A stretch of 64,000 bases of DNA from Phycisphaeraceae bacterium (GTDB lineage Bacteria; Planctomycetota; Phycisphaerae; Phycisphaerales; SM1A02): positions 3,539,205 to 3,603,204 of the forward strand of contig CP054178.1 of assembly GCA_015709595.1 (NCBI GenBank), in the 5' to 3' direction. Positions 1 through 64,000 of this stretch are shown piece by piece. Within the stretch, counting starts at the first letter, position 1, and the number at the start of each line of letters is the position of its first letter. The notes under the pieces are model-generated. The model was given only the letters and a program-made list of their open reading frames with translations. It made no database searches and had not been told where the DNA came from. The translations under genes were made by a program, and so were the position numbers.

Positions 1-2476
1 CGCGCCATTCATCGCGGTAGACCTCCACCGCGCCGGTGGCCTCAACCGGCGTGTTGTTGGCGTCGAGCGCGGTGAACTCGATCTTCACGTTCTCGCCCGG
101 CTTGTACAGGTTGTGCTCGGACCTGGGATAGACGAAATACTTCTGCATGGTGACGCGGATCACGTCCGTGCCGACCACCTCGCGGCGCGAAGAATCCACC
201 ACGCGGGCCTCGACCTCGTACTCGTAGTTCTGCCCGTCATGGAGCGGCGTGTCGAAGGAGATGGACGCCAGCCCGGCGTCATCAGTCTTGATCTTCTCGC
301 GGCGGATCTCATTCCCGCGACCGTACCAGTTTCGCCACGGGCGGCCGCCCTGGTCGTCATGGAGCCAGCCGAAGTCGCGCGGCGGCTGCCACGAGTGCCA
401 GTAAGGCCGCTGGTAGATGACCACCTCCACTTCGGCGTTGGCCACGGGCGCTCCGAAGTAGTACTGCGCGCTGATCTGCGCCTCGACGGTGTCGCCGACT
501 TGATAGATGAGCCGCTTGCCGTTCACCCTGGGCGTGCTGACCGTGACCTCGTACTCCGGGAGTTTGTACTCCTCGAGCCGGAAGAGCGCGGCGTTTCCGA
601 TCCACTCGCCCCGGTCCTTCGTCCAGAACTGCACGGTGTACTGACCGAGCGGCATCGAGGTGGTGACCTCCAGCGAATCCCACGCCGCGCCGAAGTTGTT
701 GAGCGTGAGCGATCCCTCCTTCACCTTGGCGCCCTGCGGATCGTTGATCTCGAACGCCACCACCTGGTTGGCGGGGGTCTGGTAGGTCGATTCACGGTAC
801 AGCCGCGCGATGGCCTTCCACTCCACTTTCTCGCCAGGTCGATAGGCGGGTCGATCAGTGAAGGCGTAGATGCGGTACGCCCGCCCCGGCGAGGGTTGCT
901 GATTCGCCCACGAGTTGTTGAACGCCTGTCGGTCATCCTTGCGGGCGGCGAAGAACAGCCCGCCGTAGCCGGTGGGCGTCGAGAGCGCGAAGGCGGCGAT
1001 GCCCGAAGCATCGGTCCTGCCCTCGTGACGCCGGGCGGTCCAGAACCGGTTGTCCGAACGCCGCACCTCCCACACGCTGACCACGGCGTCCGCCACGGGC
1101 GATCCGTCGACGGCGTCGCAGGCGAAGACCACGGTGCGGTCCGCCACCGTCTTGGTGATGAGCGTCACGTCGGAAATGAGCAGCAGATCGCGGACCTTGC
1201 GGTCGCCCGCACGGGCCTCGATCACGTACGCGCCCGGTTCGAGTTTCTCATCCAGCGTGATGGACTCGCCGCCCGGCAGGTGGTCGCCGGCGTCCTTCGT
1301 GTCCTTGACGAAGGAGCGTGCCTGCGGGGCCTTGGACAGGTCGATCGTATCGAGCCACGCCCGCTGATTATCCGACCGCGCGGGGAAGGCGACGTCCTTC
1401 GTCAGGTCCACCTTGTGGATGGAGATGTCAATGGCACGGATGTTCCGCCACCCCAGCTGGAACTGCTGTTCGGACGAGGGCAGAAACGCGTTGGACGCGG
1501 TGAGCGCCAGTTGCGGCTCGGTGATCTCACGGATGCGGTTTCGGGCCTGCTCCACGTAGGCCGAGCGTCCCGCGGGGAACTCCGCGATCAGGCGGCGGTA
1601 CAGCTCAACCGCGCCGCGATAATCGACGCGCGTGGTCCACTGTCCGTCGTCCAGCCGCGCCGGACGGCCCTGCTGGCTGAGCCACTCGGCGTAGAAGAAC
1701 AGGGCGTCGTCGTACCACTCGACGGTCCGGCCCGCGGTGAGCACGGACTGGAACAGTTCCTCCACCCGGTTCTGCAGCCGCACCCCGCCCTGGTGTCGCA
1801 GCGACATCGCCAGCAGGTACTGCGCGTGTGAGCGGTCCTCATCCGTGGCGGCGATCTTCACCGCGTTGTCGAGAATATTCGAGGGAATGTACGTGTTCTG
1901 ACGGTACCAGATGTATTCGTTGAACCACGCCGGCTCGGAGGCGCGGAAGACGATGTCGAGGTATCGTGCACGCGCGAGGTCCAGGTCGCGCTGACCCGCC
2001 CAGTAGTCCAGCGCCGCGGCGTAGTGCTGCCAGCCGGGATGCCAGTTGCGAGAATCGTTTCGAATCCACCAGTAGTCGCCCAGCGACTCCTGAATCGCCG
2101 CCCATGTGTGGTCGCGGCTGACGGAGGTGGGATAGGCGACCCGCAGCAGGTCGTTGAGGATCTGAACCGCGCGCTGATAGTCCGTGTCGTCATTGGAGCG
2201 TGAAGCCGCCCGGTTGCGCCACATCGAGTCGCCGATTCGGAAGGTCACCCAGCGCCGCTCCGGCTCGGGCAGGGTCATCTTCTCCGCCTGCTGGTAGAGC
2301 GCCAGGGCGCGAGAGAACGACTTCTCGGCATGGTGCTTCTCGGCTTCCTGTTTGAGCCGCGCATAGGCGTCATCGGGCGGCTGCGCCTCGCGAGCGGCCG
2401 CGGCGAGTGAAGGCGCCAGCAATGCAAACGCGAGCACCAGCGTGAGCGACGCCGGGAAGGAGCGGTGGGCTGTCAT
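1..2476 (-). CDS. Alpha-2-macroglobulin family protein, N-terminal part (cut by window edge)
   Basis: The gene begins at ATG 2476 and runs off the left edge, so 825 codons of the N-terminal part are seen. A Sec signal peptide (basic MTAHR, then a hydrophobic run ending ..LAAAA) is followed by a helical, TPR-like region (about residues 35-270) and then beta-rich macroglobulin domains. The hallmark TDRPAYRPGEKVEWKAI of an MG2 domain is present, and a second similar strand motif (NLYKPGENVKIEFTA) lies close to the edge. Bacterial alpha-2-macroglobulins are periplasmic protease traps or cell-envelope guards. The thioester and receptor domains lie outside the window, so an active thioester cannot be confirmed. 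No lipobox is seen, unlike E. coli YfhM. The family call is firm, the exact role is inferred. Confidence 0.88.
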   Translation of the reverse strand, partial: MTAHRSFPASLTLVLAFALLAPSLAAAAREAQPPDDAYARLKQEAEKHHAEKSFSRALALYQQAEKMTLPEPERRWVTFRIGDSMWRNRAASRSNDDTDYQRAVQILNDLLRVAYPTSVSRDHTWAAIQESLGDYWWIRNDSRNWHPGWQHYAAALDYWAGQRDLDLARARYLDIVFRASEPAWFNEYIWYRQNTYIPSNILDNAVKIAATDEDRSHAQYLLAMSLRHQGGVRLQNRVEELFQSVLTAGRTVEWYDDALFFYAEWLSQQGRPARLDDGQWTTRVDYRGAVELYRRLIAEFPAGRSAYVEQARNRIREITEPQLALTASNAFLPSSEQQFQLGWRNIRAIDISIHKVDLTKDVAFPARSDNQRAWLDTIDLSKAPQARSFVKDTKDAGDHLPGGESITLDEKLEPGAYVIEARAGDRKVRDLLLISDVTLITKTVADRTVVFACDAVDGSPVADAVVSVWEVRRSDNRFWTARRHEGRTDASGIAAFALSTPTGYGGLFFAARKDDRQAFNNSWANQQPSPGRAYRIYAFTDRPAYRPGEKVEWKAIARLYRESTYQTPANQVVAFEINDPQGAKVKEGSLTLNNFGAAWDSLEVTTSMPLGQYTVQFWTKDRGEWIGNAALFRLEEYKLPEYEVTVSTPRVNGKRLIYQVGDTVEAQISAQYYFGAPVANAEVEVVIYQRPYWHSWQPPRDFGWLHDDQGGRPWRNWYGRGNEIRREKIKTDDAGLASISFDTPLHDGQNYEYEVEARVVDSSRREVVGTDVIRVTMQKYFVYPRSEHNLYKPGENVKIEFTALDANNTPVEATGAVEVYRDEWR

Positions 2477-2680
2477 GGGGCGGCTCCGGAGGGGTGCGTG
2501 GAGGACACGCGCGGATGGATGATCCTTCCACCCCGGACCTGCCACGGCAAACAGCGCGCGAAGACGAACCGGAACGAGGTCATCCGCTGGTCAGACGGGC
2601 CGCCGATCACTTTCTTAGATCGAGCCGGGATGAATCGTCGGGGCCATGTGCGGCATCGGCGACACCCGGCAGAGAGGAAG

Positions 2681-3883
2681 TCACCCCCTGCCGGCTCGAA
2701 CGACCACGCGCGTCCCGTCCTGAACGCGATCCCCGGGGTACACGATCACCCGGTCGCCTTCGACCAACCCGCCGAGCACCTGGGCCTGAACGCCGTTGCG
2801 GCGGCCGACCTGCACGGTGCGAAGCACGGCGTGATCCTGCTGGATGACAAACACGGCCCAGGCCGTCCCCCGACGGAAGAGTGCGCTGTCCGGGACGACC
2901 AGCGCAGCGTCATCGCGCCAGACGACGATGCCCGCCTCGATGCGGAAGCCGTCCCCCAGCCCGATGCGCGCCTCCGGCTCGTCAAGAAAGTCGATGACGA
3001 CGTTGACGCGCTGTTCATCGACGCCCAGCGCGGAGACCTTGGTGAACGCCGCCGGCTCCACCAGACGCACCGCGCCGCGCAGCGCTGCTCCGCCGCCCCA
3101 GCGTTCGATGACCACCGCGTCGCCTGGCCGGATGCCCACGGCATCGACCGACAGCACGTCCACCACGGCTTCAAGATCGGCGGGATCGCCGATCTCGATG
3201 ATGGGTGCGCCCGCGCTCACCACCGCCGCGCTCTGCTGCATGACGCGCAGCACGCGACCGCTGACAGGCGCGGGGATGACGAACGCGGCGTTCTCTCCGC
3301 CGCCCCGGGCCTGGGTGAGCGCGCTTTGCGCGAGTTCAAGTTCGAAGCGGGCGATTTCCCGCGCGTATTCCGCCGAGCGGAGATCCTGCCTGGCGATCGT
3401 GACGTTGAACGCCGCCGTCTCCAGTTCGCGGGGTGTGGCGGCCAGCCGTTCCGACGCCTCCACAAGGCGTTTGAGATCCTTCTCGGCGAAGTCCACCCCG
3501 GCGACAGCGCGATCAACGGCGGCGCCGGCGCGATCCACCGCCGCCTGCGCCGCGCGCACGCGGGCTTCGGCCTCCGCCTGGGCGCGGGCGTCGAGCAGCG
3601 CCGGGTCGGTGGGCTGAATGGTGGCGAGCACCGTCTGACCGGCGATGACTTCATCGCCAGGGTCGAGCGAGACGCGGGCCAGCCGACCGGCGAGCGGTGC
3701 GGAGACGATGTACCGCTCGCGGATGCGGGTGACGCCGTCCTCCTCGACCATCACGCGCATGGGTGCGCGCTCGACGACGCCCGTCTCCACTTCAACGGGC
3801 CTGGGTCGCAGCGCGTAGACCGCCGCCGCGGCGCCGCCCAGCACCACCACCAGCGTCACGATGCGCCCAAAGGTGAGTTTCAT
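2681..3883 (-). CDS. HlyD-type periplasmic adaptor subunit of an ABC exporter
   Basis: 400 aa with a single N-terminal membrane anchor (residues about 8-26), a lipoyl/barrel-sandwich half (VSAPLAGRLARVSLDPGDEV), a long Ala/Glu-rich coiled-coil hairpin (about residues 95-190) and the second half motif (IPAPVSGRVLRVMQQS). This is the membrane-fusion protein layout that couples inner-membrane ABC exporters to the outer part of the envelope. It is the last gene of a minus-strand three-gene set: ATPase (7099-6356), FtsX-type permease, then this gene, with 54 bp to the permease. ATG 3883 fits the anchor. No TolC-like outer-membrane factor is adjacent. The substrate is unknown. Confidence 0.9.
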   Translation of the reverse strand: MKLTFGRIVTLVVVLGGAAAAVYALRPRPVEVETGVVERAPMRVMVEEDGVTRIRERYIVSAPLAGRLARVSLDPGDEVIAGQTVLATIQPTDPALLDARAQAEAEARVRAAQAAVDRAGAAVDRAVAGVDFAEKDLKRLVEASERLAATPRELETAAFNVTIARQDLRSAEYAREIARFELELAQSALTQARGGGENAAFVIPAPVSGRVLRVMQQSAAVVSAGAPIIEIGDPADLEAVVDVLSVDAVGIRPGDAVVIERWGGGAALRGAVRLVEPAAFTKVSALGVDEQRVNVVIDFLDEPEARIGLGDGFRIEAGIVVWRDDAALVVPDSALFRRGTAWAVFVIQQDHAVLRTVQVGRRNGVQAQVLGGLVEGDRVIVYPGDRVQDGTRVVVRAGRG

Positions 3884-3937
3884 GCACAGACTCCCCGGCT
3901 GGCCGTCGCGGATGATACCCGGCGCATCCCTTCCCGA

Positions 3938-6346
3938 TCACTCCTGCGCCTTGAGCACCGACACCAGGTCGAAGCGGTCCACGTTCCGCCGCACCACCAG
4001 CCCGGACACCACCACCGCCAGCAGCGTGACGCCCGCGGCGAAGGCGAAGGTCGGCGCCTCCACCACCAGCGGGATGCGCTGCGTCTCCGTCTCCAGCGCG
4101 GTCACGACCAGCGCGGCGAAGCCGTACCCGATCACCATGCCCACGGGCAGCGCGATGGCGGTCAGCACGCCCAGTTCGCCCAGCAGAATCGCCGACACCT
4201 CGGCCCGCGTGAAGCCGATGACCCGCAGCGTGGCCAGTTCGCGGCTGCGCTCCGCCAGCGTGATGCGGGCGCTGTTGTACACCACGCCGAAGGCGATGAT
4301 GCAGGCGAAGAACACGTTGAATGTCCGCATGCGGAGCAGGTTCTCCGCGATGGTTTCGCGGAAGGACTTCACCGCCGCCTCGCGCACCACCACGCTGGCC
4401 ACGCCGGGAGTGAGCTTGAGCCGGGCGTACAGGTCCGCCTGCATCAACGGGTCCACGGCGAGAAAGGCCCCGGAAACGGTGTCGCCCTCGCGCAGCAGTC
4501 GGCGCAGGGAGCGGATATCCATGTACGCGCTCGTGCCCGTGAAGTCGGTCACGATCGACGCCACCGGGGCTTCGATGACGGGTCGCCGGCCGTCCAGCAC
4601 CTCCAGGCGCACGATGTCGCCAACCCCGGCGCGCAGCCGTTCGGCCAGCTTGTCCGAGAGCACCAGCCCCTCATCCGGCAGGACGACGCGCGAACCATCC
4701 TCGGCGCGGGGGACGAAGAGATCGTGATCCGACGACAGCCCGATCAGCCCCTGCCGCTCCGAGTAGTGTCCGTGGATGAACCGACCCGCCACCGCGCGAA
4801 AGGGCTCCACCCGGCGCACGCCCGGCATGGCCCGCAGCTCGCTCACGGCGCGCGAGGGGACGACTTCGCTGGTGCTGACCATCAGGTGCTGGCGCTGCAC
4901 GCGCGCGAACTGAAAATCCAGCACGTAGTTGATGGCGTCCAGCGCGAACTGTCCCAGCACCAGCACCCCCACCGCCATGGCGATGCCCAGCATGGTCAGC
5001 CCGGCGCGAATCGGCTCGCGCTCCAGCGAACGGACCACCATGCGCGAACCGGCGGTCATCCACCGCTGCAGCCCGAGGCGCTCGAGCGCCGTTGGCCTGT
5101 AGACGCCGGGCGCGGGTGGGCGCATGGCTTCGGCTGGGGGGAGCGCCGCCACGCGGCGCAGCGGGCGCAGCGTGCCGACCAGCCCGGCGCCGATGCTCAC
5201 CAGCGCCGCCATCATCGGCACCTTCGGATCGAAGTCGTACGCCAGCAGCGGAAAGCGGAAGAAGCGGGCGTACATCACCGTCAGCCCCTGGCCCATCCAC
5301 GCACCGGCCGCCGTGCCGATGGCCACGCCCGTCAGCACGATGGCGAGCATGAATCCCAGGTAATGACGCGCCACCTCGCCCCCGGAGTAGCCGAAGGCGC
5401 GCAGAATGGCGATCTGCTCGCGCTGCGTACCGATCAACCGCGAGAGCACCATGTTGAGCAGGAAGGCCGCCACGGACAGGAAGATCGCCGGAGCCATCAC
5501 CGCCATGGCGCGCAGTTGATCGAGCTCTCCGGCGATGAACTTGGCGGACGTCTGATCGGATCGCCCGTACGAGCCGAGTCCGCCGAATGGTTCGATCAGC
5601 GCGTCCAGCCGCTGGATGACTTCCTGCTCCACCGCGCCGGGACCGATCGAGACGACCACGTTGTTGAAGGCCCCCGCCAGGTCGAAGGCGGCGGCCAGAT
5701 CATCCTCGCCCATCCACAGCACGCCGAAGCGCTTGTTGTCGGGCAGCACTTCACCCTCGCGGATCTCGTACACGAACTCGGGGGACAGGGCGACACCGAC
5801 GATGCGCAGCCGCTGCATTCGTCCGTTGATGATGGCGCGAAGCGTGTCGCCCGGTTTGAGCGCGTGGGCGGCGGCGAAGGCCTCGCTCACCAGCGCCTCG
5901 CCCCGGCGGTCGGGATCGGGGAGGCGACCGGATCGAAGGTGGAGCGCGTGGAGCGCGGGCTCGCCCGATCGGGGCAGCGAGATGAGCCGCCCCACCACCG
6001 GCTCGGGAAAGTCGGCCACGTCCAGGTTCACGTCAAACACGATGCGGGGTTCGACGCGCGAGACGCCGGGAATGTCGGCGAGTCGCCTGGCCAGCGAGTC
6101 CGGCGCGCGACGAAGATGCGCGAAGACGTGTCCGAATCGGTACGAGGCGAAGTAGCCGTCGCGCGTGTTCCGCAGCGAATCGAGCGCGGTCAGCGACATG
6201 GTGAACGTCGCCACGCCCGAGGCCAGCACCAGCGCAATCGCCAGCACCTGCCAGCGCAGGCGCGACAGGTCGCGGGCGAGTTTGCGGTTGAGCGCGGTCA
6301 TGCGGGTCGGTCGGTCCGCTCCTTCACGGTCGCGGCGTGCGTTCAT
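3938..6346 (-). CDS. FtsX/MacB-type ABC transporter permease (two FtsX domains)
   Basis: 802 aa from ATG 6346, or 787 aa from the alternative ATG 6301 (MTALNRKLARDL), which looks more like family N-termini. Layout: TM1 at the N-terminus (WQVLAIALVLASGVATF), a large extracytoplasmic domain, three TMs near residues 275-375 forming the first FtsX domain, another TM (AGLTMLGIAMAVGVLVLG), a second periplasmic domain and a second FtsX domain (NVFFACIIAFGVVYNSARIT, then two more TMs). Both FtsX domains carry the cytoplasmic RELATLRVIGF / REQIAILRAFGY coupling motif. It lies 9 bp after the ATPase and 54 bp before the HlyD adaptor, so a DevCBA-like or MacB-like export complex is likely. The extra 15 N-terminal codons overlap a 20-bp sequence repeated near 12602, another reason to consider the 6301 start. 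Confidence 0.9.
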   Translation of the reverse strand: MNARRDREGADRPTRMTALNRKLARDLSRLRWQVLAIALVLASGVATFTMSLTALDSLRNTRDGYFASYRFGHVFAHLRRAPDSLARRLADIPGVSRVEPRIVFDVNLDVADFPEPVVGRLISLPRSGEPALHALHLRSGRLPDPDRRGEALVSEAFAAAHALKPGDTLRAIINGRMQRLRIVGVALSPEFVYEIREGEVLPDNKRFGVLWMGEDDLAAAFDLAGAFNNVVVSIGPGAVEQEVIQRLDALIEPFGGLGSYGRSDQTSAKFIAGELDQLRAMAVMAPAIFLSVAAFLLNMVLSRLIGTQREQIAILRAFGYSGGEVARHYLGFMLAIVLTGVAIGTAAGAWMGQGLTVMYARFFRFPLLAYDFDPKVPMMAALVSIGAGLVGTLRPLRRVAALPPAEAMRPPAPGVYRPTALERLGLQRWMTAGSRMVVRSLEREPIRAGLTMLGIAMAVGVLVLGQFALDAINYVLDFQFARVQRQHLMVSTSEVVPSRAVSELRAMPGVRRVEPFRAVAGRFIHGHYSERQGLIGLSSDHDLFVPRAEDGSRVVLPDEGLVLSDKLAERLRAGVGDIVRLEVLDGRRPVIEAPVASIVTDFTGTSAYMDIRSLRRLLREGDTVSGAFLAVDPLMQADLYARLKLTPGVASVVVREAAVKSFRETIAENLLRMRTFNVFFACIIAFGVVYNSARITLAERSRELATLRVIGFTRAEVSAILLGELGVLTAIALPVGMVIGYGFAALVVTALETETQRIPLVVEAPTFAFAAGVTLLAVVVSGLVVRRNVDRFDLVSVLKAQE

Positions 6347-6355
6347 GGCCTCGTG

Positions 6356-7099
<744 letters not shown>

Positions 7100-7229
7100 T
7101 CACGATGATACGGCGAGCGGTGTTCCGGTGGTCGTGCGGGGTTGCGCCGCCATGCGTCGCCTGGACAGGTTGATGCGCGACTGGAATCGGTGGGCGGGTG
7201 AGCCGGCGATTGAGCAGGCCGTGGAGGAA

Positions 7230-7264
7230 GGAACAGGGAACGGGGAACGGGGAACGGGAAACGG
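7230..7264. repeat. 7-bp tandem repeat, five copies
   Basis: Five consecutive heptamers: ggaacag, ggaacgg (three times), gaaacgg. It is intergenic and not in a recognised gene. Such short arrays are prone to slippage. Confidence 0.8.
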
Positions 7265-7376
7265 ACACGAACCCGTCTCAATCGCCGGGTCACGCACCCA
7301 CCGGGGCGGCTGGGATTGTGCGGAGCGAATCGGCGGGAGCAGGGCGTCCAACGAAGGAGCGAAACGTCACGAACGG

Positions 7377-7406
7377 AACGGTGGAACTGGAAGCGCTTCC
7401 ACCGTT
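7377..7406. repeat. Perfect 10-bp inverted repeat in divergent intergenic region
   Basis: AACGGTGGAA (7377-7386) and TTCCACCGTT (7397-7406) are exact reverse complements separated by 10 nt. A nested 12-bp palindrome GGAAGCGCTTCC sits at 7389-7400. No T-run follows, so a terminator is unlikely; a dimeric regulator site or a repeat remnant are the options. Confidence 0.6.
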
Positions 7407-7609
7407 CGGCGAAGCGCAAGGTCCGGGCGCGCGGCGGCGCCGTCAACTCTCGACGGACGGCTGAAACGTCGGAGGAAAGAAATTCGCGGTTGGCGAAGAT
7501 TCGCACTTCAGGGGCGGCGCCCAGGCGCTGGGCGGTTGCGCATGGCGAGCCGCCGCCGCATGATGTTGATTCGCAAGCGTGAGGCGTGGTCGTCTGGTAT
7601 GCTGCGCGG

Positions 7610-8980
7610 ATGGTGTGCTCCGTTCTGCTGCTGTCTCTGTGGTTGGCGCCGCTGGCGACGGGAGGAATCCCGCCCGGTGATCCTGTGCCGCCCGATCCCG
7701 CGCCGCGATGGTTCAAGGGCAATCTGCATACGCACTCGCTGTGGAGCGATGGCAATGACTTCCCCGAGATGATCGCGGAGTGGTACCGCGCGCACGGCTA
7801 CGACTTTCTCGCCCTCTCCGATCACAACATCCTCAGCCAGGGGATGCGATGGATGAAAGTGGCGGACATCGAGCGCCGCGGCGGACGGGACGTGCTGGCC
7901 AAGTATCGCGCCCGCTTCGGCGACCACTGGGTCGAAACGCGCGGGGGCGAGCCGGGGCCGGACGGCGCTGTGGCGCCGCTCGAAGTGCGCCTCAAGCCGC
8001 TCAACGAGTTTCGCGCCCTGGTGGAGGAGCGCGGCCGATTCCTGCTCATCCAGGCGCAGGAGGTGACGGACGCGCTGGGACGCATCCCCATTCACATCAA
8101 CGCCGCCAACCTGCGTGATCTCATCACGCCGCAGGGCACCGGCGGCGATCCGGACGCCGACGTGGCCGACGTGATGCGCCGCAATCTGCGGGCCATCGAG
8201 GAGCAGGCCCGTCGCACCGGCCAGCCGATCCTGGCCCATCTCAATCACCCCAATTACGTCTGGGCGGTCACGGCGGAGGAGATCGCCGAGGTGGTCGAGG
8301 AGCGCTTCTTTGAAGTCTTCAACGGTCACACCGGAACCAACAACGCCGGCGACGCGCAGCACGCCTCGACCGAGGTGATCTGGGACGTCGCCAACACCAT
8401 CCGGCTGGCGCGTCTGAACGCCGCGCCCCTCTACGGGCTGGCCACGGACGACAGCCACAGCTACCACGGCGAGGGCGACAGCGACGTATCGGTCCCCGGA
8501 CGGGGCTGGATCATGGTGCGCGCGCGTCACCTGACGCCCGAGTCGCTCATCAGGTCAATCGAGGCGGGCGACTTCTACGCCTCCACCGGCGTCGCTCTGC
8601 GCGACGTGCGATTCGACGCGACCACGCGCACGCTGACCATCGACATCGAACCGATGATCGACCCTGCCACAGGGGCCTCCGTCGCGTTCACCACGAGGTT
8701 CATCGGAACGCGCCGCGTGTTCGATGACTCATCCATCGAAATCCGCGACGCCGCCGGCAACGAACTGCGCACGACGCGGCGCTACTCGGCGGACGTCGGC
8801 GCGGTGCTGGCCATCGCCGAGGGGCTGAACCCCTCGTACTCGCTGAAGGGTGATGAGCTGTACGTCCGCGCCGTGGTGACGGCGAGCATCGCGCCGGCGC
8901 GTCCCACGAAGGACAGCCCGCTCATGAAAGCGTGGACGCAGCCGGTAGGGTGGGTCGTTGGGAGCGTTCAACCGGAGTAG
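7610..8980 (+). CDS. Secreted PHP-domain metal-dependent hydrolase (CehA/McbA-like)
   Basis: 456 aa from ATG 7610; an earlier in-frame GTG at 7586 would place eight residues before the hydrophobic signal peptide (MVCSVLLLSLWLAPLATGG). The PHP metal-binding signature is clear: GNLHTHSLWSDGND near the mature N-terminus, then FLALSDHN, a later LAHLNHPN and DDSHSYHGEG, which supply the His/Asp ligands of a multinuclear metal site. Such exported PHP proteins hydrolyse phosphoesters or carbamates; the substrate is not predictable here. The gene is monocistronic. TATGCT lies 6 nt before ATG and there is no Shine-Dalgarno. Confidence 0.85.
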   Translation: MVCSVLLLSLWLAPLATGGIPPGDPVPPDPAPRWFKGNLHTHSLWSDGNDFPEMIAEWYRAHGYDFLALSDHNILSQGMRWMKVADIERRGGRDVLAKYRARFGDHWVETRGGEPGPDGAVAPLEVRLKPLNEFRALVEERGRFLLIQAQEVTDALGRIPIHINAANLRDLITPQGTGGDPDADVADVMRRNLRAIEEQARRTGQPILAHLNHPNYVWAVTAEEIAEVVEERFFEVFNGHTGTNNAGDAQHASTEVIWDVANTIRLARLNAAPLYGLATDDSHSYHGEGDSDVSVPGRGWIMVRARHLTPESLIRSIEAGDFYASTGVALRDVRFDATTRTLTIDIEPMIDPATGASVAFTTRFIGTRRVFDDSSIEIRDAAGNELRTTRRYSADVGAVLAIAEGLNPSYSLKGDELYVRAVVTASIAPARPTKDSPLMKAWTQPVGWVVGSVQPE

Positions 8981-9075
8981 ACGTGAACCGCATCATTCGC
9001 CTTCCTTCGCGGATGGCGCTGGCCTGCTTCCTCTCCCCTGAAGAAAGCGGGGGTCAGGTTGGCCTGTTCTCAATG

Positions 9076-9444
9076 CTACCGGCTCGTTTCCACGATCGGC
9101 GCCGTCGTTCCCAGGCGTTGTCCGCATTCCGGGCAGCGCGGCTCGACCAGAAAGCGGATGTCGTAACGACAGTTCGGACACAAGCCGGCGCGCAGCAGTC
9201 GTCGCCGTCGTTCCGATTCCGACGCCGCGACGGATCGGGACATGCGCTCCAGGAACAGAATGACCGCCCAAGTCAGTGCCATCGCGGCCCCGGCCCCGAT
9301 GGCGAGGACCAACTCGGCTGACAGCACACCCGCGATGTACAGCGTGAACGCCGCCGCCGCGATGAGAATGAGCCCGAACTGCGCCGCACGAAGCGTGAAC
9401 TCCGTCGTGAACCGGACGCCGAATCGCAAGGCGCGGGCGAACAT
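9076..9444 (-). CDS. Small membrane protein with C-terminal double-CxxC zinc ribbon
   Basis: 122 aa starting at ATG 9444. Two adjacent hydrophobic helices (about residues 20-42 and 46-65) are followed by a basic linker and a zinc-ribbon signature, CPNCRYDIRFLVEPRCPECG. Small membrane proteins ending in this CPNCxYDLR..CPECG motif recur in planctomycetes, with no known function. It lies 8 bp downstream of another membrane protein gene, so the two are probably co-transcribed. Confidence 0.75.
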   Translation of the reverse strand: MFARALRFGVRFTTEFTLRAAQFGLILIAAAAFTLYIAGVLSAELVLAIGAGAAMALTWAVILFLERMSRSVAASESERRRRLLRAGLCPNCRYDIRFLVEPRCPECGQRLGTTAPIVETSR

Positions 9445-9452
9445 GATCGCCC

Positions 9453-10073
9453 TCAGTGTATCACGGCTCGAACCCACGAGCCGATGGTCACCGTCACCAG
9501 CAGTTGCACGTGGGCAATGTTCTCGACGACTTCCTCCATGTCGCCGTAGACGCCGTCGATGAACCGGTAGATCACGGTATCGCCGGGCACCAGCCGCTGG
9601 AGCACCCGGCGGGCGATCATCTGCGAAAGCACGTAGGTGATGGCCGCGGCGATGAGCCAGATGCGCGTGGCGTGGCGATGACGCAGCCAGGGCGTCACCG
9701 AATCGCGCCAGAACCACGCCCACACCGCGATGGAGGCCAGCGAGGCGTACACGAACTTCGTCGTCCAGTCCCAGTGAATCTCGCGCAGCAGCACGGTGCA
9801 GGCGACGGCGGCGAGAAGGATGTAGAACCGCTCCCTTCCGCAGATGGCCCGCGTCACGCACAGCAGGGCGGCGAGGGCGGTCAACACGATCGCGCCCACT
9901 TCATGCACCGGCTTGGCCTGCAGCACCGGGGCGTCCGCCAGCACGGTCATGGCCGACCAGGCCATCCCGATCGGCCCCAGGAGCAGCGGCCACCACGCGC
10001 TCCAATGCGGGGCGGGCGGAACGATCGGCAGGACTGTCACACTGGCGGCGGTGGCGGAGGATGGCGCGGTCAT
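9453..10073 (-). CDS. Hypothetical multi-pass membrane protein
   Basis: 206 aa from ATG 10073, which has a GAGGG Shine-Dalgarno 5 nt upstream (a GTG at 10085 is also in frame). I count about six hydrophobic segments (near residues 26-45, 60-78, 85-100, 108-125, 140-160 and at the C-terminus). No family motif is recognised. It is followed after 8 bp by the zinc-ribbon membrane protein, suggesting a two-gene unit. Confidence 0.65.
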   Translation of the reverse strand: MTAPSSATAASVTVLPIVPPAPHWSAWWPLLLGPIGMAWSAMTVLADAPVLQAKPVHEVGAIVLTALAALLCVTRAICGRERFYILLAAVACTVLLREIHWDWTTKFVYASLASIAVWAWFWRDSVTPWLRHRHATRIWLIAAAITYVLSQMIARRVLQRLVPGDTVIYRFIDGVYGDMEEVVENIAHVQLLVTVTIGSWVRAVIH

Positions 10074-10134
10074 GCTGGCCCTCACGAGGATGGCGAACGC
10101 TATCCGCGATCCTCACGCGATGCAAACCGTCCGT

Positions 10135-10695
10135 TCACAATTGACCCGACGCCCACTCCGCGCGCAGCAGGCCGTACTGCACTACGTCGAGCATCTCACC
10201 CCACTTGCAGATGTGCTGGCGCCACACGCCTTCACGCCTCATGCCCGCCTTCTCCAGCACCCGGCCTGACGCAGGATTGCTGCCAAAGTGGTGGGCGTGG
10301 ATGCGGTGCAGCCCCAGGGTCTCGAAGCCGTGTCGCACCACGGACCGAAGCGCCTCGGTGGCGTAGCCCGCCCCCCACCACGGGCGGTAGATGACGTAAC
10401 CCACCTCGGCCCAGCGATGGTCCGGGTTGAGCCGCAGGTCGATGGCGCCGATCAGTTGCGCCCCTTCGCGGAGCGTGATCGCGAAGATCGGGTTGAGCCC
10501 GGTCTCCAGGCCGCGGGCATGCCCGGCGATCCAGGCCGCCGCCGCTCCATCCGGGTACGGATGGGGAATGCTCAGCGTGGTGCGCGCCACCTCCCGATCC
10601 GAGGCGTAACGCTGCACCACCGGCGCGTCCTCCGGCGTAAACGGGCGCAGCAGCAGACGATCCGTTTCCAGTACGGTTGGCGTGATGGGCGACAT
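10135..10695 (-). CDS. GNAT N-acetyltransferase, RimJ/RimL-like
   Basis: 186 aa. The opening LETDRLLLRPFTPEDAP, the core AEVGYVIYRPWWGAGYATEA (acetyl-CoA pyrophosphate loop, G-x-G-x-A) and ILE-like NPASGRVLEKAGMRREG are typical of the Acetyltransf_3 family, which acetylates ribosomal protein N-termini, amines or antibiotics using acetyl-CoA. The specific acceptor is unknown. The start ATG 10695 is preceded by a GGAAGGGA ribosome-binding site. Confidence 0.88.
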   Translation of the reverse strand: MSPITPTVLETDRLLLRPFTPEDAPVVQRYASDREVARTTLSIPHPYPDGAAAAWIAGHARGLETGLNPIFAITLREGAQLIGAIDLRLNPDHRWAEVGYVIYRPWWGAGYATEALRSVVRHGFETLGLHRIHAHHFGSNPASGRVLEKAGMRREGVWRQHICKWGEMLDVVQYGLLRAEWASGQL

Positions 10696-10759
10696 GCGGT
10701 CCCTTCCGCCCGGCGGTTGGACGATGCCGTCGGCTGGCCCGGGGGTCCGGGGGCTCGAT

Positions 10760-11596
10760 TCAACCGCGCTTGTCGAAGGTGATCTCGGCGTAGGCGTTAT
10801 GGCTATGGATTGACTCGAAGTTCTCGCTGCGGATGTGGTACCACAGGATGCGGTCGTCCCGGTTGAGCGCCACCGCCAGATCGCGGACGATGTCCTCGAC
10901 GAACTTGGGGTTGTTGTACGCCTCTTCGGTGACGAACTTCTCGTCGGGCCGCTTGAGCACCGAGTACACCTCGCAACTGGCGCTGGCTTCGAGCAGCTCC
11001 ACCAGATCCTCGATCCACATCGACCCGCTGAATCGCACGTCGGCCGTGATGAGGCACCGCTGGTTGTGGGCGCCGAACGTGGAGATTTCCTTCGAGCACG
11101 GGCAGAGCGACGTGGCCGGGGCGGTCACACTCATGATGAAGTCGTCCGCCCCGTTGGCCTCGCAGATGAATCGCACCGTGTAATCCATCAGCCCCGGCTG
11201 CTGGGTCACGGGGGCCAGCTTGCGGATGAAGTAGGTGAACTCCATCTCCAAGTGCGCGTTGGCCGCATCCAGCCGCTGACGCAATGACCGGCACATCTCC
11301 ACGATCGAATCCGGGCGGATGCCGTCGGCGTACTCGTTGAGCACTTCGAGGAAGCGGCTCATGTGCGTCCCCTTCCGCTCCGCGGGCAGGGAGACGTACA
11401 TGTTGATCTTCGCCACCGTGGTCTGCCCCTTGCCGCACGGCGTCTTGAGCGTGACGGGGTAGGTCACGTCCTTCACCCCCACCTTGTCGATGAACACCTG
11501 GCGGCGGTCGCTGGCCCCCTGCACGTCGGGCAGGGACACCGGCCCGGCGACGGGCGGCTCATGGGGGGGATACTGGCTGTGCAGCCGGGTTGACAT
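10760..11596 (-). CDS. folE2: GTP cyclohydrolase FolE2 (type IB)
   Basis: 278 aa from ATG 11596 with a GGAGGG site upstream; an open frame continues 5' to 12613 but that part is not family-like. Family motifs: DKVGVKDVTYPV, ERKGTHMSRFLEVL and CPCSKEIS..GAHNQRC (the Cys is the catalytic metal ligand). The enzyme converts GTP to 7,8-dihydroneopterin triphosphate, the entry to tetrahydrofolate and to queuosine; it uses metals other than zinc and often replaces FolE under zinc limitation. No zinc-regulator site was recognised and no folate genes adjoin. The queuosine enzyme QueG is also in this window (38397). Confidence 0.95.
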   Translation of the reverse strand: MSTRLHSQYPPHEPPVAGPVSLPDVQGASDRRQVFIDKVGVKDVTYPVTLKTPCGKGQTTVAKINMYVSLPAERKGTHMSRFLEVLNEYADGIRPDSIVEMCRSLRQRLDAANAHLEMEFTYFIRKLAPVTQQPGLMDYTVRFICEANGADDFIMSVTAPATSLCPCSKEISTFGAHNQRCLITADVRFSGSMWIEDLVELLEASASCEVYSVLKRPDEKFVTEEAYNNPKFVEDIVRDLAVALNRDDRILWYHIRSENFESIHSHNAYAEITFDKRG

Positions 11597-11745
11597 GATG
11601 GGACTCTTCCCTCCGGAAAACCGGGAATCCGGCCAAAGCCAAGCATAGGGGCGGGGGTTCGACGGGCCAAACGCGCTTCGACGCGCCGCGTTGATTGGAT
11701 GCGGAATCGCGGCAGTCGTTACCCCGCGCCGTCGGATGAGGTCGG

Positions 11746-12552
11746 TCAGGCGGCATGAGAACCGCCCGCGCCTTCCGGGGTCGGCGAAAGCAGCGTGCCT
11801 GCCCACGCCAGTCCCAGCGAGCCGCCCAGCATCGCCCCGGCCGCGTAGTCGCCCGGCATCGGTCGAAGCAGGGGGATGAACCATTCCGCTTCGGCGAGAT
11901 GCGGAATCAGGGCGGCCGCCGCGAACGCCAACCCCCCCGCCGCCGCCGTCCACGCGGCGCCCAACCGGGGGCGCCCCCCCGCCGCGATGCCCGCCGTCAC
12001 GCCGAACAGTCCACCGATGGTCGTCGCCGCGAGCGTCTGCCCCTTCAGGCCCGTGCGTGCGACGAGCCAGACCATCGCCAGCGACACGGTTATCGTCACC
12101 GCTCCTCCGAGGAACAGCCCCACCACCCTGCCCGGTCCGACCGCCCGACTGACCACGCGTCCGGACTCCAGCCGCCGCACCGCCATCGTCCATGCGGCGA
12201 GCAGCGCGGCCCACAGCATTCCCTCCGCCGCGACGGCGATCCGCGCCCCCTCCAGTCGCTCCAGGTCCGCCGCCGTACCCGTGCGCGAGGCCCACGCCAG
12301 CAAACCCACTCCCGCCAAGACCCAGCCGGCATGTCGCGGTCCGGCACGTCCGACGCCAATGGCGATCGTCCCCAGCAGCCCCATCAGGGCGACCGCAGCC
12401 GCACCTGCCGCACCAGGCGAGGTCGCCAGGCCCACCGTTGGCGCCTCTCCGCCCGCCCAGCCCCGCATCCAGCCGCCCGTGAGCATTCCGGTCACGATTG
12501 CGCCCAGCGCCAGCAGCATCACCACGATGAAGGTCGACGCCGCTCGCCTCAT
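11746..12552 (-). CDS. Hypothetical multi-pass membrane protein
   Basis: 268 aa, strongly hydrophobic, with about seven or eight predicted membrane helices separated by short Gly/Arg/Pro loops. No motif is recognised. It starts at ATG 12552 and reads away from hutH; the shared intergenic region contains the 20-bp tandem-repeat array. It ends 149 bp before the folE2 start codon, on the same strand, so read-through into folE2 is possible. Confidence 0.6.
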   Translation of the reverse strand: MRRAASTFIVVMLLALGAIVTGMLTGGWMRGWAGGEAPTVGLATSPGAAGAAAVALMGLLGTIAIGVGRAGPRHAGWVLAGVGLLAWASRTGTAADLERLEGARIAVAAEGMLWAALLAAWTMAVRRLESGRVVSRAVGPGRVVGLFLGGAVTITVSLAMVWLVARTGLKGQTLAATTIGGLFGVTAGIAAGGRPRLGAAWTAAAGGLAFAAAALIPHLAEAEWFIPLLRPMPGDYAAGAMLGGSLGLAWAGTLLSPTPEGAGGSHAA

Positions 12553-12601
12553 GCGCCATTGTTGCAGGGCGATGCGCGAACGACCAGAGCCGGAGGGCGG
12601 A

Positions 12602-12621
12602 CCGCTCCCTCACGGTCGCGG
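12602..12621. repeat. Short dispersed repeat (second copy at 6316-6335)
   Basis: ccgctccctcacggtcgcgg here matches 6316-6335 at 19 of 20 positions. One copy abuts the tandem array, the other lies in the possible leader of the FtsX-type permease gene. It looks like a dispersed repeat element, not coding conservation. Confidence 0.6.
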
Positions 12622-12760
12622 CTCACTTGGGAGGGTCGCGGCTCACTTGGGAGGGTCGCGTTTCACTTGGGAGGGTCGCGTTTCACTTGGGAGGGTCGCG
12701 GCTCACTTGGGATGGTCGCGGCTCACTTGGGAGGGTCGCGGCTCACTTGGGAGGGTCGCG
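12621..12760. repeat. Seven exact-length tandem copies of a 20-bp unit
   Basis: Unit gctcacttgggagggtcgcg. Copies start at 12621, 12641, 12661, 12681, 12701, 12721 and 12741. Copies 3 and 4 begin ttt instead of gct and copy 5 has gatgg for gaggg. The preceding 20 bp (12601-12620) end in the same ggtcgcg and may be a decayed copy; after 12760 the sequence starts tttc like a variant copy and then diverges. There are no spacers, so it is not CRISPR. A 20-bp period is close to two DNA helix turns. Confidence 0.95.
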
Positions 12761-12873
12761 TTTCGCTGAGAATCCGCCCATCGCCTCTCCGCCCGCGATC
12801 CATCACTGGTACGCACATCCTTCCGCCCGTCTGCGCGACCCACGCTTCGCCACAACCGCGATATGGTTCCCCC

Positions 12874-14460
12874 ATGCCTGCATCGACTTCCGTCACGTCT
12901 TCCCCGCCGCACCTTCCCCCGCTTGTGCTGACCGGGGCGCCGCTCACATTCGACGAGGTTGAGCAGGTGGCGCGACGCGCCCGCCCGGTATCGCTGGATC
13001 CCGCCGCCCGTGCGCGGCTGGATGGCGCCCGTCAAGGCGTCGATGCCGCGGCCCGCGGCCCCCAGGCCATCTACGGCCTCAACACCGGCTTCGGATCGCT
13101 CTCTCGCCGCCGCATTGAGCCGCACGAGGTCCGTGAGGTGCAGCGCAACCTCATCCGCTCCCACGCGGCGGGAGTGGGCGAACCGCTTCCCGTCGAGGTG
13201 GTGCGCGCCATGATGCTCATCCTCGCCGCCGGTCTGGCGCGGGGGCGTTCCGGCGTGCGCACGGAACTGGCCGAGGCGCTCCTGGGCATGCTCAACCGTC
13301 ACATCACGCCCGTCATCCCCTGCCGCGGCTCCGTCGGCGCTTCCGGCGACCTCGCCCCCCTCGCCCACCTGGCGCTGGTGCTGATCGGCGAAGGCGAAGC
13401 GACCATCGCCGATCACCCGGACGGCTCATCGGCCGCCGCGCTGCCCGGCGGTGAGGCGCTTCGTCTCGTCGGGCTCAAGCCGCTCGCATTGGAGGCGAAG
13501 GAGGGGCTGGCCCTCATCAACGGCACGCACCTGATGACCGCGCTGGGCGCCCTGGCGATCATCGACACCCGGCGTCTGCTTGACGCCGCCGTCGCCGGGC
13601 TGGCCATCGCCATCGACGCCTGCCGCGCCACCGACGCCTTCCTCGATGATCGACTGCACGAAGCGAGGCGGCAGCCCGGCCAGAGAGCCGTCGCCGCCCG
13701 CGTGCGCGACATGCTGCGCGGTTCGACGATTCTCGACGCCCACCGCGTGGATGATCCGCGCGTGCAGGATCCGTACTGCCTGCGGGCCGCACCCGTCGTG
13801 CTGGGCGCCGCGGTTGACGCCATCGAGCACGTGCGCGGCGTGTTCGAGCGAGAACTGGGCGCGGTGACGGACAATCCGCTTGTCTTCGCCGGAGAGGGCG
13901 GCCCACCCGCGTTTCTCTCCGGCGGCAACTTTCACGGCATGCCCCTGGCCATCGCCCTGGACTCGCTCAAGATCGCCCTGTGCCACGTGGCGGGCGTCGC
14001 CGAGCGGCGCATCAACTGGCTGCTCACCGCCAGCGACAGCGAGAACCCCGTCAACATCTATCTCAGCCCGCAGCCGGGTCTTCACTCGGGGCTCATGATC
14101 GCCCAGTACACGGCCGCGGCCTGCTGCAACGAACTGATGACGCTTGCGTTCCCCGCCAGCGTGGGCAACATTCCCACGTCCGCCGGAATCGAGGATTACA
14201 ACTCGATGGGCGCCACCTCGGCGCGACAGGCGCGCCTGGCGGTCGATCTGGCCACGCAGGTCATCGCCGTCGAACTGCTGGTGATGACCGAGGCGATGGA
14301 GTACCAGCGACCCCTTCGCTCAGGAGCGGGCGTCGAGCGGGTGTACAAGACCGTTCGCGCCCTCGTGCCCCGGCTGACGGCGGACCGCCCCCCTTCGCCC
14401 GACATCGCGGCCATCGCGGGACTGATCCGGGGCGGACAGTTCGCAGGCCCCGACCGGTGA
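12874..14460 (+). CDS. hutH: Histidine ammonia-lyase (MIO aromatic amino acid lyase)
   Basis: 528 aa from ATG 12874; an open frame upstream is read through the repeats and is not family-like. The MIO prosthetic group arises from Ala-Ser-Gly in GSVGASGDLAPLAHL. NTGFGSLS, the His-type selectivity motif RSHAAG, FLSGGNFHGMPLAIALDSL and NIPTSAGIEDYNSMG are all present. The enzyme deaminates L-histidine to urocanate and ammonia. The active-site stretch IEDYNSMG differs from the usual QEDHVSMG, so tyrosine or another aromatic substrate is a lesser possibility. No hutU, hutI or hutG is adjacent. TATGGT lies 6 nt before ATG and there is no Shine-Dalgarno. Confidence 0.9.
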   Translation: MPASTSVTSSPPHLPPLVLTGAPLTFDEVEQVARRARPVSLDPAARARLDGARQGVDAAARGPQAIYGLNTGFGSLSRRRIEPHEVREVQRNLIRSHAAGVGEPLPVEVVRAMMLILAAGLARGRSGVRTELAEALLGMLNRHITPVIPCRGSVGASGDLAPLAHLALVLIGEGEATIADHPDGSSAAALPGGEALRLVGLKPLALEAKEGLALINGTHLMTALGALAIIDTRRLLDAAVAGLAIAIDACRATDAFLDDRLHEARRQPGQRAVAARVRDMLRGSTILDAHRVDDPRVQDPYCLRAAPVVLGAAVDAIEHVRGVFERELGAVTDNPLVFAGEGGPPAFLSGGNFHGMPLAIALDSLKIALCHVAGVAERRINWLLTASDSENPVNIYLSPQPGLHSGLMIAQYTAAACCNELMTLAFPASVGNIPTSAGIEDYNSMGATSARQARLAVDLATQVIAVELLVMTEAMEYQRPLRSGAGVERVYKTVRALVPRLTADRPPSPDIAAIAGLIRGGQFAGPDR

Positions 14461-14524
14461 CAGCGAAACCGCGCGGTCCCGGCGACTCCGCATTCACCAG
14501 CACACGCCACTTGCGGACGGCGCT

Positions 14525-15283
14525 TCACCCCGCCTTCGTCGTCAGCCCCGGCCGCAGCAGATCGACGACGATCAGGAGCATGAGGGCCGCCATCGAAGTC
14601 GAGTGCGTCACGCCGCCCGCGACGATTCCATACACGAAGGCCTCATTGCTCCGCGCCGGCCACCACGAACCGACATCCACGGCCAGCCCCAGACCCGCGA
14701 GGAGAACCAGCCCCCCCGTCAACCAGCGCGGCCACGAAGTCAGCAGCGCCAGCAGCGCGACGACCAGCCCGATCGCCCCCATCGTGCTGGCATGGGCATG
14801 CAGCGAGGCGAGCAGGATCTTTCTGTCGGTGGGAAACACCTCCACCGAGAAGGCGACCTTCTGCACTTCCGGCCAGTTCCGCAGCGACAACCCCGCCCCG
14901 CGCTCGGCGGCGCCTGCGTGACACGAAACGCAGTGCGTGTCGAGAAGCTCCTTGGGTGAGAAATCGCCGAAGTCCGGGTTGTCGTAGTTCGCCGCGGCGT
15001 TGCCGCCTTCCAGCCAGCGGAGCAGTTCAGCGCGATCCCCGGCGGGCATCTCGGGCGGATGGTTCCGCCTCAGGGCGGTCAGCAGCGGCGAGGGCACGGT
15101 GGCGCCGTGATACGCGCTCTTGACATCAGTGAACGACATGCCAGGCCGCCCGTCGCGGTTCTGGTAGTGCTCGACCATGTGCAAATACGAGGCGAGCAGG
15201 TACCCGCCCGCCAGGGCCAGCACGAAGCCGATCATCCCCAGCCGGGCGCCAAGGGCGAAGTGACGAAGTTTCAGGTGCGGCAT
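14525..15283 (-). CDS. Membrane protein with a c-type heme motif
   Basis: 252 aa from ATG 15283 (a GTG four codons upstream is possible). One N-terminal helix (about 16-36), an extracytoplasmic region with a single CVSCH heme motif at residues 118-122, then four C-terminal membrane helices with His residues (HAHASTMGAIGL, THSTSMAAL). The order suggests a small membrane-anchored electron carrier or sensor. It is convergent with hutH and has no respiratory partner next to it. Heme attachment is inferred from CxxCH. Confidence 0.75.
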   Translation of the reverse strand: MPHLKLRHFALGARLGMIGFVLALAGGYLLASYLHMVEHYQNRDGRPGMSFTDVKSAYHGATVPSPLLTALRRNHPPEMPAGDRAELLRWLEGGNAAANYDNPDFGDFSPKELLDTHCVSCHAGAAERGAGLSLRNWPEVQKVAFSVEVFPTDRKILLASLHAHASTMGAIGLVVALLALLTSWPRWLTGGLVLLAGLGLAVDVGSWWPARSNEAFVYGIVAGGVTHSTSMAALMLLIVVDLLRPGLTTKAG

Positions 15284-15311
15284 GAGATTCACCACAGAGG
15301 GCGCAAAGCGA

Positions 15312-16550
15312 TCACGTTGTCAAGCGGGCCTCATCAATCGCCACCTCGCCGCCGGTGACGATCGCCTGGTTCGCCAGGATGCCGACGGCGGCGGCTCGCA
15401 TCCCCTCGTCCGCCGTCGTGGGCGGGGTGCGGCCTTCCTCAATGCACTTCAGGAAGTCCGCCAGCGCGTAGTGCAGCGAATCATGCGGGAGACCGACGCC
15501 TTCCTTCAGCCGCCCCTGCGAGGCCAGCTGGGTGGCGTCAGCGATGAGCGTGATGCCCTCCTCGTTGTGGAATGTCTGCCGGTTGGCGTAGACCTCCCAG
15601 CCCTGGGTGGGCGCGTCGGCCTCCTTGAACAGCCAGCCGTGCGTCCAGGTGAGCTTGACGGTGCCCATGCTGCCGTACATGAGCTCGTGCGTGCCTTCGT
15701 ACGAGTTGCCGAGCGTAGCGTCATAGTCAAGGAACACGCCATCGCCGTAATCGAGCGTGCAGCGGATGGTGTCGAAGACTTCGCGCCCGTCCTGGTGGAT
15801 GCGGATGGCGCCGGCCCCGCGGACTGACTTCGGGTAGCGGTTGAAGTACCAGTTGAACACGTCGAACTGCTGCGTGCCGAACTCGCCGGCCAGCCCGATG
15901 GAGACGGCCGGATCGAGCTGCCAGTTGGCGGCCTTTTCCCGCGCCGCGTCGGGCGCGGGGTTGCGCCAGGTCGTCTTGCGGTGGTATTGACCCCGCATGC
16001 GCACGAAGTCGCGGATCGAACCGGAGCGGACGAATGTCCAGGCGAGTTTGTAGATAGGGTTCGACCGTCCCTGCATGCCGACCATGAACGTGGTCTTGAG
16101 CCCCTGCGCCGCCTTGGCGATGGCCTTCGCGTCTTCGATGGTGTGGGCCAGCGGACTTTCGCAGTACACGTGTTTACCCGCCTGGATGGCCGCGAGCGCG
16201 ATGTCCTTGTGCTGGTGCGTGGGTGTGGCGATGATGACGGCGTCCACGGTCGCCTTGTCAAGCAACGCGCGGTGATCGGCGTACGGCTGAGCCCCCGCGG
16301 CGCGGCGCACGGCGGTGCTCAGGCGGCCTTCTTCCGTGTCGCACACGGCCGCGATGGTGACGTTGCCGATCTTCTGCAGTTCGGCGACGATCGCGCGTCC
16401 CTGCCGCCCCATGCCGATCACGCCGATCGACCGAGGCGCCCGAAGCGGCGAGGCCAGCAGCGGCTCCACCATCGGCCCGAGCGCCAGGGCGGCCATGCCC
16501 CCCGCGGTGGTGGTGAGAAACGTCCGTCGATCGTGTGGTCGCATGGTCAC
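15312..16550 (-). CDS. Tat-exported Gfo/Idh/MocA family oxidoreductase with altered EKP motif
   Basis: 412 aa. The twin-arginine signal DRRTFLTTTAGG sends the folded protein to the periplasm. A Rossmann NAD(P)-binding motif GVIGMGRQGRAI follows, and the C-terminal alpha/beta domain covers about residues 150-400. The family's catalytic E-K-P motif reads C-E-S-P here (Ser at about residue 132), so the usual Lys that orients substrate is missing. The start GTG 16550 overlaps the apbE stop (GTGA); ATG 16544 is an alternative. Third gene of an operon with apbE and another Gfo/Idh/MocA protein, which keeps EKP. Substrate (probably a sugar or inositol derivative) is unknown. Confidence 0.9.
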   Translation of the reverse strand: MTMRPHDRRTFLTTTAGGMAALALGPMVEPLLASPLRAPRSIGVIGMGRQGRAIVAELQKIGNVTIAAVCDTEEGRLSTAVRRAAGAQPYADHRALLDKATVDAVIIATPTHQHKDIALAAIQAGKHVYCESPLAHTIEDAKAIAKAAQGLKTTFMVGMQGRSNPIYKLAWTFVRSGSIRDFVRMRGQYHRKTTWRNPAPDAAREKAANWQLDPAVSIGLAGEFGTQQFDVFNWYFNRYPKSVRGAGAIRIHQDGREVFDTIRCTLDYGDGVFLDYDATLGNSYEGTHELMYGSMGTVKLTWTHGWLFKEADAPTQGWEVYANRQTFHNEEGITLIADATQLASQGRLKEGVGLPHDSLHYALADFLKCIEEGRTPPTTADEGMRAAAVGILANQAIVTGGEVAIDEARLTT

Positions 16551-17521
16551 TCCTGAAACCCGCCCGCCGGGTTGGACCCGTGCGAAGCATCAATGATTCC
16601 GTGAAAGTCGCCCTGGATGCGGCCTTCGCCGTCCGGGGCGAGGATGATCGAAGCGTAGGAGGGCGGCAGCGAATCAGGCCGCTCGCCCAGCACGATGAGC
16701 GCGGTGGACCAGGCGTCGGCATCCGTGGCGGATGGACCAACCACCGCCGCGAGCAGCGCCCCGCCTGTCGGCTCACCCGTGCGAGGGTCGATGATGTGAC
16801 CGCGAGACGCCCCTTCCGCGTCTCGAATCGTTCGTCCATGCGGCGCGGAGACGCCCAGGGCGGCGTCCCGCAGGAAGACGCGGGCGAGCGCGGATGCATC
16901 GTCACCATCGGGGCGGCGCACCGCGATTCTCCAGCCGTCAGCCCCCGGCGGCGCGCCGATGGCGATGGCGCTGCTGGTTCCGCCGTGCAGCAGCGCATGG
17001 GCGACGCCGCGATCCCGCAGCAGCGAGGCGGCGCGGTCCAGGGCCCAGCCCTTTCCGACGCCGCCGAGATCGACGGCGACGCCGGGCGAGGTGAATGCAA
17101 TCGTGCGGGCGGCGGGATTGAGCAGGAGCGGCCGGGCGGGTTCATCTCGGCGCCGAGGGACCGAGTCATCAAGTGACGGAGCCGTCGAGCGACCGAGGGG
17201 GGACGCTTCGCGGAATCCCCACCGGGCCATCGCCGCCCCGATGGTGATGTCGAACGCCCCGCCGGTCCGCTCCGTCAGCGCCGCACAGCGGTCCAGCAAT
17301 TCGAAGGTTTCCGCATCCACGGGCACGGGCTCGTGCGCCGCCCGCGCATTGACGGCCGAGATCGTGCTGGCGCGGTCGAAGATGCTCAGGCGCCGATGCC
17401 AGAGCGTGATCTCGTCGAGCGCCTCTTCACCCGCGGCGCGCAGCAGCGCCTCGCGCTCGCCCATCAGGACGAACTCGAAGCGGGCGCCCATGGCGTGCGT
17501 CGCCAGGCGGACGGTGATCAC
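16547..17521 (-). CDS. apbE: FAD:protein FMN transferase, ApbE family
   Basis: 324 aa from GTG 17521, chosen because it overlaps the preceding stop as GTGA. Motifs: THAMGARFEFVL, GGAFDITIGAAMARWGF, DLGGVGKGWALDRAASLL, GHIIDPRTGEP and ATDADAWSTALIVLG, giving the FAD and Mg sites. ApbE transfers FMN from FAD to a Thr in target flavoproteins outside the membrane (NqrB/RnfG-type FMN-binding proteins). No Sec or lipoprotein signal is visible with this start, which is unusual. It is sandwiched by overlap between two Tat-exported oxidoreductases. A low-complexity stretch near residues 102-127 (SPLGRSTAPSLDDSVPRRR) may be a repeat insertion. Confidence 0.9.
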   Translation of the reverse strand: MITVRLATHAMGARFEFVLMGEREALLRAAGEEALDEITLWHRRLSIFDRASTISAVNARAAHEPVPVDAETFELLDRCAALTERTGGAFDITIGAAMARWGFREASPLGRSTAPSLDDSVPRRRDEPARPLLLNPAARTIAFTSPGVAVDLGGVGKGWALDRAASLLRDRGVAHALLHGGTSSAIAIGAPPGADGWRIAVRRPDGDDASALARVFLRDAALGVSAPHGRTIRDAEGASRGHIIDPRTGEPTGGALLAAVVGPSATDADAWSTALIVLGERPDSLPPSYASIILAPDGEGRIQGDFHGIIDASHGSNPAGGFQE

Positions 17522-18843
17522 GCCGCGTGCGTCGTGTGCGTCTCGGGGTCGAAGGTGAAGGTCTTGTTCTCCCACGCGCTGCGGGTGGCGAGATCGACGA
17601 TCACCATGACCTGCGTGGCGAACTCGACCGGGCTCTTGACGGGCTCGCGGGTGCGGATGCAGTGCAGCCAGTTGAGCCGCAGTTCATCCTGGTCGTTGCT
17701 GATGTTGGGGCAGTTGACGGTCTGCTCCTCGATCTCATCGACGTAGATGCGCTGCGGACGGATGACCACGTTGTTGCCGCCCAGGTACATGGTGGCCTTG
17801 TGGCCGCGGATCATGGTCTCCAGCCCCTGATCGTTGCAGGTGGAGCCGGCCACGATCATGGTGTGCTCCTTCTCAAACTGCACGGTCAGGTTGACCTGGT
17901 CGTGGTTCTCCATCTTCTTGTCGATGTAGTGCCCGCCGATGCCCTGCACCTTGGTGGGCCAACCGACGTTGAGGGCCATCATCAGCGGCGTGATCTCGTG
18001 AACCAGCAGGTCGCCCATGATGCCGGTGGAGAAGTCCTTGTAGCGGCGCCACCGGTGGTAGATCTCGTGGTTCCACGGACGGGGGCCGAGCTGGCCGCAC
18101 CAGGCGTCCCAGTCGATGGTCTCGCCCGGCTTGATGCGCTTGTCGATGGCGTAGTAGAGCCACTCGCCGTCCTTCGAGTTGCGGCAGTAGGAGGTCTGGC
18201 TGAAGGTGGGCTTTCCGATGGCGCCGGCGGCGACCAGCTTCATCGCCTCGTTGTACTTGGGAAGCATCATCTTCTGCGTGCCGATCTGCACCAGCACGTC
18301 GGGATTGGCGTTCTGCACCTCGCGCACCTTGAGGGCCTCGGGCAGCCGGAGCGTCATCGGCTTCTCGCAGTACACGTCCTTGCCCGCGTGGATGGCGTCG
18401 ATCGTCATCTGCGCGTGCCAGTGCTCGGGCGAGGCGATCAGCACCGCGTGAACGTCGTCCCGCTTGAGCACCTCGCGGTAGTCCGCGTAGCCCTGGCACT
18501 GAACGCTGGTCTGGTCGCGCTCGACCATCTTCATCGCGTCCGCCACCTGCACCGAGCAGCAGTCGGCCAGCGCCACGATGTGGACGCTCTCGCGCCCGGT
18601 CTTGTTGAAGTTCAGGAACGCACCCACGTGACCCTTGCCCATGCCCCCCGGCCCGATCACCGCGATGCGGATCGGATCACCCTTCCCCAGCTTCACGCGC
18701 GGCTTGGCGCGCAGCACCGGCATGTTCAGCACCGACGACGACGCCCGCGCTCCCACCAGCGCGGCGGCCCCGGCGAAGGCGGTCTGGGCGAGGAACTGGC
18801 GGCGGGAACGACCGCGACGGGATGTCTGATTCGTGGCACGCAT
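17518..18843 (-). CDS. Tat-exported Gfo/Idh/MocA family oxidoreductase
   Basis: 441 aa from ATG 18843, with an AAAGGAG site 8 nt upstream. Twin-arginine signal RSRRQFLAQTAFAGAAAL, Rossmann motif AVIGPGGMGKGHV and intact catalytic Y-C-E-K-P followed by the substrate-binding alpha/beta domain. Such proteins are expanded in planctomycetes and oxidise sugars or inositols with a bound nicotinamide cofactor. First gene of the operon leading into apbE and a second family member. A TATAAC hexamer 44 nt upstream of the ATG may be the -10 element. Confidence 0.92.
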   Translation of the reverse strand: MRATNQTSRRGRSRRQFLAQTAFAGAAALVGARASSSVLNMPVLRAKPRVKLGKGDPIRIAVIGPGGMGKGHVGAFLNFNKTGRESVHIVALADCCSVQVADAMKMVERDQTSVQCQGYADYREVLKRDDVHAVLIASPEHWHAQMTIDAIHAGKDVYCEKPMTLRLPEALKVREVQNANPDVLVQIGTQKMMLPKYNEAMKLVAAGAIGKPTFSQTSYCRNSKDGEWLYYAIDKRIKPGETIDWDAWCGQLGPRPWNHEIYHRWRRYKDFSTGIMGDLLVHEITPLMMALNVGWPTKVQGIGGHYIDKKMENHDQVNLTVQFEKEHTMIVAGSTCNDQGLETMIRGHKATMYLGGNNVVIRPQRIYVDEIEEQTVNCPNISNDQDELRLNWLHCIRTREPVKSPVEFATQVMVIVDLATRSAWENKTFTFDPETHTTHAA

Positions 18844-18885
18844 CGCAGAACTCCTTTGACGACTGGAACGGCTTCCGTCCAACCC

Positions 18886-18891
18886 CGTTAT
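18886..18891 (-). promoter_or_regulatory. Candidate -10 element for the oxidoreductase-apbE operon
   Basis: TATAAC on the minus strand, about 44 nt upstream of ATG 18843, followed by an AAAGGAG ribosome-binding site. No good -35 is seen at standard spacing. Confidence 0.3.
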
Positions 18892-19119
18892 ACACGATCC
18901 GCCCCTGCTTGACGAGGGGGTGCCTCTCGATTCGACGCACCCACGCCGCTCTCCCCGCCCCGGCCCCCGGGGCGTCCGTCAGCGGTCAACCCTGACGGTC
19001 ATACCGTCTGCGCGGGCCTGGGTTGGCTCATCCCGCACAGTCCGTACTTCTTTCCATGCCCGGAACAACCGATCCAATCCGGCCGCCTCGAGGCATGGCC
19101 TTCCCGGGGGAGGCGGCGC

Positions 19120-20163
19120 GTGGACCCATCGGGAGACACGACCCTGCGTTCGTGGGACCGCACCATCCTGGTGACGGGCGGCGCCGGATTCCTCGGCAGC
19201 CACTTCGTGCGCCTGCTCCGACGCGAGCGTCCGCGATGGCGCGTCGTCACCTACGACGCGCTCACCCACGGCGGCATGCTGTCCAACCTGGTCGAACTTG
19301 AAGGCGATGAAGGGCACGTCGTCATTCAGGCCGACCTGCGCAATCGAGCCGAACTGACCCGCGTGCTGCGCAAGTGCGACGGGGTGGTCAACTTCGCCTC
19401 CGACAACCCGGTGCATGGCGTGGAGCCGGATGTCGGGCACATGACCGCCGTCAATGTCGCGGGCGTGCAGCACCTGCTCGACTGCTGCCGCGAGGCGCCC
19501 GGCATCCGCCGCTTCGTACAGGTCTCCACGGAGGAGGTCTACGGGCGCCTTCCGCTCAATGACAGCTCGACCACGTTCACCGAGGACTCCCCGCTGCACC
19601 CCCGCACGCCCTGGGCCGCCACCCGCGCCGCCGGCGATCTGCTCGCCCTGTCCTATGCCGCCACGTTCTCACTGCCGGTCGTGGTGACGCGCGGCGCCCG
19701 GACCATGGGTCCGAACCAGTCGCCCGGCTGCCTGCTGCCGCGCGTCATCATCGCCCTGCTGGAGCGGGGCCGGGCCGCGGTCCCGGGCGACGGCCGCACG
19801 CGCCGCGACTGGCTCCACGTGGCCGACCACTGCGCCGCCATCCTGGCGGCCCTGGAGAAGGGTGAGCCGGGTCAGGTCTACAACGTCACCGCCGGGATGG
19901 TGCAGAGCGACCTCGCCCTGCTGGAGGAAACCGTCGCCCTGCTGTGCATCGAGGACGCCCGCATCGACACTGTGCCCGAGAAGTCCAGCGAACCCACCCG
20001 CCCGGGGATGGACGGCTCGAAGATCACCCGCGAACTCGGCTGGTCGCCCGAACGCACCGAATGGCCCCGCGCCCTGGCCGAAACCATCAAGTGGTACCAG
20101 ATGAATGAGTGGTGGTGGAAACCGCTCGTGCATGGTGCCGCCGCCATCAAACGCGGGGCGTGA
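19120..20163 (+). CDS. RmlB-like NAD-dependent epimerase/dehydratase without catalytic Tyr and Lys
   Basis: 347 aa from GTG 19120, supported by a GGGGGAGG site about 8 nt upstream. The Rossmann NAD motif TGGAGFLGSHFVRLL and VSTEEVYG align with dTDP-glucose 4,6-dehydratase. The catalytic YSASK of RmlB is replaced by WAATR (Trp165, Arg169), the usual TDE is TEE, and the HLAAESHVDRS region reads NFASDNPVHGVEPD. It therefore keeps the fold and probably NAD binding but lacks the proton-relay residues of short-chain dehydrogenases. It could be a catalytically dead or repurposed member, perhaps a regulatory or binding protein. No dTDP-rhamnose genes are nearby. Confidence 0.8.
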   Translation: MDPSGDTTLRSWDRTILVTGGAGFLGSHFVRLLRRERPRWRVVTYDALTHGGMLSNLVELEGDEGHVVIQADLRNRAELTRVLRKCDGVVNFASDNPVHGVEPDVGHMTAVNVAGVQHLLDCCREAPGIRRFVQVSTEEVYGRLPLNDSSTTFTEDSPLHPRTPWAATRAAGDLLALSYAATFSLPVVVTRGARTMGPNQSPGCLLPRVIIALLERGRAAVPGDGRTRRDWLHVADHCAAILAALEKGEPGQVYNVTAGMVQSDLALLEETVALLCIEDARIDTVPEKSSEPTRPGMDGSKITRELGWSPERTEWPRALAETIKWYQMNEWWWKPLVHGAAAIKRGA

Positions 20164-20475
20164 GCGCCCCCAACACCCCGGGGCCAACCTGACAGTCAAT
20201 CGTTGAAACGCAGTCGTCAACGGACAGGCCACCGCCGGTCGCCGAGACGGTGAGGGCATTCGGCATCAGCCGAATCGCCGCCAGCCAACAGCAGAAGCGA
20301 CCGGCGCAGGCCGTGATCGCGGATTCTTCCTCTCACCCGCCGCCGCACGTGATCACCGCGGCCATGCTACCGTCCTGCTGGCCGCATCACAGGTGACCAC
20401 GCCTTCCAGGCGAGTCGGCGCGGAGAGAGCGTGGCGACGAATGCGGCGACGATCATCCTCATCAGGAGGCCACCC
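20164..20475. other. Intergenic region, 312 bp
   Basis: No gene recognised. One perfect 7-bp stem hairpin ATTCGGC-ATCA-GCCGAAT lies at 20258-20275, without a T-run. The small basic protein gene begins at the right border. Confidence 0.5.
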
Positions 20476-20688
20476 ATGCCAAGCGGCAAAGGCAAAGGCA
20501 ACACCCGCGGCGGACAGGGCAAGATGTCATCCACCGCCAAGGGCGGCACATCCGCTCCGAAGTTCAGCAAGGGCGGACCCGCCGGCGCCCACCAGGGAGG
20601 AGCTCCCCGCGGCGCCAGCCGCATGGATCCTTCCCACCGCGAGCAGCGACGCAAGGAAGACCGCCACGGCCACGCCAAGGAGCGGTAG
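20476..20688 (+). CDS. Small highly basic Gly/Lys-rich protein
   Basis: 70 aa from ATG 20476, with a perfect AGGAGG ribosome-binding site six nt upstream, the best in its neighbourhood. The composition is strongly basic and unstructured: MPSGKGKGNTRGGQGK at the N-terminus, a Gly/Ala/Pro/Ser middle and a charged HREQRRKEDRHGHAKER tail. No domain is recognised. The composition suggests nucleic-acid or ribosome binding. It stands alone, 98 bp from the 3' end of the convergent tRNA-Tyr gene. The strong start signal is the main reason to call it real. Confidence 0.55.
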   Translation: MPSGKGKGNTRGGQGKMSSTAKGGTSAPKFSKGGPAGAHQGGAPRGASRMDPSHREQRRKEDRHGHAKER

Positions 20689-20783
20689 CCGCGGTGGTCA
20701 GCGGTCATCGATCAACCAAGACCGCCGGCGGCAGGCCATGAGTCATGCGGTTTCTGACTCCTGTCGTCTGGCCGCTGGCTCAA

Positions 20784-20866
20784 TGGGCGAGGAGGGATTC
20801 GAACCCCCGAAGGCGTATGCCAGCAGATTTACAGTCTGCCCCTGTTGGCCACTTAGGTACTCGCCC
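20784..20866 (-). tRNA. tRNA-Tyr (anticodon GUA)
   Basis: 83 nt without the encoded CCA. The acceptor stem GGGCGAG (20866-20860) pairs with CTCGCCC (20791-20785); discriminator base A. U8-A9, anticodon loop ctgtaaa with GTA, a long class II variable arm and the T-arm GGTTCGAATCC are all visible. The GUA anticodon carries G34, the substrate of the queuosine pathway (folE2 and queG are in this window). It is divergent from rtcB. Confidence 0.97.
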
Positions 20867-20885
20867 GAGAGAACCGGAAGGGCCA

Positions 20886-20914
20886 ACTGTATGACCGGCG
20901 CTTTCGTCGATCAA
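20886..20914 (-). promoter_or_regulatory. Sigma70-type promoter for tRNA-Tyr
   Basis: On the minus strand -35 TTGATC (20914-20909), an exact 17-bp spacer and -10 TACAGT (20891-20886). The predicted start is about 13 nt upstream of the mature tRNA 5' end. Confidence 0.6.
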
Positions 20915-20978
20915 TCACGCCCGCGCACAGCCGATACGATGCGCCGCGCACGAGCGGACCGACTCCCCGGACTCACCC

Positions 20979-22586
20979 ATGAAGACCCGTGAACTCATCA
21001 ATCTGGGCGTGCCGAAGGGAGCGGCCATCAAGGCGGCTCAGATCGCCGCGGGGCTGGCGTCTGACGCCGGGCTGAGCACGCCGGAGATCCGGGCGCGGCT
21101 GCGCGAGGTGCTGGCCGCCCCGCATGGGTTCGTTGCGGATTCGGTCTTTGGTCCGCTGGCGCGGGCGCTTGTGCCGGGACATGGGCCGCACTCCACCCAC
21201 ACCGCCGAAGCCGGCCGGTTCATCCCGCGTGAAACCCCCGCTCCGTGGAGGCAGTGGGGCGAGAATCTTGACGCCGCGTCGATCGAGCAGATGGTGAACG
21301 CCTGTCAGTTGCCTGTGGCGGTGGCCGGGGCGCTGATGCCGGATGCGCACCTGGGCTACGGGTTGCCGATCGGCGGTGTGCTGGCGGTTGACAATGCCGT
21401 GATTCCCTACGCCGTGGGCGTGGATATCGCCTGCCGCATGAAGATGACGGTGCTCGATCTGCCTGTCAGCGCGCTGAAGGGTCAGATCGACCGCCTGATC
21501 GGCGCCATCGAGACGGAGACGCGCTTCGGCATGGGCGCAACCTTTCGCCAGCCCAACGAGCACGACGTGATGGATGACCCCGACTGGTCGTGCTCTCCGG
21601 TGACGTCGCAACACCAGCGCAAGGCGTGGGATCAGCTGGGGACGAGCGGGTCGGGCAACCACTTCGTTGAGTTCGGGCTGCTCACGCTGGACCGTGCGGA
21701 CGTGGGGTTGGAGCCCGGGCGATACGTCGCACTGCTGTCGCACAGCGGGTCGCGCGGCGTGGGAGCGCAGGTGGCGGCGTATTACTCGAGGATCGCCATG
21801 GACGCCCACCCCGAACTGCCCAAGCACCTGAAGCACCTGGCGTGGCTCGATCTCGATTCCCACGCCGGGCAGGAATACTGGCAGGCGATGCACCTGATGG
21901 GGCGCTACGCCGCGGCGAATCACGCCGTCATCCACCGCCGGATCGCAAAGCATCTTGGGGCCGACGTTCTGCTGGACGTGGAGAATCACCACAACTTCGC
22001 GTGGGAGGCGGAGCGGGGAGGAGTGAGGAGTGAGCCATCAGCCACCAGGGAAGGTGTGAGGGGCGAGCCACCAGCGACCAGCAGTGCGACATCAACTGTC
22101 AGAGGGGGATTCGACCCGGCGTCTTGCTTCGATGCCTTGTGCAAGGTGCCTGACGCCTCCAACCCCTTGGTGGCTGGTGGCTCACCTCTCAGTCCTTCCT
22201 CCGCCTCCCGCCGAATCATCATCCACCGCAAGGGCGCCACGCCCGCGGGGCGCGGCGTGCTGGGCATCATTCCCGGTTCGATGGCCAGCCCCGGCTACCT
22301 CGTTCGCGGGCGGGGCAACGCGGCGTCGCTGTATTCCGCCTCGCATGGCGCGGGGCGGGCGATGTCGCGCACCGCCGCTCGAAACCAGTGCTCGTGGTCA
22401 GAGGCGAAGCGGCTTCTGCGCGAGCGTGACGTGCATCTCATCAGCGCGGGGCTGGATGAGGCGCCCTTCGCCTACAAGGACATCGATGAAGTGATGGCCA
22501 GCCAGAGCGACCTCGTGGATGTGATCGCTCGCTTCGACCCTCGGATCGTGAAGATGGCGCCCGACGGGGAACGGGCGGAGGACTAG
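20979..22586 (+). CDS. rtcB: RtcB-type RNA ligase with a large in-frame insertion
   Basis: 535 aa. RtcB joins 2',3'-cyclic phosphate (or 3'-phosphate) RNA ends to 5'-OH ends with GTP and Mn. Signatures: VGVDIACRMKM, TSGSGNHFVEFG, LSHSGSRGVGA, the metal ligands of ENHHNFAW (His337) and HRKGATPAG with the guanylylated His416, then LYSASHGAGRAMSR. Between HHNFAW and HRKGAT homologues have about ten residues; here about 70 Ser/Gly/Pro-rich residues (344-411) intervene, encoded by an inverted-repeat element. The frame stays open. It is divergent from tRNA-Tyr, a possible repair substrate. No rtcA or rtcR is adjacent. A TACGAT hexamer at 20935-20940 may be the -10. Confidence 0.93.
   Translation: MKTRELINLGVPKGAAIKAAQIAAGLASDAGLSTPEIRARLREVLAAPHGFVADSVFGPLARALVPGHGPHSTHTAEAGRFIPRETPAPWRQWGENLDAASIEQMVNACQLPVAVAGALMPDAHLGYGLPIGGVLAVDNAVIPYAVGVDIACRMKMTVLDLPVSALKGQIDRLIGAIETETRFGMGATFRQPNEHDVMDDPDWSCSPVTSQHQRKAWDQLGTSGSGNHFVEFGLLTLDRADVGLEPGRYVALLSHSGSRGVGAQVAAYYSRIAMDAHPELPKHLKHLAWLDLDSHAGQEYWQAMHLMGRYAAANHAVIHRRIAKHLGADVLLDVENHHNFAWEAERGGVRSEPSATREGVRGEPPATSSATSTVRGGFDPASCFDALCKVPDASNPLVAGGSPLSPSSASRRIIIHRKGATPAGRGVLGIIPGSMASPGYLVRGRGNAASLYSASHGAGRAMSRTAARNQCSWSEAKRLLRERDVHLISAGLDEAPFAYKDIDEVMASQSDLVDVIARFDPRIVKMAPDGERAED
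22002..22212. repeat. 211-bp inverted-repeat element inside rtcB
   Basis: The left arm 22002-22050 and right arm 22164-22212 are imperfect reverse complements sharing gggaggcggag and gtgagccaccagccacca-like blocks. An internal direct echo (gcgagccaccagcgaccag) lies at 22063-22081. The element is read through in frame by rtcB. It resembles dispersed intergenic palindromes. Confidence 0.8.
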
Positions 22587-22623
22587 AACCCGGCGCCGAG
22601 GCGAGAGGTGCGGGAAACAGGCG

Positions 22624-23592
22624 TCAGCCCTGCGCCGCGAGCCATCGCTCCGCGTCGAGGGCGGCCATGCAGCCCATGCCGGCGGCGGTGATGGCCTGGC
22701 GGTAGACCGAGTCGGCCACGTCGCCGGCGGCGAAGACGCCTTCGATGTTGGTGCGGCTGTCGCGGTGCCTGAGGGCGATGTATCCCTTGTCGTCCAACTC
22801 GATGCCGGAGCCCCGGAGGAACCCCGTCGCGGGCGTGTGGCCGATGGCGACGAACAGCCCTTTCACGTCCAGAGTGGATTCCGCGCCGGTCCTGGTGTCC
22901 CTGAGCCGCAGCCCCGTGATGCTGGATTCTCCGAGCACGTCGGTGACGACGGTGTTCCAGTGAAACTGGACGTTGGGGAGTTTTCTGACGCGCTCCTGCA
23001 TGGCCTTGGAGGCCCGCAGTTCATCGCGGCGGTGGATGATGTGGATGCGCGAGCCGAACCTGGCGAGGTAGCTGGCCTCTTCCATGGCGGTGTCGCCGCC
23101 GCCCACCACGGCCAGCGGCTGGTTGCGGAAGGCGGGCAGCGCGCCGTCGCACACGGCGCAGGCGCTGACGCCCCCGCCGGAACGGGCGAGTCGCTGCTCG
23201 TTCTCCAGGCCGATCCAGTTGGCGGTGGCGCCGGTGGCGATGATGACGGCGTGGGTCTTCACCTCTCCCCCGCCGCTGGTTCGCAGGGTGAAGGGCCGCC
23301 TGGAGAAGTCGCAGGACTCGATGTCCTCCCCCACCACGCGGGTGCCGAAGCGCTCCGCCTGCTGCTGGAACTTTTCCATCATCTCGGGACCGGTCACCCC
23401 GTGCGGGAAGCCGGGGTAGTTCTCGACCTCGGTGGTCAGCATGAGCTGGCCGCCGGGCAGCACGAGCGAAGGCGTCTGCTTGGGCACGCCGATGTAGCAG
23501 AGGGGCTGCATGCCCGCGCGGGCGGCGTAGATGGCGGCGGTCCACCCCGCGGGGCCTGAGCCGATGATGACGACGTGCTCGATATCGGGCAT
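22624..23592 (-). CDS. trxB: Thioredoxin-disulfide reductase
   Basis: 322 aa, the usual family length. FAD-binding IIGSGPAGWTAAIYAARAG, the redox-active CAVCDG, NADPH-binding AVVGGGDTAMEEASYL with HRRDELRASK, and the C-terminal FAD motif GVFAAGDVADSVYRQAITAAGMG. The enzyme passes electrons from NADPH via FAD to thioredoxin in the cytoplasm. No thioredoxin gene is adjacent. It is convergent with rtcB. Start ATG 23592. Confidence 0.96.
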   Translation of the reverse strand: MPDIEHVVIIGSGPAGWTAAIYAARAGMQPLCYIGVPKQTPSLVLPGGQLMLTTEVENYPGFPHGVTGPEMMEKFQQQAERFGTRVVGEDIESCDFSRRPFTLRTSGGGEVKTHAVIIATGATANWIGLENEQRLARSGGGVSACAVCDGALPAFRNQPLAVVGGGDTAMEEASYLARFGSRIHIIHRRDELRASKAMQERVRKLPNVQFHWNTVVTDVLGESSITGLRLRDTRTGAESTLDVKGLFVAIGHTPATGFLRGSGIELDDKGYIALRHRDSRTNIEGVFAAGDVADSVYRQAITAAGMGCMAALDAERWLAAQG

Positions 23593-23684
23593 GGAGAGAT
23601 CGCGGGGAGTGAGATCCGTTCACGCGACGAGGGGACGCCGCATCGGTTGGATGATGTCGATCGCCGGTGGTTACCCGCGGTCGA

Positions 23685-25187
23685 TCATCGCATCAGGCCC
23701 TGCTGCCGCGCCAGCACGCGGAGGGGGGGCCAGTAGACGATGTCGCCGGTCAGGCCGTCGCGCGAGTGGCGCTCTCCTCGCTGGCTGGCGAGGTCGTTGC
23801 CCTTGGCCCAGAGCAGGCCGCCGGTGACGGTGACGAAGTCATCCAGCGCCTCGGCGTTGACCTGGAGACGTGCGACGCGGCGGTAGCCGAAGCCCTTGCC
23901 TTCCTTGTCGAACGGGTCCATGTCGCTGCGGCGCCGGACGTAGGTGGTATACACCTTCTCCAGGTCGTCCGGTTCGTTGCCGAACTGCTTGCGGTAGCCG
24001 CAGATGCCCGCGGCGACCGCCGTGGCGTTGGCGGCGGCCGTCAGCTGACGGCGCAGCACGAAGATGTCCGCCAGGTCGCGCAGCGAATAGGTGACGACCG
24101 CGAACCGCACGGGATTGGTGCGCTGGTACTGCGGGGTCAGTTCGAGCAGCGGGTGCCACGCCCGGATGCTCCAGCGCCGCCACCAGTCGTCGTAGACGAG
24201 CGTCAACTGATCCTGCGAGGCCAGGCGGCTGGCGTGGAAACGGGAAACCAGCTTCCACCGCTTCTGCGATCCGAACATGGTGAAGGGCGCATCGGCGGAC
24301 TGAATCTTGCCGAACGTGTCGGCGAAGCGATCGGGAATGGCCTCCTGCGTGTTGTGATCGAACACCGAGTCAATCAGCACGCTGGCGGCGACCCGGTCGC
24401 CCTCGGGCATCTGCAGCAGATCAAGCCGCAGGAAGGGCAGCTCAAAGGCAATGCCCTTGCGCTCCTTGCCGTCGGCGCTCTTGTACGACTCGGATGAGAA
24501 CTGCTGGAGCGTGAACTGGTCGAAATAGGTGAACATCTGGTCGCGCAGCAGCTCCAGGCAGTCGGACATCAGCCGCATGGCGTGCATCTTCTCGACGAGG
24601 AACTCACGCCGCAGCAGCTGGTTGACGACGTACAGGTGGGCGATGGCGAGATCGAGGGCGCGCTCCGTCTGCTGGGCCTCGAAGAGCCGGTAGGTTTCCG
24701 CCGCCACGTAGGCCGCGATGGTGTCCATCACGCGCAGATAGGCGAAGTCCTGGTCGCGCAGATTGCCATCGACGGCGAGATCGGCGTAAATGCCCGCGCT
24801 GCGGTAGCGCTGGTCGATGTCGTCGCCGTAGGGCAGGCCGATCTCGACTCGGTCGCGCACGGTGAGAATCGCCTGGGCGAGCGAGGGGCTGGTCTCCGCC
24901 CAGCCGCTCACCTGGCTCCAGTTCGACATGCGAGGGTGGATGGTGTTGAGGTTGAAGCCCACATCCGCGCGTCCGCTGGCGGAGGGGGCCTTGGTCAGGT
25001 CGAGGAAGGCGTCGAAGAGGATCTTCCAGCTCTTGGCGGCCTCGGTCATGCGCAGAATCGGCTGGTTGACGCGCCGGACCACCTCGTTTTCCTGGTCCTG
25101 AGCCATGGCCACGGCGGCGCCGCCCGGCAGTCCGCCAGCCATCATCCCTCCCACCAGCACGCAACGCCACAGGGTCGATCGACTCAT
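23685..25187 (-). CDS. Hypothetical secreted protein
   Basis: 500 aa from ATG 25187 with a GAAGGA site upstream. A signal peptide (MSRSTLWRCVLVGGMMAGGLPGG..AMA) precedes a largely alpha-helical, soluble domain with no recognised motif; Cys is scarce and no heme or metal signature is visible. It lies 92 bp upstream of trxB on the same strand, so weak co-transcription is possible. Function unknown. Confidence 0.75.
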   Translation of the reverse strand: MSRSTLWRCVLVGGMMAGGLPGGAAVAMAQDQENEVVRRVNQPILRMTEAAKSWKILFDAFLDLTKAPSASGRADVGFNLNTIHPRMSNWSQVSGWAETSPSLAQAILTVRDRVEIGLPYGDDIDQRYRSAGIYADLAVDGNLRDQDFAYLRVMDTIAAYVAAETYRLFEAQQTERALDLAIAHLYVVNQLLRREFLVEKMHAMRLMSDCLELLRDQMFTYFDQFTLQQFSSESYKSADGKERKGIAFELPFLRLDLLQMPEGDRVAASVLIDSVFDHNTQEAIPDRFADTFGKIQSADAPFTMFGSQKRWKLVSRFHASRLASQDQLTLVYDDWWRRWSIRAWHPLLELTPQYQRTNPVRFAVVTYSLRDLADIFVLRRQLTAAANATAVAAGICGYRKQFGNEPDDLEKVYTTYVRRRSDMDPFDKEGKGFGYRRVARLQVNAEALDDFVTVTGGLLWAKGNDLASQRGERHSRDGLTGDIVYWPPLRVLARQQGLMR

Positions 25188-25508
25188 GAATCCTTCCTTC
25201 ACGCCTTCATCCCGTCGCAGGTGACTTGGACAGCCGTCCGGGCGGTCGCCGGACCGGAAGTCCGCATGGTAGCAGAAACAGGCGGACGTGCCATGCCCTC
25301 TGCCTGTCTGGCTGACGGCTCGTCTCGCCAGAAACGACCACCCCCGCCCAGCGGTCGCCATTCGGCTGTGTTCGACGCGGCGTCATTCCGCCGGTTCCCC
25401 ATTCGGGACGACGGGTTCGGGCTGTCTTTTGGCGTCGATGGGGTATCATCCGCCTTCCCTCGCACCCCCGGGCCGGGCTGGTTTCCCCGCCCATCAGGAT
25501 TCCCAGGC
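25188..25508. other. Divergent intergenic region, 321 bp
   Basis: No gene seen. A TATCAT hexamer at 25444-25449 could be the -10 of ald, leaving a leader of about 55 nt; no convincing -35 or riboswitch-like fold was recognised. Confidence 0.4.
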
Positions 25509-26615
25509 ATGATTGTCGGCGTTCCCACCGAAGTGAAGGCGGATGAGTATCGCGTCGGCCTCCGTCCCGTCGGGGCGGAGGTGCTCGTCTCCAAGGGTCA
25601 CACCGTGCTGGTTCAGAAGGACGCCGGGCTGGGCAGCGGCTTCTCCAACGAGGAGTACGTAAAGGCGGGGGCGAAGATCGTCCCCGACGCCGCCGCCGTC
25701 TGGGGCAAGGCCGACATGGTCATCAAGGTCAAGGAGCCCCAGCCGGCGGAAGTGAAGATGATCCGCGAGAACCAGATCGTCTTCACCTACTTCCACTACG
25801 CCGCCGACAAGAAGCTCACGACCGGCTGCCTGAAGACGAAGTGCATCTCGTGCGCCTACGAGACGCTGACGGACGATCACGGCCACCTGCCCCTTCTCAC
25901 CCCCATGAGCGAGGTGGCCGGCAAGCTCTCCGTACAGGAAGGCGCCAAGTACCTCGAGCGCCCCTGGGGCGGGCGAGGGGTGCTGCTGGGGGGCGTCCCG
26001 GGCGTCGAGCCGGGCCACGTGCTCATCATCGGCGGCGGCGTGGTCGGCACCTGCGCCGCCAAGGTCGCCAGCGGCATGGGCGCCAAGGTCGTCATCATGG
26101 ACATCAACATCGAGCGGCTCCGCCAGCTTGATGACATCATGCCCGACAACGTGACGCCCATCTATTCCGACCCCCAGTCGATCCGCGAGCACCTGGCGTG
26201 GGCGGATCTGGTCGTCGGCGCGGTGCTGATCCCCGGGGCCAAGGCGCCGCACCTGATCAAGCGTGACGACCTCAAACTCATGAAGCCCGGCTCGGTCATC
26301 GTCGATGTCGCCATCGACCAGGGCGGCTGCGTCGAGACCGCCCGCGTGACCACGCACTCCAAGCCGGTCTACACCGTGGATGGTGTGGTTCACTACTGCG
26401 TGGGCAACATGCCCGGCGCAGTGGCCCGCACCAGCACCGTGGCCCTCACCAACGCCACGCTGCCGTGGGCCGTGAAGCTCGCCAATCTGGGCGCCGAGGA
26501 ACTGGCCCGCCGGTCGAAGCATTTCGCCAACGCCATCAACACCTACAAGGGTCTGCTCACCAACGAGCCGGTCGCCGAGGCGCACAACCTGAAGTACACG
26601 CCGCTCGCGGTGTGA
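25509..26615 (+). CDS. ald: Alanine dehydrogenase
   Basis: 368 aa. Begins MIVGVPTEVKADEYRVGL like the Ald/PNT family; catalytic Lys in KVKEPQ, His in FTYFHYAAD, Rossmann motif IIGGGVVGTCAAKVASGMGA and the C-terminal DGVVHYCVGNMPGAVARTST are present. It interconverts L-alanine and pyruvate with NAD and ammonia. The usual E-R-R-V-A-L start motif reads E-Y-R-V-G-L, a small deviation. Monocistronic; the REP-like element downstream may end transcription between it and the convergent gene. Confidence 0.95.
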   Translation: MIVGVPTEVKADEYRVGLRPVGAEVLVSKGHTVLVQKDAGLGSGFSNEEYVKAGAKIVPDAAAVWGKADMVIKVKEPQPAEVKMIRENQIVFTYFHYAADKKLTTGCLKTKCISCAYETLTDDHGHLPLLTPMSEVAGKLSVQEGAKYLERPWGGRGVLLGGVPGVEPGHVLIIGGGVVGTCAAKVASGMGAKVVIMDINIERLRQLDDIMPDNVTPIYSDPQSIREHLAWADLVVGAVLIPGAKAPHLIKRDDLKLMKPGSVIVDVAIDQGGCVETARVTTHSKPVYTVDGVVHYCVGNMPGAVARTSTVALTNATLPWAVKLANLGAEELARRSKHFANAINTYKGLLTNEPVAEAHNLKYTPLAV

Positions 26616-26642
26616 TCGGTGGAAACCGAAGTATGGTTCAGC

Positions 26643-26697
26643 GGCACAGGCATCTCACCTGTGATCGAGTGCAGCAGCACAGGCGTCCCCGCCTGTG
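26643..26697. repeat. REP-like double palindrome
   Basis: Two hairpins: CACAGG/CCTGTG (26645-26663) and a perfect 8-bp stem CACAGGCG-tccc-CGCCTGTG (26678-26697). The segment 26643-26671 matches the reverse complement of the element at 28001-28029 at about 26 of 29 positions. It lies between convergent genes and could also stop transcription. Confidence 0.8.
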
Positions 26698-26705
26698 GCG
26701 ATGTT

Positions 26706-27455
26706 TCAGCCCACCACCGTCTTTGCTTGCCAGAGTTGCATGGTTCGCGCGATGCCGCCTCCGGCGTCGCGCCACTGCCGGGCGTCGATCACCACCGGCC
26801 GCGCGTATCCCGCCACATCGAGCGCCGCTCGATACGACACCACATCCAGCCGCCCGTCCGGCTCGCCAAGCGGCGCGCGCATGGCGCCAGTGGTGAAGTC
26901 CACCAGCCGGGCGGTCACCAGCCGTCCGCCCGCGCCGCCTACCGACGCCACGGCCATGGCGGGGTCGTCTCCCGCCGCCAGCACTATCGCCGGATCGATG
27001 CCCACGCCGACGCCAGCGCGCAGCGCGGTCGCCGCCGCGTGATCCGCGATCTCCACGCCGAACCGCTCGGCGTGTTGGGCGAGCGTCTGCACCGCCGCCT
27101 CCGCCGGTCCCTCGCCTCGCGGTGGCAGCGACACGCTCACCGGCACGCGGCCCAGGTCCGCGGCCAGCTCGATGGCGGCGGTCGCGGCATCCACCGCGCG
27201 GTCAACTTCCGCCGGGGAGGCGAAGTGGGCCGCGGGAATCCACAGGTCCAGCCCCGCCAGGAGCAGCTCCATCCGACGCAGCGCGGCCAGCAGGTCGCGC
27301 CGGGCCGCCTGGTCCAGATCCCGCGGACGCAGTCCCGGCTGGGTCGCGCTCACCTGCACGGCCCGCACCCCCAGTGAGCGTGCGGCGGCCAACCCCTCCC
27401 GAGGCGGCAGCCCCAGCGGGGCGATCGTGGCGGCGAGCGGCAGTCCTTCCGGCAT
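26706..27455 (-). CDS. Divergent xylose isomerase-like TIM-barrel protein
   Basis: 249 aa from ATG 27455. The alternating strand/helix pattern (PLAATIAPLGLPPREGLAAARSLGVRAVQVS; VGVGIDPAIVLAAGDDPAMAV; a C-terminal GYARPVVIDAR) resembles the sugar-isomerase/AP-endonuclease-2 barrel family. The conserved metal-binding Glu/His set is only partly recognisable, so activity is uncertain. It diverges from moaE (45 bp between starts). Confidence 0.55.
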   Translation of the reverse strand: MPEGLPLAATIAPLGLPPREGLAAARSLGVRAVQVSATQPGLRPRDLDQAARRDLLAALRRMELLLAGLDLWIPAAHFASPAEVDRAVDAATAAIELAADLGRVPVSVSLPPRGEGPAEAAVQTLAQHAERFGVEIADHAAATALRAGVGVGIDPAIVLAAGDDPAMAVASVGGAGGRLVTARLVDFTTGAMRAPLGEPDGRLDVVSYRAALDVAGYARPVVIDARQWRDAGGGIARTMQLWQAKTVVG

Positions 27456-27500
27456 GGCCAAGGGTACTCCCGCTCGCGGATCGGAGTACCATCCCGCGCC

Positions 27501-27953
27501 ATGCCCGTCTCACCCCCGTTCCTCGATATCCGGCTCATCACCGGCCCGGTCCAGCCGATGCCGATCGAGCCATTTCCCCAGCCGGCTGGCGCGGAGTGCA
27601 TCTTTCTCGGTCGCACACGGGATGAAACCCATCCCACCCACGGCCCGCTGCGACGATTGTCCTACGAGTGCTACCGCCCCATGGCCGAGCGCGTGCTGCG
27701 CGACCTCGCCGCGCGGGCGGTGGAACAGTTCGGCTGCCTGGCCGTGCGGGTTCACCACGCCGTCGACGAGGTGCCGGTGGGCGAGGCGAGCGTGCTGGTC
27801 CAGGTCGTCACCGGCCACCGGGCCGCGGCGTTCGACGCCTGCCGGTTCCTCATTGACCGACTCAAGGTCGAGGCCCCTATCTGGAAGCGCGAGGAATGGG
27901 CGGATGGCTCGACGTGGTCGGAAGGCAAACCCGTTGAGATGGAGGCGCGGTGA
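27501..27953 (+). CDS. moaE: Molybdopterin synthase catalytic subunit MoaE
   Basis: 150 aa. Motifs: GAECIFLGRTRDETHP, LSYECYRPMAERVL, VHHAVDEVPVGEASVLV, GHRAAAFDACRFLIDRLK and VEAPIWKREEW with the catalytic Lys. MoaE with MoaD inserts the two sulfurs into precursor Z to make molybdopterin. No moaD or other moa gene is adjacent, so the partner must be elsewhere. TACCAT lies 8 nt before ATG, with no Shine-Dalgarno. Confidence 0.94.
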   Translation: MPVSPPFLDIRLITGPVQPMPIEPFPQPAGAECIFLGRTRDETHPTHGPLRRLSYECYRPMAERVLRDLAARAVEQFGCLAVRVHHAVDEVPVGEASVLVQVVTGHRAAAFDACRFLIDRLKVEAPIWKREEWADGSTWSEGKPVEMEAR

Positions 27954-28000
27954 AACAGGGCGCCCGCTCGCTCCGGAATCGACCTCGTTCGCCCCGCCAT

Positions 28001-28062
28001 CGATCGATCACAGGCGAGACGCCTGTGCCACTCAACTTCAGGCGGGACGCCCACGCCACCGA
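28001..28062. repeat. REP-like palindrome, inverted copy
   Basis: A perfect stem CACAGGCG-aga-CGCCTGTG at 28009-28027 is followed by a decayed second module (aggcgggacgccc) near 28039-28051. It is the same family as 26643-26697 in opposite orientation and fills most of the 130 bp between moaE and the next gene. Confidence 0.8.
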
Positions 28063-28083
28063 TCGGTCCACCGGGAGCATGAC

Positions 28084-28746
28084 ATGACCAGCCGCATCGC
28101 CTCGCTGGCTTCCATGCTGTTCGCGCTCTGTCTCACGCTGTGGATCACCGCCCTCGGGGCGGCGGGCGTCACAGCGGCGTTCGTCTTCGCCACTCTGCCC
28201 GATCTGCACATCGCCATCCCGGCGTACGAGGCGTTCCAGCCCGGCGATCCGAAAGCCCATGGGCTGCTGGCGTCGGGAAAGATCCTGGAGCGTGTGTTCA
28301 CCGCGGCGGACTTTGCGCAATTCGCGCTCGTTCCCCTCACCTTGCTCTGGCTGATCGCCTCGATCGCGGCGCGGCGGGCGGCGGGCGATGATGACTCGCG
28401 CTTCCGACGACCGGGAAACATCGTGCGGCTGGCGCTCACGCTGCTCGCCGCGGGCCTGTTCATAATCCACGCGGCCATGCTCGCGCCGCGTTTCAATCGG
28501 CACCTGCGAAGTTACTGGGCGGCGGCTCAAGCGGGACAGCATGACAGCGCCGCGGTCAGCAAGGCCGAAATGGACCTGCTCCACCCCCGCATGTCGCTGA
28601 TCCTTCAGACCAACTTCGTGCTGCTGCTCGTCGTCGCCGGCATGAGCGGCTGGATGAGCGTCAGCCACGCGCCGAGCCGCAGACTCGGTCAGGAGCTCGA
28701 TGAGCCGCTGCTTGCGCGGCCGTTGAAGCAGCCAACCTCACCCTGA
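28084..28746 (+). CDS. Hypothetical four-helix membrane protein
   Basis: 220 aa from ATG 28084. Four hydrophobic segments at about residues 10-35, 75-95, 117-140 and 178-200, with short loops. The layout is compatible with the DUF4149/TMEM205-like group but I see no decisive motif. It follows moaE by 130 bp of repeat sequence, and its end overlaps the convergent ABC-2 permease gene by 9 bp. Confidence 0.6.
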   Translation: MTSRIASLASMLFALCLTLWITALGAAGVTAAFVFATLPDLHIAIPAYEAFQPGDPKAHGLLASGKILERVFTAADFAQFALVPLTLLWLIASIAARRAAGDDDSRFRRPGNIVRLALTLLAAGLFIIHAAMLAPRFNRHLRSYWAAAQAGQHDSAAVSKAEMDLLHPRMSLILQTNFVLLLVVAGMSGWMSVSHAPSRRLGQELDEPLLARPLKQPTSP

Positions 28747-30480
28747 CGCCGGGGCGGAAGCGATGGAGGCGGAGATCGACGCCGTGGGCAGATGCTCGGT
28801 ATCGACCGTGGACCGCCAGCGGTGCAGCTCCCACTGCATCACGAGCGCCAGGGCCGCGTAGAAGCCCGCACCCAGCCAAGCCAGCATCGGCAGCTCGGAG
28901 TGGATCGGCTCGGGCAGCAGCGTGATGGCGCCGTCGCCCGCCGGGACCGCCTGCTCGAAGAAGTGGTAGACCGAGAAGAACGCCGCCGCGGGCGGGAAGG
29001 GCAGCATCACATAGGCGCCCGTGACCCACAGTTCCGCCGCGGCGAAGAGGATCGTCGATGCGAAGAACGGCAGCATCCACAGCAGAAAGGCGGAAATGAG
29101 GAACACGCGCCCGTCGAACCGTTCGCGCACCGCCTGCACGAAGAGAAACACCGAGGCGAAGAGCAGCAGCGGCGGAACCCAAGCGGCCGGTCCCGGCAGG
29201 GCGGCGATCACGCCGCCGTCGATGCCCGAACCGCGCGCCAGCCAGACGACCGTCACCCACAGCAGCATGGCGACGGCCAGCATCGACAGCGTGGCCAGCC
29301 GCGATGAGGCGGCGTCGCTGTTGAACGGCACGCGCGGGAGGTTGAGCTTGCGGCGGCGGCGGATGCCCTTGAGCGTCGTCTCCCGCGAGGGCGTGATGAC
29401 GTTGATCAGCAGCAGCAGCACCAGCCCCATGATGAGCATGGCCGTGAAGATGATGGGCGTCACGATGCGGATCGGTTCGATGTCCTCAACGGGACGGCGC
29501 ATGCCGCGATAGCCGCTGCGCATCATGGGCAGGCGGTTGACGAGGTCCTCGAAGACTTCCGGGTTGGAGAGAATGGGCCAGAGGTTGCCCAGCAGCAGCA
29601 GCATGGTGCCGGCGTAGAACGCGACCGCTCCCACCTTGGAGCTGGGATGCAGCCGGTCGTCGCGCCACTTGCGGTGGACGACGATGAACATGGCGGCGAG
29701 GAAGAACCCCTGCACCAGCATGGTGTACGTCCACGCTCCCACGGTGCCCGCGAAGAAGGGCACATCGTGGTACCAGGACGGATCGGCCACCATGCCGGCC
29801 TGCCCGCGCGCGGAAAGTTCATCCGCCAGCATGCCGAAGAACACAGGTCGGATGGTGAGGAACTCGAAGAACGTCAGTCCCGCCATCGACAGTTGAGGCA
29901 GCACGAAGTAGAGCATGACCACCATGCCCTGGGTCATCATGGAGGCGAATCGCGGCTTGCTCGACGCCATGCCCGCCACCATGCCCGTCATGTGGTACAT
30001 CCACACCGACGTGAAGAACACGCTGTAGAACTTGACCAGTCGGTCAAGCGGAAACTCACCCACCACCACCGCGAAGCCGAGAAACGGAAGCGTGAGGGCG
30101 AAGAGGAAGTACTCACGAGCGGGCAGCCCGAAGAGGAAGCCGAGAATCTTGCTCACGGGCGACATCGGCGTCATGCGGTGATAGTCGAGCAGACGCCCCT
30201 CGCGCTCGCGGGCCAGCGTGGAGGCGACCGCGCCGGTGCCCACGAGCATGAGCAGGATGCCCTGAATGACGATGATGGGCACCATCATGGCCCGCGCCGC
30301 GGTGGCGCGATCGACGATGTTGCGCTCCGTGCCCGTCAGGTACGCCAGCAGGCACACGAATGCCGTCACGCTGAGCGTGATGACGCCCCAGCTGATGATG
30401 TGCTTCATCCGCAGCCGCGCCCGGGCGCCCTTGACGGTGATCGGGTTGGCCAGGAGCATGGAAGCATCGAATCCCGCCAT
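28738..30480 (-). CDS. ABC-2 type transporter permease
   Basis: 580 aa from ATG 30480, one base after the stop of the ATPase gene. About 12 membrane helices; the ABC-2 coupling motif appears as STLAREREGRLLDYHRMTPMSP after the second helix. A cytoplasmic Arg/Lys-rich stretch (LKGIRRRRKLNLPR) divides the protein. It forms an export or membrane-remodelling complex with the ATPase 30482-31408. The substrate is unknown. Confidence 0.85.
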   Translation of the reverse strand: MAGFDASMLLANPITVKGARARLRMKHIISWGVITLSVTAFVCLLAYLTGTERNIVDRATAARAMMVPIIVIQGILLMLVGTGAVASTLAREREGRLLDYHRMTPMSPVSKILGFLFGLPAREYFLFALTLPFLGFAVVVGEFPLDRLVKFYSVFFTSVWMYHMTGMVAGMASSKPRFASMMTQGMVVMLYFVLPQLSMAGLTFFEFLTIRPVFFGMLADELSARGQAGMVADPSWYHDVPFFAGTVGAWTYTMLVQGFFLAAMFIVVHRKWRDDRLHPSSKVGAVAFYAGTMLLLLGNLWPILSNPEVFEDLVNRLPMMRSGYRGMRRPVEDIEPIRIVTPIIFTAMLIMGLVLLLLINVITPSRETTLKGIRRRRKLNLPRVPFNSDAASSRLATLSMLAVAMLLWVTVVWLARGSGIDGGVIAALPGPAAWVPPLLLFASVFLFVQAVRERFDGRVFLISAFLLWMLPFFASTILFAAAELWVTGAYVMLPFPPAAAFFSVYHFFEQAVPAGDGAITLLPEPIHSELPMLAWLGAGFYAALALVMQWELHRWRSTVDTEHLPTASISASIASAPASG

Positions 30481-30481
30481 G

Positions 30482-31408
30482 TCAGGAGACCTCCCTGGCG
30501 CCGACCTTGAGCAGGATGTCCTCCACGCCCATGCGCTTCTCGAAGAACCCGCGCACTGGCGCGCCCGTGGCGACCAGCAGGCGAAGCAGCTCCACCACGT
30601 CGTCATCCGTGCCGGTGAAATCGAACTCCACCCGGCCGTTGATCCGCTCCAGCCCGCTGACCTGTCCGCGGTCGGTCAGCCAGGCGATGGCCGCGTCGGA
30701 TGGCGGGTGGAGGTCCACGACCAGCCGTTTGCGTTCGGTGAAGCGGGTGATGATCTCGTCGATGCGCCCGCTGATGACCAGGCGTCCTTTCTCCATGATG
30801 CCGATGGAGGTGCAGAACTCGCTCAGTTCGGTGAGAATGTGGGAGGAGACGAGGATCGTCCTGCCGCGCTCGCCCTGCCGCCTGAGCAGCTCGCGCAGTT
30901 CGATGCGGGCCAGTGGGTCGAGCCCGCTGGCGGGCTCGTCGAGCAGCAGCACCAGCGGATCAGGCAGGAGCGTCTTGGCGAGCACGAGTCGCTGCCGCAT
31001 GCCGGTGGAGAGCGTGCCGGCCAGCACATGGCGTTTGGACTGCAGATCCACCTGCTCGATGCACTCGTCCACGCGGCGACGGCGCTCGCGGCGCGACACG
31101 AAGTACGCCCCGGCGAAGAGATCGAGAAACTCCCAGCAGCGCAGGTCGTCGTAGACGGGCGGGTTATCGGGCATGTAGCCGAGAATGCGGTGAACGTCGC
31201 GCGGGCGCTCCAGCAGGTCGATGCCGCCCACCATGACCTCGCCGTACGTGGGCTCCTGCAGCGTCGCCAGCACGCGGATGGTGCTGGTCTTGCCCGCGCC
31301 GTTGGGGCCGATCAGCCCGAAGACCTCGCCGGGGTGGATGGTCAGGTTCAGGTCGCGCACGGCGGTGACGCCGTCGTAATCCACCCGCAGGTCTCTGGTG
31401 ACGATCAT
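30482..31408 (-). CDS. ABC transporter ATP-binding protein (ABC-2 exporter type)
   Basis: 308 aa. Walker A GPNGAGKTST, Q-loop region ILGYMPDNPPVYDDL, signature LSTGMRQRLVLAKTLL, Walker B LLLDEPASGLDP and H-loop VSSHIL, followed by the C-terminal regulatory extension of the CcmA/NatA group (about residues 215-308). The signature has LSTGM instead of LSGGQ, common in this subgroup. GGAGG site before ATG 31408; the permease follows after 1 bp. Confidence 0.94.
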   Translation of the reverse strand: MIVTRDLRVDYDGVTAVRDLNLTIHPGEVFGLIGPNGAGKTSTIRVLATLQEPTYGEVMVGGIDLLERPRDVHRILGYMPDNPPVYDDLRCWEFLDLFAGAYFVSRRERRRRVDECIEQVDLQSKRHVLAGTLSTGMRQRLVLAKTLLPDPLVLLLDEPASGLDPLARIELRELLRRQGERGRTILVSSHILTELSEFCTSIGIMEKGRLVISGRIDEIITRFTERKRLVVDLHPPSDAAIAWLTDRGQVSGLERINGRVEFDFTGTDDDVVELLRLLVATGAPVRGFFEKRMGVEDILLKVGAREVS

Positions 31409-31513
31409 GCCTGGCCTCCCGCGCGCACCGCCACGATCCGCGTGCCGCGTTCCGACAGCATTGGGATACGGGCGGCGGTCATTTCGGTTCGCCGCGGCAT
31501 CCGGAAACGGCCC

Positions 31514-32731
31514 CTACAGCCAACCGCGACGGCGGAAGTAGAGAAGCATCCCGCCCACCGCACCTGCGCAGCCAAGAACCACTACGCCGAACGACCAGGG
31601 ATGATCCTGCCACGGCAGTTGAAAGTTCATGCCGAACAGGCCGGTGACGAAGGTGATGGGAATGAAGATGGTGGCGATGAGCGTGAGCAGGCGCATCACC
31701 TCGTTGGCGCGGATGGCGACCGCCGAGTTGTAGGAATCCGCCAGCCCCTGGGCGAACTCGCGGTAGGTCTCCAGCAGGTCGATGGTGTGAACCACGTGGT
31801 CGTAGACGTCGCGCAGGTAGAGCCGCGTGGTTTCGCTGATGCACTCGTGCGGTTCGCGCTGCATCGACTGCACCACGTCCCGAAGCGGGGCGATCTGACG
31901 GCGCAGGAGCAGGAGTTCTCGCTTGATCTCCTGGATCTCCTGCATGACGACGGGCTTCGGACCGCCGCGCAGGGCGTCCTCCAGCCGCTCGATGCGGTCG
32001 CAGTACTTGTCAAGGATGGGAAAGCAGTGATCGACGATGGCGTCGATGAGCGCATAGAGCAGAAAGCTGGCGTCGTTGTTGCGCAGTCGAGTACCGGCGG
32101 TCGCCAGGCGCTGTCGGATGGGGTCCCACACGTCGCCGTGCGTCTCCTGGAAGGTCAGCACGGTGCGATTCCCCAGGAACATGCTGATCTGCTCGCTCTG
32201 GAGATGACCATCCACCAGCTGAAACATGCGCACCACGACGAACAGCCGCGCGTGCTGCGTCTCGTTGCCGGGATAGTTGTCCACCTTGGGGCGCTGCGGC
32301 GTGTGCAGCACGTCCTCGATGGCCAGCGGATGCAACTGGTACTTCCGGGCGATGGCCTGGATGAACGACATGTCGCTCAATCCATCGATGTTGATCCACC
32401 GCACGGTCGCCCATTCCGGGCGATGATCCTCCGCCAGCGCCTCGGGCGACGCGATGTCATGCACCTGCACCTGGTCGGGTCCGTAGTCGGTGCAGGTGAC
32501 ATAGACCTGACCCGTCGTCGGGAGTCGCGTGAGGTTGGCCAGCTCGATTCCCGGCGCCGCGCCGGGCTTGCGGGCCACGCGCGCCGGCGACGCCCAGCCG
32601 CGAATGGCGCGCCGCACGACGCGCCCGAGCCGGGCGATGGTTCGCCCGCCGTTGGAAGCCCCACCCCGCCGAGCCCCGGCGTCGGGCGGGCCGGGGCCCG
32701 TCGTGTCACGATCCCTGGTCTGGCTGGTCAA
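31514..32731 (-). CDS. corA: CorA-family Mg2+/Co2+ channel
   Basis: 405 aa. The C-terminus carries the two membrane helices with the pore signature GMN (IFIPITFVTGLFGMNFQLPW) and a final basic tail. The N-terminal cytoplasmic funnel includes HPLAIEDVLHTPQRPKVDNY, typical of CorA. The only suitable start is TTG 32731, supported by a GAGGG site and, about 30 nt further upstream, TAGAAT (32770-32765). An N-terminal extension of roughly 60 residues exceeds the usual family start. Allows Mg2+ influx through the inner membrane. Confidence 0.9.
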   Translation of the reverse strand: MTSQTRDRDTTGPGPPDAGARRGGASNGGRTIARLGRVVRRAIRGWASPARVARKPGAAPGIELANLTRLPTTGQVYVTCTDYGPDQVQVHDIASPEALAEDHRPEWATVRWINIDGLSDMSFIQAIARKYQLHPLAIEDVLHTPQRPKVDNYPGNETQHARLFVVVRMFQLVDGHLQSEQISMFLGNRTVLTFQETHGDVWDPIRQRLATAGTRLRNNDASFLLYALIDAIVDHCFPILDKYCDRIERLEDALRGGPKPVVMQEIQEIKRELLLLRRQIAPLRDVVQSMQREPHECISETTRLYLRDVYDHVVHTIDLLETYREFAQGLADSYNSAVAIRANEVMRLLTLIATIFIPITFVTGLFGMNFQLPWQDHPWSFGVVVLGCAGAVGGMLLYFRRRGWL

Positions 32732-32794
32732 GCGCGCCCTCGCGTGGGTGAAACAGACGCGAGGATTCTACCAGAATCATGAAGCGGCGCGGCT

Positions 32795-33478
32795 TCACCG
32801 GGCTCGTCCATCCCGACGCGATGGCCGGGCGGACGCCGACGATCGACCGTCCCGCCCGCCCACCATGCCCCGCTGCACCGCCCGCGACAGTTTTCGCAGC
32901 GCGGACCAGATGTTGGCGACCACGCGGTCAAGACTCCGCAGCGTGCCCCGGTCGTCACGACCGAAGGCCCAGAAACGGATGTGCAGGAGATGACCCAGCC
33001 GATCCTGCCGCGTCCGCGCGGGAAGTTCGAGGAACAGCGTGGGAACTCTGGACACGGCCACCGCCCCGGCGCGGAACCCACGATCAATCATCGCCAGATC
33101 CTCTGACAGGCGCTCGACCATCCGACGCACCGTGCGCTCGCACACGTTCAATCGCAGGTCGCGCGCCAGCACCATCAGCCGTCCGTAGGTGACGCGCGGA
33201 TACTTCACTTCCGCCAGCCGGTTGCGGCGGAATGGCGCCAGGCCGCAGTCATTGCTCTCCAGGTGCGACGACGGTCCGTTGAGCCACTCCAGCATCTCGT
33301 AGAACCGCTGCACGGCGGGCTCCGCGGACAGCGGCGCGAAATCCTCAAGGGTCGTCCGAATCAGGTGCGGATGGCGACGGAAGTCCACGTACCGCGCCGC
33401 GGGGTCATCCACGCTGGCCGACCACGGGTGGGTGCGAACCACCGGGTCAAAGGAAGATTCCACGGCTGCGTCGAGCAT
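32795..33478 (-). CDS. Hypothetical protein
   Basis: 227 aa from ATG 33478 with a GGAGCG site. No signal peptide or membrane helix. A helical middle part (RLMVLARDLRLNVCERTVRRMVERLSEDL) could be DNA-binding-like but no recognised HTH family fits. The C-terminus is Arg/Ser-rich and low in complexity. Upstream of corA on the same strand (63 bp). Confidence 0.55.
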   Translation of the reverse strand: MLDAAVESSFDPVVRTHPWSASVDDPAARYVDFRRHPHLIRTTLEDFAPLSAEPAVQRFYEMLEWLNGPSSHLESNDCGLAPFRRNRLAEVKYPRVTYGRLMVLARDLRLNVCERTVRRMVERLSEDLAMIDRGFRAGAVAVSRVPTLFLELPARTRQDRLGHLLHIRFWAFGRDDRGTLRSLDRVVANIWSALRKLSRAVQRGMVGGRDGRSSASARPSRRDGRAR

Positions 33479-33670
33479 CGGCGCGCTCCGAAGGGGATGT
33501 GAACACCGACCCCTTCCGACGCGCGCCGCGTGGCCCGTCGAATGACGCCGACGATGCTATTTATCCCCTTCGCTGGCGGGCCGATCAACAGAAAACCGGA
33601 CGGAATCTCGCTTTCATGGATGTCGCCATTCGATGGCGTCGTCGGCCTCCGATGGGACGCCGCTTCGCGC

Positions 33671-34663
33671 TCAGCACCACCACGGCTTGCCGGCCTGTTC
33701 CGCGATCACCACCTGGCTGAGGTAGGCGACCGCCTTCTCGAAGCCCTCGGTCACGGACATCAGCGGATCTTCATGTTCGATGGAGATGACGCCGTCATAG
33801 CCGTATCGGCGAAGCATCGAGATGAACGGCTTCCAGAACTCATCGCCATGTCCGTAGCCGCAGGTGCGGAACGTCCACGACCGAAGTTTCTGTTCACCGT
33901 AGGGGCGGGCGTCGTTGTAGCCGTTGACCGGGCCCTGGTGTCGATCGAGTTCGGTATCCTTGGCATGGCAGTAGTACAGAAGTCCGGCCTCGCCGAGTTC
34001 GCGGGCCGCCAGCACCGGGTCGATCCCTTGCCAGAAGAAGTGCGAGGGATCAAGGTTCGCGCCGAGCGGCGTGCGTCCCTTGATGCCGGCCGCCTTGCTG
34101 GCCCGCTGGGAGAGACGGATGAGGGTGTCGGGGTTGTACACGGCGAAACCGGGGTGGGCCTCCCACGCCACCCTGACGCCGTGTTTTTTCGCCAAGGTCG
34201 CCTGGGCGGCCCAGTAGGGCACGAGTACCTCATCCCACTGGTACTTCAGGATGGCCTGATAATCCGGCGGCCAGGCGCAGGTCACCCAGTTGGGGGTGTG
34301 GTCGCGGGCCGAACCGCCCGGACAGCCGGAGAACGTGATGACTGTGTCCGTCCCGAGTTTCGGAGCCAGCTTGACGGCGGTCACGAACGCCTCATGATCG
34401 CTGCGGGCGTGTTTTTTGTCGGGATGCACCGGGTTTCCATGCACCGCCAGGCCGGAAACCTCGAGGTCGCGCTCCCGCAGCATCGCCAGGATGTCCTTGA
34501 TCCGCCTGTCGGACGCGAGGACTTCGGCGGGTTTGAAGAACGGGGCGCCGGGATAGGCCCCGACCGGCAGTTCGATGGCGTCCAACCCCACGTCGGCGCA
34601 GTAGTCGAGCGCCGCCTCGAACTCCATGCCCGTGAACAACGCCGCCATCACGCCGAGTTTCAT
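33671..34663 (-). CDS. Sugar phosphate isomerase/epimerase-like TIM-barrel protein
   Basis: 330 aa. Xylose isomerase-like barrel: MKLGVMAALFTGMEFEAALDYCADVGLDAIELP, a metal-binding Glu in VAWEAHPGF, Asp/His in GANLDPSHFFWQG, HAKD and the late VISIEHEDPL. All expected metal ligands (Glu, Asp, His, Glu) are in place, so an active isomerase or epimerase is likely. Cytoplasmic; no signal peptide. GGAG site before ATG 34663. The sugar is unknown; catabolic genes are not adjacent. Confidence 0.88.
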   Translation of the reverse strand: MKLGVMAALFTGMEFEAALDYCADVGLDAIELPVGAYPGAPFFKPAEVLASDRRIKDILAMLRERDLEVSGLAVHGNPVHPDKKHARSDHEAFVTAVKLAPKLGTDTVITFSGCPGGSARDHTPNWVTCAWPPDYQAILKYQWDEVLVPYWAAQATLAKKHGVRVAWEAHPGFAVYNPDTLIRLSQRASKAAGIKGRTPLGANLDPSHFFWQGIDPVLAARELGEAGLLYYCHAKDTELDRHQGPVNGYNDARPYGEQKLRSWTFRTCGYGHGDEFWKPFISMLRRYGYDGVISIEHEDPLMSVTEGFEKAVAYLSQVVIAEQAGKPWWC

Positions 34664-34764
34664 GGTGCTTCTCCGCAGTGAACCGCCTGCCGGGCGTCCG
34701 ATGAACGAGCCAATCCGGTCACTGGAGGATTGACCCGCTCACTCCGACCCGAGACTATACAGCC

Positions 34765-36207
34765 ATGACCGTCATCCCACACCTTGTGCTCACGGGTGTT
34801 CTGCTCATCGCCGCCGGATGGGGCGCCGCCTGGTCCGACCCGCCTGGGGGAGACCCGACCCCGCCGCCTCCACCGGAGCGGGTGGTGCTTCAGGTCAGCC
34901 GCTTCGAGACGGTTCGCGGCGTGGTGGAGCGGGAGGATCCCGATCAGATCGTCATCCGCACGCCCACGGACGAGATCAAGGCCTTCATGAAGGCCCGGCT
35001 GCTGCGCCTGACGCGCCTGGTGCGCCCCGCGCCGGGCCAATCGGGCGTCGTCCACATGGCTGACGGCTCCATGCGCGAAGGAATCATTCTTGAGGACGAG
35101 TACGACTTCGTCCTCATGGAGATCGCCGGCGTGCGCACGCGGCTGGACCGGGCGCTGGTCGATCGGGTCGAGCTGCGCCCACCCTTCGAGGAGCAGTATC
35201 GGCGCCTCAAGGAAACCATTCCCCCGACCCAGTTCGACCGTCGGCTGGAGCTGTGCAAGTGGCTCATCGACCAGAAGCGGTTCGCGCTGGCGCTTGAAGA
35301 ACTCGAGGATCTGCAGCGGCTCAACGCCGACCTGAAGGAACTGCCGGGTCTGATCCGCGTGGTGCGGGCGCAACTGGCTCTTGAGTCCGGGGCCGGAGGC
35401 ACGGGAGACGACGCCACCAGGCCGGACTCCCCGGGCGCCGCCCCGTCCGGGCCATCCGGCCCGGTTGACCAGAAGGATCTCCTGCCGACCCGTCTGCTCA
35501 CGCCCGAGGAAGTCAACATCATCCGCGTGTTCGAGGTGGACTTCGACCGTCCGCCGTCGCTCCGGATCGAGGCCGAGACGATCCGCAAGCTCATCACGCA
35601 GTATGCGTCGCATCCGTCGATTCCCGCCAACAGCGAGGCGCGCAACGCCCTGTTCCGTGCGGATCCGCTGTCGCTGCTGCGCATCATGTTCGAGGTGCGC
35701 GCCCGCGAGTTGTATCCCGAAGTGAAGGTCCTCAGCGAGCCCTATTCGCTCAACCTGTTTCGTCAGCGCGTTCACAACACCTGGCTGGTGCCCAACTGCG
35801 CCACCAGCCAGTGCCACGGCGGGGTGAAGGCCGGGCGGTTCTTCCTGCACAACCGCAACTACCGGGATGACCGGGTCCGGTACACCAATCTGCTCATCCT
35901 TCAGCGGGCAGAGCTTGACCCCCAGAAGCCGCTCATCAACTGGGAAGAACCGCTGATGTCCCGCATCATCCAGCACGCCCTGCCCACTACGGAGGCGCGC
36001 GACCCCCACCCCCCGGTCCCCGGGTGGAAGCCCGTCTTCACCAAACTCAACCAGCCCCTTCTGGAGGATGCCGTGGCGTGGATCCGGTCCATGTACCAGC
36101 CCCGTCCGGACTATCCCATTGACTACACCCCGCCGGACATCGGACGGAAGGACGACGCTCCGTTCGGAGCCCCCGGCACTCCCGGAAACCCGCGGGTTCC
36201 ACGATAA
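34765..36207 (+). CDS. Secreted protein with unusual CX4CH motif
   Basis: 480 aa. Signal peptide (MTVIPHLVLTGVLLIAAGWGAAW), a Pro-rich linker, a beta-rich domain about residues 35-130, a helical middle and a C-terminal cytochrome-like domain. The only heme-like motif is C-A-T-S-Q-C-H at residues 345-351, CX4CH instead of CxxCH, followed by GGVKAGRFFLHNR and later ALPTTEARDPHPPVPGW (a possible distal ligand region) and AWIRSMYQP. Either an atypical c-heme or a metal site. Probably periplasmic. A GACTAT hexamer lies 6 nt before ATG, with no Shine-Dalgarno. Confidence 0.7.
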   Translation: MTVIPHLVLTGVLLIAAGWGAAWSDPPGGDPTPPPPPERVVLQVSRFETVRGVVEREDPDQIVIRTPTDEIKAFMKARLLRLTRLVRPAPGQSGVVHMADGSMREGIILEDEYDFVLMEIAGVRTRLDRALVDRVELRPPFEEQYRRLKETIPPTQFDRRLELCKWLIDQKRFALALEELEDLQRLNADLKELPGLIRVVRAQLALESGAGGTGDDATRPDSPGAAPSGPSGPVDQKDLLPTRLLTPEEVNIIRVFEVDFDRPPSLRIEAETIRKLITQYASHPSIPANSEARNALFRADPLSLLRIMFEVRARELYPEVKVLSEPYSLNLFRQRVHNTWLVPNCATSQCHGGVKAGRFFLHNRNYRDDRVRYTNLLILQRAELDPQKPLINWEEPLMSRIIQHALPTTEARDPHPPVPGWKPVFTKLNQPLLEDAVAWIRSMYQPRPDYPIDYTPPDIGRKDDAPFGAPGTPGNPRVPR

Positions 36208-36209
36208 AT

Positions 36210-36223
36210 GGCCCTTCGGGGCC
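36210..36223 (+). other. GGCCC-TTCG-GGGCC hairpin after the CX4CH gene
   Basis: A 5-bp stem with a TTCG loop, 3 bp after the stop. No T-run follows, so termination is uncertain. Confidence 0.3.
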
Positions 36224-36273
36224 GGATTGGCCCTTCCCACGCCGACCGCTTTTCTGATACACTATGCGGTTTG

Positions 36274-36295
36274 ATGGCGGGGGTTGCCCCGCCAT
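36274..36295 (+). promoter_or_regulatory. 5' leader hairpin of the coiled-coil lipoprotein gene
   Basis: A perfect 9-bp stem ATGGCGGGG / CCCCGCCAT with a GTTG loop, 24 nt before ATG 36320 and downstream of a possible -10 (TACACT, 36258-36263). It could stabilise the mRNA or block initiation. Confidence 0.4.
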
Positions 36296-36319
36296 TCCCC
36301 CGTACCGTGAGGCCCCTGC

Positions 36320-38239
36320 ATGCGCACACGTCAACTTCTCGTCGGTTGCTCCCTGACGCCGGTTCTGGGCGGGATGTTCCTGCTCAGTGGCTGCGAGGAT
36401 CCCGCCTCGAAGGCCCAGGCCAACGCCTCGGCGCAGATCGAAAAGGCATCGCTCGACCACAGCCGCGCGCTTCCACAGGATGACCGCTCCTCGGCGCTGA
36501 ACGCCGTGGTCAGCACGCTGGGCCAGGCGGGTGATTCGTCGGCGGCGGCGCTGCTGGAGGCCTCCACGCTGCGCGACGTGGCGGACGTCCACCTGAGCCG
36601 GGCCATCGCTGCGGAATCCACCGCCAGGGCGCTGCGCACCACGCTGCATGGTCTGGCGGCCGCGGCGCACGAACTGCACACCGCCGCCGCCCTGCAGGCG
36701 GGAACGGATGCATCCGGGGCCCGTCCCGCGGTGCAGGCCGCCCGGACGGCGGTGGAGCAGCAGCTCTCCGCCGCCAGGGCCGACGTGGCCCGGCTGGAAG
36801 GTCCGGTCAACGAGCGGAAGACGCTCAACGCCGCTGACGCCGCGGAAGTCGCCAAGCTTCGCGCCCAGGCCCGGACGCTGCGCGAGGAGGCGTTCACGCT
36901 GGGCAACATCCAGGGTTTCGACAAGGTTCGCGCCGCGGTTGATGTGGACCGCAGGGCTGACGCCATCGACAAGCGCATCGCCGCGCGAGAGATCGAACTG
37001 ATCGACCTCGACTCGCAATTGCGGCTGGCGCAGGAGCGTGTGGCGCAGGCGACCAGGCAGTTGAGCGCCACCTCGGCCGCCGAGACGGAGATCGCCGATC
37101 TCAGCCGCGCCCGATCGCAGAGCGCCTCGGAACTGCGCGGCAAGGCGGCGGCGGTCAAGTCGGATTTCGATCGAACGCTCAAGCAGCTGCAGGATCTGGT
37201 CAAGGGCGAGCTGGCGGACGCCTACGCCCAGTGCGAAGCCGCGCTCCAGCGAGCCGGCGCCAAGGCCCAGCAGGCCGCCTCGGGAGGCGACGCGGCGGCC
37301 GCCGGAATGCTCCGCGTTCGAGTGGCCCAGATGACGGGCCAGATGCACGCCACCCGCGCCCAGGGGCTGGAGGATCACGCCCTGCTGCTCGCGGCGCTTG
37401 CCGGCACCGGCGACGCGCTGGGCGGAGCGGCCGGCTATCGCTCGGAACTGGACGCCGCCGCCAAGGCGCGCGACGCCGCCCTTGAAGCCGCCAAGAAGGC
37501 CTACGCCGACGCGGCCGCCTCCATCGCGGGCATCGCCGGCAACTCGCAGGAAGCCAACATTCTCAAGACCCGCCTCGAAGCGGCCTCGCGAGGCGAGGCG
37601 GCGGACCTGAGCGCCTTCACGCCGCGAACGACCTTCGGCGGCTCCGGCGCTTCGACCACCGGCGGCGGCTTCGCCACCCCGGAGGAACTGCTCGCCTACA
37701 TCGGCGGACTGACCCGGGCGTCCATGGAGGAGCAGGTCGCGGCATCGTCCCGCATCTACCACGCGACGTCCGCGGCGGATCGAACCACGCTGAACACCAT
37801 GCGTGACGCGAACGCCGCCATGCTGGAACTCGACCGCGCCCTGCGATCCAAGACCGGGCAGGGCCTGATGGACGCCTCGGCGATGCGGAACATGCCGGGG
37901 GCCAGCTTCGGCATGCCCAACGCCCGCATCACCAGCAAGGCGGATGACAAGGCGACGATCACCTACGACAGCCCGATGGGCGGCTCGGCGAGCGCCGACC
38001 TCGTCAAGGTCGGCAACGGCTGGTTCGTGGACATCGGCTCCATGATCAGCGGCCTTGCCGCCGGCAACCCCCAGGCAGGCCAAGCCATGAACATGATGCT
38101 CGGCGCGATGGGACGCGCGGCCCGCACCGTGGCCCAGCGCGTCAACAGCGGCGCCATCACCTCCGTCGACCAGGCCATGGAGGAACTCGGCAGGGCGCTG
38201 ATGGGCGGCATGGGCGGAGCCGGCGGCTCTCCCAACTGA
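36320..38239 (+). CDS. Coiled-coil lipoprotein of unknown function
   Basis: 639 aa. Lipoprotein signal with lipobox LLSGC (Cys25). The mature protein is dominated by Ala-rich helical and coiled-coil segments (about residues 40-150, 150-250, 250-420), then a Gly/Ser/Thr linker (TFGGSGASTTGGGFA) and a C-terminal domain with NARITSKADDKATITYDSPMGG and GNGWFVDIGSM, possibly an accessory beta fold. It is probably anchored in a membrane facing the periplasm and may be structural. Followed by a strong terminator, so monocistronic. Confidence 0.75.
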   Translation: MRTRQLLVGCSLTPVLGGMFLLSGCEDPASKAQANASAQIEKASLDHSRALPQDDRSSALNAVVSTLGQAGDSSAAALLEASTLRDVADVHLSRAIAAESTARALRTTLHGLAAAAHELHTAAALQAGTDASGARPAVQAARTAVEQQLSAARADVARLEGPVNERKTLNAADAAEVAKLRAQARTLREEAFTLGNIQGFDKVRAAVDVDRRADAIDKRIAAREIELIDLDSQLRLAQERVAQATRQLSATSAAETEIADLSRARSQSASELRGKAAAVKSDFDRTLKQLQDLVKGELADAYAQCEAALQRAGAKAQQAASGGDAAAAGMLRVRVAQMTGQMHATRAQGLEDHALLLAALAGTGDALGGAAGYRSELDAAAKARDAALEAAKKAYADAAASIAGIAGNSQEANILKTRLEAASRGEAADLSAFTPRTTFGGSGASTTGGGFATPEELLAYIGGLTRASMEEQVAASSRIYHATSAADRTTLNTMRDANAAMLELDRALRSKTGQGLMDASAMRNMPGASFGMPNARITSKADDKATITYDSPMGGSASADLVKVGNGWFVDIGSMISGLAAGNPQAGQAMNMMLGAMGRAARTVAQRVNSGAITSVDQAMEELGRALMGGMGGAGGSPN

Positions 38240-38273
38240 CCGGATCAACCAATCATCAGAATCAGATCTCCAG

Positions 38274-38295
38274 GGCCCGGTTCGCCGGGCCTTTT
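38274..38295 (+). terminator. Rho-independent terminator
   Basis: GGCCCGG-TTCG-CCGGGCC perfect 7-bp stem with a TTCG tetraloop followed by TTTT, 34 bp after the lipoprotein stop codon. Confidence 0.85.
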
Positions 38296-38396
38296 CACTG
38301 GGGTCGCGCACCAAGCGCCGCGGCAACCCGCCTCGTGGGGTTCGCTGGCGAATGTCGAGCGGCTTGTGGGCGGCGTGATGTCCTCGCGGCGCGCGG

Positions 38397-39398
38397 TCAC
38401 CGCAACGTCCGCGTGATGTTCCGGCTGGCCACCGCCGCGTTCCGCTGCATCATCGTCAGCGTGGCCCGCTTCATCGGGCTGTTCTCGAACGCCGCCCGTC
38501 GCTGCTCTTCCGTCCACGAGAGAACTTCATTGAGATCGAACCCGTCGCGCTTCGGCGCGTAGGCCGGATGCGTCGGCGCGGCGCCAGCCCGGGACTTCGG
38601 CTGATTGTGCGGGCAGACCTCCTGGCAGATGTCGCAGCCGAAGACCCAGTCGCCCATCTTCGACCGCAGCGCCGGGTCGATCTCGCCGCGATGCTCGATC
38701 GTCAGGTACGAGATGCACCGCGTGGCGTCCACCGACCACGGAGCAATCGCCCCTGTCGGACAGGCGTCGATGCAGCGTGTGCATGAGCCGCACGGGTCGG
38801 GCGCGGCGGGGTCGGTCGGGGCAAGTTCCAGCGTGGTGAGAATCTCACCCAGCAGCAGGTAACTGCCCACGCCCCGGTCGATCAGCAGCGTGTGCTTGCC
38901 GACCGCGCCCAGCCCGGCCCGCTGAGCGTGCTCGCGCTCCATGACCGGCCCGGTGTCCACGAACGCACGAAACGTGTGCCCGGGGAACCTCTCGCGCAGT
39001 TCATCACACACGCGGTGAAGCCGCCGCTTGATGACGCGGTGGTAGTCGCGCCCCTGCGCGTAGCGGGCGATGCGGCCGAAGTGTCGTTCACCGTCCTTCT
39101 CCGAGGTTCTCATCCCCGGCCCTTCTCCAGAGTGGAGAGAGGTGGACGATGCGCCCGTCGCGTACCGGTCCGCCACGCAGATGATCGACTTCGTGCCCGG
39201 GATCAACCTGGCCGGATCGATCCGCAGGTCAACGTGCTCGGCCATGTAGTCCATCTGGCCGTGCTTGCCCGCAGCCAGCCACGCCCGCAGCGCCTCGGGC
39301 CGGTCGATAGGCCGGGCGTCGCACACCCCCGCCAGCGCGAAGCCCAGTTCGCGGCAGCGGGTCAGCACGAGATGGGTCAGTTGGCCCGGTTCGAGCAC
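38397..39398 (-). CDS. queG: Epoxyqueuosine reductase QueG with a small insertion
   Basis: 333 aa from GTG 39398 (SD-like GGAG upstream). It has two 4Fe-4S clusters, CGSCTRCIDACP and CDICQEVCPHN, and a cobalamin-binding N-terminal domain with GRIARYAQGRDYH. It reduces epoxyqueuosine to queuosine at position 34 of tRNAs Tyr, His, Asn and Asp. About residues 80-105 contain extra sequence (TSLHSGEGPGMRTSEK) between ADRYATG and GRIARYA, where homologues have a short loop; its DNA matches the repeat in uvrD. Lies 20 bp after uvrD on the same strand. Confidence 0.93.
   Translation of the reverse strand: MLEPGQLTHLVLTRCRELGFALAGVCDARPIDRPEALRAWLAAGKHGQMDYMAEHVDLRIDPARLIPGTKSIICVADRYATGASSTSLHSGEGPGMRTSEKDGERHFGRIARYAQGRDYHRVIKRRLHRVCDELRERFPGHTFRAFVDTGPVMEREHAQRAGLGAVGKHTLLIDRGVGSYLLLGEILTTLELAPTDPAAPDPCGSCTRCIDACPTGAIAPWSVDATRCISYLTIEHRGEIDPALRSKMGDWVFGCDICQEVCPHNQPKSRAGAAPTHPAYAPKRDGFDLNEVLSWTEEQRRAAFENSPMKRATLTMMQRNAAVASRNITRTLR
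39095..39150. repeat. Dispersed repeat read through inside queG
   Basis: The core ctcatccccggcccttctcc (39109-39128) with ggagagagg (39134-39142) parallels the uvrD element at 40274-40315 block for block. An imperfect short hairpin is possible. Confidence 0.65.
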
Positions 39399-39406
39399 GG
39401 TTTACT

Positions 39407-39438
39407 CCGCTCAGCCGCTCAGCCGCTCAGCCGCTCCA
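39407..39438. repeat. 8-bp tandem repeat over the uvrD stop / queG leader
   Basis: ccgctcag three times then ccgctcca. On the coding (minus) strand each unit supplies a TGA in a changing frame; the copies span the uvrD stop (39421-39419) and end near the queG ribosome-binding site. Confidence 0.8.
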
Positions 39439-41830
39439 GCCGCGCATACTCCAGAATCAACGTCTTCCGCCCCACCGCGGCGAAGGCGATGCGGGCCCGT
39501 GTGTGGCTGCTGTGGCGCTCGATCGACTCCACGCGCCCCACGCCGAACTGCGGATGGCGCACCATCGACCCCACCGGGAACGCCCCCCCGGAAAACGCCC
39601 CCCCGCGGCCGCCGCTCTTGCTCTCGACCAGCGTCTCGTGGGCGCTCTCGCCCTCATCGCGCACGTAGCGCAGGCCGCCGGGTTCATCGTCGTCCGTTTC
39701 GTGCGACGCGTCCAGCATCGTCAGGTGCGTCGGGGGAATCTCGCGCAGGAACATGCTCGGGATCGTCCGCTCGCGCAGCCCGCGGTGCGTGCGCACGTTG
39801 GCGCAGGTGAGCAGCAGGTGGCGCTCCGCCCGCGTGATGCCCACGAAGCAGAGCCGCCGCTCCTCCTCCAGCCCGTGCTCTCCGTCCGCCGCGTTGGCGT
39901 GGGGCAGCAGCCCCTCCTCCAGCCCGATCATGCACACCGCCTTGAACTCCAGTCCCTTGGCGGCGTGCAGCGTGAGCAGCGTGACCGCGCCGTTGGCCGG
40001 GTCCACCATGTCGGCGTCGCTCACCAGCGCGACCGACTCCAGGTAGGCGTGCAGGGTCTGCAGCATCGACGGCTCGGCGCCCAGTTCCAGAGGCGGGACG
40101 AAGTCCGCCGCCGACGAGACCAGCTCCGCCAGGTTCTCGAGCCGATCCTGATCCTCTTCCGTGCGCTGTTGTTCGTACATGTGCTCCAGCCCGCTCTCCC
40201 TGAGGACCAGTTCGACGACCTGGCGCAGGTCGGTGATCGGCTGGCCGGGAAGGAGCGACGACGGGACGGGGGAAACCCTCGCCCCCGGCCCCTCTCCCAG
40301 GGGGAGAGGGGAGAAGATGTCTGAGTCAACGTCCTCTCGATCCGTGTCGATCTGCGGGCTCTCTCGATCGCCCCCATTCATCGGTGGACTCACGCCCTCC
40401 AGTCGCGCACGCCAGCCATCCACCATCGCCGCGAAGGATGTGAACCCCTTCACCGCCTTGCTCGACAGTCCTTCGACGCGTTGCGCCTGCCGCGCCGCCT
40501 CCAGCAGCGTCAGATTGCGGTTGATGGCGTACAGCCCGAGTTTCTCCAGCCCGGCCTTGCCCGCGCCGCGCGTGGGGGTGTTGACGATGCGGCGGAAAGA
40601 CACGTCATCCGCCGGGTTGGCCAGCAGCCGCAGGTAGGCCAGGGCATCCTTCACTTCCTGCCGCTCGTAGAAGGCGGTGCCGCGCGCGATGACGTAGGGC
40701 ACGCCCTCGCGCCGCAGCACGTCCTCCATGACGCGCGACAGCGCGTTGACGCGATACATGACCGCCATGTCCTTCCACGCGATGCCAGACTCGTGACGCC
40801 GCTTCAGTTCGTCCGCCACCAGCCGGGCCTCGTGGTGCTCATCGGCGCAGCGAACCAGTCGGGGCTTTTCGCCGGCCTCCAGTTCGGTGTGCAGATCCTT
40901 GTGCTTGCGGCGGCGGTTGTGGCGGATCAGGCCGTCCGCCGCGGCCACGATGTGGGCCGTGGAGCGGAAGTTCTGTCCGAGCGGAATCACCCGTGCATCC
41001 GGGTAGTGCGTCTCGAAGTCGAGAATGTTGCGGATGTCCGCCCCGCGCCAGCCGTAGATCGACTGGTCCGGGTCGCCGACGACGAAAATGTTGCGCGACC
41101 GGGCCGCCAAGGTGTGGGCGATGATGAACTGAACGTGGTTGGTGTCCTGATACTCGTCGATGAGCAGGTACTGGTATCGCTCCTGCAGGTCGTCGCGGAC
41201 GCGCTCGTCGGCCCTGAGCAGCATCGCCAGGCGCATCAGCAGGTCGTCGAAATCCAGCGCCCCGGCCTTTTTCAGGATCGCCTCGTAGTTCTTGTACGCC
41301 TTGGCCACGGCACGGGAGAAGAAGTCGCCCGCGTGCTGCGCGAACGCCGCCGCATCCAGCAGGTTGTTCTTGGCCTGCGAGATGTGGGCATGCACCGCGG
41401 CGGGCGCGAAGTTCTTGGTGTCCAGCCCGGCGTCCTTGATGGCCTGCTTGACCGCGTCGCGCTGGTCGCCCGTGTCGTAGATCGTGAACGATTCGGGCAG
41501 CCCCGCCGCGCTGGCGTAGCGGCGCAGCAGCCGGGCGCCCAGGGCGTGAAAGGTCGTCACCGTGAGCCCGCGCCGGCCCGGCACGCTGGCGGGCACAATG
41601 GCGTCCACGCGAGCGCGCATCTCCCCCGCCGCCTTGTTGGTGAAGGTGAGCGCCAGGATCGACCACGCCGGGACGCCCTGCGCCACCAGGTGCGCGATGC
41701 GACGGGTGATGACCCGCGTCTTGCCCGAGCCGGGACCCGCCAGCACCAGCGCGGGACCGTCCAGGTGCGACGCGGCCTCGCGCTGCGCGTCCGTCAGACC
41801 TTCGAGCATCCGTGCCGGGTCGGGGATCAT
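39419..41830 (-). CDS. uvrD: UvrD/PcrA-type superfamily 1 DNA helicase with insertion
   Basis: 803 aa from ATG 41830 (an in-frame TTG at 41857 is less likely). Motifs: Q motif LTDAQREAA, Walker A AGPGSGKT, Ia FTNKAAGEM, motif II IDEYQDTN, III GDPDQSIYGWRGAD, IV LGQNFRST, V LHAAKGLEF, VI CFVGITRAERHL. It is a 3'-5' helicase of nucleotide-excision and mismatch repair. Around residues 481-529 it contains extra sequence including IFSPLPLGEGPGARVSPVP, translated from a palindromic repeat, within the 2B region. The C-terminus carries a Tudor-like GSMVRHPQFGVGRVESIE. TACGAT lies 5 nt before ATG. Operon with queG. Confidence 0.94.
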   Translation of the reverse strand: MIPDPARMLEGLTDAQREAASHLDGPALVLAGPGSGKTRVITRRIAHLVAQGVPAWSILALTFTNKAAGEMRARVDAIVPASVPGRRGLTVTTFHALGARLLRRYASAAGLPESFTIYDTGDQRDAVKQAIKDAGLDTKNFAPAAVHAHISQAKNNLLDAAAFAQHAGDFFSRAVAKAYKNYEAILKKAGALDFDDLLMRLAMLLRADERVRDDLQERYQYLLIDEYQDTNHVQFIIAHTLAARSRNIFVVGDPDQSIYGWRGADIRNILDFETHYPDARVIPLGQNFRSTAHIVAAADGLIRHNRRRKHKDLHTELEAGEKPRLVRCADEHHEARLVADELKRRHESGIAWKDMAVMYRVNALSRVMEDVLRREGVPYVIARGTAFYERQEVKDALAYLRLLANPADDVSFRRIVNTPTRGAGKAGLEKLGLYAINRNLTLLEAARQAQRVEGLSSKAVKGFTSFAAMVDGWRARLEGVSPPMNGGDRESPQIDTDREDVDSDIFSPLPLGEGPGARVSPVPSSLLPGQPITDLRQVVELVLRESGLEHMYEQQRTEEDQDRLENLAELVSSAADFVPPLELGAEPSMLQTLHAYLESVALVSDADMVDPANGAVTLLTLHAAKGLEFKAVCMIGLEEGLLPHANAADGEHGLEEERRLCFVGITRAERHLLLTCANVRTHRGLRERTIPSMFLREIPPTHLTMLDASHETDDDEPGGLRYVRDEGESAHETLVESKSGGRGGAFSGGAFPVGSMVRHPQFGVGRVESIERHSSHTRARIAFAAVGRKTLILEYARLERLSG
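40242..40390. repeat. Palindromic repeat insertion inside uvrD
   Basis: Contains a perfect 10-bp inverted repeat CCCCTCTCCC (40289-40298) / GGGAGAGGGG (40302-40311), preceded by ccctcgcccccggc. The reading frame is maintained, giving SPLPLGEGPGARV. The flanks (TDREDVDSD) are also low complexity. Confidence 0.75.
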
Positions 41831-41914
41831 GCAGGATCGTAGATCGCGGAGCGTCAAGGCACCATGCGGGATCGCGCCTGAGCGACCGCATCACCGGCCG
41901 TGATCGGAACGTTC

Positions 41915-43228
41915 CTACGACATCCCCTTGCGGAACGCCGTATGGCGGAGACGCCACAGGAAGAAGAGCGTTCCGCCGGCCATGAGCACCGCGCTGACGA
42001 GAAAGACATCCTGCGGCTGCGTGCCGAAGAGCGGGCGGATCATCCAGTAGATGAGCGACGCCAGGGTGAAGAACCCGAAGCTGACGCAGTTGGCGGTTCC
42101 CAGGAAGCGGCCCCGCTCATCCCGCGGCGACAGCTTCTGCAGGAGCGCCTGCAGCGGGATGATGTAGAACCCGCTGAAGAAGCCGCAGCCGAAGATGAGA
42201 AACGACACGTTGCTCAGCAGCACGCGGAAGGTCGGCGACGTGCCGTACACCGCGGGCGGCGCCAGCGCCAGCAACGCACAGAACAGCGTGATGCCCGCCC
42301 CACCCACCGGGATCAGCCGGGGCTCGATCCGATGACCGGAGATCAGCCCGGCGGCGGCGCACCCCAGTCCGATGGCCACGGCGAGCACGCCCAGGAGCAT
42401 CGCCGCCTCTTCACGCGACACGGCCAGCACCGTGGTGTATTCGGGCACAATGAGCAGAGCCAGCCCGGCCAGCAGGTAGAAGTACCCCCAGGCCATCGTC
42501 ACCATGAACAGCGGGGTCTTGAGCATTTCCCGGAACGCGAAGATGTACGTCGAGAACGGGTTGGGGTCGTACTTCAGCCCGGGGTCGCCTGGTTTGAGCC
42601 GGGGAATGGCCAGCGCGGCGGCAAGACCCAGCACCGCCACGCCCACCATCGCCGCGCCGGGAAGCCAGAGCATGGGCTCCCGTGCCGGCCCGCCGGAAGG
42701 GTCCGGCTGGGGCGAGTACCGATCGCTGATCATCCCCGACACCAACGTGCCCAGAATGACCGCGATGTTGGTCATCATGTTGATGGCGCCGTTGGCGCGG
42801 CTGAGGTCGCCTTCGGCCACAACCTCCGGGATCATGCCGTACTTCGCCGGTCCGAAGAACGCGCTCTGCGACGTGAGCAGCACCAGCGACGCCAGCGTCA
42901 CCCACAGATTGCCGGTCCAGAACCCCACCAGGGCCACGAAGGCGATGGGAATCTCGATCAACTTGACCAGCATCGTCACCCACTGCTTGCTGTGCCGGTC
43001 GGCGAACTGCCCCGCGTAGCCCGAAAGCAGGATGAACGGCAGCGAGAAGCAGATGCCCACGATGCCCTGTCCACCCGTCCCCAGATGGCCCTGCCAGGCG
43101 CCGTCGATCACCATGAAGACGAGGATTCCCTTGAGGATGTTGTCGTTGGCCGCCCCGAAGAACTGGGTGACGATGAGCGACAGGAAGCCGCGTTTGAGAA
43201 GGTTGCTGCGCATGAACGGCGACAGCAT
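41915..43228 (-). CDS. MFS transporter of the LplT (lysophospholipid transporter)-like group
   Basis: 437 aa from ATG 43228. Twelve membrane helices; the opening GFLSLIVTQFFGAANDNILKG and the loop GQFADRHSKQWVTMLVK, followed by SAFFGPAKYGMIPEVV, are characteristic of the LplT/Aas-associated MFS family that flips lysophospholipids for re-acylation at the inner membrane. The acyltransferase half (PlsC-like) is not fused or adjacent. Confidence 0.85.
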   Translation of the reverse strand: MLSPFMRSNLLKRGFLSLIVTQFFGAANDNILKGILVFMVIDGAWQGHLGTGGQGIVGICFSLPFILLSGYAGQFADRHSKQWVTMLVKLIEIPIAFVALVGFWTGNLWVTLASLVLLTSQSAFFGPAKYGMIPEVVAEGDLSRANGAINMMTNIAVILGTLVSGMISDRYSPQPDPSGGPAREPMLWLPGAAMVGVAVLGLAAALAIPRLKPGDPGLKYDPNPFSTYIFAFREMLKTPLFMVTMAWGYFYLLAGLALLIVPEYTTVLAVSREEAAMLLGVLAVAIGLGCAAAGLISGHRIEPRLIPVGGAGITLFCALLALAPPAVYGTSPTFRVLLSNVSFLIFGCGFFSGFYIIPLQALLQKLSPRDERGRFLGTANCVSFGFFTLASLIYWMIRPLFGTQPQDVFLVSAVLMAGGTLFFLWRLRHTAFRKGMS

Positions 43229-43327
43229 ACCGGAGGATGGGCTTCGAGGGCGGACGGCCACGTCCCGGGCGCGGCGACGACCTTCGACTTCGCGGCATGA
43301 CGTGGTGCGGTGATGAGGCCGCTCGGC

Positions 43328-43834
43328 TCACGCCGCGGCGTTCTTGGCCATCGACAGCAGTCGATCCATTGAATCGTCGTCGATGGACTGGGGGGTCATG
43401 CCCGCCAGCGGGTAGCGTCGGCAGAGGGCTTCCCCCAGCGCCAGCGGGTCGGCCACCACCAGGAACACCGGCACCCCGATGAACTTGGTGGCGAAGCGCA
43501 AGGCCCGGCGCAGATGCCGCGCCGTGGTGGCCATCATCAGTTCTTCGCCGTCGAAGCGGATCGGCAGCACCCGGAACTGCCATGCCTGCCGACGCGTCAC
43601 GAGGTCGAGGGCTCGATCCTCGAATGTCTCCACGCGGGGGTCGAGGCGGCGCGTCAGGTGCAGATACTGCACCTCCCAGGCCTGCTCGATCACCTCCGGC
43701 TCGACGTGGAAGTGACGCTCGCAGATCACCCCCAGCGGCTCGTGGGTGACTCGCTGGAGTCGGAGGGCCTCCTCCAGTTGCGATGTCGTGAGCACGCCCC
43801 GACCGACCAGCACATCTCCAAGTCGAACCTGCAT
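43328..43834 (-). CDS. MshEN/GspE N-terminal domain protein
   Basis: 168 aa from ATG 43834 with GGAGG about 10 nt upstream. Opens RLGDVLVGRGVLTTSQLEEALRLQ, the N-terminal motif of type II secretion/type IV pilus ATPases (MshEN domain), several of which bind cyclic di-GMP. The ATPase domain is absent; a stand-alone regulator or adaptor is likely. Upstream of the LplT-like gene (99 bp). Confidence 0.75.
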   Translation of the reverse strand: MQVRLGDVLVGRGVLTTSQLEEALRLQRVTHEPLGVICERHFHVEPEVIEQAWEVQYLHLTRRLDPRVETFEDRALDLVTRRQAWQFRVLPIRFDGEELMMATTARHLRRALRFATKFIGVPVFLVVADPLALGEALCRRYPLAGMTPQSIDDDSMDRLLSMAKNAAA

Positions 43835-44178
43835 GGGATGTTCGCCTCCGTGCGCCGCACATGGATGAACGCGGCGATGGGTCATCGGCGGGTTCGCCCG
43901 TCCCATGCAGCCGGTGGACGAATCGACCGGCCGCAAGAGCCCGTTTCGCGCGACCATGCCGGTAGGTCAAGCCCGGCGGAGTTGCGCGGCGAACCGCAAG
44001 GGTTTCCTCGATGCGCCAGACGGCATTCGTGACGATCAGCGCCAAGCCCGACGCTGATTCGGACTCAAGCGTCCGTCGTCCATGCGGCGTCCGGTCAGAG
44101 CCGCTGCCGAGGGCTGGCGACCCGTCCACCCCGCCGTCCGAGAACTGACACCATTCCCCGCCGCGCTACGCTTGGGCC
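43835..44178. other. Divergent intergenic region, 344 bp
   Basis: No gene recognised. Near the right end CTGACA (44145-44150), a 16-bp spacer and TACGCT (44167-44172) form a likely promoter for the RND gene, ending 6 nt before its ATG. Confidence 0.5.
44145..44172 (+). promoter_or_regulatory. Candidate sigma70 promoter of the RND transporter
   Basis: -35 CTGACA, 16-bp spacer, -10 TACGCT; the transcription start would coincide with the ATG at 44179, giving a leaderless mRNA. Confidence 0.45.
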
Positions 44179-46851
44179 ATGCACGAGCGGTTTCGTGATG
44201 CGCTGCTGGACCGGTGGGGTCGGGTGATCGCGCGTCGGCCTGGTTGGACCGTGGCGGCATGCCTGGTTCTGGCCGTTCTCGGGTACGGGCTGGCGGCGCT
44301 CACCCTGGAGTTCCGATCCGATCGCAGCGACCTCGTCGCCTCGGACCTGCCCTGGAACGCCCGGTATGCGGCGTACAAGCGGAACTTCCCCCGCTGGGAT
44401 GACATGCTGGTCTGCCTGGAAGGAGCGGCTGACGACGCCGTCGTGGATGAACTCGCCCGGCTTGTCGGAAAACGGCTGCAGGACACGCCGCAGGTGCGCA
44501 CGGCGGACGCGGGGTTCGACCCGCGAGAGGCCCCCCGCCTCTTCCAGGCCGCCCCGGGCGATGACTTCCGCGAGGCGCTCGATGGCCTGACCACGCTCAA
44601 GGCGATCACCGCGGCGGGGCACGTCAACGCGGCATTGGCCGTCGCCCTGCGTGAGCGGCGGACGACCGACGCCGACCAACCCGCCGCCGTTGAGACGATC
44701 GAGGAACTGCTCGACCCCTTTCTGAAGGCGATGGCGGGCGAGCAGGCCGACTTCGAGATGCCAGGAGAGAGCCGGGCGACGTGGCAGCCGATGACCACCG
44801 GCTCGGGACGAATCCGCCTGATCTTTGTTCAGTTCGACGCGGCTCTCGCCCCGGCGGACGTGGTCGAGCGCGTGGCGTGGCTGCGCGGCCAAGTCCGGGA
44901 TGCCCTGGCGAGCACCCCGGATGGGCGGCGCGTGTCCTGGGGCGTCACAGGCATCCCGGTGATCGAGGCGGATGAAACGCGGCAGAGCATCCGCGATTCG
45001 ACCCTCACGTCCATTCTCGCGTTCGCACTGATTCTGATCTACATGTTCATCACACTGCGGGGGATCGTGATCCCCCTGCTGGCGGCGACGGCGCTGGCCC
45101 TCGGACTGGGCTGGAGTTTCGGGTGGGTGGTGGCGAGCGTGGGACACCTGCAGATCCTGTCGGTGTTCTTCTGCGTCATGCTGCTGGGACTGGGCGTGGA
45201 CTTCGCCCTGCACGTGGTCGCCCGGCTGGAGCTGATCCGCAACGACGCCCAGTCGCTGGCGGAACTGGTGCCTCGTGTGATGCGATCCATTGGTCCCGGA
45301 CTGATCACCGGGGCCTTCACGACCGCGGCCTCGTTCGTCGTCATCGCGCTGACGGACTTCACCGGCGCCGCGGAGATGGGACTGATCGCCGCCGGGGGCA
45401 TCGTGCTCTGCCTGATCGCCGTGCTGAGCGCCTTCCCCGCCCTGCTGGCTCTGACCGGCAGTCGATGGAAGCGGTACATCCACCCCAGGGAAGGGGGCGA
45501 GGAGGCCGATTTCCTGCACACGCACCTGCACTTCGTCCATCGTCGACCCGGCGTCACGGTGTGTGCTGGCGTGGTCGTCCTCGCGGCGCTGGGTCTCGAG
45601 GCCTCACGACTGCGGTACGACCCCAATGTCCTGAATCTTCACCCGCCCGGCATCGAGTCGGTCGAATGGGAGAATCGGCTCATCGCGGACGACGCACGTT
45701 CGGCCTGGGCGGGGCTGGTGGTGACGACGCCGGACCGGGCCCCGGACCTGGTCGCCCGTCTGCGGGGCTCCGCGGAAGTGTCGGACGTGGGCGGCATGGG
45801 CCAGTTCATCCTGACCAATGGCGAGGAACGAACGCGCCTTCTGAATGAGCTGCGTGAGCGGGCGTTCCCGCCCCTGCCCGTCGGCGCCGGACCGGACGCG
45901 CTCGCCGCCCTGCTGGGCCAGGTATCGCGCGGCCTGGCGGAAGCGTCGAACAGCGCCCGTCAGCAGGGCCATCGAGACGAGGCCAGGGGGCTTGAACTGA
46001 CGGCGCGGCGGATCGATGCCGTGCGCGAGCAGGCCGGAGCGCTGGATCGCGCCTCGCGCGAGAATGCCTGGCACGCTCTCAATGATTCGTTTCTCGCCTG
46101 GCGGGAGCGACAAGGCGCTTTCCTTGACGCGGCTCTCCGCACGGATCCGCTCGAGGCGAACGACCTGCCGACCGGGCTGCGCGAGCGCTACGTCGGCACG
46201 GATGGACGCTGGCTGCTGCTGGTGCAACCCGCGGTGGTGGACCAGTCCATCCTCTCACCGGAGCGGCTGGCGCTGTTTGTCGGTGCTGTTCGCGAGATCG
46301 CGCCCGAGGTGCTTGGTCCGCCGGTGCAGATCTACGAATCCAGTCGGCTCATCCAGAACGCCTACATGCAGGCGGCGCTGTACGCCCTTCCGGTCATTCT
46401 GCTGATCCTTGTGCTGGACTTCCGTTCGCTGACCGACGCCGTCTGCGCCCTGGTGCCGGTGCTGGTGGGCTTTGTCGGCGCGTTCGGGATGATGGTGGTG
46501 GCGGGTTTCCCGCTCAACTTCGCCAACATGATCGTGATGCCCATGATCCTCGGCATCGGGGTGGACGCCGGCGTGCATGTGGTTCACCGCTGGCGCGCGG
46601 AGCCGGGCGGGCGACCCGCCGGGCTCAGCGGCGGCACGGGACGCGGCATCACCATGACCATGCTGACCACGATGATCGGCTTCGCGGCGCTGATGATTGC
46701 GCGTCATCGCGGCATCCAGTCGCTCGGGTTCGTCATGGTGGCGGGTCTGGCGACGACGCTGCTGGCCTCGTACACCATCCTGCCAGCGCTGCTGCACCTG
46801 CGCGGCGGCCCGCGGATGTCGGCCGATCAGCCCGCGCCGCCCCAGAGCTGA
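44179..46851 (+). CDS. hpnN: RND/MMPL transporter, HpnN-like (hopanoid transport)
   Basis: 890 aa, the length of HpnN proteins. TM1 at residues 24-45, a periplasmic porter domain, five helices (about 270-430) with LLGLGVDFALHVVARLEL, a second TM start (TVCAGVVVLAALGL), a second porter domain and five more helices with MPMILGIGVDAGVHVVHRWR. RND pumps of this group export lipids by proton motive force; HpnN moves hopanoids to the outer membrane. The assignment rests on length, architecture and the presence of shc at 57263; a different lipid is possible. Its 3' end overlaps convergent hflX by 25 bp. Confidence 0.75.
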   Translation: MHERFRDALLDRWGRVIARRPGWTVAACLVLAVLGYGLAALTLEFRSDRSDLVASDLPWNARYAAYKRNFPRWDDMLVCLEGAADDAVVDELARLVGKRLQDTPQVRTADAGFDPREAPRLFQAAPGDDFREALDGLTTLKAITAAGHVNAALAVALRERRTTDADQPAAVETIEELLDPFLKAMAGEQADFEMPGESRATWQPMTTGSGRIRLIFVQFDAALAPADVVERVAWLRGQVRDALASTPDGRRVSWGVTGIPVIEADETRQSIRDSTLTSILAFALILIYMFITLRGIVIPLLAATALALGLGWSFGWVVASVGHLQILSVFFCVMLLGLGVDFALHVVARLELIRNDAQSLAELVPRVMRSIGPGLITGAFTTAASFVVIALTDFTGAAEMGLIAAGGIVLCLIAVLSAFPALLALTGSRWKRYIHPREGGEEADFLHTHLHFVHRRPGVTVCAGVVVLAALGLEASRLRYDPNVLNLHPPGIESVEWENRLIADDARSAWAGLVVTTPDRAPDLVARLRGSAEVSDVGGMGQFILTNGEERTRLLNELRERAFPPLPVGAGPDALAALLGQVSRGLAEASNSARQQGHRDEARGLELTARRIDAVREQAGALDRASRENAWHALNDSFLAWRERQGAFLDAALRTDPLEANDLPTGLRERYVGTDGRWLLLVQPAVVDQSILSPERLALFVGAVREIAPEVLGPPVQIYESSRLIQNAYMQAALYALPVILLILVLDFRSLTDAVCALVPVLVGFVGAFGMMVVAGFPLNFANMIVMPMILGIGVDAGVHVVHRWRAEPGGRPAGLSGGTGRGITMTMLTTMIGFAALMIARHRGIQSLGFVMVAGLATTLLASYTILPALLHLRGGPRMSADQPAPPQS

Positions 46852-48173
46852 GCCATCGCCTCGCGCGGCTCCAGCCCGTTGATGCGCAGCCGTGCGCCCT
46901 GCGCCAGCAGTTGACTCACCTGGGGCCGCCCGACGCGGGTGCGGAGCGTCACGCTCGTTCCGTCGTAGGCGCGGTCGAGCACCTCGGTGCGCTTCTCCAG
47001 ATAGTCGATGGTCCGGCTGTCCGACAGCGGCGCCTCGATGCTCACCTCCACCAGCCCGCCGAGCATCTTATCGCGCACGACCTCGCGCAGCCGATCCAGA
47101 CCGATCCCCTTGGCGGCGCTGATGGGCAGGGCGTGGGGGTCGCGCTCCAGCCAGCCGGACAGCACGGCCGGGTCGGGCAAGACATCGACCTTGTTGAGCA
47201 GCAGCAGACGCGGCTGCGTCGTGGCCTCGATTTCGTCAAGGGTGCCGGAGACGGTCTCGAGCTGCTGTTCGGCCCGCGGGTCCGTCACGTCCAGCACGAT
47301 CAGCAGAAGGCGCGCGAAACGGGTCTCCTCCAGCGTGGATCGGAACGACGCCACCAGGTGATGGGGCAGATCGCGGATGAAGCCGACGGTGTCGGACACC
47401 ATGGCCATCATGCCGCCGCCCAGGTTCCATCGCTCCACGCGCGTGGAGAGCGTGGAGAAGAGCCGGTTGTCGGCGTAGGCCCCGCCCGAGGTGAGTCGAT
47501 TGAAGAGCGTGGACTTGCCGGCGTTGGTGTAGCCCACCAGCCCGACGGTGAAGTGATCCATGTTGCGCGTGGCCACCTCGCGCGTCTTGCGGGCCTCGAT
47601 TTCCGCCAGTTCACGGCGCAGCTGCGCCTTGCGGCGCTGCACGATGCGGCGGTCGATTTCGAGCTGCTGCTCGCCGGGACCACGTGTCCCGATGCCCACC
47701 GGCGCACCGCCCACGATGCGCTCCAGGTGCGACCACATCGCCCGCAGGCGCGGGTAGGTGTATTCAAGCTGGGCGATCTCCACCTGAAGCTTGGCGGCGT
47801 GCGTGGTGGCCCGGTTGGCGAAGATGTCGAGGATCAGCTCGCTTCGGTCGATGACCTTGCACTCGGTCTCCTCTTCGATCGCCGCGATCTGGCTCGGCGC
47901 CAGGTCATTGTCGAAGATGAGCAGTTCCGCCCCCCGCTCCTTGACGAATGAGGCCAGTTCCTTCACCTTGCCGGTGCCCACGTAGGTGCGTCCGGCGGGC
48001 TTGCGCCGGCGCTGCGTCATCTCGCCCACCACCACGGCCCCGGCGGTTTCCGCGAGTGAGCGCAGTTCGCTCAAGTCCTCCTCGCCCTTGTGCCGCGGGT
48101 CGGTCAGGATGACCTGCACCAGCACTGCGCGCTCGGCGGCGACCTGTAGTTGTTCCCGCATCGGCTGCGACAT
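46827..48173 (-). CDS. hflX: GTPase HflX
   Basis: 448 aa from ATG 48173; an open frame continues upstream but is not family-like. The N-terminal HflX domain has GKVKEL..LLIFDNDLAPSQ and QLEYTYPRLRAMWSHLERIVGGAPVGIGTRGPGEQQLE; the G domain has G1 GYTNAGKST, G3 DTVGFIRDLP and G4 NKVD. HflX splits 70S or stalled ribosomes under stress. TACGAT (48187-48182) lies 8 nt before ATG, without a Shine-Dalgarno. Confidence 0.95.
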   Translation of the reverse strand: MSQPMREQLQVAAERAVLVQVILTDPRHKGEEDLSELRSLAETAGAVVVGEMTQRRRKPAGRTYVGTGKVKELASFVKERGAELLIFDNDLAPSQIAAIEEETECKVIDRSELILDIFANRATTHAAKLQVEIAQLEYTYPRLRAMWSHLERIVGGAPVGIGTRGPGEQQLEIDRRIVQRRKAQLRRELAEIEARKTREVATRNMDHFTVGLVGYTNAGKSTLFNRLTSGGAYADNRLFSTLSTRVERWNLGGGMMAMVSDTVGFIRDLPHHLVASFRSTLEETRFARLLLIVLDVTDPRAEQQLETVSGTLDEIEATTQPRLLLLNKVDVLPDPAVLSGWLERDPHALPISAAKGIGLDRLREVVRDKMLGGLVEVSIEAPLSDSRTIDYLEKRTEVLDRAYDGTSVTLRTRVGRPQVSQLLAQGARLRINGLEPREAMAQLWGGAG

Positions 48174-48256
48174 CGGGGAGAATCGTAGGCGAACGGGCGG
48201 CCATCTCAGGACGCTCCGGGCGCGGGCAGGGCATGGCGATGATGCCGGTGAGCCGA

Positions 48257-49507
48257 TCAGGCGTCGCCGGGCGAATCGGACGCTTCCCTGGCGCGCCGAA
48301 GGTGATCCTGAATCAGCGCCCAGGCGGCCTCGTCCGCGGCCTTGTCGCCGCGCTCCGCCTGGTTGCAGCAGACAAGCACCGCCAGGTCGCGAGCGGGCGC
48401 AACCCAGACCACGGCGTACCAGAGCGTGTTGCTCCCGGCGTGGGTGAGCACCCAGCGGTGATCCGCCGGACCGGCCCAGTCGCGCTGGGCGCGCACCCAT
48501 CCCATGGCGTACTCGCCGTCCGCAGGCGTGTGAAGACGACGCAGCGTTTCGGGACGGAGCGTCACGTCGCCGATGCTGACTGCCTCTCCGGCGAAGCCGC
48601 GCAGGTGCACGGTCACGTATCTGGCCCAGTCGGCGAGGGACAGGTGAAGGCGCCCGGCGGGAGACAGCACCGGCGGGTTGTCCCCCCCGCGACCATCGGC
48701 GGTCGGCTCCTGCGGACGCCCGCGACGGTCGTGGCCTCGCGGCTGGTCCAGTGTTCCCGGTGTGCCCGGAGCGCCGAAGGCGGCCGAGGTCATGCCCAGC
48801 GGCTTGAACACCAGTTCCGTCATCAACTCTTCGTAGGGCTTGCCCGCAATCGACTCGCACACATGGCCGGCGACGGCGAATCCCGCGTTGGAGTAAATGA
48901 ACCTTGTCCCCGGCGCGGCCTGGGGCGGCTTGCGCGCCACCTCTCGAAGCATCAGCCGTCTGGCCTCGACCGGGGCGCCCCGGTGGGACCAGAGCCGCTC
49001 CCACAAGCCATCCTGATTGAGGTCGGCGGGGAATCCGCCTCGATTCGTACACAGCTGCTCAACCGTGACGCGGCGAAAGTCTTCGTGCATCTCGTCGGCC
49101 AGGTCCGGAAAGGCCTCCGCCAGCGTTGTCTCCCAGCGAAGCCGTCCCTGCTCCACGAGAATGGCGCAGAGCAGCGCGGTCATGGCCTTGGTATTCGAGC
49201 CGATGTGCCAGTGATCGTCGATGCTCACGCGCACATCCGATTCAGCCGCCCGCGTGCCCACGGCGCCCGCGGCTTCCAGTCCGCGCGACGTGAGCACCGC
49301 CGCCGCCAGGGCAGGAACCTTATTCCGCGCGCGGATGGGCTCCAGAAGGTCATCGAGAAGCCGCACGCCTTCGGGCGGCTGGTCGGTCGCGATGACGACA
49401 TGCCGCGCCGGGTCGCGCCGAAGGGCGAACGCGGCGGCCTTCGCCGCCCATCCGATCACGATGAGGGCGACCACCGCCACGACGATCTTGAAGATCCATG
49501 CCATCAT
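48257..49507 (-). CDS. Serine hydrolase, beta-lactamase class C/esterase family
   Basis: 416 aa from ATG 49507, which has GGAGG eight nt upstream (GTG 49516 is the alternative). An N-terminal helix anchors it to the membrane. The catalytic S-N-T-K (SxxK), Y-S-N (YxN) and H-A-G in place of KTG are present, as in penicillin-binding esterases such as EstB. Probably a periplasmic esterase or peptidase acting on cell-wall or ester substrates; true beta-lactamase activity is not implied. It precedes hflX on the same strand. Confidence 0.88.
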   Translation of the reverse strand: MMAWIFKIVVAVVALIVIGWAAKAAAFALRRDPARHVVIATDQPPEGVRLLDDLLEPIRARNKVPALAAAVLTSRGLEAAGAVGTRAAESDVRVSIDDHWHIGSNTKAMTALLCAILVEQGRLRWETTLAEAFPDLADEMHEDFRRVTVEQLCTNRGGFPADLNQDGLWERLWSHRGAPVEARRLMLREVARKPPQAAPGTRFIYSNAGFAVAGHVCESIAGKPYEELMTELVFKPLGMTSAAFGAPGTPGTLDQPRGHDRRGRPQEPTADGRGGDNPPVLSPAGRLHLSLADWARYVTVHLRGFAGEAVSIGDVTLRPETLRRLHTPADGEYAMGWVRAQRDWAGPADHRWVLTHAGSNTLWYAVVWVAPARDLAVLVCCNQAERGDKAADEAAWALIQDHLRRAREASDSPGDA

Positions 49508-49638
49508 GCCAGACACCTCCCGCGCGTGCTCCCAGGCCGTTCCGCTGATGAACGCCGATGATCCCTATCGGGCTCGTACTCGACTCGACACGTGATCGAA
49601 CGTGCCGCGTGAAATTCCCCGCCTGTTCTGTCGGCTTT

Positions 49639-50946
49639 CTATCTTCCGGGAATCGGCTCGTGCATCTCCGGGGCCTGCTTTGAACCGTGCGACGAACCCT
49701 GAAGATGATGAATCACGTCATTGTCATCATCCGGTGCGCGGGGCTCAAGCACGTACTCGCGCCCGCCCCAGCGGACGGGACGGCGGGCCTTCAGATCGCG
49801 CGCACCCTCGAACATGATGCGGGCCACGTGCCACGCCCCCCACGGCTGAGCCAGCACCGCCCAGCCGGGGGAGCGGCCCAGACGGTACACGATCGACAAG
49901 GCCCCCGTCTTGAGCAGCCATCCAAGCCCGGACGCGATTCCAAGGGCCAGCGCCCATCCGACCGCGCCGATCGCCAGGGCATGAATCGCCATCCCGGCCG
50001 CCGCCAATCGCAGCACGGGGTCGCACACGGCGTTGACCATCAGCCGCCCGCCCACGCGGCGAAGCCGGTCGGGCTTGCGCTTGCAGGCCTCGATGAAGAT
50101 GCGCTTCCATCCCTCACGGAAGGCGGGAAATGAGTCATACATGGCGCACACCAGCATGCCGCCATCGAGGAACACGCCGCTGGTTCCGCCCCGTCGCCGC
50201 ACGTAGCGGGCGAAGGACATGTCCTCCAGCAGGTCGTCCTTCACCGTGACGTGCCCCCCGATGCGCTGGTAGATATCGCGCGAGAAGAGCATGAACTGCC
50301 CGTTGGCGAAGCGGCGCTTGGTTTCAGCCCGGTTGACGCGGTCAAGCGGGTACATTCGCAGCAGGGTCATCGAGGCCACCGGCTGCACCAGGCGCTCGAA
50401 CGGCTCGTGCGATGTGAGCGTGCTGAGCAGGGAGAGGAAATCCAGTCCGCGCCCCAGCGCCATGCCCACCGAGGCCCGCACCAGCGACGGATGAAACTGC
50501 GTGTCCGCGTCGGTGAACAGCAGCCAGCCGCCGGCGGCGCGCTCCGCCCCAAGCCGCGCGGCGTTGCACTTGCCCGCCCAGTCCGGGGGACAGGAGTCAT
50601 TCTCCACGATGGTGATGCGACCATCCCGTTCGGCGAATGGACGCAGCCGTTTCAGCGTGTCATCCGTGCAGCGATCGAGCACGTAGATGATCTCGAGGTT
50701 CGGATAGTCCTGCGCCGTCAGTCGCCGGGCGCAGTCCTCGATGACCTGCTGCTCATTGTGCGCCGGCACGATGATGGAGACCTTCGGCCACCCGCCCGGC
50801 GGCTGAGGCGTTTCGAGCCCGACGCGCACCGACGGAGCCGCCAGCATGGCGCGGATGACGCGCACCAGGACCACCGCCCAGTACGCCGCCGACACGCTCG
50901 CCAGAATCAGGATGAGCCAGCGCAGGATCTCGGTCAACTGTGTCAT
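49639..50946 (-). CDS. Glycosyltransferase family 2, membrane-bound
   Basis: 435 aa. N-terminal TM (about 8-30), a GT-A domain with VSIIVPAHNEQQVIEDC, LDRCTDDT, the metal-binding LLFTDADTQF and the acceptor/catalytic region DLLEDMSFARYVRRRGG, then two or three C-terminal helices. It resembles membrane GT2 enzymes that glycosylate lipids or carotenoids, including the hopanoid-associated HpnB group; the gene lies between the HpnN-like and shc genes but is not in an operon with them. Donor and acceptor unknown. Confidence 0.82.
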   Translation of the reverse strand: MTQLTEILRWLILILASVSAAYWAVVLVRVIRAMLAAPSVRVGLETPQPPGGWPKVSIIVPAHNEQQVIEDCARRLTAQDYPNLEIIYVLDRCTDDTLKRLRPFAERDGRITIVENDSCPPDWAGKCNAARLGAERAAGGWLLFTDADTQFHPSLVRASVGMALGRGLDFLSLLSTLTSHEPFERLVQPVASMTLLRMYPLDRVNRAETKRRFANGQFMLFSRDIYQRIGGHVTVKDDLLEDMSFARYVRRRGGTSGVFLDGGMLVCAMYDSFPAFREGWKRIFIEACKRKPDRLRRVGGRLMVNAVCDPVLRLAAAGMAIHALAIGAVGWALALGIASGLGWLLKTGALSIVYRLGRSPGWAVLAQPWGAWHVARIMFEGARDLKARRPVRWGGREYVLEPRAPDDDNDVIHHLQGSSHGSKQAPEMHEPIPGR

Positions 50947-51058
50947 GCCGTCGCGCTACCCTGCCCGGCCCGTCGCGACCGATCGGGCCACGCCCGATAT
51001 CCGCGCGATCCGCCGCACGCCGATCGTTGGAATGATAGTCGGGCGGTACGATCCATCC

Positions 51059-51790
51059 ATGCAGGATTCCGCACCTTTGCTCGTGTTCGACCGCGCCGGC
51101 TGCCGCGCCGTGGACCGTGAGTCGATCGAGATGTTCGGCATCCCCGGCATGGTCCTGATGGAGAATGCCGCCCGCGCGCTGGCCGAAGCCGCCATGTCGA
51201 TCCTGCATGCGAGCACTCGGAACGACGCCGGGCCGGCGTCAAGGGGAGTGCTCATCGTGTGCGGCCCCGGCAACAACGGGGGTGACGGATACGCCGCGGC
51301 GCGGCATCTGCACAACCGGGGGGTCGCCGTGACGCTGGGGCGCTGGGGAACGCCGCGGCAAGGCACGGACGCGCGGCTCAATCATGATGTCTGCGGTCGC
51401 ATGGGGCTTCCCTTCCTCGATCTCGACGCCGGGTTTCCCGTGGAATCGTTCGGGCTCGTCCTCGACTGCCTGCTGGGCACCGGACTGGATCGACCCGTGG
51501 AAGGACGCGCCTTCGAGATCATCGACTGGATGAACCGTTCAGGCGTTCCAATCGTCGCGGCGGACCTTCCCTCGGGACTGGACTGCGATTCCGGCGAGCC
51601 ATTGAGAGCCGCCATTCGGGCGGCGACGACCGTGTCGTTTGTCGGATGGAAGCGGGGTTTTCTCAATCCGCGATCGCGCGACTGGACGGGTCGCGTCATC
51701 GTCGGCGACATCGGAGCGCCGCGCGAAGTGCTGGCGCGGCATGGGCGGCGGTGGTCGCCCAGTCCGGCAACTGACGAAAAGTCCGGTTGA
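51059..51790 (+). CDS. nnrE: NAD(P)H-hydrate epimerase
   Basis: 243 aa from ATG 51059. YjeF_N domain: FGIPGMVLMENAARALAEA, VCGPGNNGGDGYAAARHL, LVLDCLLGTGLDRPVEG and VAADLPSGLDCDSG. It epimerises damaged NAD(P)HX so that the dehydratase can repair it. The NnrD dehydratase domain is not fused here. TACGAT ends 6 nt before ATG. The LolC-like gene follows. Confidence 0.93.
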   Translation: MQDSAPLLVFDRAGCRAVDRESIEMFGIPGMVLMENAARALAEAAMSILHASTRNDAGPASRGVLIVCGPGNNGGDGYAAARHLHNRGVAVTLGRWGTPRQGTDARLNHDVCGRMGLPFLDLDAGFPVESFGLVLDCLLGTGLDRPVEGRAFEIIDWMNRSGVPIVAADLPSGLDCDSGEPLRAAIRAATTVSFVGWKRGFLNPRSRDWTGRVIVGDIGAPREVLARHGRRWSPSPATDEKSG

Positions 51791-51888
51791 TGCCGCCAAT
51801 CGTCTTGGCGATCGCAACGCCGATCCCTACGCTGTCCCGCATCCGCGACCCCCGCATCCGCTTCTCGCGCACTCCTGTTCTTCTCCCC

Positions 51889-53754
51889 ATGTACCACGCC
51901 CTGCTGAGCAATCGCTACCTGACGACGCGGGTGATTCCGCTGATTGCGGTGGCGGCGGTCGCCCTGTGCACCGCGCTGGTGATCATCGTGGTGAGCGTGA
52001 TGAGCGGGTTCGTGGACATGATCCGCAACGCGGGCAAGACGCTGATGGGCGACGTCATCGTCAGTCGCCCGATCCACGGCATTCCCAACTACGAGCGGCT
52101 CATCGCGGAAATCCGCGCGCTGCCCGCCGCCGCCGAAGCCAGCCCGGTGGTGGATTCGTGGGGGCTGCTCAAGATGCCCTACGAGGACACCGAGGTGGTG
52201 CAGGTGTGGGGCGTGGAGCCCAGATCGTTCAGCGCCGTCACGTCGATGGACAAGGCCCTTTACTGGCGTCCGCCCACCGATGCGCAGTGGATGGCGGCTC
52301 TGCGCAACGCAACGCGGGAGCTGTGGGAGCTTCCGTCGTTCTTCACCAGGGAGGAGCGCGAGGAAATCGCCAGGTTCACGCGCGACCCGATGCGCTCCGC
52401 GTTGATCGGACTGGCCCCGCCCGAGCAGCGCGCCGCCATCCGCGACCTGCCCCTCGATCAGTTCCGCGCCAGCTTGCCGGGTCTGGTCGGCGAGTTCGGC
52501 TGGCAGGATCTGTGGCTCCGCGAGCCGCGGCTGCGGCCGGAGAGCGAACGTCATCTTGACCTGCGTCGCCTGCTTGAATGGGGGCGTCAGCTGCGCGCGC
52601 CGGACGGCGGACTGGACGCCATCATCACCGGGATTCATGTCTCCAAGGCCAACGAGCGCCGCAGCGACGGCACGTATCGCGTGCTGGCCCAGGGATCGCT
52701 GTGGATGCCCGCGCAGCAGGTGACGCTCACCGTGCTGCCGGTCACCGACCGCGGCGCCGTCACCGACCCGCAGAGCCGCATCCTCACCGTGGTCAACGAG
52801 GCCCAGTTCGGGGTCTTTCAGATCGACGACAAGCGCGTGCTGGTGCCGGTGGAGCTGCTGCAGCGCATGCTCGAGCTCGACGCCTCGGAGATTGTCGATC
52901 CGAACACGCTGGACCCGGAGACGGGCGAGCCAATGGTGATCGGGCGGCGCTCGGCCCGGGTGACGATGATTCTCGTCAGCGCCAAGCCCGGCTTCACGCC
53001 TCAGCAGCTCAAGCAGCAGGTGGAGGAGGTGTATGCACGGCTGCAGACCGCCATGCGGGCCGAGCGCGTGCCGGACGCCCTGCCTGACCGCCTGTTCGTG
53101 GGCATCAAGACGTGGGAGGAGCAGAACGCCCAGATCATCGGCCCGGTGGAGAAGGAGCGCAATCTCATGCGCATTCTCTTCTCCATCATCTACGTGGTCT
53201 GCGCCGGGCTGGTGCTCGTCATCTTCTGGGCCATCGTGTACGAGAAGACCAAGGACATCGGCATTCTCCGCTCGGTTGGCGCCTCGCGCGTGGGGATTCT
53301 CTGGGTGTTCGTGCGCTACGGGCTGGTGGTGGGCGTCATCGGCTCGATCATCGGGCTGGGGCTGGCGTACCTGGTGGTGCGGAACATCAATCACATTCAC
53401 AATGCCCTGGGTGAGCCGTTCCCGGCGTGGATGTGGGGCAGCGTGTACGCCGCGGCGGCCGCCGCGCTCATCATCACCGGCTGGCTGGCCACGCGCGGGA
53501 GCATTCTGCCCGTCATCTCGATGCTCCTGGCGACCATCGCGTTGTTGGGCGTCGGGGGGGGCATGATGGTTCATCCTGGGTTCCTCGTGTGGGATCCCAA
53601 GGTGTACTACTTCACCGAGATTCCAAGCCGCGTGGACTTCGTCAGCGCCGTCGGCACCATGCTCGGCGCCGTGGTGTTCAGCGTGATCGGGGCGCTGATC
53701 CCCGCCGCCCGCGCCGCCGACTTCGATCCCGTCGCCGCACTTCGATACGAATGA
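51889..53754 (+). CDS. LolC/LolE-like FtsX-type ABC permease
   Basis: 621 aa from ATG 51889 ([14 protein letters not shown]), chosen because upstream in-frame residues are not family-like. TM1 ([26 protein letters not shown]), a large periplasmic domain (about 50-420), then three TMs with [21 protein letters not shown] as the cytoplasmic coupling motif. This is the lipoprotein-releasing LolCE pattern, with extra hydrophobic segments between the last FtsX helices. The stop overlaps the ATPase start (ATGA), so the pair forms one transporter. Confidence 0.85.
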
Positions 53755-54710
53755 CCACGCCCAACCCCTCATCCCGACGCTCAAGCAACGGCGCGGCAGC
53801 GGCCATCGACGCCTCACCCGTCGTGCTGGAAGCGAAGAACGTCCACAAGACGTACCGGCTGGGGCGCGTTGATGTGCCGGTGCTGCGCGGGGCATCTCTG
53901 AGCGTGCGTGAAGGCGAGTGGGTGGCGGTGCTCGGCGCCTCCGGCTCGGGCAAGAGCACGCTGCTGCACCTGCTGGGGGATCTGGACCGACCCGACGCGG
54001 GCAAGGGCGCGATTCAGTCCAACGGCACGCCGCTTCACGCCATGACCCACGAGCAGCGCAGCCGCTACCGCAACGACCACGTGGGCTTCGTCTTTCAGTT
54101 CTACCACCTGCTTCCGGAACTGTCGGTGCTGGAGAACGCGATGCTGCCGGGCCTGGTGCGGGCGTCGATCCGTTCTCGGAGGTGGTGGGCGATGGTGATC
54201 GTAGTCTCCGGCCTGGTCATGCTGGCCGCCTGGATCGGTGCGGCCGGCGCGCTGGGGCTGGCGGAGGCGATCGGGTGGAGGCCGGGCACCGTCCTGGCGC
54301 TGGTGGGCGGCATCGGGTTCCTGGCGGGCGCGCTGGTCGGCCCCTCGATCGTCACCGAGGTCGCCACCCTGCTGGGTCGCTTTCGGCCCGGCTACGCGGA
54401 AACCAAGCGTCGCACTCGCGACATGCTCGAGGCCTTCGGGCTGGGACACCGGCTCACGCATCGACCGCGCGAACTCTCCGGCGGCGAGCGCCAGCGCGTG
54501 GCCATCGCCAGGGCCCTCGTCAACGGACCGCGCATCCTGCTGGCCGACGAACCCACCGGCAACCTGGATGAAAAGACCGGCGGCGAGATTCTCGACCTGC
54601 TCGCCGAACAACACCGCCGGGGGCTGACCATCGTCATGGTGACGCACGACCGAACCGTGGCGGCGCGGGCCGACCGCATCGTCGAAATCCACGACGGCCG
54701 CGTCGTGTGA
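53751..54710 (+). CDS. LolD-like ABC ATPase with inserted transmembrane hairpin
   Basis: 319 aa (LolD proteins are about 225-235). Walker [11 protein letters not shown] (61-70), Q-loop [11 protein letters not shown] (Gln116), signature [16 protein letters not shown] (241-256), Walker [14 protein letters not shown] (262-274) and H-loop THD (298-300). Between Q-loop and signature lie about 126 residues versus 47 in the similar ATPase at 7099-6356. The extra part, residues about 136-214, has two strongly hydrophobic stretches (145-170 and 179-207) flanked by Arg-rich turns. ATP hydrolysis motifs are intact. The ATG overlaps the permease stop. Confidence 0.88.
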
Positions 54711-54735
54711 TCGCCCCGTGCCGTGGGGCTGGTCG

Positions 54736-55959
54736 TTACAGATTCCCCCGCCGCGCCTGCTCCAGCTCCAGGGCCTCGAACAGGGCCTTGAAGTTGCCCT
54801 TGCCGAAGCTCTGGCTGCCGCGGCGGCAGATGATCTCGAAGAACAGCGTGGGCCGGTCCTGGAGCGGCTTGGTGAAGAGCTGCAGCAGATAGCCCTCGTC
54901 GTCGGAATCAACCAGGATGCCCAGCTCGCGGATGCGGTCGTGGTCTTCCTTCACCGCTTCGTGCCCGTGCTGCCGCAGCATGGTGTTCACGCGGTCCCAT
55001 ACCTTGTCGTAGTAGGCGTCGGGCAGGGTGAGGAAGTCCACCCCTCGGCTGCGCAGGGCGGCGATCGAGTGCAGCTCGTCATCCGTCCGCAGGGCCAGGT
55101 GCTGCACGCCGGGCGTGTTCTGATGCCAGTCGAGGTATTCCTGCACCTGGCTCTTCTTCTTGCCCTCGGCCGGCTCGTTGATGGGCATCTTGATCAGGTT
55201 GTTGCCGCTGGCCATGACCTTGGACATCAGGGCGGAATACTCGGTGGAGATGTCCTTGTCGTCAAAGTGCTTGAACATCGAGAAGCCCAGCACGTTCTCG
55301 TACCACCGGACCCAGTGATTCATCCGACCGAGTTCGACGTTGCCGACCAGGTGATCCACGTACTTCAGCCCGCAGGGGTGCTTGCGGTTGTAGTCGTTGA
55401 TCGCCAGCACGGCGGAGTTGCCGCCCCCCTCGAGTTTGCGGAAGCGCGGCTTGAACAGCCCTCCCTGCTTGACGCGGTTGAGGTCATACGCGCCGGTGCG
55501 GCTGACGAAGGAATGCACCACCCGGCCGTAGGTCTTGATGCCGGCCATGGTGACGCTGCCGTGTTCATCCTTGAACGTGCGGGGCTCGTAGGCCGACTCG
55601 CCGCCGTTGCGGACGGCCTGCTCCCACGCCTTTTCGGCGTCGAACACGGTAAAGGCCACGTCCTTCACGCCGTCGCCGTAGATCGCCACTTCCATCGACG
55701 CGGGGTGGCTGGCCGTCAGCCCGCTGGTCAGGATGAACCGGATGTTGCCCTGCGTGAGCAGGTAATGGGCGGCGTCGCGGTACCCGGTGGTCAGGTCGCC
55801 CACCTGCTCGATCTGGAAGCCGAAGCAGTGGGCGTAGAAGAACGCCGCCTGCTTGGCGTTGCCGACGTAGAACTGCACGTGATCCACATCGATCAACTGC
55901 AGGGGATCAACCTCACGGGTCATTGAGACAACCGGCGACTTGGACTGGGCGGTGGTCAT
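54736..55959 (-). CDS. hppD: 4-hydroxyphenylpyruvate dioxygenase
   Basis: 407 aa. Two VOC-type halves; the Fe(II) ligands are His in LKYVDHLVGNV, His in TPGVQHLALRT and Glu in TLFFEIICRRG. The C-terminal FGKGNFKALFEALELEQ is highly characteristic. It converts 4-hydroxyphenylpyruvate to homogentisate in tyrosine degradation or in tocopherol/plastoquinone-type synthesis. No hmgA or fah is adjacent. GGAG site before ATG 55959. Convergent with the LolD-like gene. Confidence 0.97.
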   Translation of the reverse strand: MTTAQSKSPVVSMTREVDPLQLIDVDHVQFYVGNAKQAAFFYAHCFGFQIEQVGDLTTGYRDAAHYLLTQGNIRFILTSGLTASHPASMEVAIYGDGVKDVAFTVFDAEKAWEQAVRNGGESAYEPRTFKDEHGSVTMAGIKTYGRVVHSFVSRTGAYDLNRVKQGGLFKPRFRKLEGGGNSAVLAINDYNRKHPCGLKYVDHLVGNVELGRMNHWVRWYENVLGFSMFKHFDDKDISTEYSALMSKVMASGNNLIKMPINEPAEGKKKSQVQEYLDWHQNTPGVQHLALRTDDELHSIAALRSRGVDFLTLPDAYYDKVWDRVNTMLRQHGHEAVKEDHDRIRELGILVDSDDEGYLLQLFTKPLQDRPTLFFEIICRRGSQSFGKGNFKALFEALELEQARRGNL

Positions 55960-56153
55960 GGCTCACTCCGTTGATGGGGGGATCATCCAATGCTATGCGC
56001 CACGGGTCCGTTTCCGGGTGCGTGGAGAGAGGGGAATCGTCCGTGCTTTGACAGCCACCCCATCCGGACGGTAGGGTGTCATCCTTCCGGCGCGGATCGA
56101 CGCAGCGCGGGATCAGCACGCCGAGAATCTCCAACCATCGCCCGAGGTGCACG

Positions 56154-56486
56154 ATGTCGCAGTACCCGCCCATGCAGCCGCACGGATTCACCCCACGGGA
56201 GGCCCCCGGCGCTACCGCCGGGCTGGTGCTGGGCATCTGCTCGCTGGTGTTCAACTTTCCGCTGGTGGGGTTGATCCTGGCCTGGGTCGGGTTCACCAAG
56301 TCGAAATACGCCAAACTCCTGTGCGAGTCCAATCCGGGCGTCTATTCCAATGGCGGCGTGGCGACCGCCGGATACGTCGTCAGCATCATCGGACTCATCC
56401 TGGGAGGGCTGGGCACGCTCTGCGGCTGCGGCTACATCATCTTCGTCGTTCTGGCCATCGCTGGCGGGGTCGCGGCCGGACCATGA
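56154..56486 (+). CDS. Small DUF4190-like membrane protein
   Basis: 110 aa from ATG 56154, with GAGGTG just upstream. A Pro/Gln-rich N-terminus (MSQYPPMQPHGF) is followed by two membrane helices (GLVLGICSLVFNFPLVGLILA and GYVVSIIGLILGGLGTL), a DUF4190-type layout often seen with Tyr/Pro-rich tails. Function unknown. Its 3' end overlaps the convergent C26 peptidase by 55 bp. Confidence 0.7.
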   Translation: MSQYPPMQPHGFTPREAPGATAGLVLGICSLVFNFPLVGLILAWVGFTKSKYAKLLCESNPGVYSNGGVATAGYVVSIIGLILGGLGTLCGCGYIIFVVLAIAGGVAAGP

Positions 56487-57163
56487 GCCGCACCGCGCGA
56501 CCTCTCGCTGCAGGTGCGCATGAACTGCTCGAAGATCGCCTGCCCGCCGGCGTGGTCGTCCGTCCGCTCCGGATGCCACTGGACGCCGAGGTAGAACGGT
56601 CTCGCGGGGTCGCGTACGGCCTCGATCACGCCGTCATCGGACATGCCGCACACGCTCAGTCGCCCGGCATCGACGATCGCCTGCCGATGATGACTCTGCA
56701 CCGGCGCCTCGAACGCTCCCCAGCCGAGGTCGCCCGTGACCCGGTGAATCAACCTGCCCCAGTGTCTTGCCGCCCGCGCGGCGTCGGTGTCGGGCATGTG
56801 CTGATCCATCCGTCCGCCCGCGTGAAGCGACATCATCTGCATGCCCAGACAGATGCCCAGAACAGGTCGTTCCCGGTGCGCGATGAGCGCCTCCAGCAAC
56901 GCCAGTTCGAATGCCTGCCGATCGGGATGAACCGGCCTGGCCTTGGGGTGCGTGGGGACGCCCCAGCGCTCCATGATCGGATCATCCCCTCCTGTGAAGA
57001 CGAAGCCGTCGAGCCGATCCGCGCAGGTCGCCGCGACTGAAGGAAGACACGGCAGGTGCACCGGCAACCCCCCCGCTCGCTCGACGCGCCGGGCCGTGTG
57101 GATGGCGACGATGCAGCGTTCGCCGTCAAAGTCGGACGTGATGCCGATGCGGGGTGGTGACAT
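56432..57163 (-). CDS. C26-type glutamine amidotransferase (gamma-glutamyl hydrolase-like)
   Basis: 243 aa. The catalytic nucleophile elbow GICLGMQMMS has the Cys, and the His-Glu pair is in YLGVQWHPERTD. The FTGGDDP motif and length match PuuD-like gamma-glutamyl-gamma-aminobutyrate hydrolases. It is cytoplasmic. Substrate (gamma-Glu-GABA or another gamma-glutamyl amide) cannot be told. Start ATG 57163; about 100 bp from divergent shc. Confidence 0.88.
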   Translation of the reverse strand: MSPPRIGITSDFDGERCIVAIHTARRVERAGGLPVHLPCLPSVAATCADRLDGFVFTGGDDPIMERWGVPTHPKARPVHPDRQAFELALLEALIAHRERPVLGICLGMQMMSLHAGGRMDQHMPDTDAARAARHWGRLIHRVTGDLGWGAFEAPVQSHHRQAIVDAGRLSVCGMSDDGVIEAVRDPARPFYLGVQWHPERTDDHAGGQAIFEQFMRTCSERSRGAAHGPAATPPAMARTTKMM

Positions 57164-57262
57164 GCGGTCGCGTCATCTCAGGTACAGGCCGGGAATCGAA
57201 CGGACTGGATTCTACAATCGACCGCCGCATCCTCGAACCATCAGCATCGGAGTACCCGCCAC

Positions 57263-59452
57263 GTGAGCCAGCAGCCCGGCATGATCGACCCGGATCGATT
57301 AGACGCCTCATTGCAGGCGGCGATCGACGCGCTCTTCTCGCTTCAGAAGCCCGACGGTCACTGGTGCGCGGAGTTGCAGGGTGACTCAATTCTGGCCAGC
57401 GAGTACCTGCTGATGAAGTTCATCCTGGGCCAGGAGAACGCGCCCATGCGCGACGGCAGGACCGCCGCCGAGGTGCTGCCCCGCATCGCCAACTGGATGC
57501 GTTCGATGCAACGGGCGGACGGCACGTGGGGACAGTACCCCGGCGCGTCGATGGACGTGAGCGCCACCGTGAAGGCGTACTTCGCACTCAAGCTGCTGGG
57601 CGACGACCCGGATGCTCCGCACATGACCGCGGCCCGCGAGGCCGTTCGCAAGGCGGGGGGTGCGGAACTGTGCAACAGCTTCACCAACTTCTATCTGGCC
57701 TGCCTGGGGCAGATTTCGTGGAACGCCGTGCCAAGCATTCCGCCGGAGGTCATCTGGCTGCCGCGCTGGTTCCTCTTTCACATGGACAAGGTCAGCGCGT
57801 GGACGCGAACCATGATCCTGCCGCTGGCGCTTGTGTCCGCGCTGAAACCCACGCGGCGGCTGCCCAGGCGGCTGGGGATCGACGAACTCTTCATCAGCCA
57901 GCGGGATCGGCATCGGCTCACATTCCTGCATCGACCCGAAATCGAGGAGCAGGGGTTCTTCAGCGCCGCCACGCTCTTCCGCATGGCCGACAAGACCATC
58001 AAGTGGGCGGAGCGGCTGGGGCTGACGCCACTGCGCCGCATGGCCATGCGTGATGCGCTGGCATGGATCCTGGAGCGCAGCGGCGCGACCACAGGCGCCG
58101 CCACCGACGGTCTGGGGGCGATCTTCCCGCCGATGGTCTACATCCAGATCGCCCTCAACGCGCTGGGTTATCCGCGGCACGACCCCATCGTTCGTCACGC
58201 CGAGCGGGAGCTGGATGCGTTCTTCATCGAGGCGGGCGAGCACATCCGCATTCAGCCGTGCTTCTCGCCCGTGTGGGACACCGGCATCGCCCTCTACGCC
58301 TTGTGCGACGCGGGCCTGGACGCCTCGGACCCGCGCATCGAACAGGCGGCCGCATGGCTCCGCTCCAACCAGTGCGAACACGTCGGCGACTGGGTGCGCA
58401 ATCTCAAGCCGCAAGATCAGGCCAGGTATCTCGTCGGTTCGGCCTGTCCCAGGTTTCCACGGGAATCCTGGACGCCGGGTGTGGAGGCGGGCTGGACAGC
58501 ATCGGCGCACGCTCTTGTCACTCCACCGCCGCGCCCCAGGCCGCCCGCGGGCTGGTGCTTCGAGTATCACAATGCGTGGTACCCGGACGTGGACGACACG
58601 GCGATGGTCGCCATGGCTCTTCGACGCGCGGGCGGCGCGGCGAACCACGAATCGGCCCGGCGCGGCGTCGAGTGGATTCTTGACATGCAGAATGATGATG
58701 GCGGGTGGGCCGCCTTCGACCGCACCGTCGATCGACCCATTCTTGAACTCATCCCGTTCGCCGATCACAACGCCATGCAGGATCCATCCTGCCCGGACAT
58801 CACGGGACGCGTGCTGGAATGCCTGGCATGGCACGGCTATACGAAGGATCATCCGGCGGTCGCCAAGGCCATTCGCTACATCCGATCGCGTCAGGAGCCG
58901 GACGGCTGCTGGTTCGGCCGCTGGGGCGTGAACTACATCTACGGCACGTGGCAGGCGGTGATCGGACCGATCCGCACGGGGGTGCATCGCGACGAACCGT
59001 GGGTTCAGCGGGCGGGCAAGTGGATCAAGTCCATTCAGCAGCCGGACGGCTCGTTCGGCGAATCGGCGGACACCTACGAGATGCCCATCGCACGCGGCCA
59101 AGGTATTCCCACGGCGTCGCAGACCGCCTGGGCGTCGATGGTGCTCTTCGAGATCTTCGGTCCGCATGACCCGGATCTGTCGCGGGCCATTCAGTGGCTG
59201 ATGAAGACCCAGATGACCCCGGAGCAGGCCGCCAACCGCGCATGGAACGTGGATGGCGATCGCGCCGGCTCGTGGCGAGAGCTGGAGTACACGGGCACCG
59301 GATTCCCGCGGGTGTTCTACCTGCGCTACCACCTGTACCGGCTCTATTTCCCGCTGATGGCGCTGGCGAGATACCGCCGGAGCGTGAAGCCGCTGCCCGG
59401 CGGGCTGCCGCACCTTGCCCGGATGCGGGTTCCGGTACCGGCGGCGGGATGA
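57263..59452 (+). CDS. shc: Squalene-hopene cyclase with extra loop
   Basis: 729 aa from GTG 57263 (SD GGAG 10 nt upstream). The catalytic DVDDTA (Asp442, Asp444, Asp445) and many QW repeats (QKPDGHWCAEL, QRADGTWGQYP, QNDDGGWAAFD, QEPDGCWFGRWG, QQPDGSFGES) identify it. It cyclises squalene to hopene, the first hopanoid. Where homologues run GDW(x)8-10 into GGWxFQ, this protein has about 43 extra residues (384-426), encoded at 58412-58540, immediately before the DxDD region. A TACAAT at 57213-57218 may be the -10. Confidence 0.94.
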   Translation: MSQQPGMIDPDRLDASLQAAIDALFSLQKPDGHWCAELQGDSILASEYLLMKFILGQENAPMRDGRTAAEVLPRIANWMRSMQRADGTWGQYPGASMDVSATVKAYFALKLLGDDPDAPHMTAAREAVRKAGGAELCNSFTNFYLACLGQISWNAVPSIPPEVIWLPRWFLFHMDKVSAWTRTMILPLALVSALKPTRRLPRRLGIDELFISQRDRHRLTFLHRPEIEEQGFFSAATLFRMADKTIKWAERLGLTPLRRMAMRDALAWILERSGATTGAATDGLGAIFPPMVYIQIALNALGYPRHDPIVRHAERELDAFFIEAGEHIRIQPCFSPVWDTGIALYALCDAGLDASDPRIEQAAAWLRSNQCEHVGDWVRNLKPQDQARYLVGSACPRFPRESWTPGVEAGWTASAHALVTPPPRPRPPAGWCFEYHNAWYPDVDDTAMVAMALRRAGGAANHESARRGVEWILDMQNDDGGWAAFDRTVDRPILELIPFADHNAMQDPSCPDITGRVLECLAWHGYTKDHPAVAKAIRYIRSRQEPDGCWFGRWGVNYIYGTWQAVIGPIRTGVHRDEPWVQRAGKWIKSIQQPDGSFGESADTYEMPIARGQGIPTASQTAWASMVLFEIFGPHDPDLSRAIQWLMKTQMTPEQAANRAWNVDGDRAGSWRELEYTGTGFPRVFYLRYHLYRLYFPLMALARYRRSVKPLPGGLPHLARMRVPVPAAG
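58412..58540. repeat. Possible palindromic insertion inside shc
   Basis: 129 bp encoding 43 residues absent from homologues as I know them. Imperfect inverted arms: cctggacgccgggtgtggag near 58465 and the reverse complement of ctccaccgccgcgccccagg (58521-58540). The arms are less regular than in rtcB. Confidence 0.5.
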
Positions 59453-59504
59453 CGCACGGCCGGTTCCCCGGCTCGAACAGCCCGACGCCGATTCGCTCAC
59501 GCCA

Positions 59505-59876
59505 TCAGCCCTTCGGCGGCATGGGAGCACGCCCCGGAGTCGTCGGCGGCTCTCCTGCGGCGAGGTCGTTTCGCGTGGTTCGGCTCCAGAGCGGTACGCC
59601 CGCGCGATACGAAGCCCGTCCGATCAGGTGCGAGGCGATCGGCGCGGTGGCGAAGAAGAACAGCACCACCATCATGGCCTCCACGGCGACGGCCGCCGAA
59701 CCGAAGTGAATCGCCGCCGCCAGCACCACGCAGACGACGCCGAGCGTGCCGGCCTTGGTGGCGGACTGCATGCGGGTGTAGAGATCGGGCATCCGCACCA
59801 CGCCGACGGCGGCCAGCAGCCCGAAGCCGCAGCCCAGCAGCACCAGCACCACGATGATGACGTCGGCGATGGTCAT
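59505..59876 (-). CDS. mrpG: Mrp Na+/H+ antiporter subunit G
   Basis: 123 aa from ATG 59876, overlapping the mrpF stop (ATGA). Three helices with the MnhG motif VVRMPDLYTRMQSATKAGTLGV. The C-terminal tail is Pro/Thr-rich. Last gene of the operon; convergent with shc. Small subunit of the hetero-oligomeric membrane antiporter. Confidence 0.95.
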   Translation of the reverse strand: MTIADVIIVVLVLLGCGFGLLAAVGVVRMPDLYTRMQSATKAGTLGVVCVVLAAAIHFGSAAVAVEAMMVVLFFFATAPIASHLIGRASYRAGVPLWSRTTRNDLAAGEPPTTPGRAPMPPKG

Positions 59877-60160
59877 GGCGCCTCCCGTCGCTCCAGGTAG
59901 ATGGCGAACGCCGCGGTTCCGAGGAAGAGAATCAGCGCCGCCACCAGCGCCACCGCCAGCAGTGAGAAGTTGCCGGTGACGATCGAGAAGACGCACAGCA
60001 CACCCACCGCGAGAAAGCCGACGAGATCGAGGGCCACCACCCGATCGGCCAGGGTGGGGCCGGCGACCACGCGCCATAGCGAGGCCAGAATCCCCAGCCC
60101 GAAGGCGCCGCCGCCCACCAGGAACAGCCAGTGCGTGGGATCGCCGCCGGGAGGGATCAT
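59873..60160 (-). CDS. mrpF: Mrp Na+/H+ antiporter subunit F
   Basis: 95 aa, three helices; GPTLADRVVALDLVGFLAVG is the MrpF/MnhF hallmark. Overlaps mrpE and mrpG by 4 bp each. Confidence 0.95.
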   Translation of the reverse strand: MIPPGGDPTHWLFLVGGGAFGLGILASLWRVVAGPTLADRVVALDLVGFLAVGVLCVFSIVTGNFSLLAVALVAALILFLGTAAFAIYLERREAP

Positions 60161-60630
60161 CGCGTCACCTTGAGAATGCGGCGTTCGAAGCCGTTCTTCA
60201 CGGCGGCGATCGCCTGGGCGTCGTCCTCCACGTGCATGAAGTGAACGAACATCGCGCTGCGGTCACGCGACACGTCGAGCGTCAGCGTGCCGGGCGTCAG
60301 CGTGATCAGCGAGGCCAGCAGCGTGATCTCGGTGTCGGTCAGGTCCGGCTCCAGCGGCACCCGAAGCACCGCCGGACGCAGCGTCCGCAGCCGCGACACC
60401 GTGTATCGCGCCACGCGCAGATTGGCCAGCATGAGTTCGTAGAACGTGAAGCCGGCCAGCTCCGCCGCGGCCATGGTCCGTCTCGCGTACGCGGGGCGCC
60501 GTCCGCCGGGGCTGCACAGCCAGAGCACGATGTAGCCGATCACGAAACCGATGAGCAGGTTCGACGGCGTGAAGGGGCCGATCAGGGCAGCCCACAGCAG
60601 CGCCATCAGCAGGTTGGTCCCCAGCGTCAT
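60157..60630 (-). CDS. mrpE: Mrp Na+/H+ antiporter subunit E
   Basis: 157 aa; N-terminal helices (LLMALLWAALIGPFTPSNLLIGFVIGY) and the conserved LLASLITLTPGTLTLDVS followed by FVHFMHVED are typical of MrpE. Start ATG 60630 overlaps the mrpD stop by 4 bp. Confidence 0.95.
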   Translation of the reverse strand: MTLGTNLLMALLWAALIGPFTPSNLLIGFVIGYIVLWLCSPGGRRPAYARRTMAAAELAGFTFYELMLANLRVARYTVSRLRTLRPAVLRVPLEPDLTDTEITLLASLITLTPGTLTLDVSRDRSAMFVHFMHVEDDAQAIAAVKNGFERRILKVTR

Positions 60631-62225
60631 GGCTCACCTCCACCGACGGGTCCGGCGCCGTCCGACCCGGACGATTCGCCCGGCGGCAGGACCGCGCCGA
60701 TGTAGATCGAGGAATCGAGCAGTTGTCCGGCCGTCTCACGAGCCAAGCGGTAGACGGGCGAGGCGCCGACGCCGATCATCACGCTCAGCAGCGCCATGGC
60801 CGCCACCGGCCCGCGCATTGCCGCCCGACGATGCCCGGTTGGCGCCTCAATTCCATCGGTCCTCGGCCCCGTGGTCGCGGGTTCTCCCCAGAAGGCCTCG
60901 GACCAGATCTTGGTCATTGACAGCAGCGTGAGCAGACTCACCGCCAGCGAGACGGCGACGATGACGTACGCGCCGGTTTCCAGCCCGCCCCGCACCAGCG
61001 CCAGCTTGGCCCAGAAGCCGGAAAGCACGGGAATGCCCGCCAGGGACAGGGCGGTGACCAGGAACAGTCCCGCCAGGGCGGGATGAGTCCGGATCAGCCC
61101 TCCCAGGTGCTTCAGTTCCGTGGTGCCGCGATCCCGCAGCACCACCCCGCTGATGAGGAAGAGGTTGGTCTTCACGATGATGTGGTGCAGGATGTAGAAC
61201 ACCGACCCGGCCAGAGCGATGCCCGCCGCGGCCATCGCCCGCTCCGTATCCTGCGACGCGCCGCCCAGCACGCGGATGGCGAGCCCCAACCCCATCAGCA
61301 TGTAGCCGATCTGGCTGACGATGTGAAACGAGAGGATGCGGCGCATGTCGTTCTGCGCCACCGCCCCCAGCACGCCGCTGAGCATGGTGAACCCGGCGAC
61401 GACCAGCAGCGCCTCTCCGAGCAGGGCGTGCTCCTGGTCAAACAGGAGCGTGGCGGATCGGATGATGGCGTACACCCCCACCTTGGTCAGCAGGCCCGCG
61501 AAGAGCGCCGACACCGCCGGCGGCGGCGTGTGATACGAAGCCGGCAGCCAGAAGAACACCGGAAACACCGCCGCCTTGATGCCGAACGCCACCAGCAGCA
61601 GCGCTCCCAGCGCGGTCGCCAGACGTGGATCGTTCAACCCGTCCAGTCGCTGCGCCAGGTGCGCCATGTTCAGCGTGCCGGTCGTCGCGTAGATCAGCCC
61701 CACCGCCGACAGGAAGAGGATCGACGAGACCAGATTGAGCGTCACGTACTTGATGGACCCTTCGAGCTGCGCCCGCTCGCCGCCCAGCGTGAGCAGCACG
61801 AAGGATGAGAGGAGCATCAGCTCGAACCAGACGTAGAGGTTGAACAGGTCGCCGCTGAGAAACGCGCCGGAAACGGCCGCCAGAAGCGACAGCACGAGCG
61901 GATAATGCCCCTGCGCCGCGCGGCGGTCATCGGTCGCCCCGATCGAATAGACCGTCACCGCCAGCCCCACGATGGCGCCCAGCAGCACCATGATGGCGGC
62001 GAACAGATCAGCCACCAGCGCGATGCCGTACGGGGCGGCCCATCCGCCGACCTCGACCACCTGCACGCCCTCGCGGCGCACCATCGCCAGCAGCGCGACC
62101 GCCATGCCGGTGACCGCGGTCATGGTGGCCGTCGCCAGGGCGGCCTGCAGGCGCGCCCGCCCCCACGCCGTTACGCACAGGGCGGCGGCCAGCATCGGGA
62201 GCAGAATGGGCAGCGTCAGCAGCAT
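60627..62225 (-). CDS. mrpD: Mrp Na+/H+ antiporter subunit D
   Basis: 532 aa, about 14 helices, homologous to complex I NuoM/NuoN subunits. YVWFELMLLSSFVLL (with the key Glu), KAAVFPVFFWLPASYHTPPPAVSALFAGLLTKVGVYAI and HHIIVKTNLFLISG include the Lys residues of the proton path. The Gly/Ser/Pro-rich C-terminus is longer than usual. Start ATG 62225, 3 bp after mrpC. Confidence 0.96.
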   Translation of the reverse strand: MLLTLPILLPMLAAALCVTAWGRARLQAALATATMTAVTGMAVALLAMVRREGVQVVEVGGWAAPYGIALVADLFAAIMVLLGAIVGLAVTVYSIGATDDRRAAQGHYPLVLSLLAAVSGAFLSGDLFNLYVWFELMLLSSFVLLTLGGERAQLEGSIKYVTLNLVSSILFLSAVGLIYATTGTLNMAHLAQRLDGLNDPRLATALGALLLVAFGIKAAVFPVFFWLPASYHTPPPAVSALFAGLLTKVGVYAIIRSATLLFDQEHALLGEALLVVAGFTMLSGVLGAVAQNDMRRILSFHIVSQIGYMLMGLGLAIRVLGGASQDTERAMAAAGIALAGSVFYILHHIIVKTNLFLISGVVLRDRGTTELKHLGGLIRTHPALAGLFLVTALSLAGIPVLSGFWAKLALVRGGLETGAYVIVAVSLAVSLLTLLSMTKIWSEAFWGEPATTGPRTDGIEAPTGHRRAAMRGPVAAMALLSVMIGVGASPVYRLARETAGQLLDSSIYIGAVLPPGESSGSDGAGPVGGGEP

Positions 62226-62228
62226 TGA

Positions 62229-62576
62229 TCAGCGATCCGTGGTGGTGAACGCCGCCAGGTCGTCGGTGCCCACGTCCTGGTAGGCGCGCTGGATCAGCAC
62301 AATGGTGTATCCGACGATCCCGAACCCGATCACGATGGCCGTCAGCACCAGCGCGGCCGGCAGGGGATCGCTGTGCGGCTCGGCGGGCAGCATCATGCCC
62401 GCCTCCACCAGCGGGGGCCTGCCCCGCACCGGGCGTGCCGAGGCGTAGATGAGCAGGTTGGCGCCGTGACTGATCAGCGCCAGTCCGATCACGAGTTTCA
62501 CCAGACTGCGCCGCAGCAGCATGTACGAGCCGGCGGCGAAGAGGGCCCCCACGCTAAGCGCCAGCAGCAGGTTCAT
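62229..62576 (-). CDS. mrpC: Mrp Na+/H+ antiporter subunit C
   Basis: 115 aa, three helices, NuoK-like: [29 protein letters not shown] and [18 protein letters not shown]. Overlaps the end of mrpB by 23 bp. Confidence 0.95.
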
Positions 62577-62994
62577 GTCGCGACTCCTCCAGTGAAAGCA
62601 CCATCAGCAGCGTCCCGCCCAGAACCACCAGGAACACACCCACGTCGAAGAGCAGCGGTGTGCCGGCCTTGAGCGCCTCAGGGAAGCCCGGCGGACGGAA
62701 CGACAACCAGAAACCGTGCAGGTACGCCGCCCCGGTCAGCAGACCCGGAACACCGCTGAGCGCCGCCAGCAGCAATCCGGCACCGATCATCCGCTTCGGG
62801 TCGAGGCGCAACAGACGGCGCGCCTCCGTCCCGCCGTGAGACAGGGCGTAAAGCGAGTAACCCGCCGCCGCCAGCAGGCCGCCCACGAAGCCGCCTCCAG
62901 GTTCGTTGTGCCCCCGAAGCAGCACCACCAGCGACAGCAGCACCATCACGGGCAGCAGCACCTTGGACGCGGTCCTGAAGATCAACGAGTTCAC
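62554..62994 (-). CDS. mrpB: Mrp Na+/H+ antiporter subunit B
   Basis: 146 aa from GTG 62994, overlapping the mrpA stop (GTGA). Motif [25 protein letters not shown] is the MnhB signature. Four helices. Confidence 0.95.
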
Positions 62995-64000
62995 GACGCC
63001 CCTCCCTTTCCGTTCGGCGAGCCGGCACGAAGCCGCAGCAGCGTGAATACTCCCACCGCCGCCACGCCGATCACGAAAACCTCGCCCAGCGTGTCAAGCG
63101 CGCGGAAGTCCACCAGGATCACGTTCACCACGTTGCGGCCGTACGCTTCCGGCACGGACCGCTCCACGAAGTAGGTCGAGACGGTCTCCGGCTGCGGTCG
63201 TGACGCCGCCATCAACGTCAGGGCCGCCATCATCGTGCCGACGGAGCCGGCGATCACGCCGTCCACCAGTCGCTCGCCCCGGCTGGTCAGATTGCGGTAC
63301 CTGGGCAGATTGAAGATCACCAGCACGAAGATGATGACAACCAGCGTCTCCACCGCGAATTGCGTCATGGCCACGTCGGGCGCGCCCAGCAGGGCGAAGA
63401 ACAGCGCGATCACGAACCCCACCACCCCGATGACCGCCACCGAGGCCAGCGCGGTTCGCTGCATGGTCGAGGCCGCCGCGGCGCTGACGATCGCCAGCAC
63501 CATGGCTCCGTCAAGCCATGACTCGGGCCAGTGAGCCGCCGAGGCCAGATCAACCGTGAGGTGGCTGCGAATCAGCGCCGCCACGCCGACCCCCAGCGCG
63601 GTCAGGAGCGTCACGCGCAGATAGGCGCGCATGCTGCCGTTCTGCAGCAGTCGAGTCTGCGCCGTCGCCAGCCGGAGCAGCCCCGCGAAGAGACCCTCGT
63701 ACCACCTCGCCGGACCAAGCCGGGCGACCTCGTCCAAGGGAGCACAGGCCCGCGCATAGACGCCCCGGCCCATGAACAAGCCGGCACCCGCCAGCAAGGC
63801 CGCGATGCTCAACCAGGTGGCGGTCGTCGGCGGCCAGAGCAGCCCCACCGCTCCGAGTTTCACCGCCGGGGGAGCGCCGCCCTCGATGGACCCCGCCGTG
63901 GCGCTCACCAGCGGTTCGGCGAAGAGCCCCGGCGCCAGCCCGGCCACCACGCCGCCCACCGCGAGGGCGATGGGGCCGAGCAACTGAAGCCAGTCGGGAT
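62991..64000 (-). CDS. mrpA: Mrp Na+/H+ antiporter subunit A, C-terminal part (cut by window edge)
   Basis: The frame is open to the right edge; about 336 codons are seen. The NuoL-like antiporter core is outside. What remains is the linker with a helix, then the DUF4040/MbhD-like segment ([42 protein letters not shown]) and the MbhE-like end ([29 protein letters not shown]). First gene visible of the mrpABCDEFG operon, which exports Na+ in exchange for H+ for pH and salt tolerance. Confidence 0.95.

Follow-up and report, generated by a model that had tools for sequence, protein, structure and literature searches.

ABC transporters are taught as assemblies of separate modules, in which the ATPases are cytoplasmic and the membrane helices lie in the permease. 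LolD normally carries no membrane segments, the ATPase of MacB is fused end to end with the helices of the permease, and the permease LolC of E. coli has about 400 residues. According to the accessible part of the description of LolCDE, LolD makes contact with its partners at their coupling helix, C-terminal sequence and N-terminal elbow helix (PMC8333309). The same part reports the TM3-TM4 segment of E. coli LolC as a short loop and that of LolE as a membrane-surface helix plus a loop; these segments are in contact with the acyl chains of the lipoprotein, whose binding was lost with each single change tested in the LolE TM3-TM4 loop (PMC8333309). The LolC TM3-TM4 loop also borders the entry interface, according to the available section of a second report (PMC9595528). 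For FtsE-FtsX, the available portion of the text lists region R4 of FtsE (residues 101-115) among those that shape the FtsX coupling-helix cavity (PMC7468199). A homodimeric LolF type has also been described, in a text whose available part does not mention planctomycetes (PMC11784454).

The window analyzed here is a stretch of 64,000 nucleotides from a Phycisphaeraceae bacterium. It encodes a LolD-like ATPase with a predicted two-helix membrane hairpin inside its helical subdomain. We consider it fairly probable that the locus specifies a transporter of the LolF2-LolD2 type (type VII ABC transporters) in which this ATPase is an integral membrane subunit, tethered by the hairpin beside the permease. 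Such an arrangement breaks the division between ATPase and permease and, if confirmed, would be a new way to build a common machine. The preliminary description knew of no described example, and none was recognized in the open-licence PMC literature among the matches listed, judged by titles and abstract starts. A search of the same literature for MalK cross-links and for HisP or MalK spanning the membrane returned nothing usable among the matches listed.

The ATPase and permease genes

The ATPase gene (53751..54710, + strand) encodes 319 residues without internal stop and matches the ABC ATPase family PF00005 with 111.8 bits, against a Pfam gathering cut-off of 25. Walker A (residues 62-69, 53934..53957, +), the Q-loop glutamine Q116 (54096..54098, +), the signature LSGGERQ (residues 242-248, 54474..54494, +) and the Walker B region ILLADE (residues 262-267, 54534..54551, +) are intact, and the motif residues are conserved across nine hairpin ATPases, in which most positions of Walker A are invariant. 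The intact motifs had been noticed in the preliminary description, as had the unusual distance between Q116 and L242 of the signature, and both observations stand: the spacing is 126 residues, against 47 in the paralogue encoded at 6356-7099 on the minus strand. The genome's five other nearest paralogues have 52-54 residues, and values up to 59 occur in more distant ones. Most of the core of the AlphaFold2 model has a pLDDT of 86-96, and this core superposes on LolD, MacB and FtsE chains with Z of about 28-32 and rmsd of 1.4-2.0 over 212-222 residues. For the LolD chain 9xro_F the values are Z 31.0 and rmsd 1.4 over 214 aligned residues with 51% identity.

The gene directly upstream (51889..53754, +), whose start is supported by alignment, overlaps the ATPase gene by four bases (53751-53754). 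Its product is a LolF/LolC-like permease that, with 621 residues, greatly exceeds E. coli LolC in length. It contains the FtsX domain PF02687 (47.8 bits, cut-off 25.5) and the MacB periplasmic core domain PF12704 (37.1 bits, cut-off 27), a pair of domains that places the transporter in the type VII (MacB-like) ABC class. The LolC-like partner proposed earlier is thus supported by the Pfam and NCBIfam matches. Thirty-nine loci were read, 33 from the family of the source genome (family f1, source genome counted), three from the same order, two from named Phycisphaerae contigs and one from Blastopirellula marina. The permease adjoins the ATPase in 38 of them, and the remaining ATPase (G013) lies at a contig end.

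LolF-LolD and LolCDE are the nearest described systems, by the best NCBIfam matches of both proteins (TIGR02211 for the ATPase) and by the adjacent lolF-like and lolD-like genes in lolF-lolD order. The scores nevertheless remain below the curated cut-offs. The ATPase reaches 246.6 bits against the 307.75 bits of the LolD equivalog TIGR02211; two orthologs with a short spacing also miss this cut-off (241.9 and 250.4 bits), so the insert is not the reason for the low score. The permease reaches 143 bits against the 362.45 bits of the lolCE model TIGR02212, which is also missed by the permease of a relative with a short ATPase (152.1 bits). No match to LolA (PF03548) was found in the source genome at E up to 0.01, the control search being positive in six of 14 genomes; the chaperone may be divergent or replaced. 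The missed cut-offs and the lack of a PF03548 match leave a lipoprotein role unsecured. Judged by sequence, the ATPase probably works like the LolD of a LolF-LolD transporter, yet it is not filed as a LolD equivalog because it scores below the curated value and no PF03548 LolA was found. The source genome contains one clear LolC/E-like permease, the sole other match being weak and partial (E 6.9e-4, residues 474-566), which fits the homodimeric LolF type as presented in the available part of its description (PMC11784454).

Further differences from these systems concern the membrane helices. The alignment with solved LolD chains covers both flanks of the insert and leaves the hairpin without counterpart, and the permease of this locus has an extra hairpin in its TM3-TM4 shoulder that distinguishes it from LolF and LolCDE. 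The locus shares the ATPase core fold and both permease domains (PF02687, PF12704) with MacB, but the additional membrane helices are predicted inside the ATPase domain and not as an end-to-end fusion. Pneumococcal FtsE, a related ATPase, has its glutamine at Q88 and its LSGGE at 140-144, hence an ordinary spacing of 52 without insert, in the part of the report available (PMC7468199).

The inserted segment as a predicted membrane hairpin

The inserted segment comprises approximately residues 136-214 (54156..54392, +), between the helix that follows the Q-loop and the helix that precedes the signature, as delimited by the alignment to LolD chains and by ortholog comparison. The alignment to solved LolD chains splits into query residues 23-136 and 207-318, and the break corresponds to about residues 113-116 of E. 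coli LolD. The insertion point is Q+20/21. By counting, and not by alignment, this corresponds to about residue 108-109 of FtsE (Q88), inside region R4 (PMC7468199, available portion).

In contrast to an ordinary LolD, the insert contains two hydrophobic segments for which membrane insertion is predicted. The Kyte-Doolittle peaks over 19 residues lie at 147-165 (2.30) and 179-197 (1.97) and match the segments initially placed at about 145-170 and 179-207. The first predicted membrane helix (54177..54269, +) corresponds to the AlphaFold2 helix 143-173 and the second (54282..54377, +) to the AlphaFold2 helices 178-195 and 197-209. The pLDDT of these helices is low (54-66 per ten residues), in a model built from seven aligned sequences with the insert present in the query alone.

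The same pattern is found in the 24 hairpin proteins of family f1. The two chosen 19-residue windows have a mean hydropathy of 1.46-2.94 each, and outside the insert these ATPases have no 19-residue window above 1.23. Summed over the 24 proteins, the ratio of K/R to D/E is 42:1 in the N-terminal flank, 29:55 in the loop and 100:46 in the C-terminal flank, and each protein has at most two K/R in the loop between the helices. The charge flanks of the 24 inserts thus follow the positive-inside rule. The first hydrophobic segment of the G026 protein is weak (1.46), and in 20 of the 24 members the summed biological-scale values, taken without positional terms, are positive for one or both helices. 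This suggests that some helices may need help from the permease to insert.

No known domain was recognized in the insert, its sole Pfam match being PF16949 with E 0.072, below the cut-off of that family, and its best matches among PDB sequences had E values of only 0.47 and 0.91. A frameshift or assembly artefact was considered and rejected, since a match running through the insert is present in at least 24 genomes of the family and the insert is under purifying selection in nine related genomes. Overall, the reading as a membrane hairpin, already put forward in the preliminary description, is supported by hydrophobicity, charge distribution, a low-confidence helix prediction and occurrence in at least ten genera, insertion into the membrane being a prediction.

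Occurrence and origin of the insert

A search for the same architecture in other planctomycetes, as had been suggested, covered 181 genomes of family f1 from 45 genera, with 12 candidates scored per genome. A match running through the insert was found in at least 24 of the 181 genomes (source genome counted) and at least ten of the 45 genera. The distance from the Q-loop to the signature is 121-138 residues in all 24 hairpin proteins. In the four multi-member genera with the hairpin, all 18 listed members carry it (8/8, 5/5, 3/3 and 2/2). This patchy presence within the family had escaped the preliminary description. Among the 39 loci, the hairpin is present in nine, a spacing of 77 in two and a spacing of 51-58 in 28, including Phycisphaerales_ALOHA (53) and G005 (58). 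The hairpin is missing from most relatives and is therefore not essential to this kind of transporter. The class with spacing 77 (G003, G023 and G106; L075, L081 and L153) has a loop of 39 residues that includes a short hydrophobic stretch with Pro and may represent a shortened hairpin or a re-entrant segment. Two genomes call for separate mention. Beside its hairpin ATPase, G019 has two other contigs with pieces of a further LolD-like ATPase (contigs C123, C165 and C217); with a listed contamination of 7%, it may be a mixed genome. In G180, insert-spanning matches on two contigs (C6 and C41) reflect a duplicate gene or an assembly duplicate.

Outside family f1, no insert-spanning match was found among 301 genomes of the order (E up to 1e-55) or 397 genomes of the class (E up to 1e-58), and a single one, in G525, among 392 genomes of the phylum (E up to 1e-50). 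These three samples overlap, the best 5-7 candidates per genome were considered in each, and such searches would miss an insert so diverged that the match is split. G525 belongs to another class and is assembled in 330 contigs. In its ATPase (L137:1619-2725, +), Q-loop and signature are 135 residues apart, and hydropathy peaks twice (2.29 and 2.37) at the same site. No relative of the permease of the window was found in the reading frames of the 9 kb around this gene, which extend only about 1.6 kb upstream. The best LolF-like permease of G525 has no shoulder hairpin in its C-terminus, and three weaker permease matches exist. At E up to 1e-30, the G525 protein matched only itself in 246 genomes of the phylum and in 20 genomes of its class. 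Coming from one fragmented genome, the G525 case is a lead.

The history of the insert was traced on two trees, one of the permease (38 of the 39 loci, G013 having no permease row) and one of the permease combined with the insert-free ATPase core (36 rows, with G013, G005 and Blastopirellula left out). Two 39-residue loops were scored as short in both. On these trees, the distribution of the hairpin requires six changes, of which starred branches force at least five. The inserts of nine f1 members and of G525 were also compared directly, all 45 pairs being aligned against block shuffles. Those of G006, G012, G019 and G032, which form one clade, are mutually linked (z 5.2 to 16.6). A second set is scattered over the tree, with links between G000 and G030 (z 6.8), G030 and G026 (5.5) and G011 and G028 (6.3). 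The G011 insert joins G000 and G030 weakly (z 3.0 and 3.4), and among these five the remaining pairs score only z 0.2 to 1.5. Between the two sets, z never rises above 1.9, and no similarity is detectable beyond the hydrophobic pattern. The G525 insert is unlinked to the others save G028 (z 3.0, one of 200 shuffles), possibly by chance.

A single detectable origin of the inserts was rejected, as the two f1 sets and G525 have no clear mutual similarity. Two sequence sets within the family and a third in another class make more than one origin probable, as far as can be judged from these comparisons. The scattered set fits ancestral presence followed by repeated loss, for which a parsimony count of equal cost would give six gains instead. 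One reading would thus be an old hairpin lost several times, together with a separate or strongly diverged second type confined to one clade.

Within the hairpin proteins, the insert diverges rapidly. In pairwise comparisons of nine genomes, its mean identity is 22% (10-61%), against 66% (60-85%) for the core. The letters change while hydrophobicity and charge persist, as expected of membrane helices.

The permease hairpin and the possible role of the ATPase helices

The permease of the locus has a modification of its own that the preliminary description had missed. Between TM3 and TM4, in place of the shoulder helix of LolE, lies an extra two-helix hydrophobic hairpin (53425..53571, +). It forms two hydropathy peaks at a threshold of 1.3 (1.49 and 2.22 in the source genome), the first of which falls to 1.30 in the weakest case. 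Helices 513-535 and 539-561 are modelled there with pLDDT 63-77, in an otherwise poor permease model (mean pLDDT 54.5). The distance from the coupling helix to the shoulder motif is 108-111 residues in 33 of 34 f1 permeases, as it is in the two named Phycisphaerae contigs, and 56 residues in all eight outside permeases (seven from the same order and Blastopirellula). The 34th f1 permease, that of G030, escaped the motif pattern, and its C-terminus has the same long stretch. Every f1 permease examined thus has an enlarged TM3-TM4 segment, when the modified ATPase is found in some members only. This altered shoulder suggests a rebuilding of lipoprotein release in the planctomycete family concerned. 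The permease is also enlarged in its periplasmic part between TM1 and TM2. Strict co-occurrence of the two hairpins was considered and rejected, the permease hairpin being found beside short ATPases as well.

The sequences show a recurrent insertion at one site, its hydrophobicity and charge bias, purifying selection on it, intact motifs and an adjoining permease. The transmembrane topology of the hairpin is predicted, and from these elements we infer a homodimeric assembly, a packing site, a tethering role and a lipoprotein substrate. Both ends of the hairpin would be cytoplasmic and its turn periplasmic. It would sit in the loop of the helical subdomain beside the coupling helix of the permease, and a hairpin leaving the ATPase at this site could plausibly reach the membrane beside the permease. 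There it would most likely pack along the outside of the permease helices, possibly near the extra hairpin of the permease, and keep the ATPase attached and oriented in each cycle, the ATPase otherwise working normally. The preliminary description had proposed either a tether or extra helices for the LolC-like partner; a combination of both would be the most economical role, with direct gating as a possible one.

In a bolder version, the hairpins of ATPase and permease would pack against each other and the nucleotide cycle would directly move helices at the lipoprotein entry gate, an arrangement invented more than once at one site. We regard it as speculative and not very likely; if true, the ATPase subunit of this ABC transporter would itself contribute part of the transmembrane domain. 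Unlikely as well, and to a similar degree, is that the hairpin serves in gating or coupling. Driven by ATP, the rotating helical subdomain would then move the membrane helices of the ATPase, which would push the permease and provide a second drive path, possibly acting on the TM3-TM4 hairpin at the lipoprotein entry gate, beside the coupling helices. The position of the insert in the helical subdomain, by counting adjacent to the pocket of the coupling helix, is consistent with such a role, as is the enlargement of the TM3-TM4 segment of the partner in the same family. The acyl-chain pockets of E. coli LolCDE are lined by this segment, which also lies at the border of the entry interface, in the available parts of both reports (PMC8333309, PMC9595528). 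However, the f1 permease has its hairpin with or without that of the ATPase, so the two are not strictly coupled, and the rapid divergence of the insert is unlike that of a precise coupling part.

An improbable alternative to the tethered, membrane-spanning subunit is a re-entrant or amphipathic hairpin that lies on or in the inner leaflet without spanning it, as a stronger form of an aromatic-basic loop. Short orthologs have a loop of 13-20 residues at the insert site, which in many of them is rich in W/Y/F and R. These loops would be the simpler form, and the 39-residue Pro-containing version in three genomes, the modest hydrophobicity of the G026 segment and the positive biological-scale sum of a helix in 20 of the 24 members point in the same direction. 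Against this stand the two windows of 1.46-2.94 in every one of the 24 members, with no more than two K/R between them.

The median dN/dS is 0.24 for the insert and 0.17 for the core (36 pairs from nine related genomes, eight of one genus and G019), and the insert is therefore under purifying selection in these genomes. This value and the retention of the hairpin in each of the 18 members listed for the four multi-member genera that have it make it very improbable that the insert is a dispensable, near-neutral elaboration, inserted in the membrane but without role, despite its identity of about 22% and the six gains or losses counted on the tree, at least five of which are forced.

Related genera have the ATPase gene in a hairpin, an intermediate or a plain form next to the same permease, which makes the role of the hairpin testable by swaps of natural variants. 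In the window, the ATPase gene converges with a reading frame on the minus strand (54736-55959) that we take to resemble a 4-hydroxyphenylpyruvate dioxygenase, and a further reading frame (57263-59452, +) presumably resembles a squalene-hopene cyclase.
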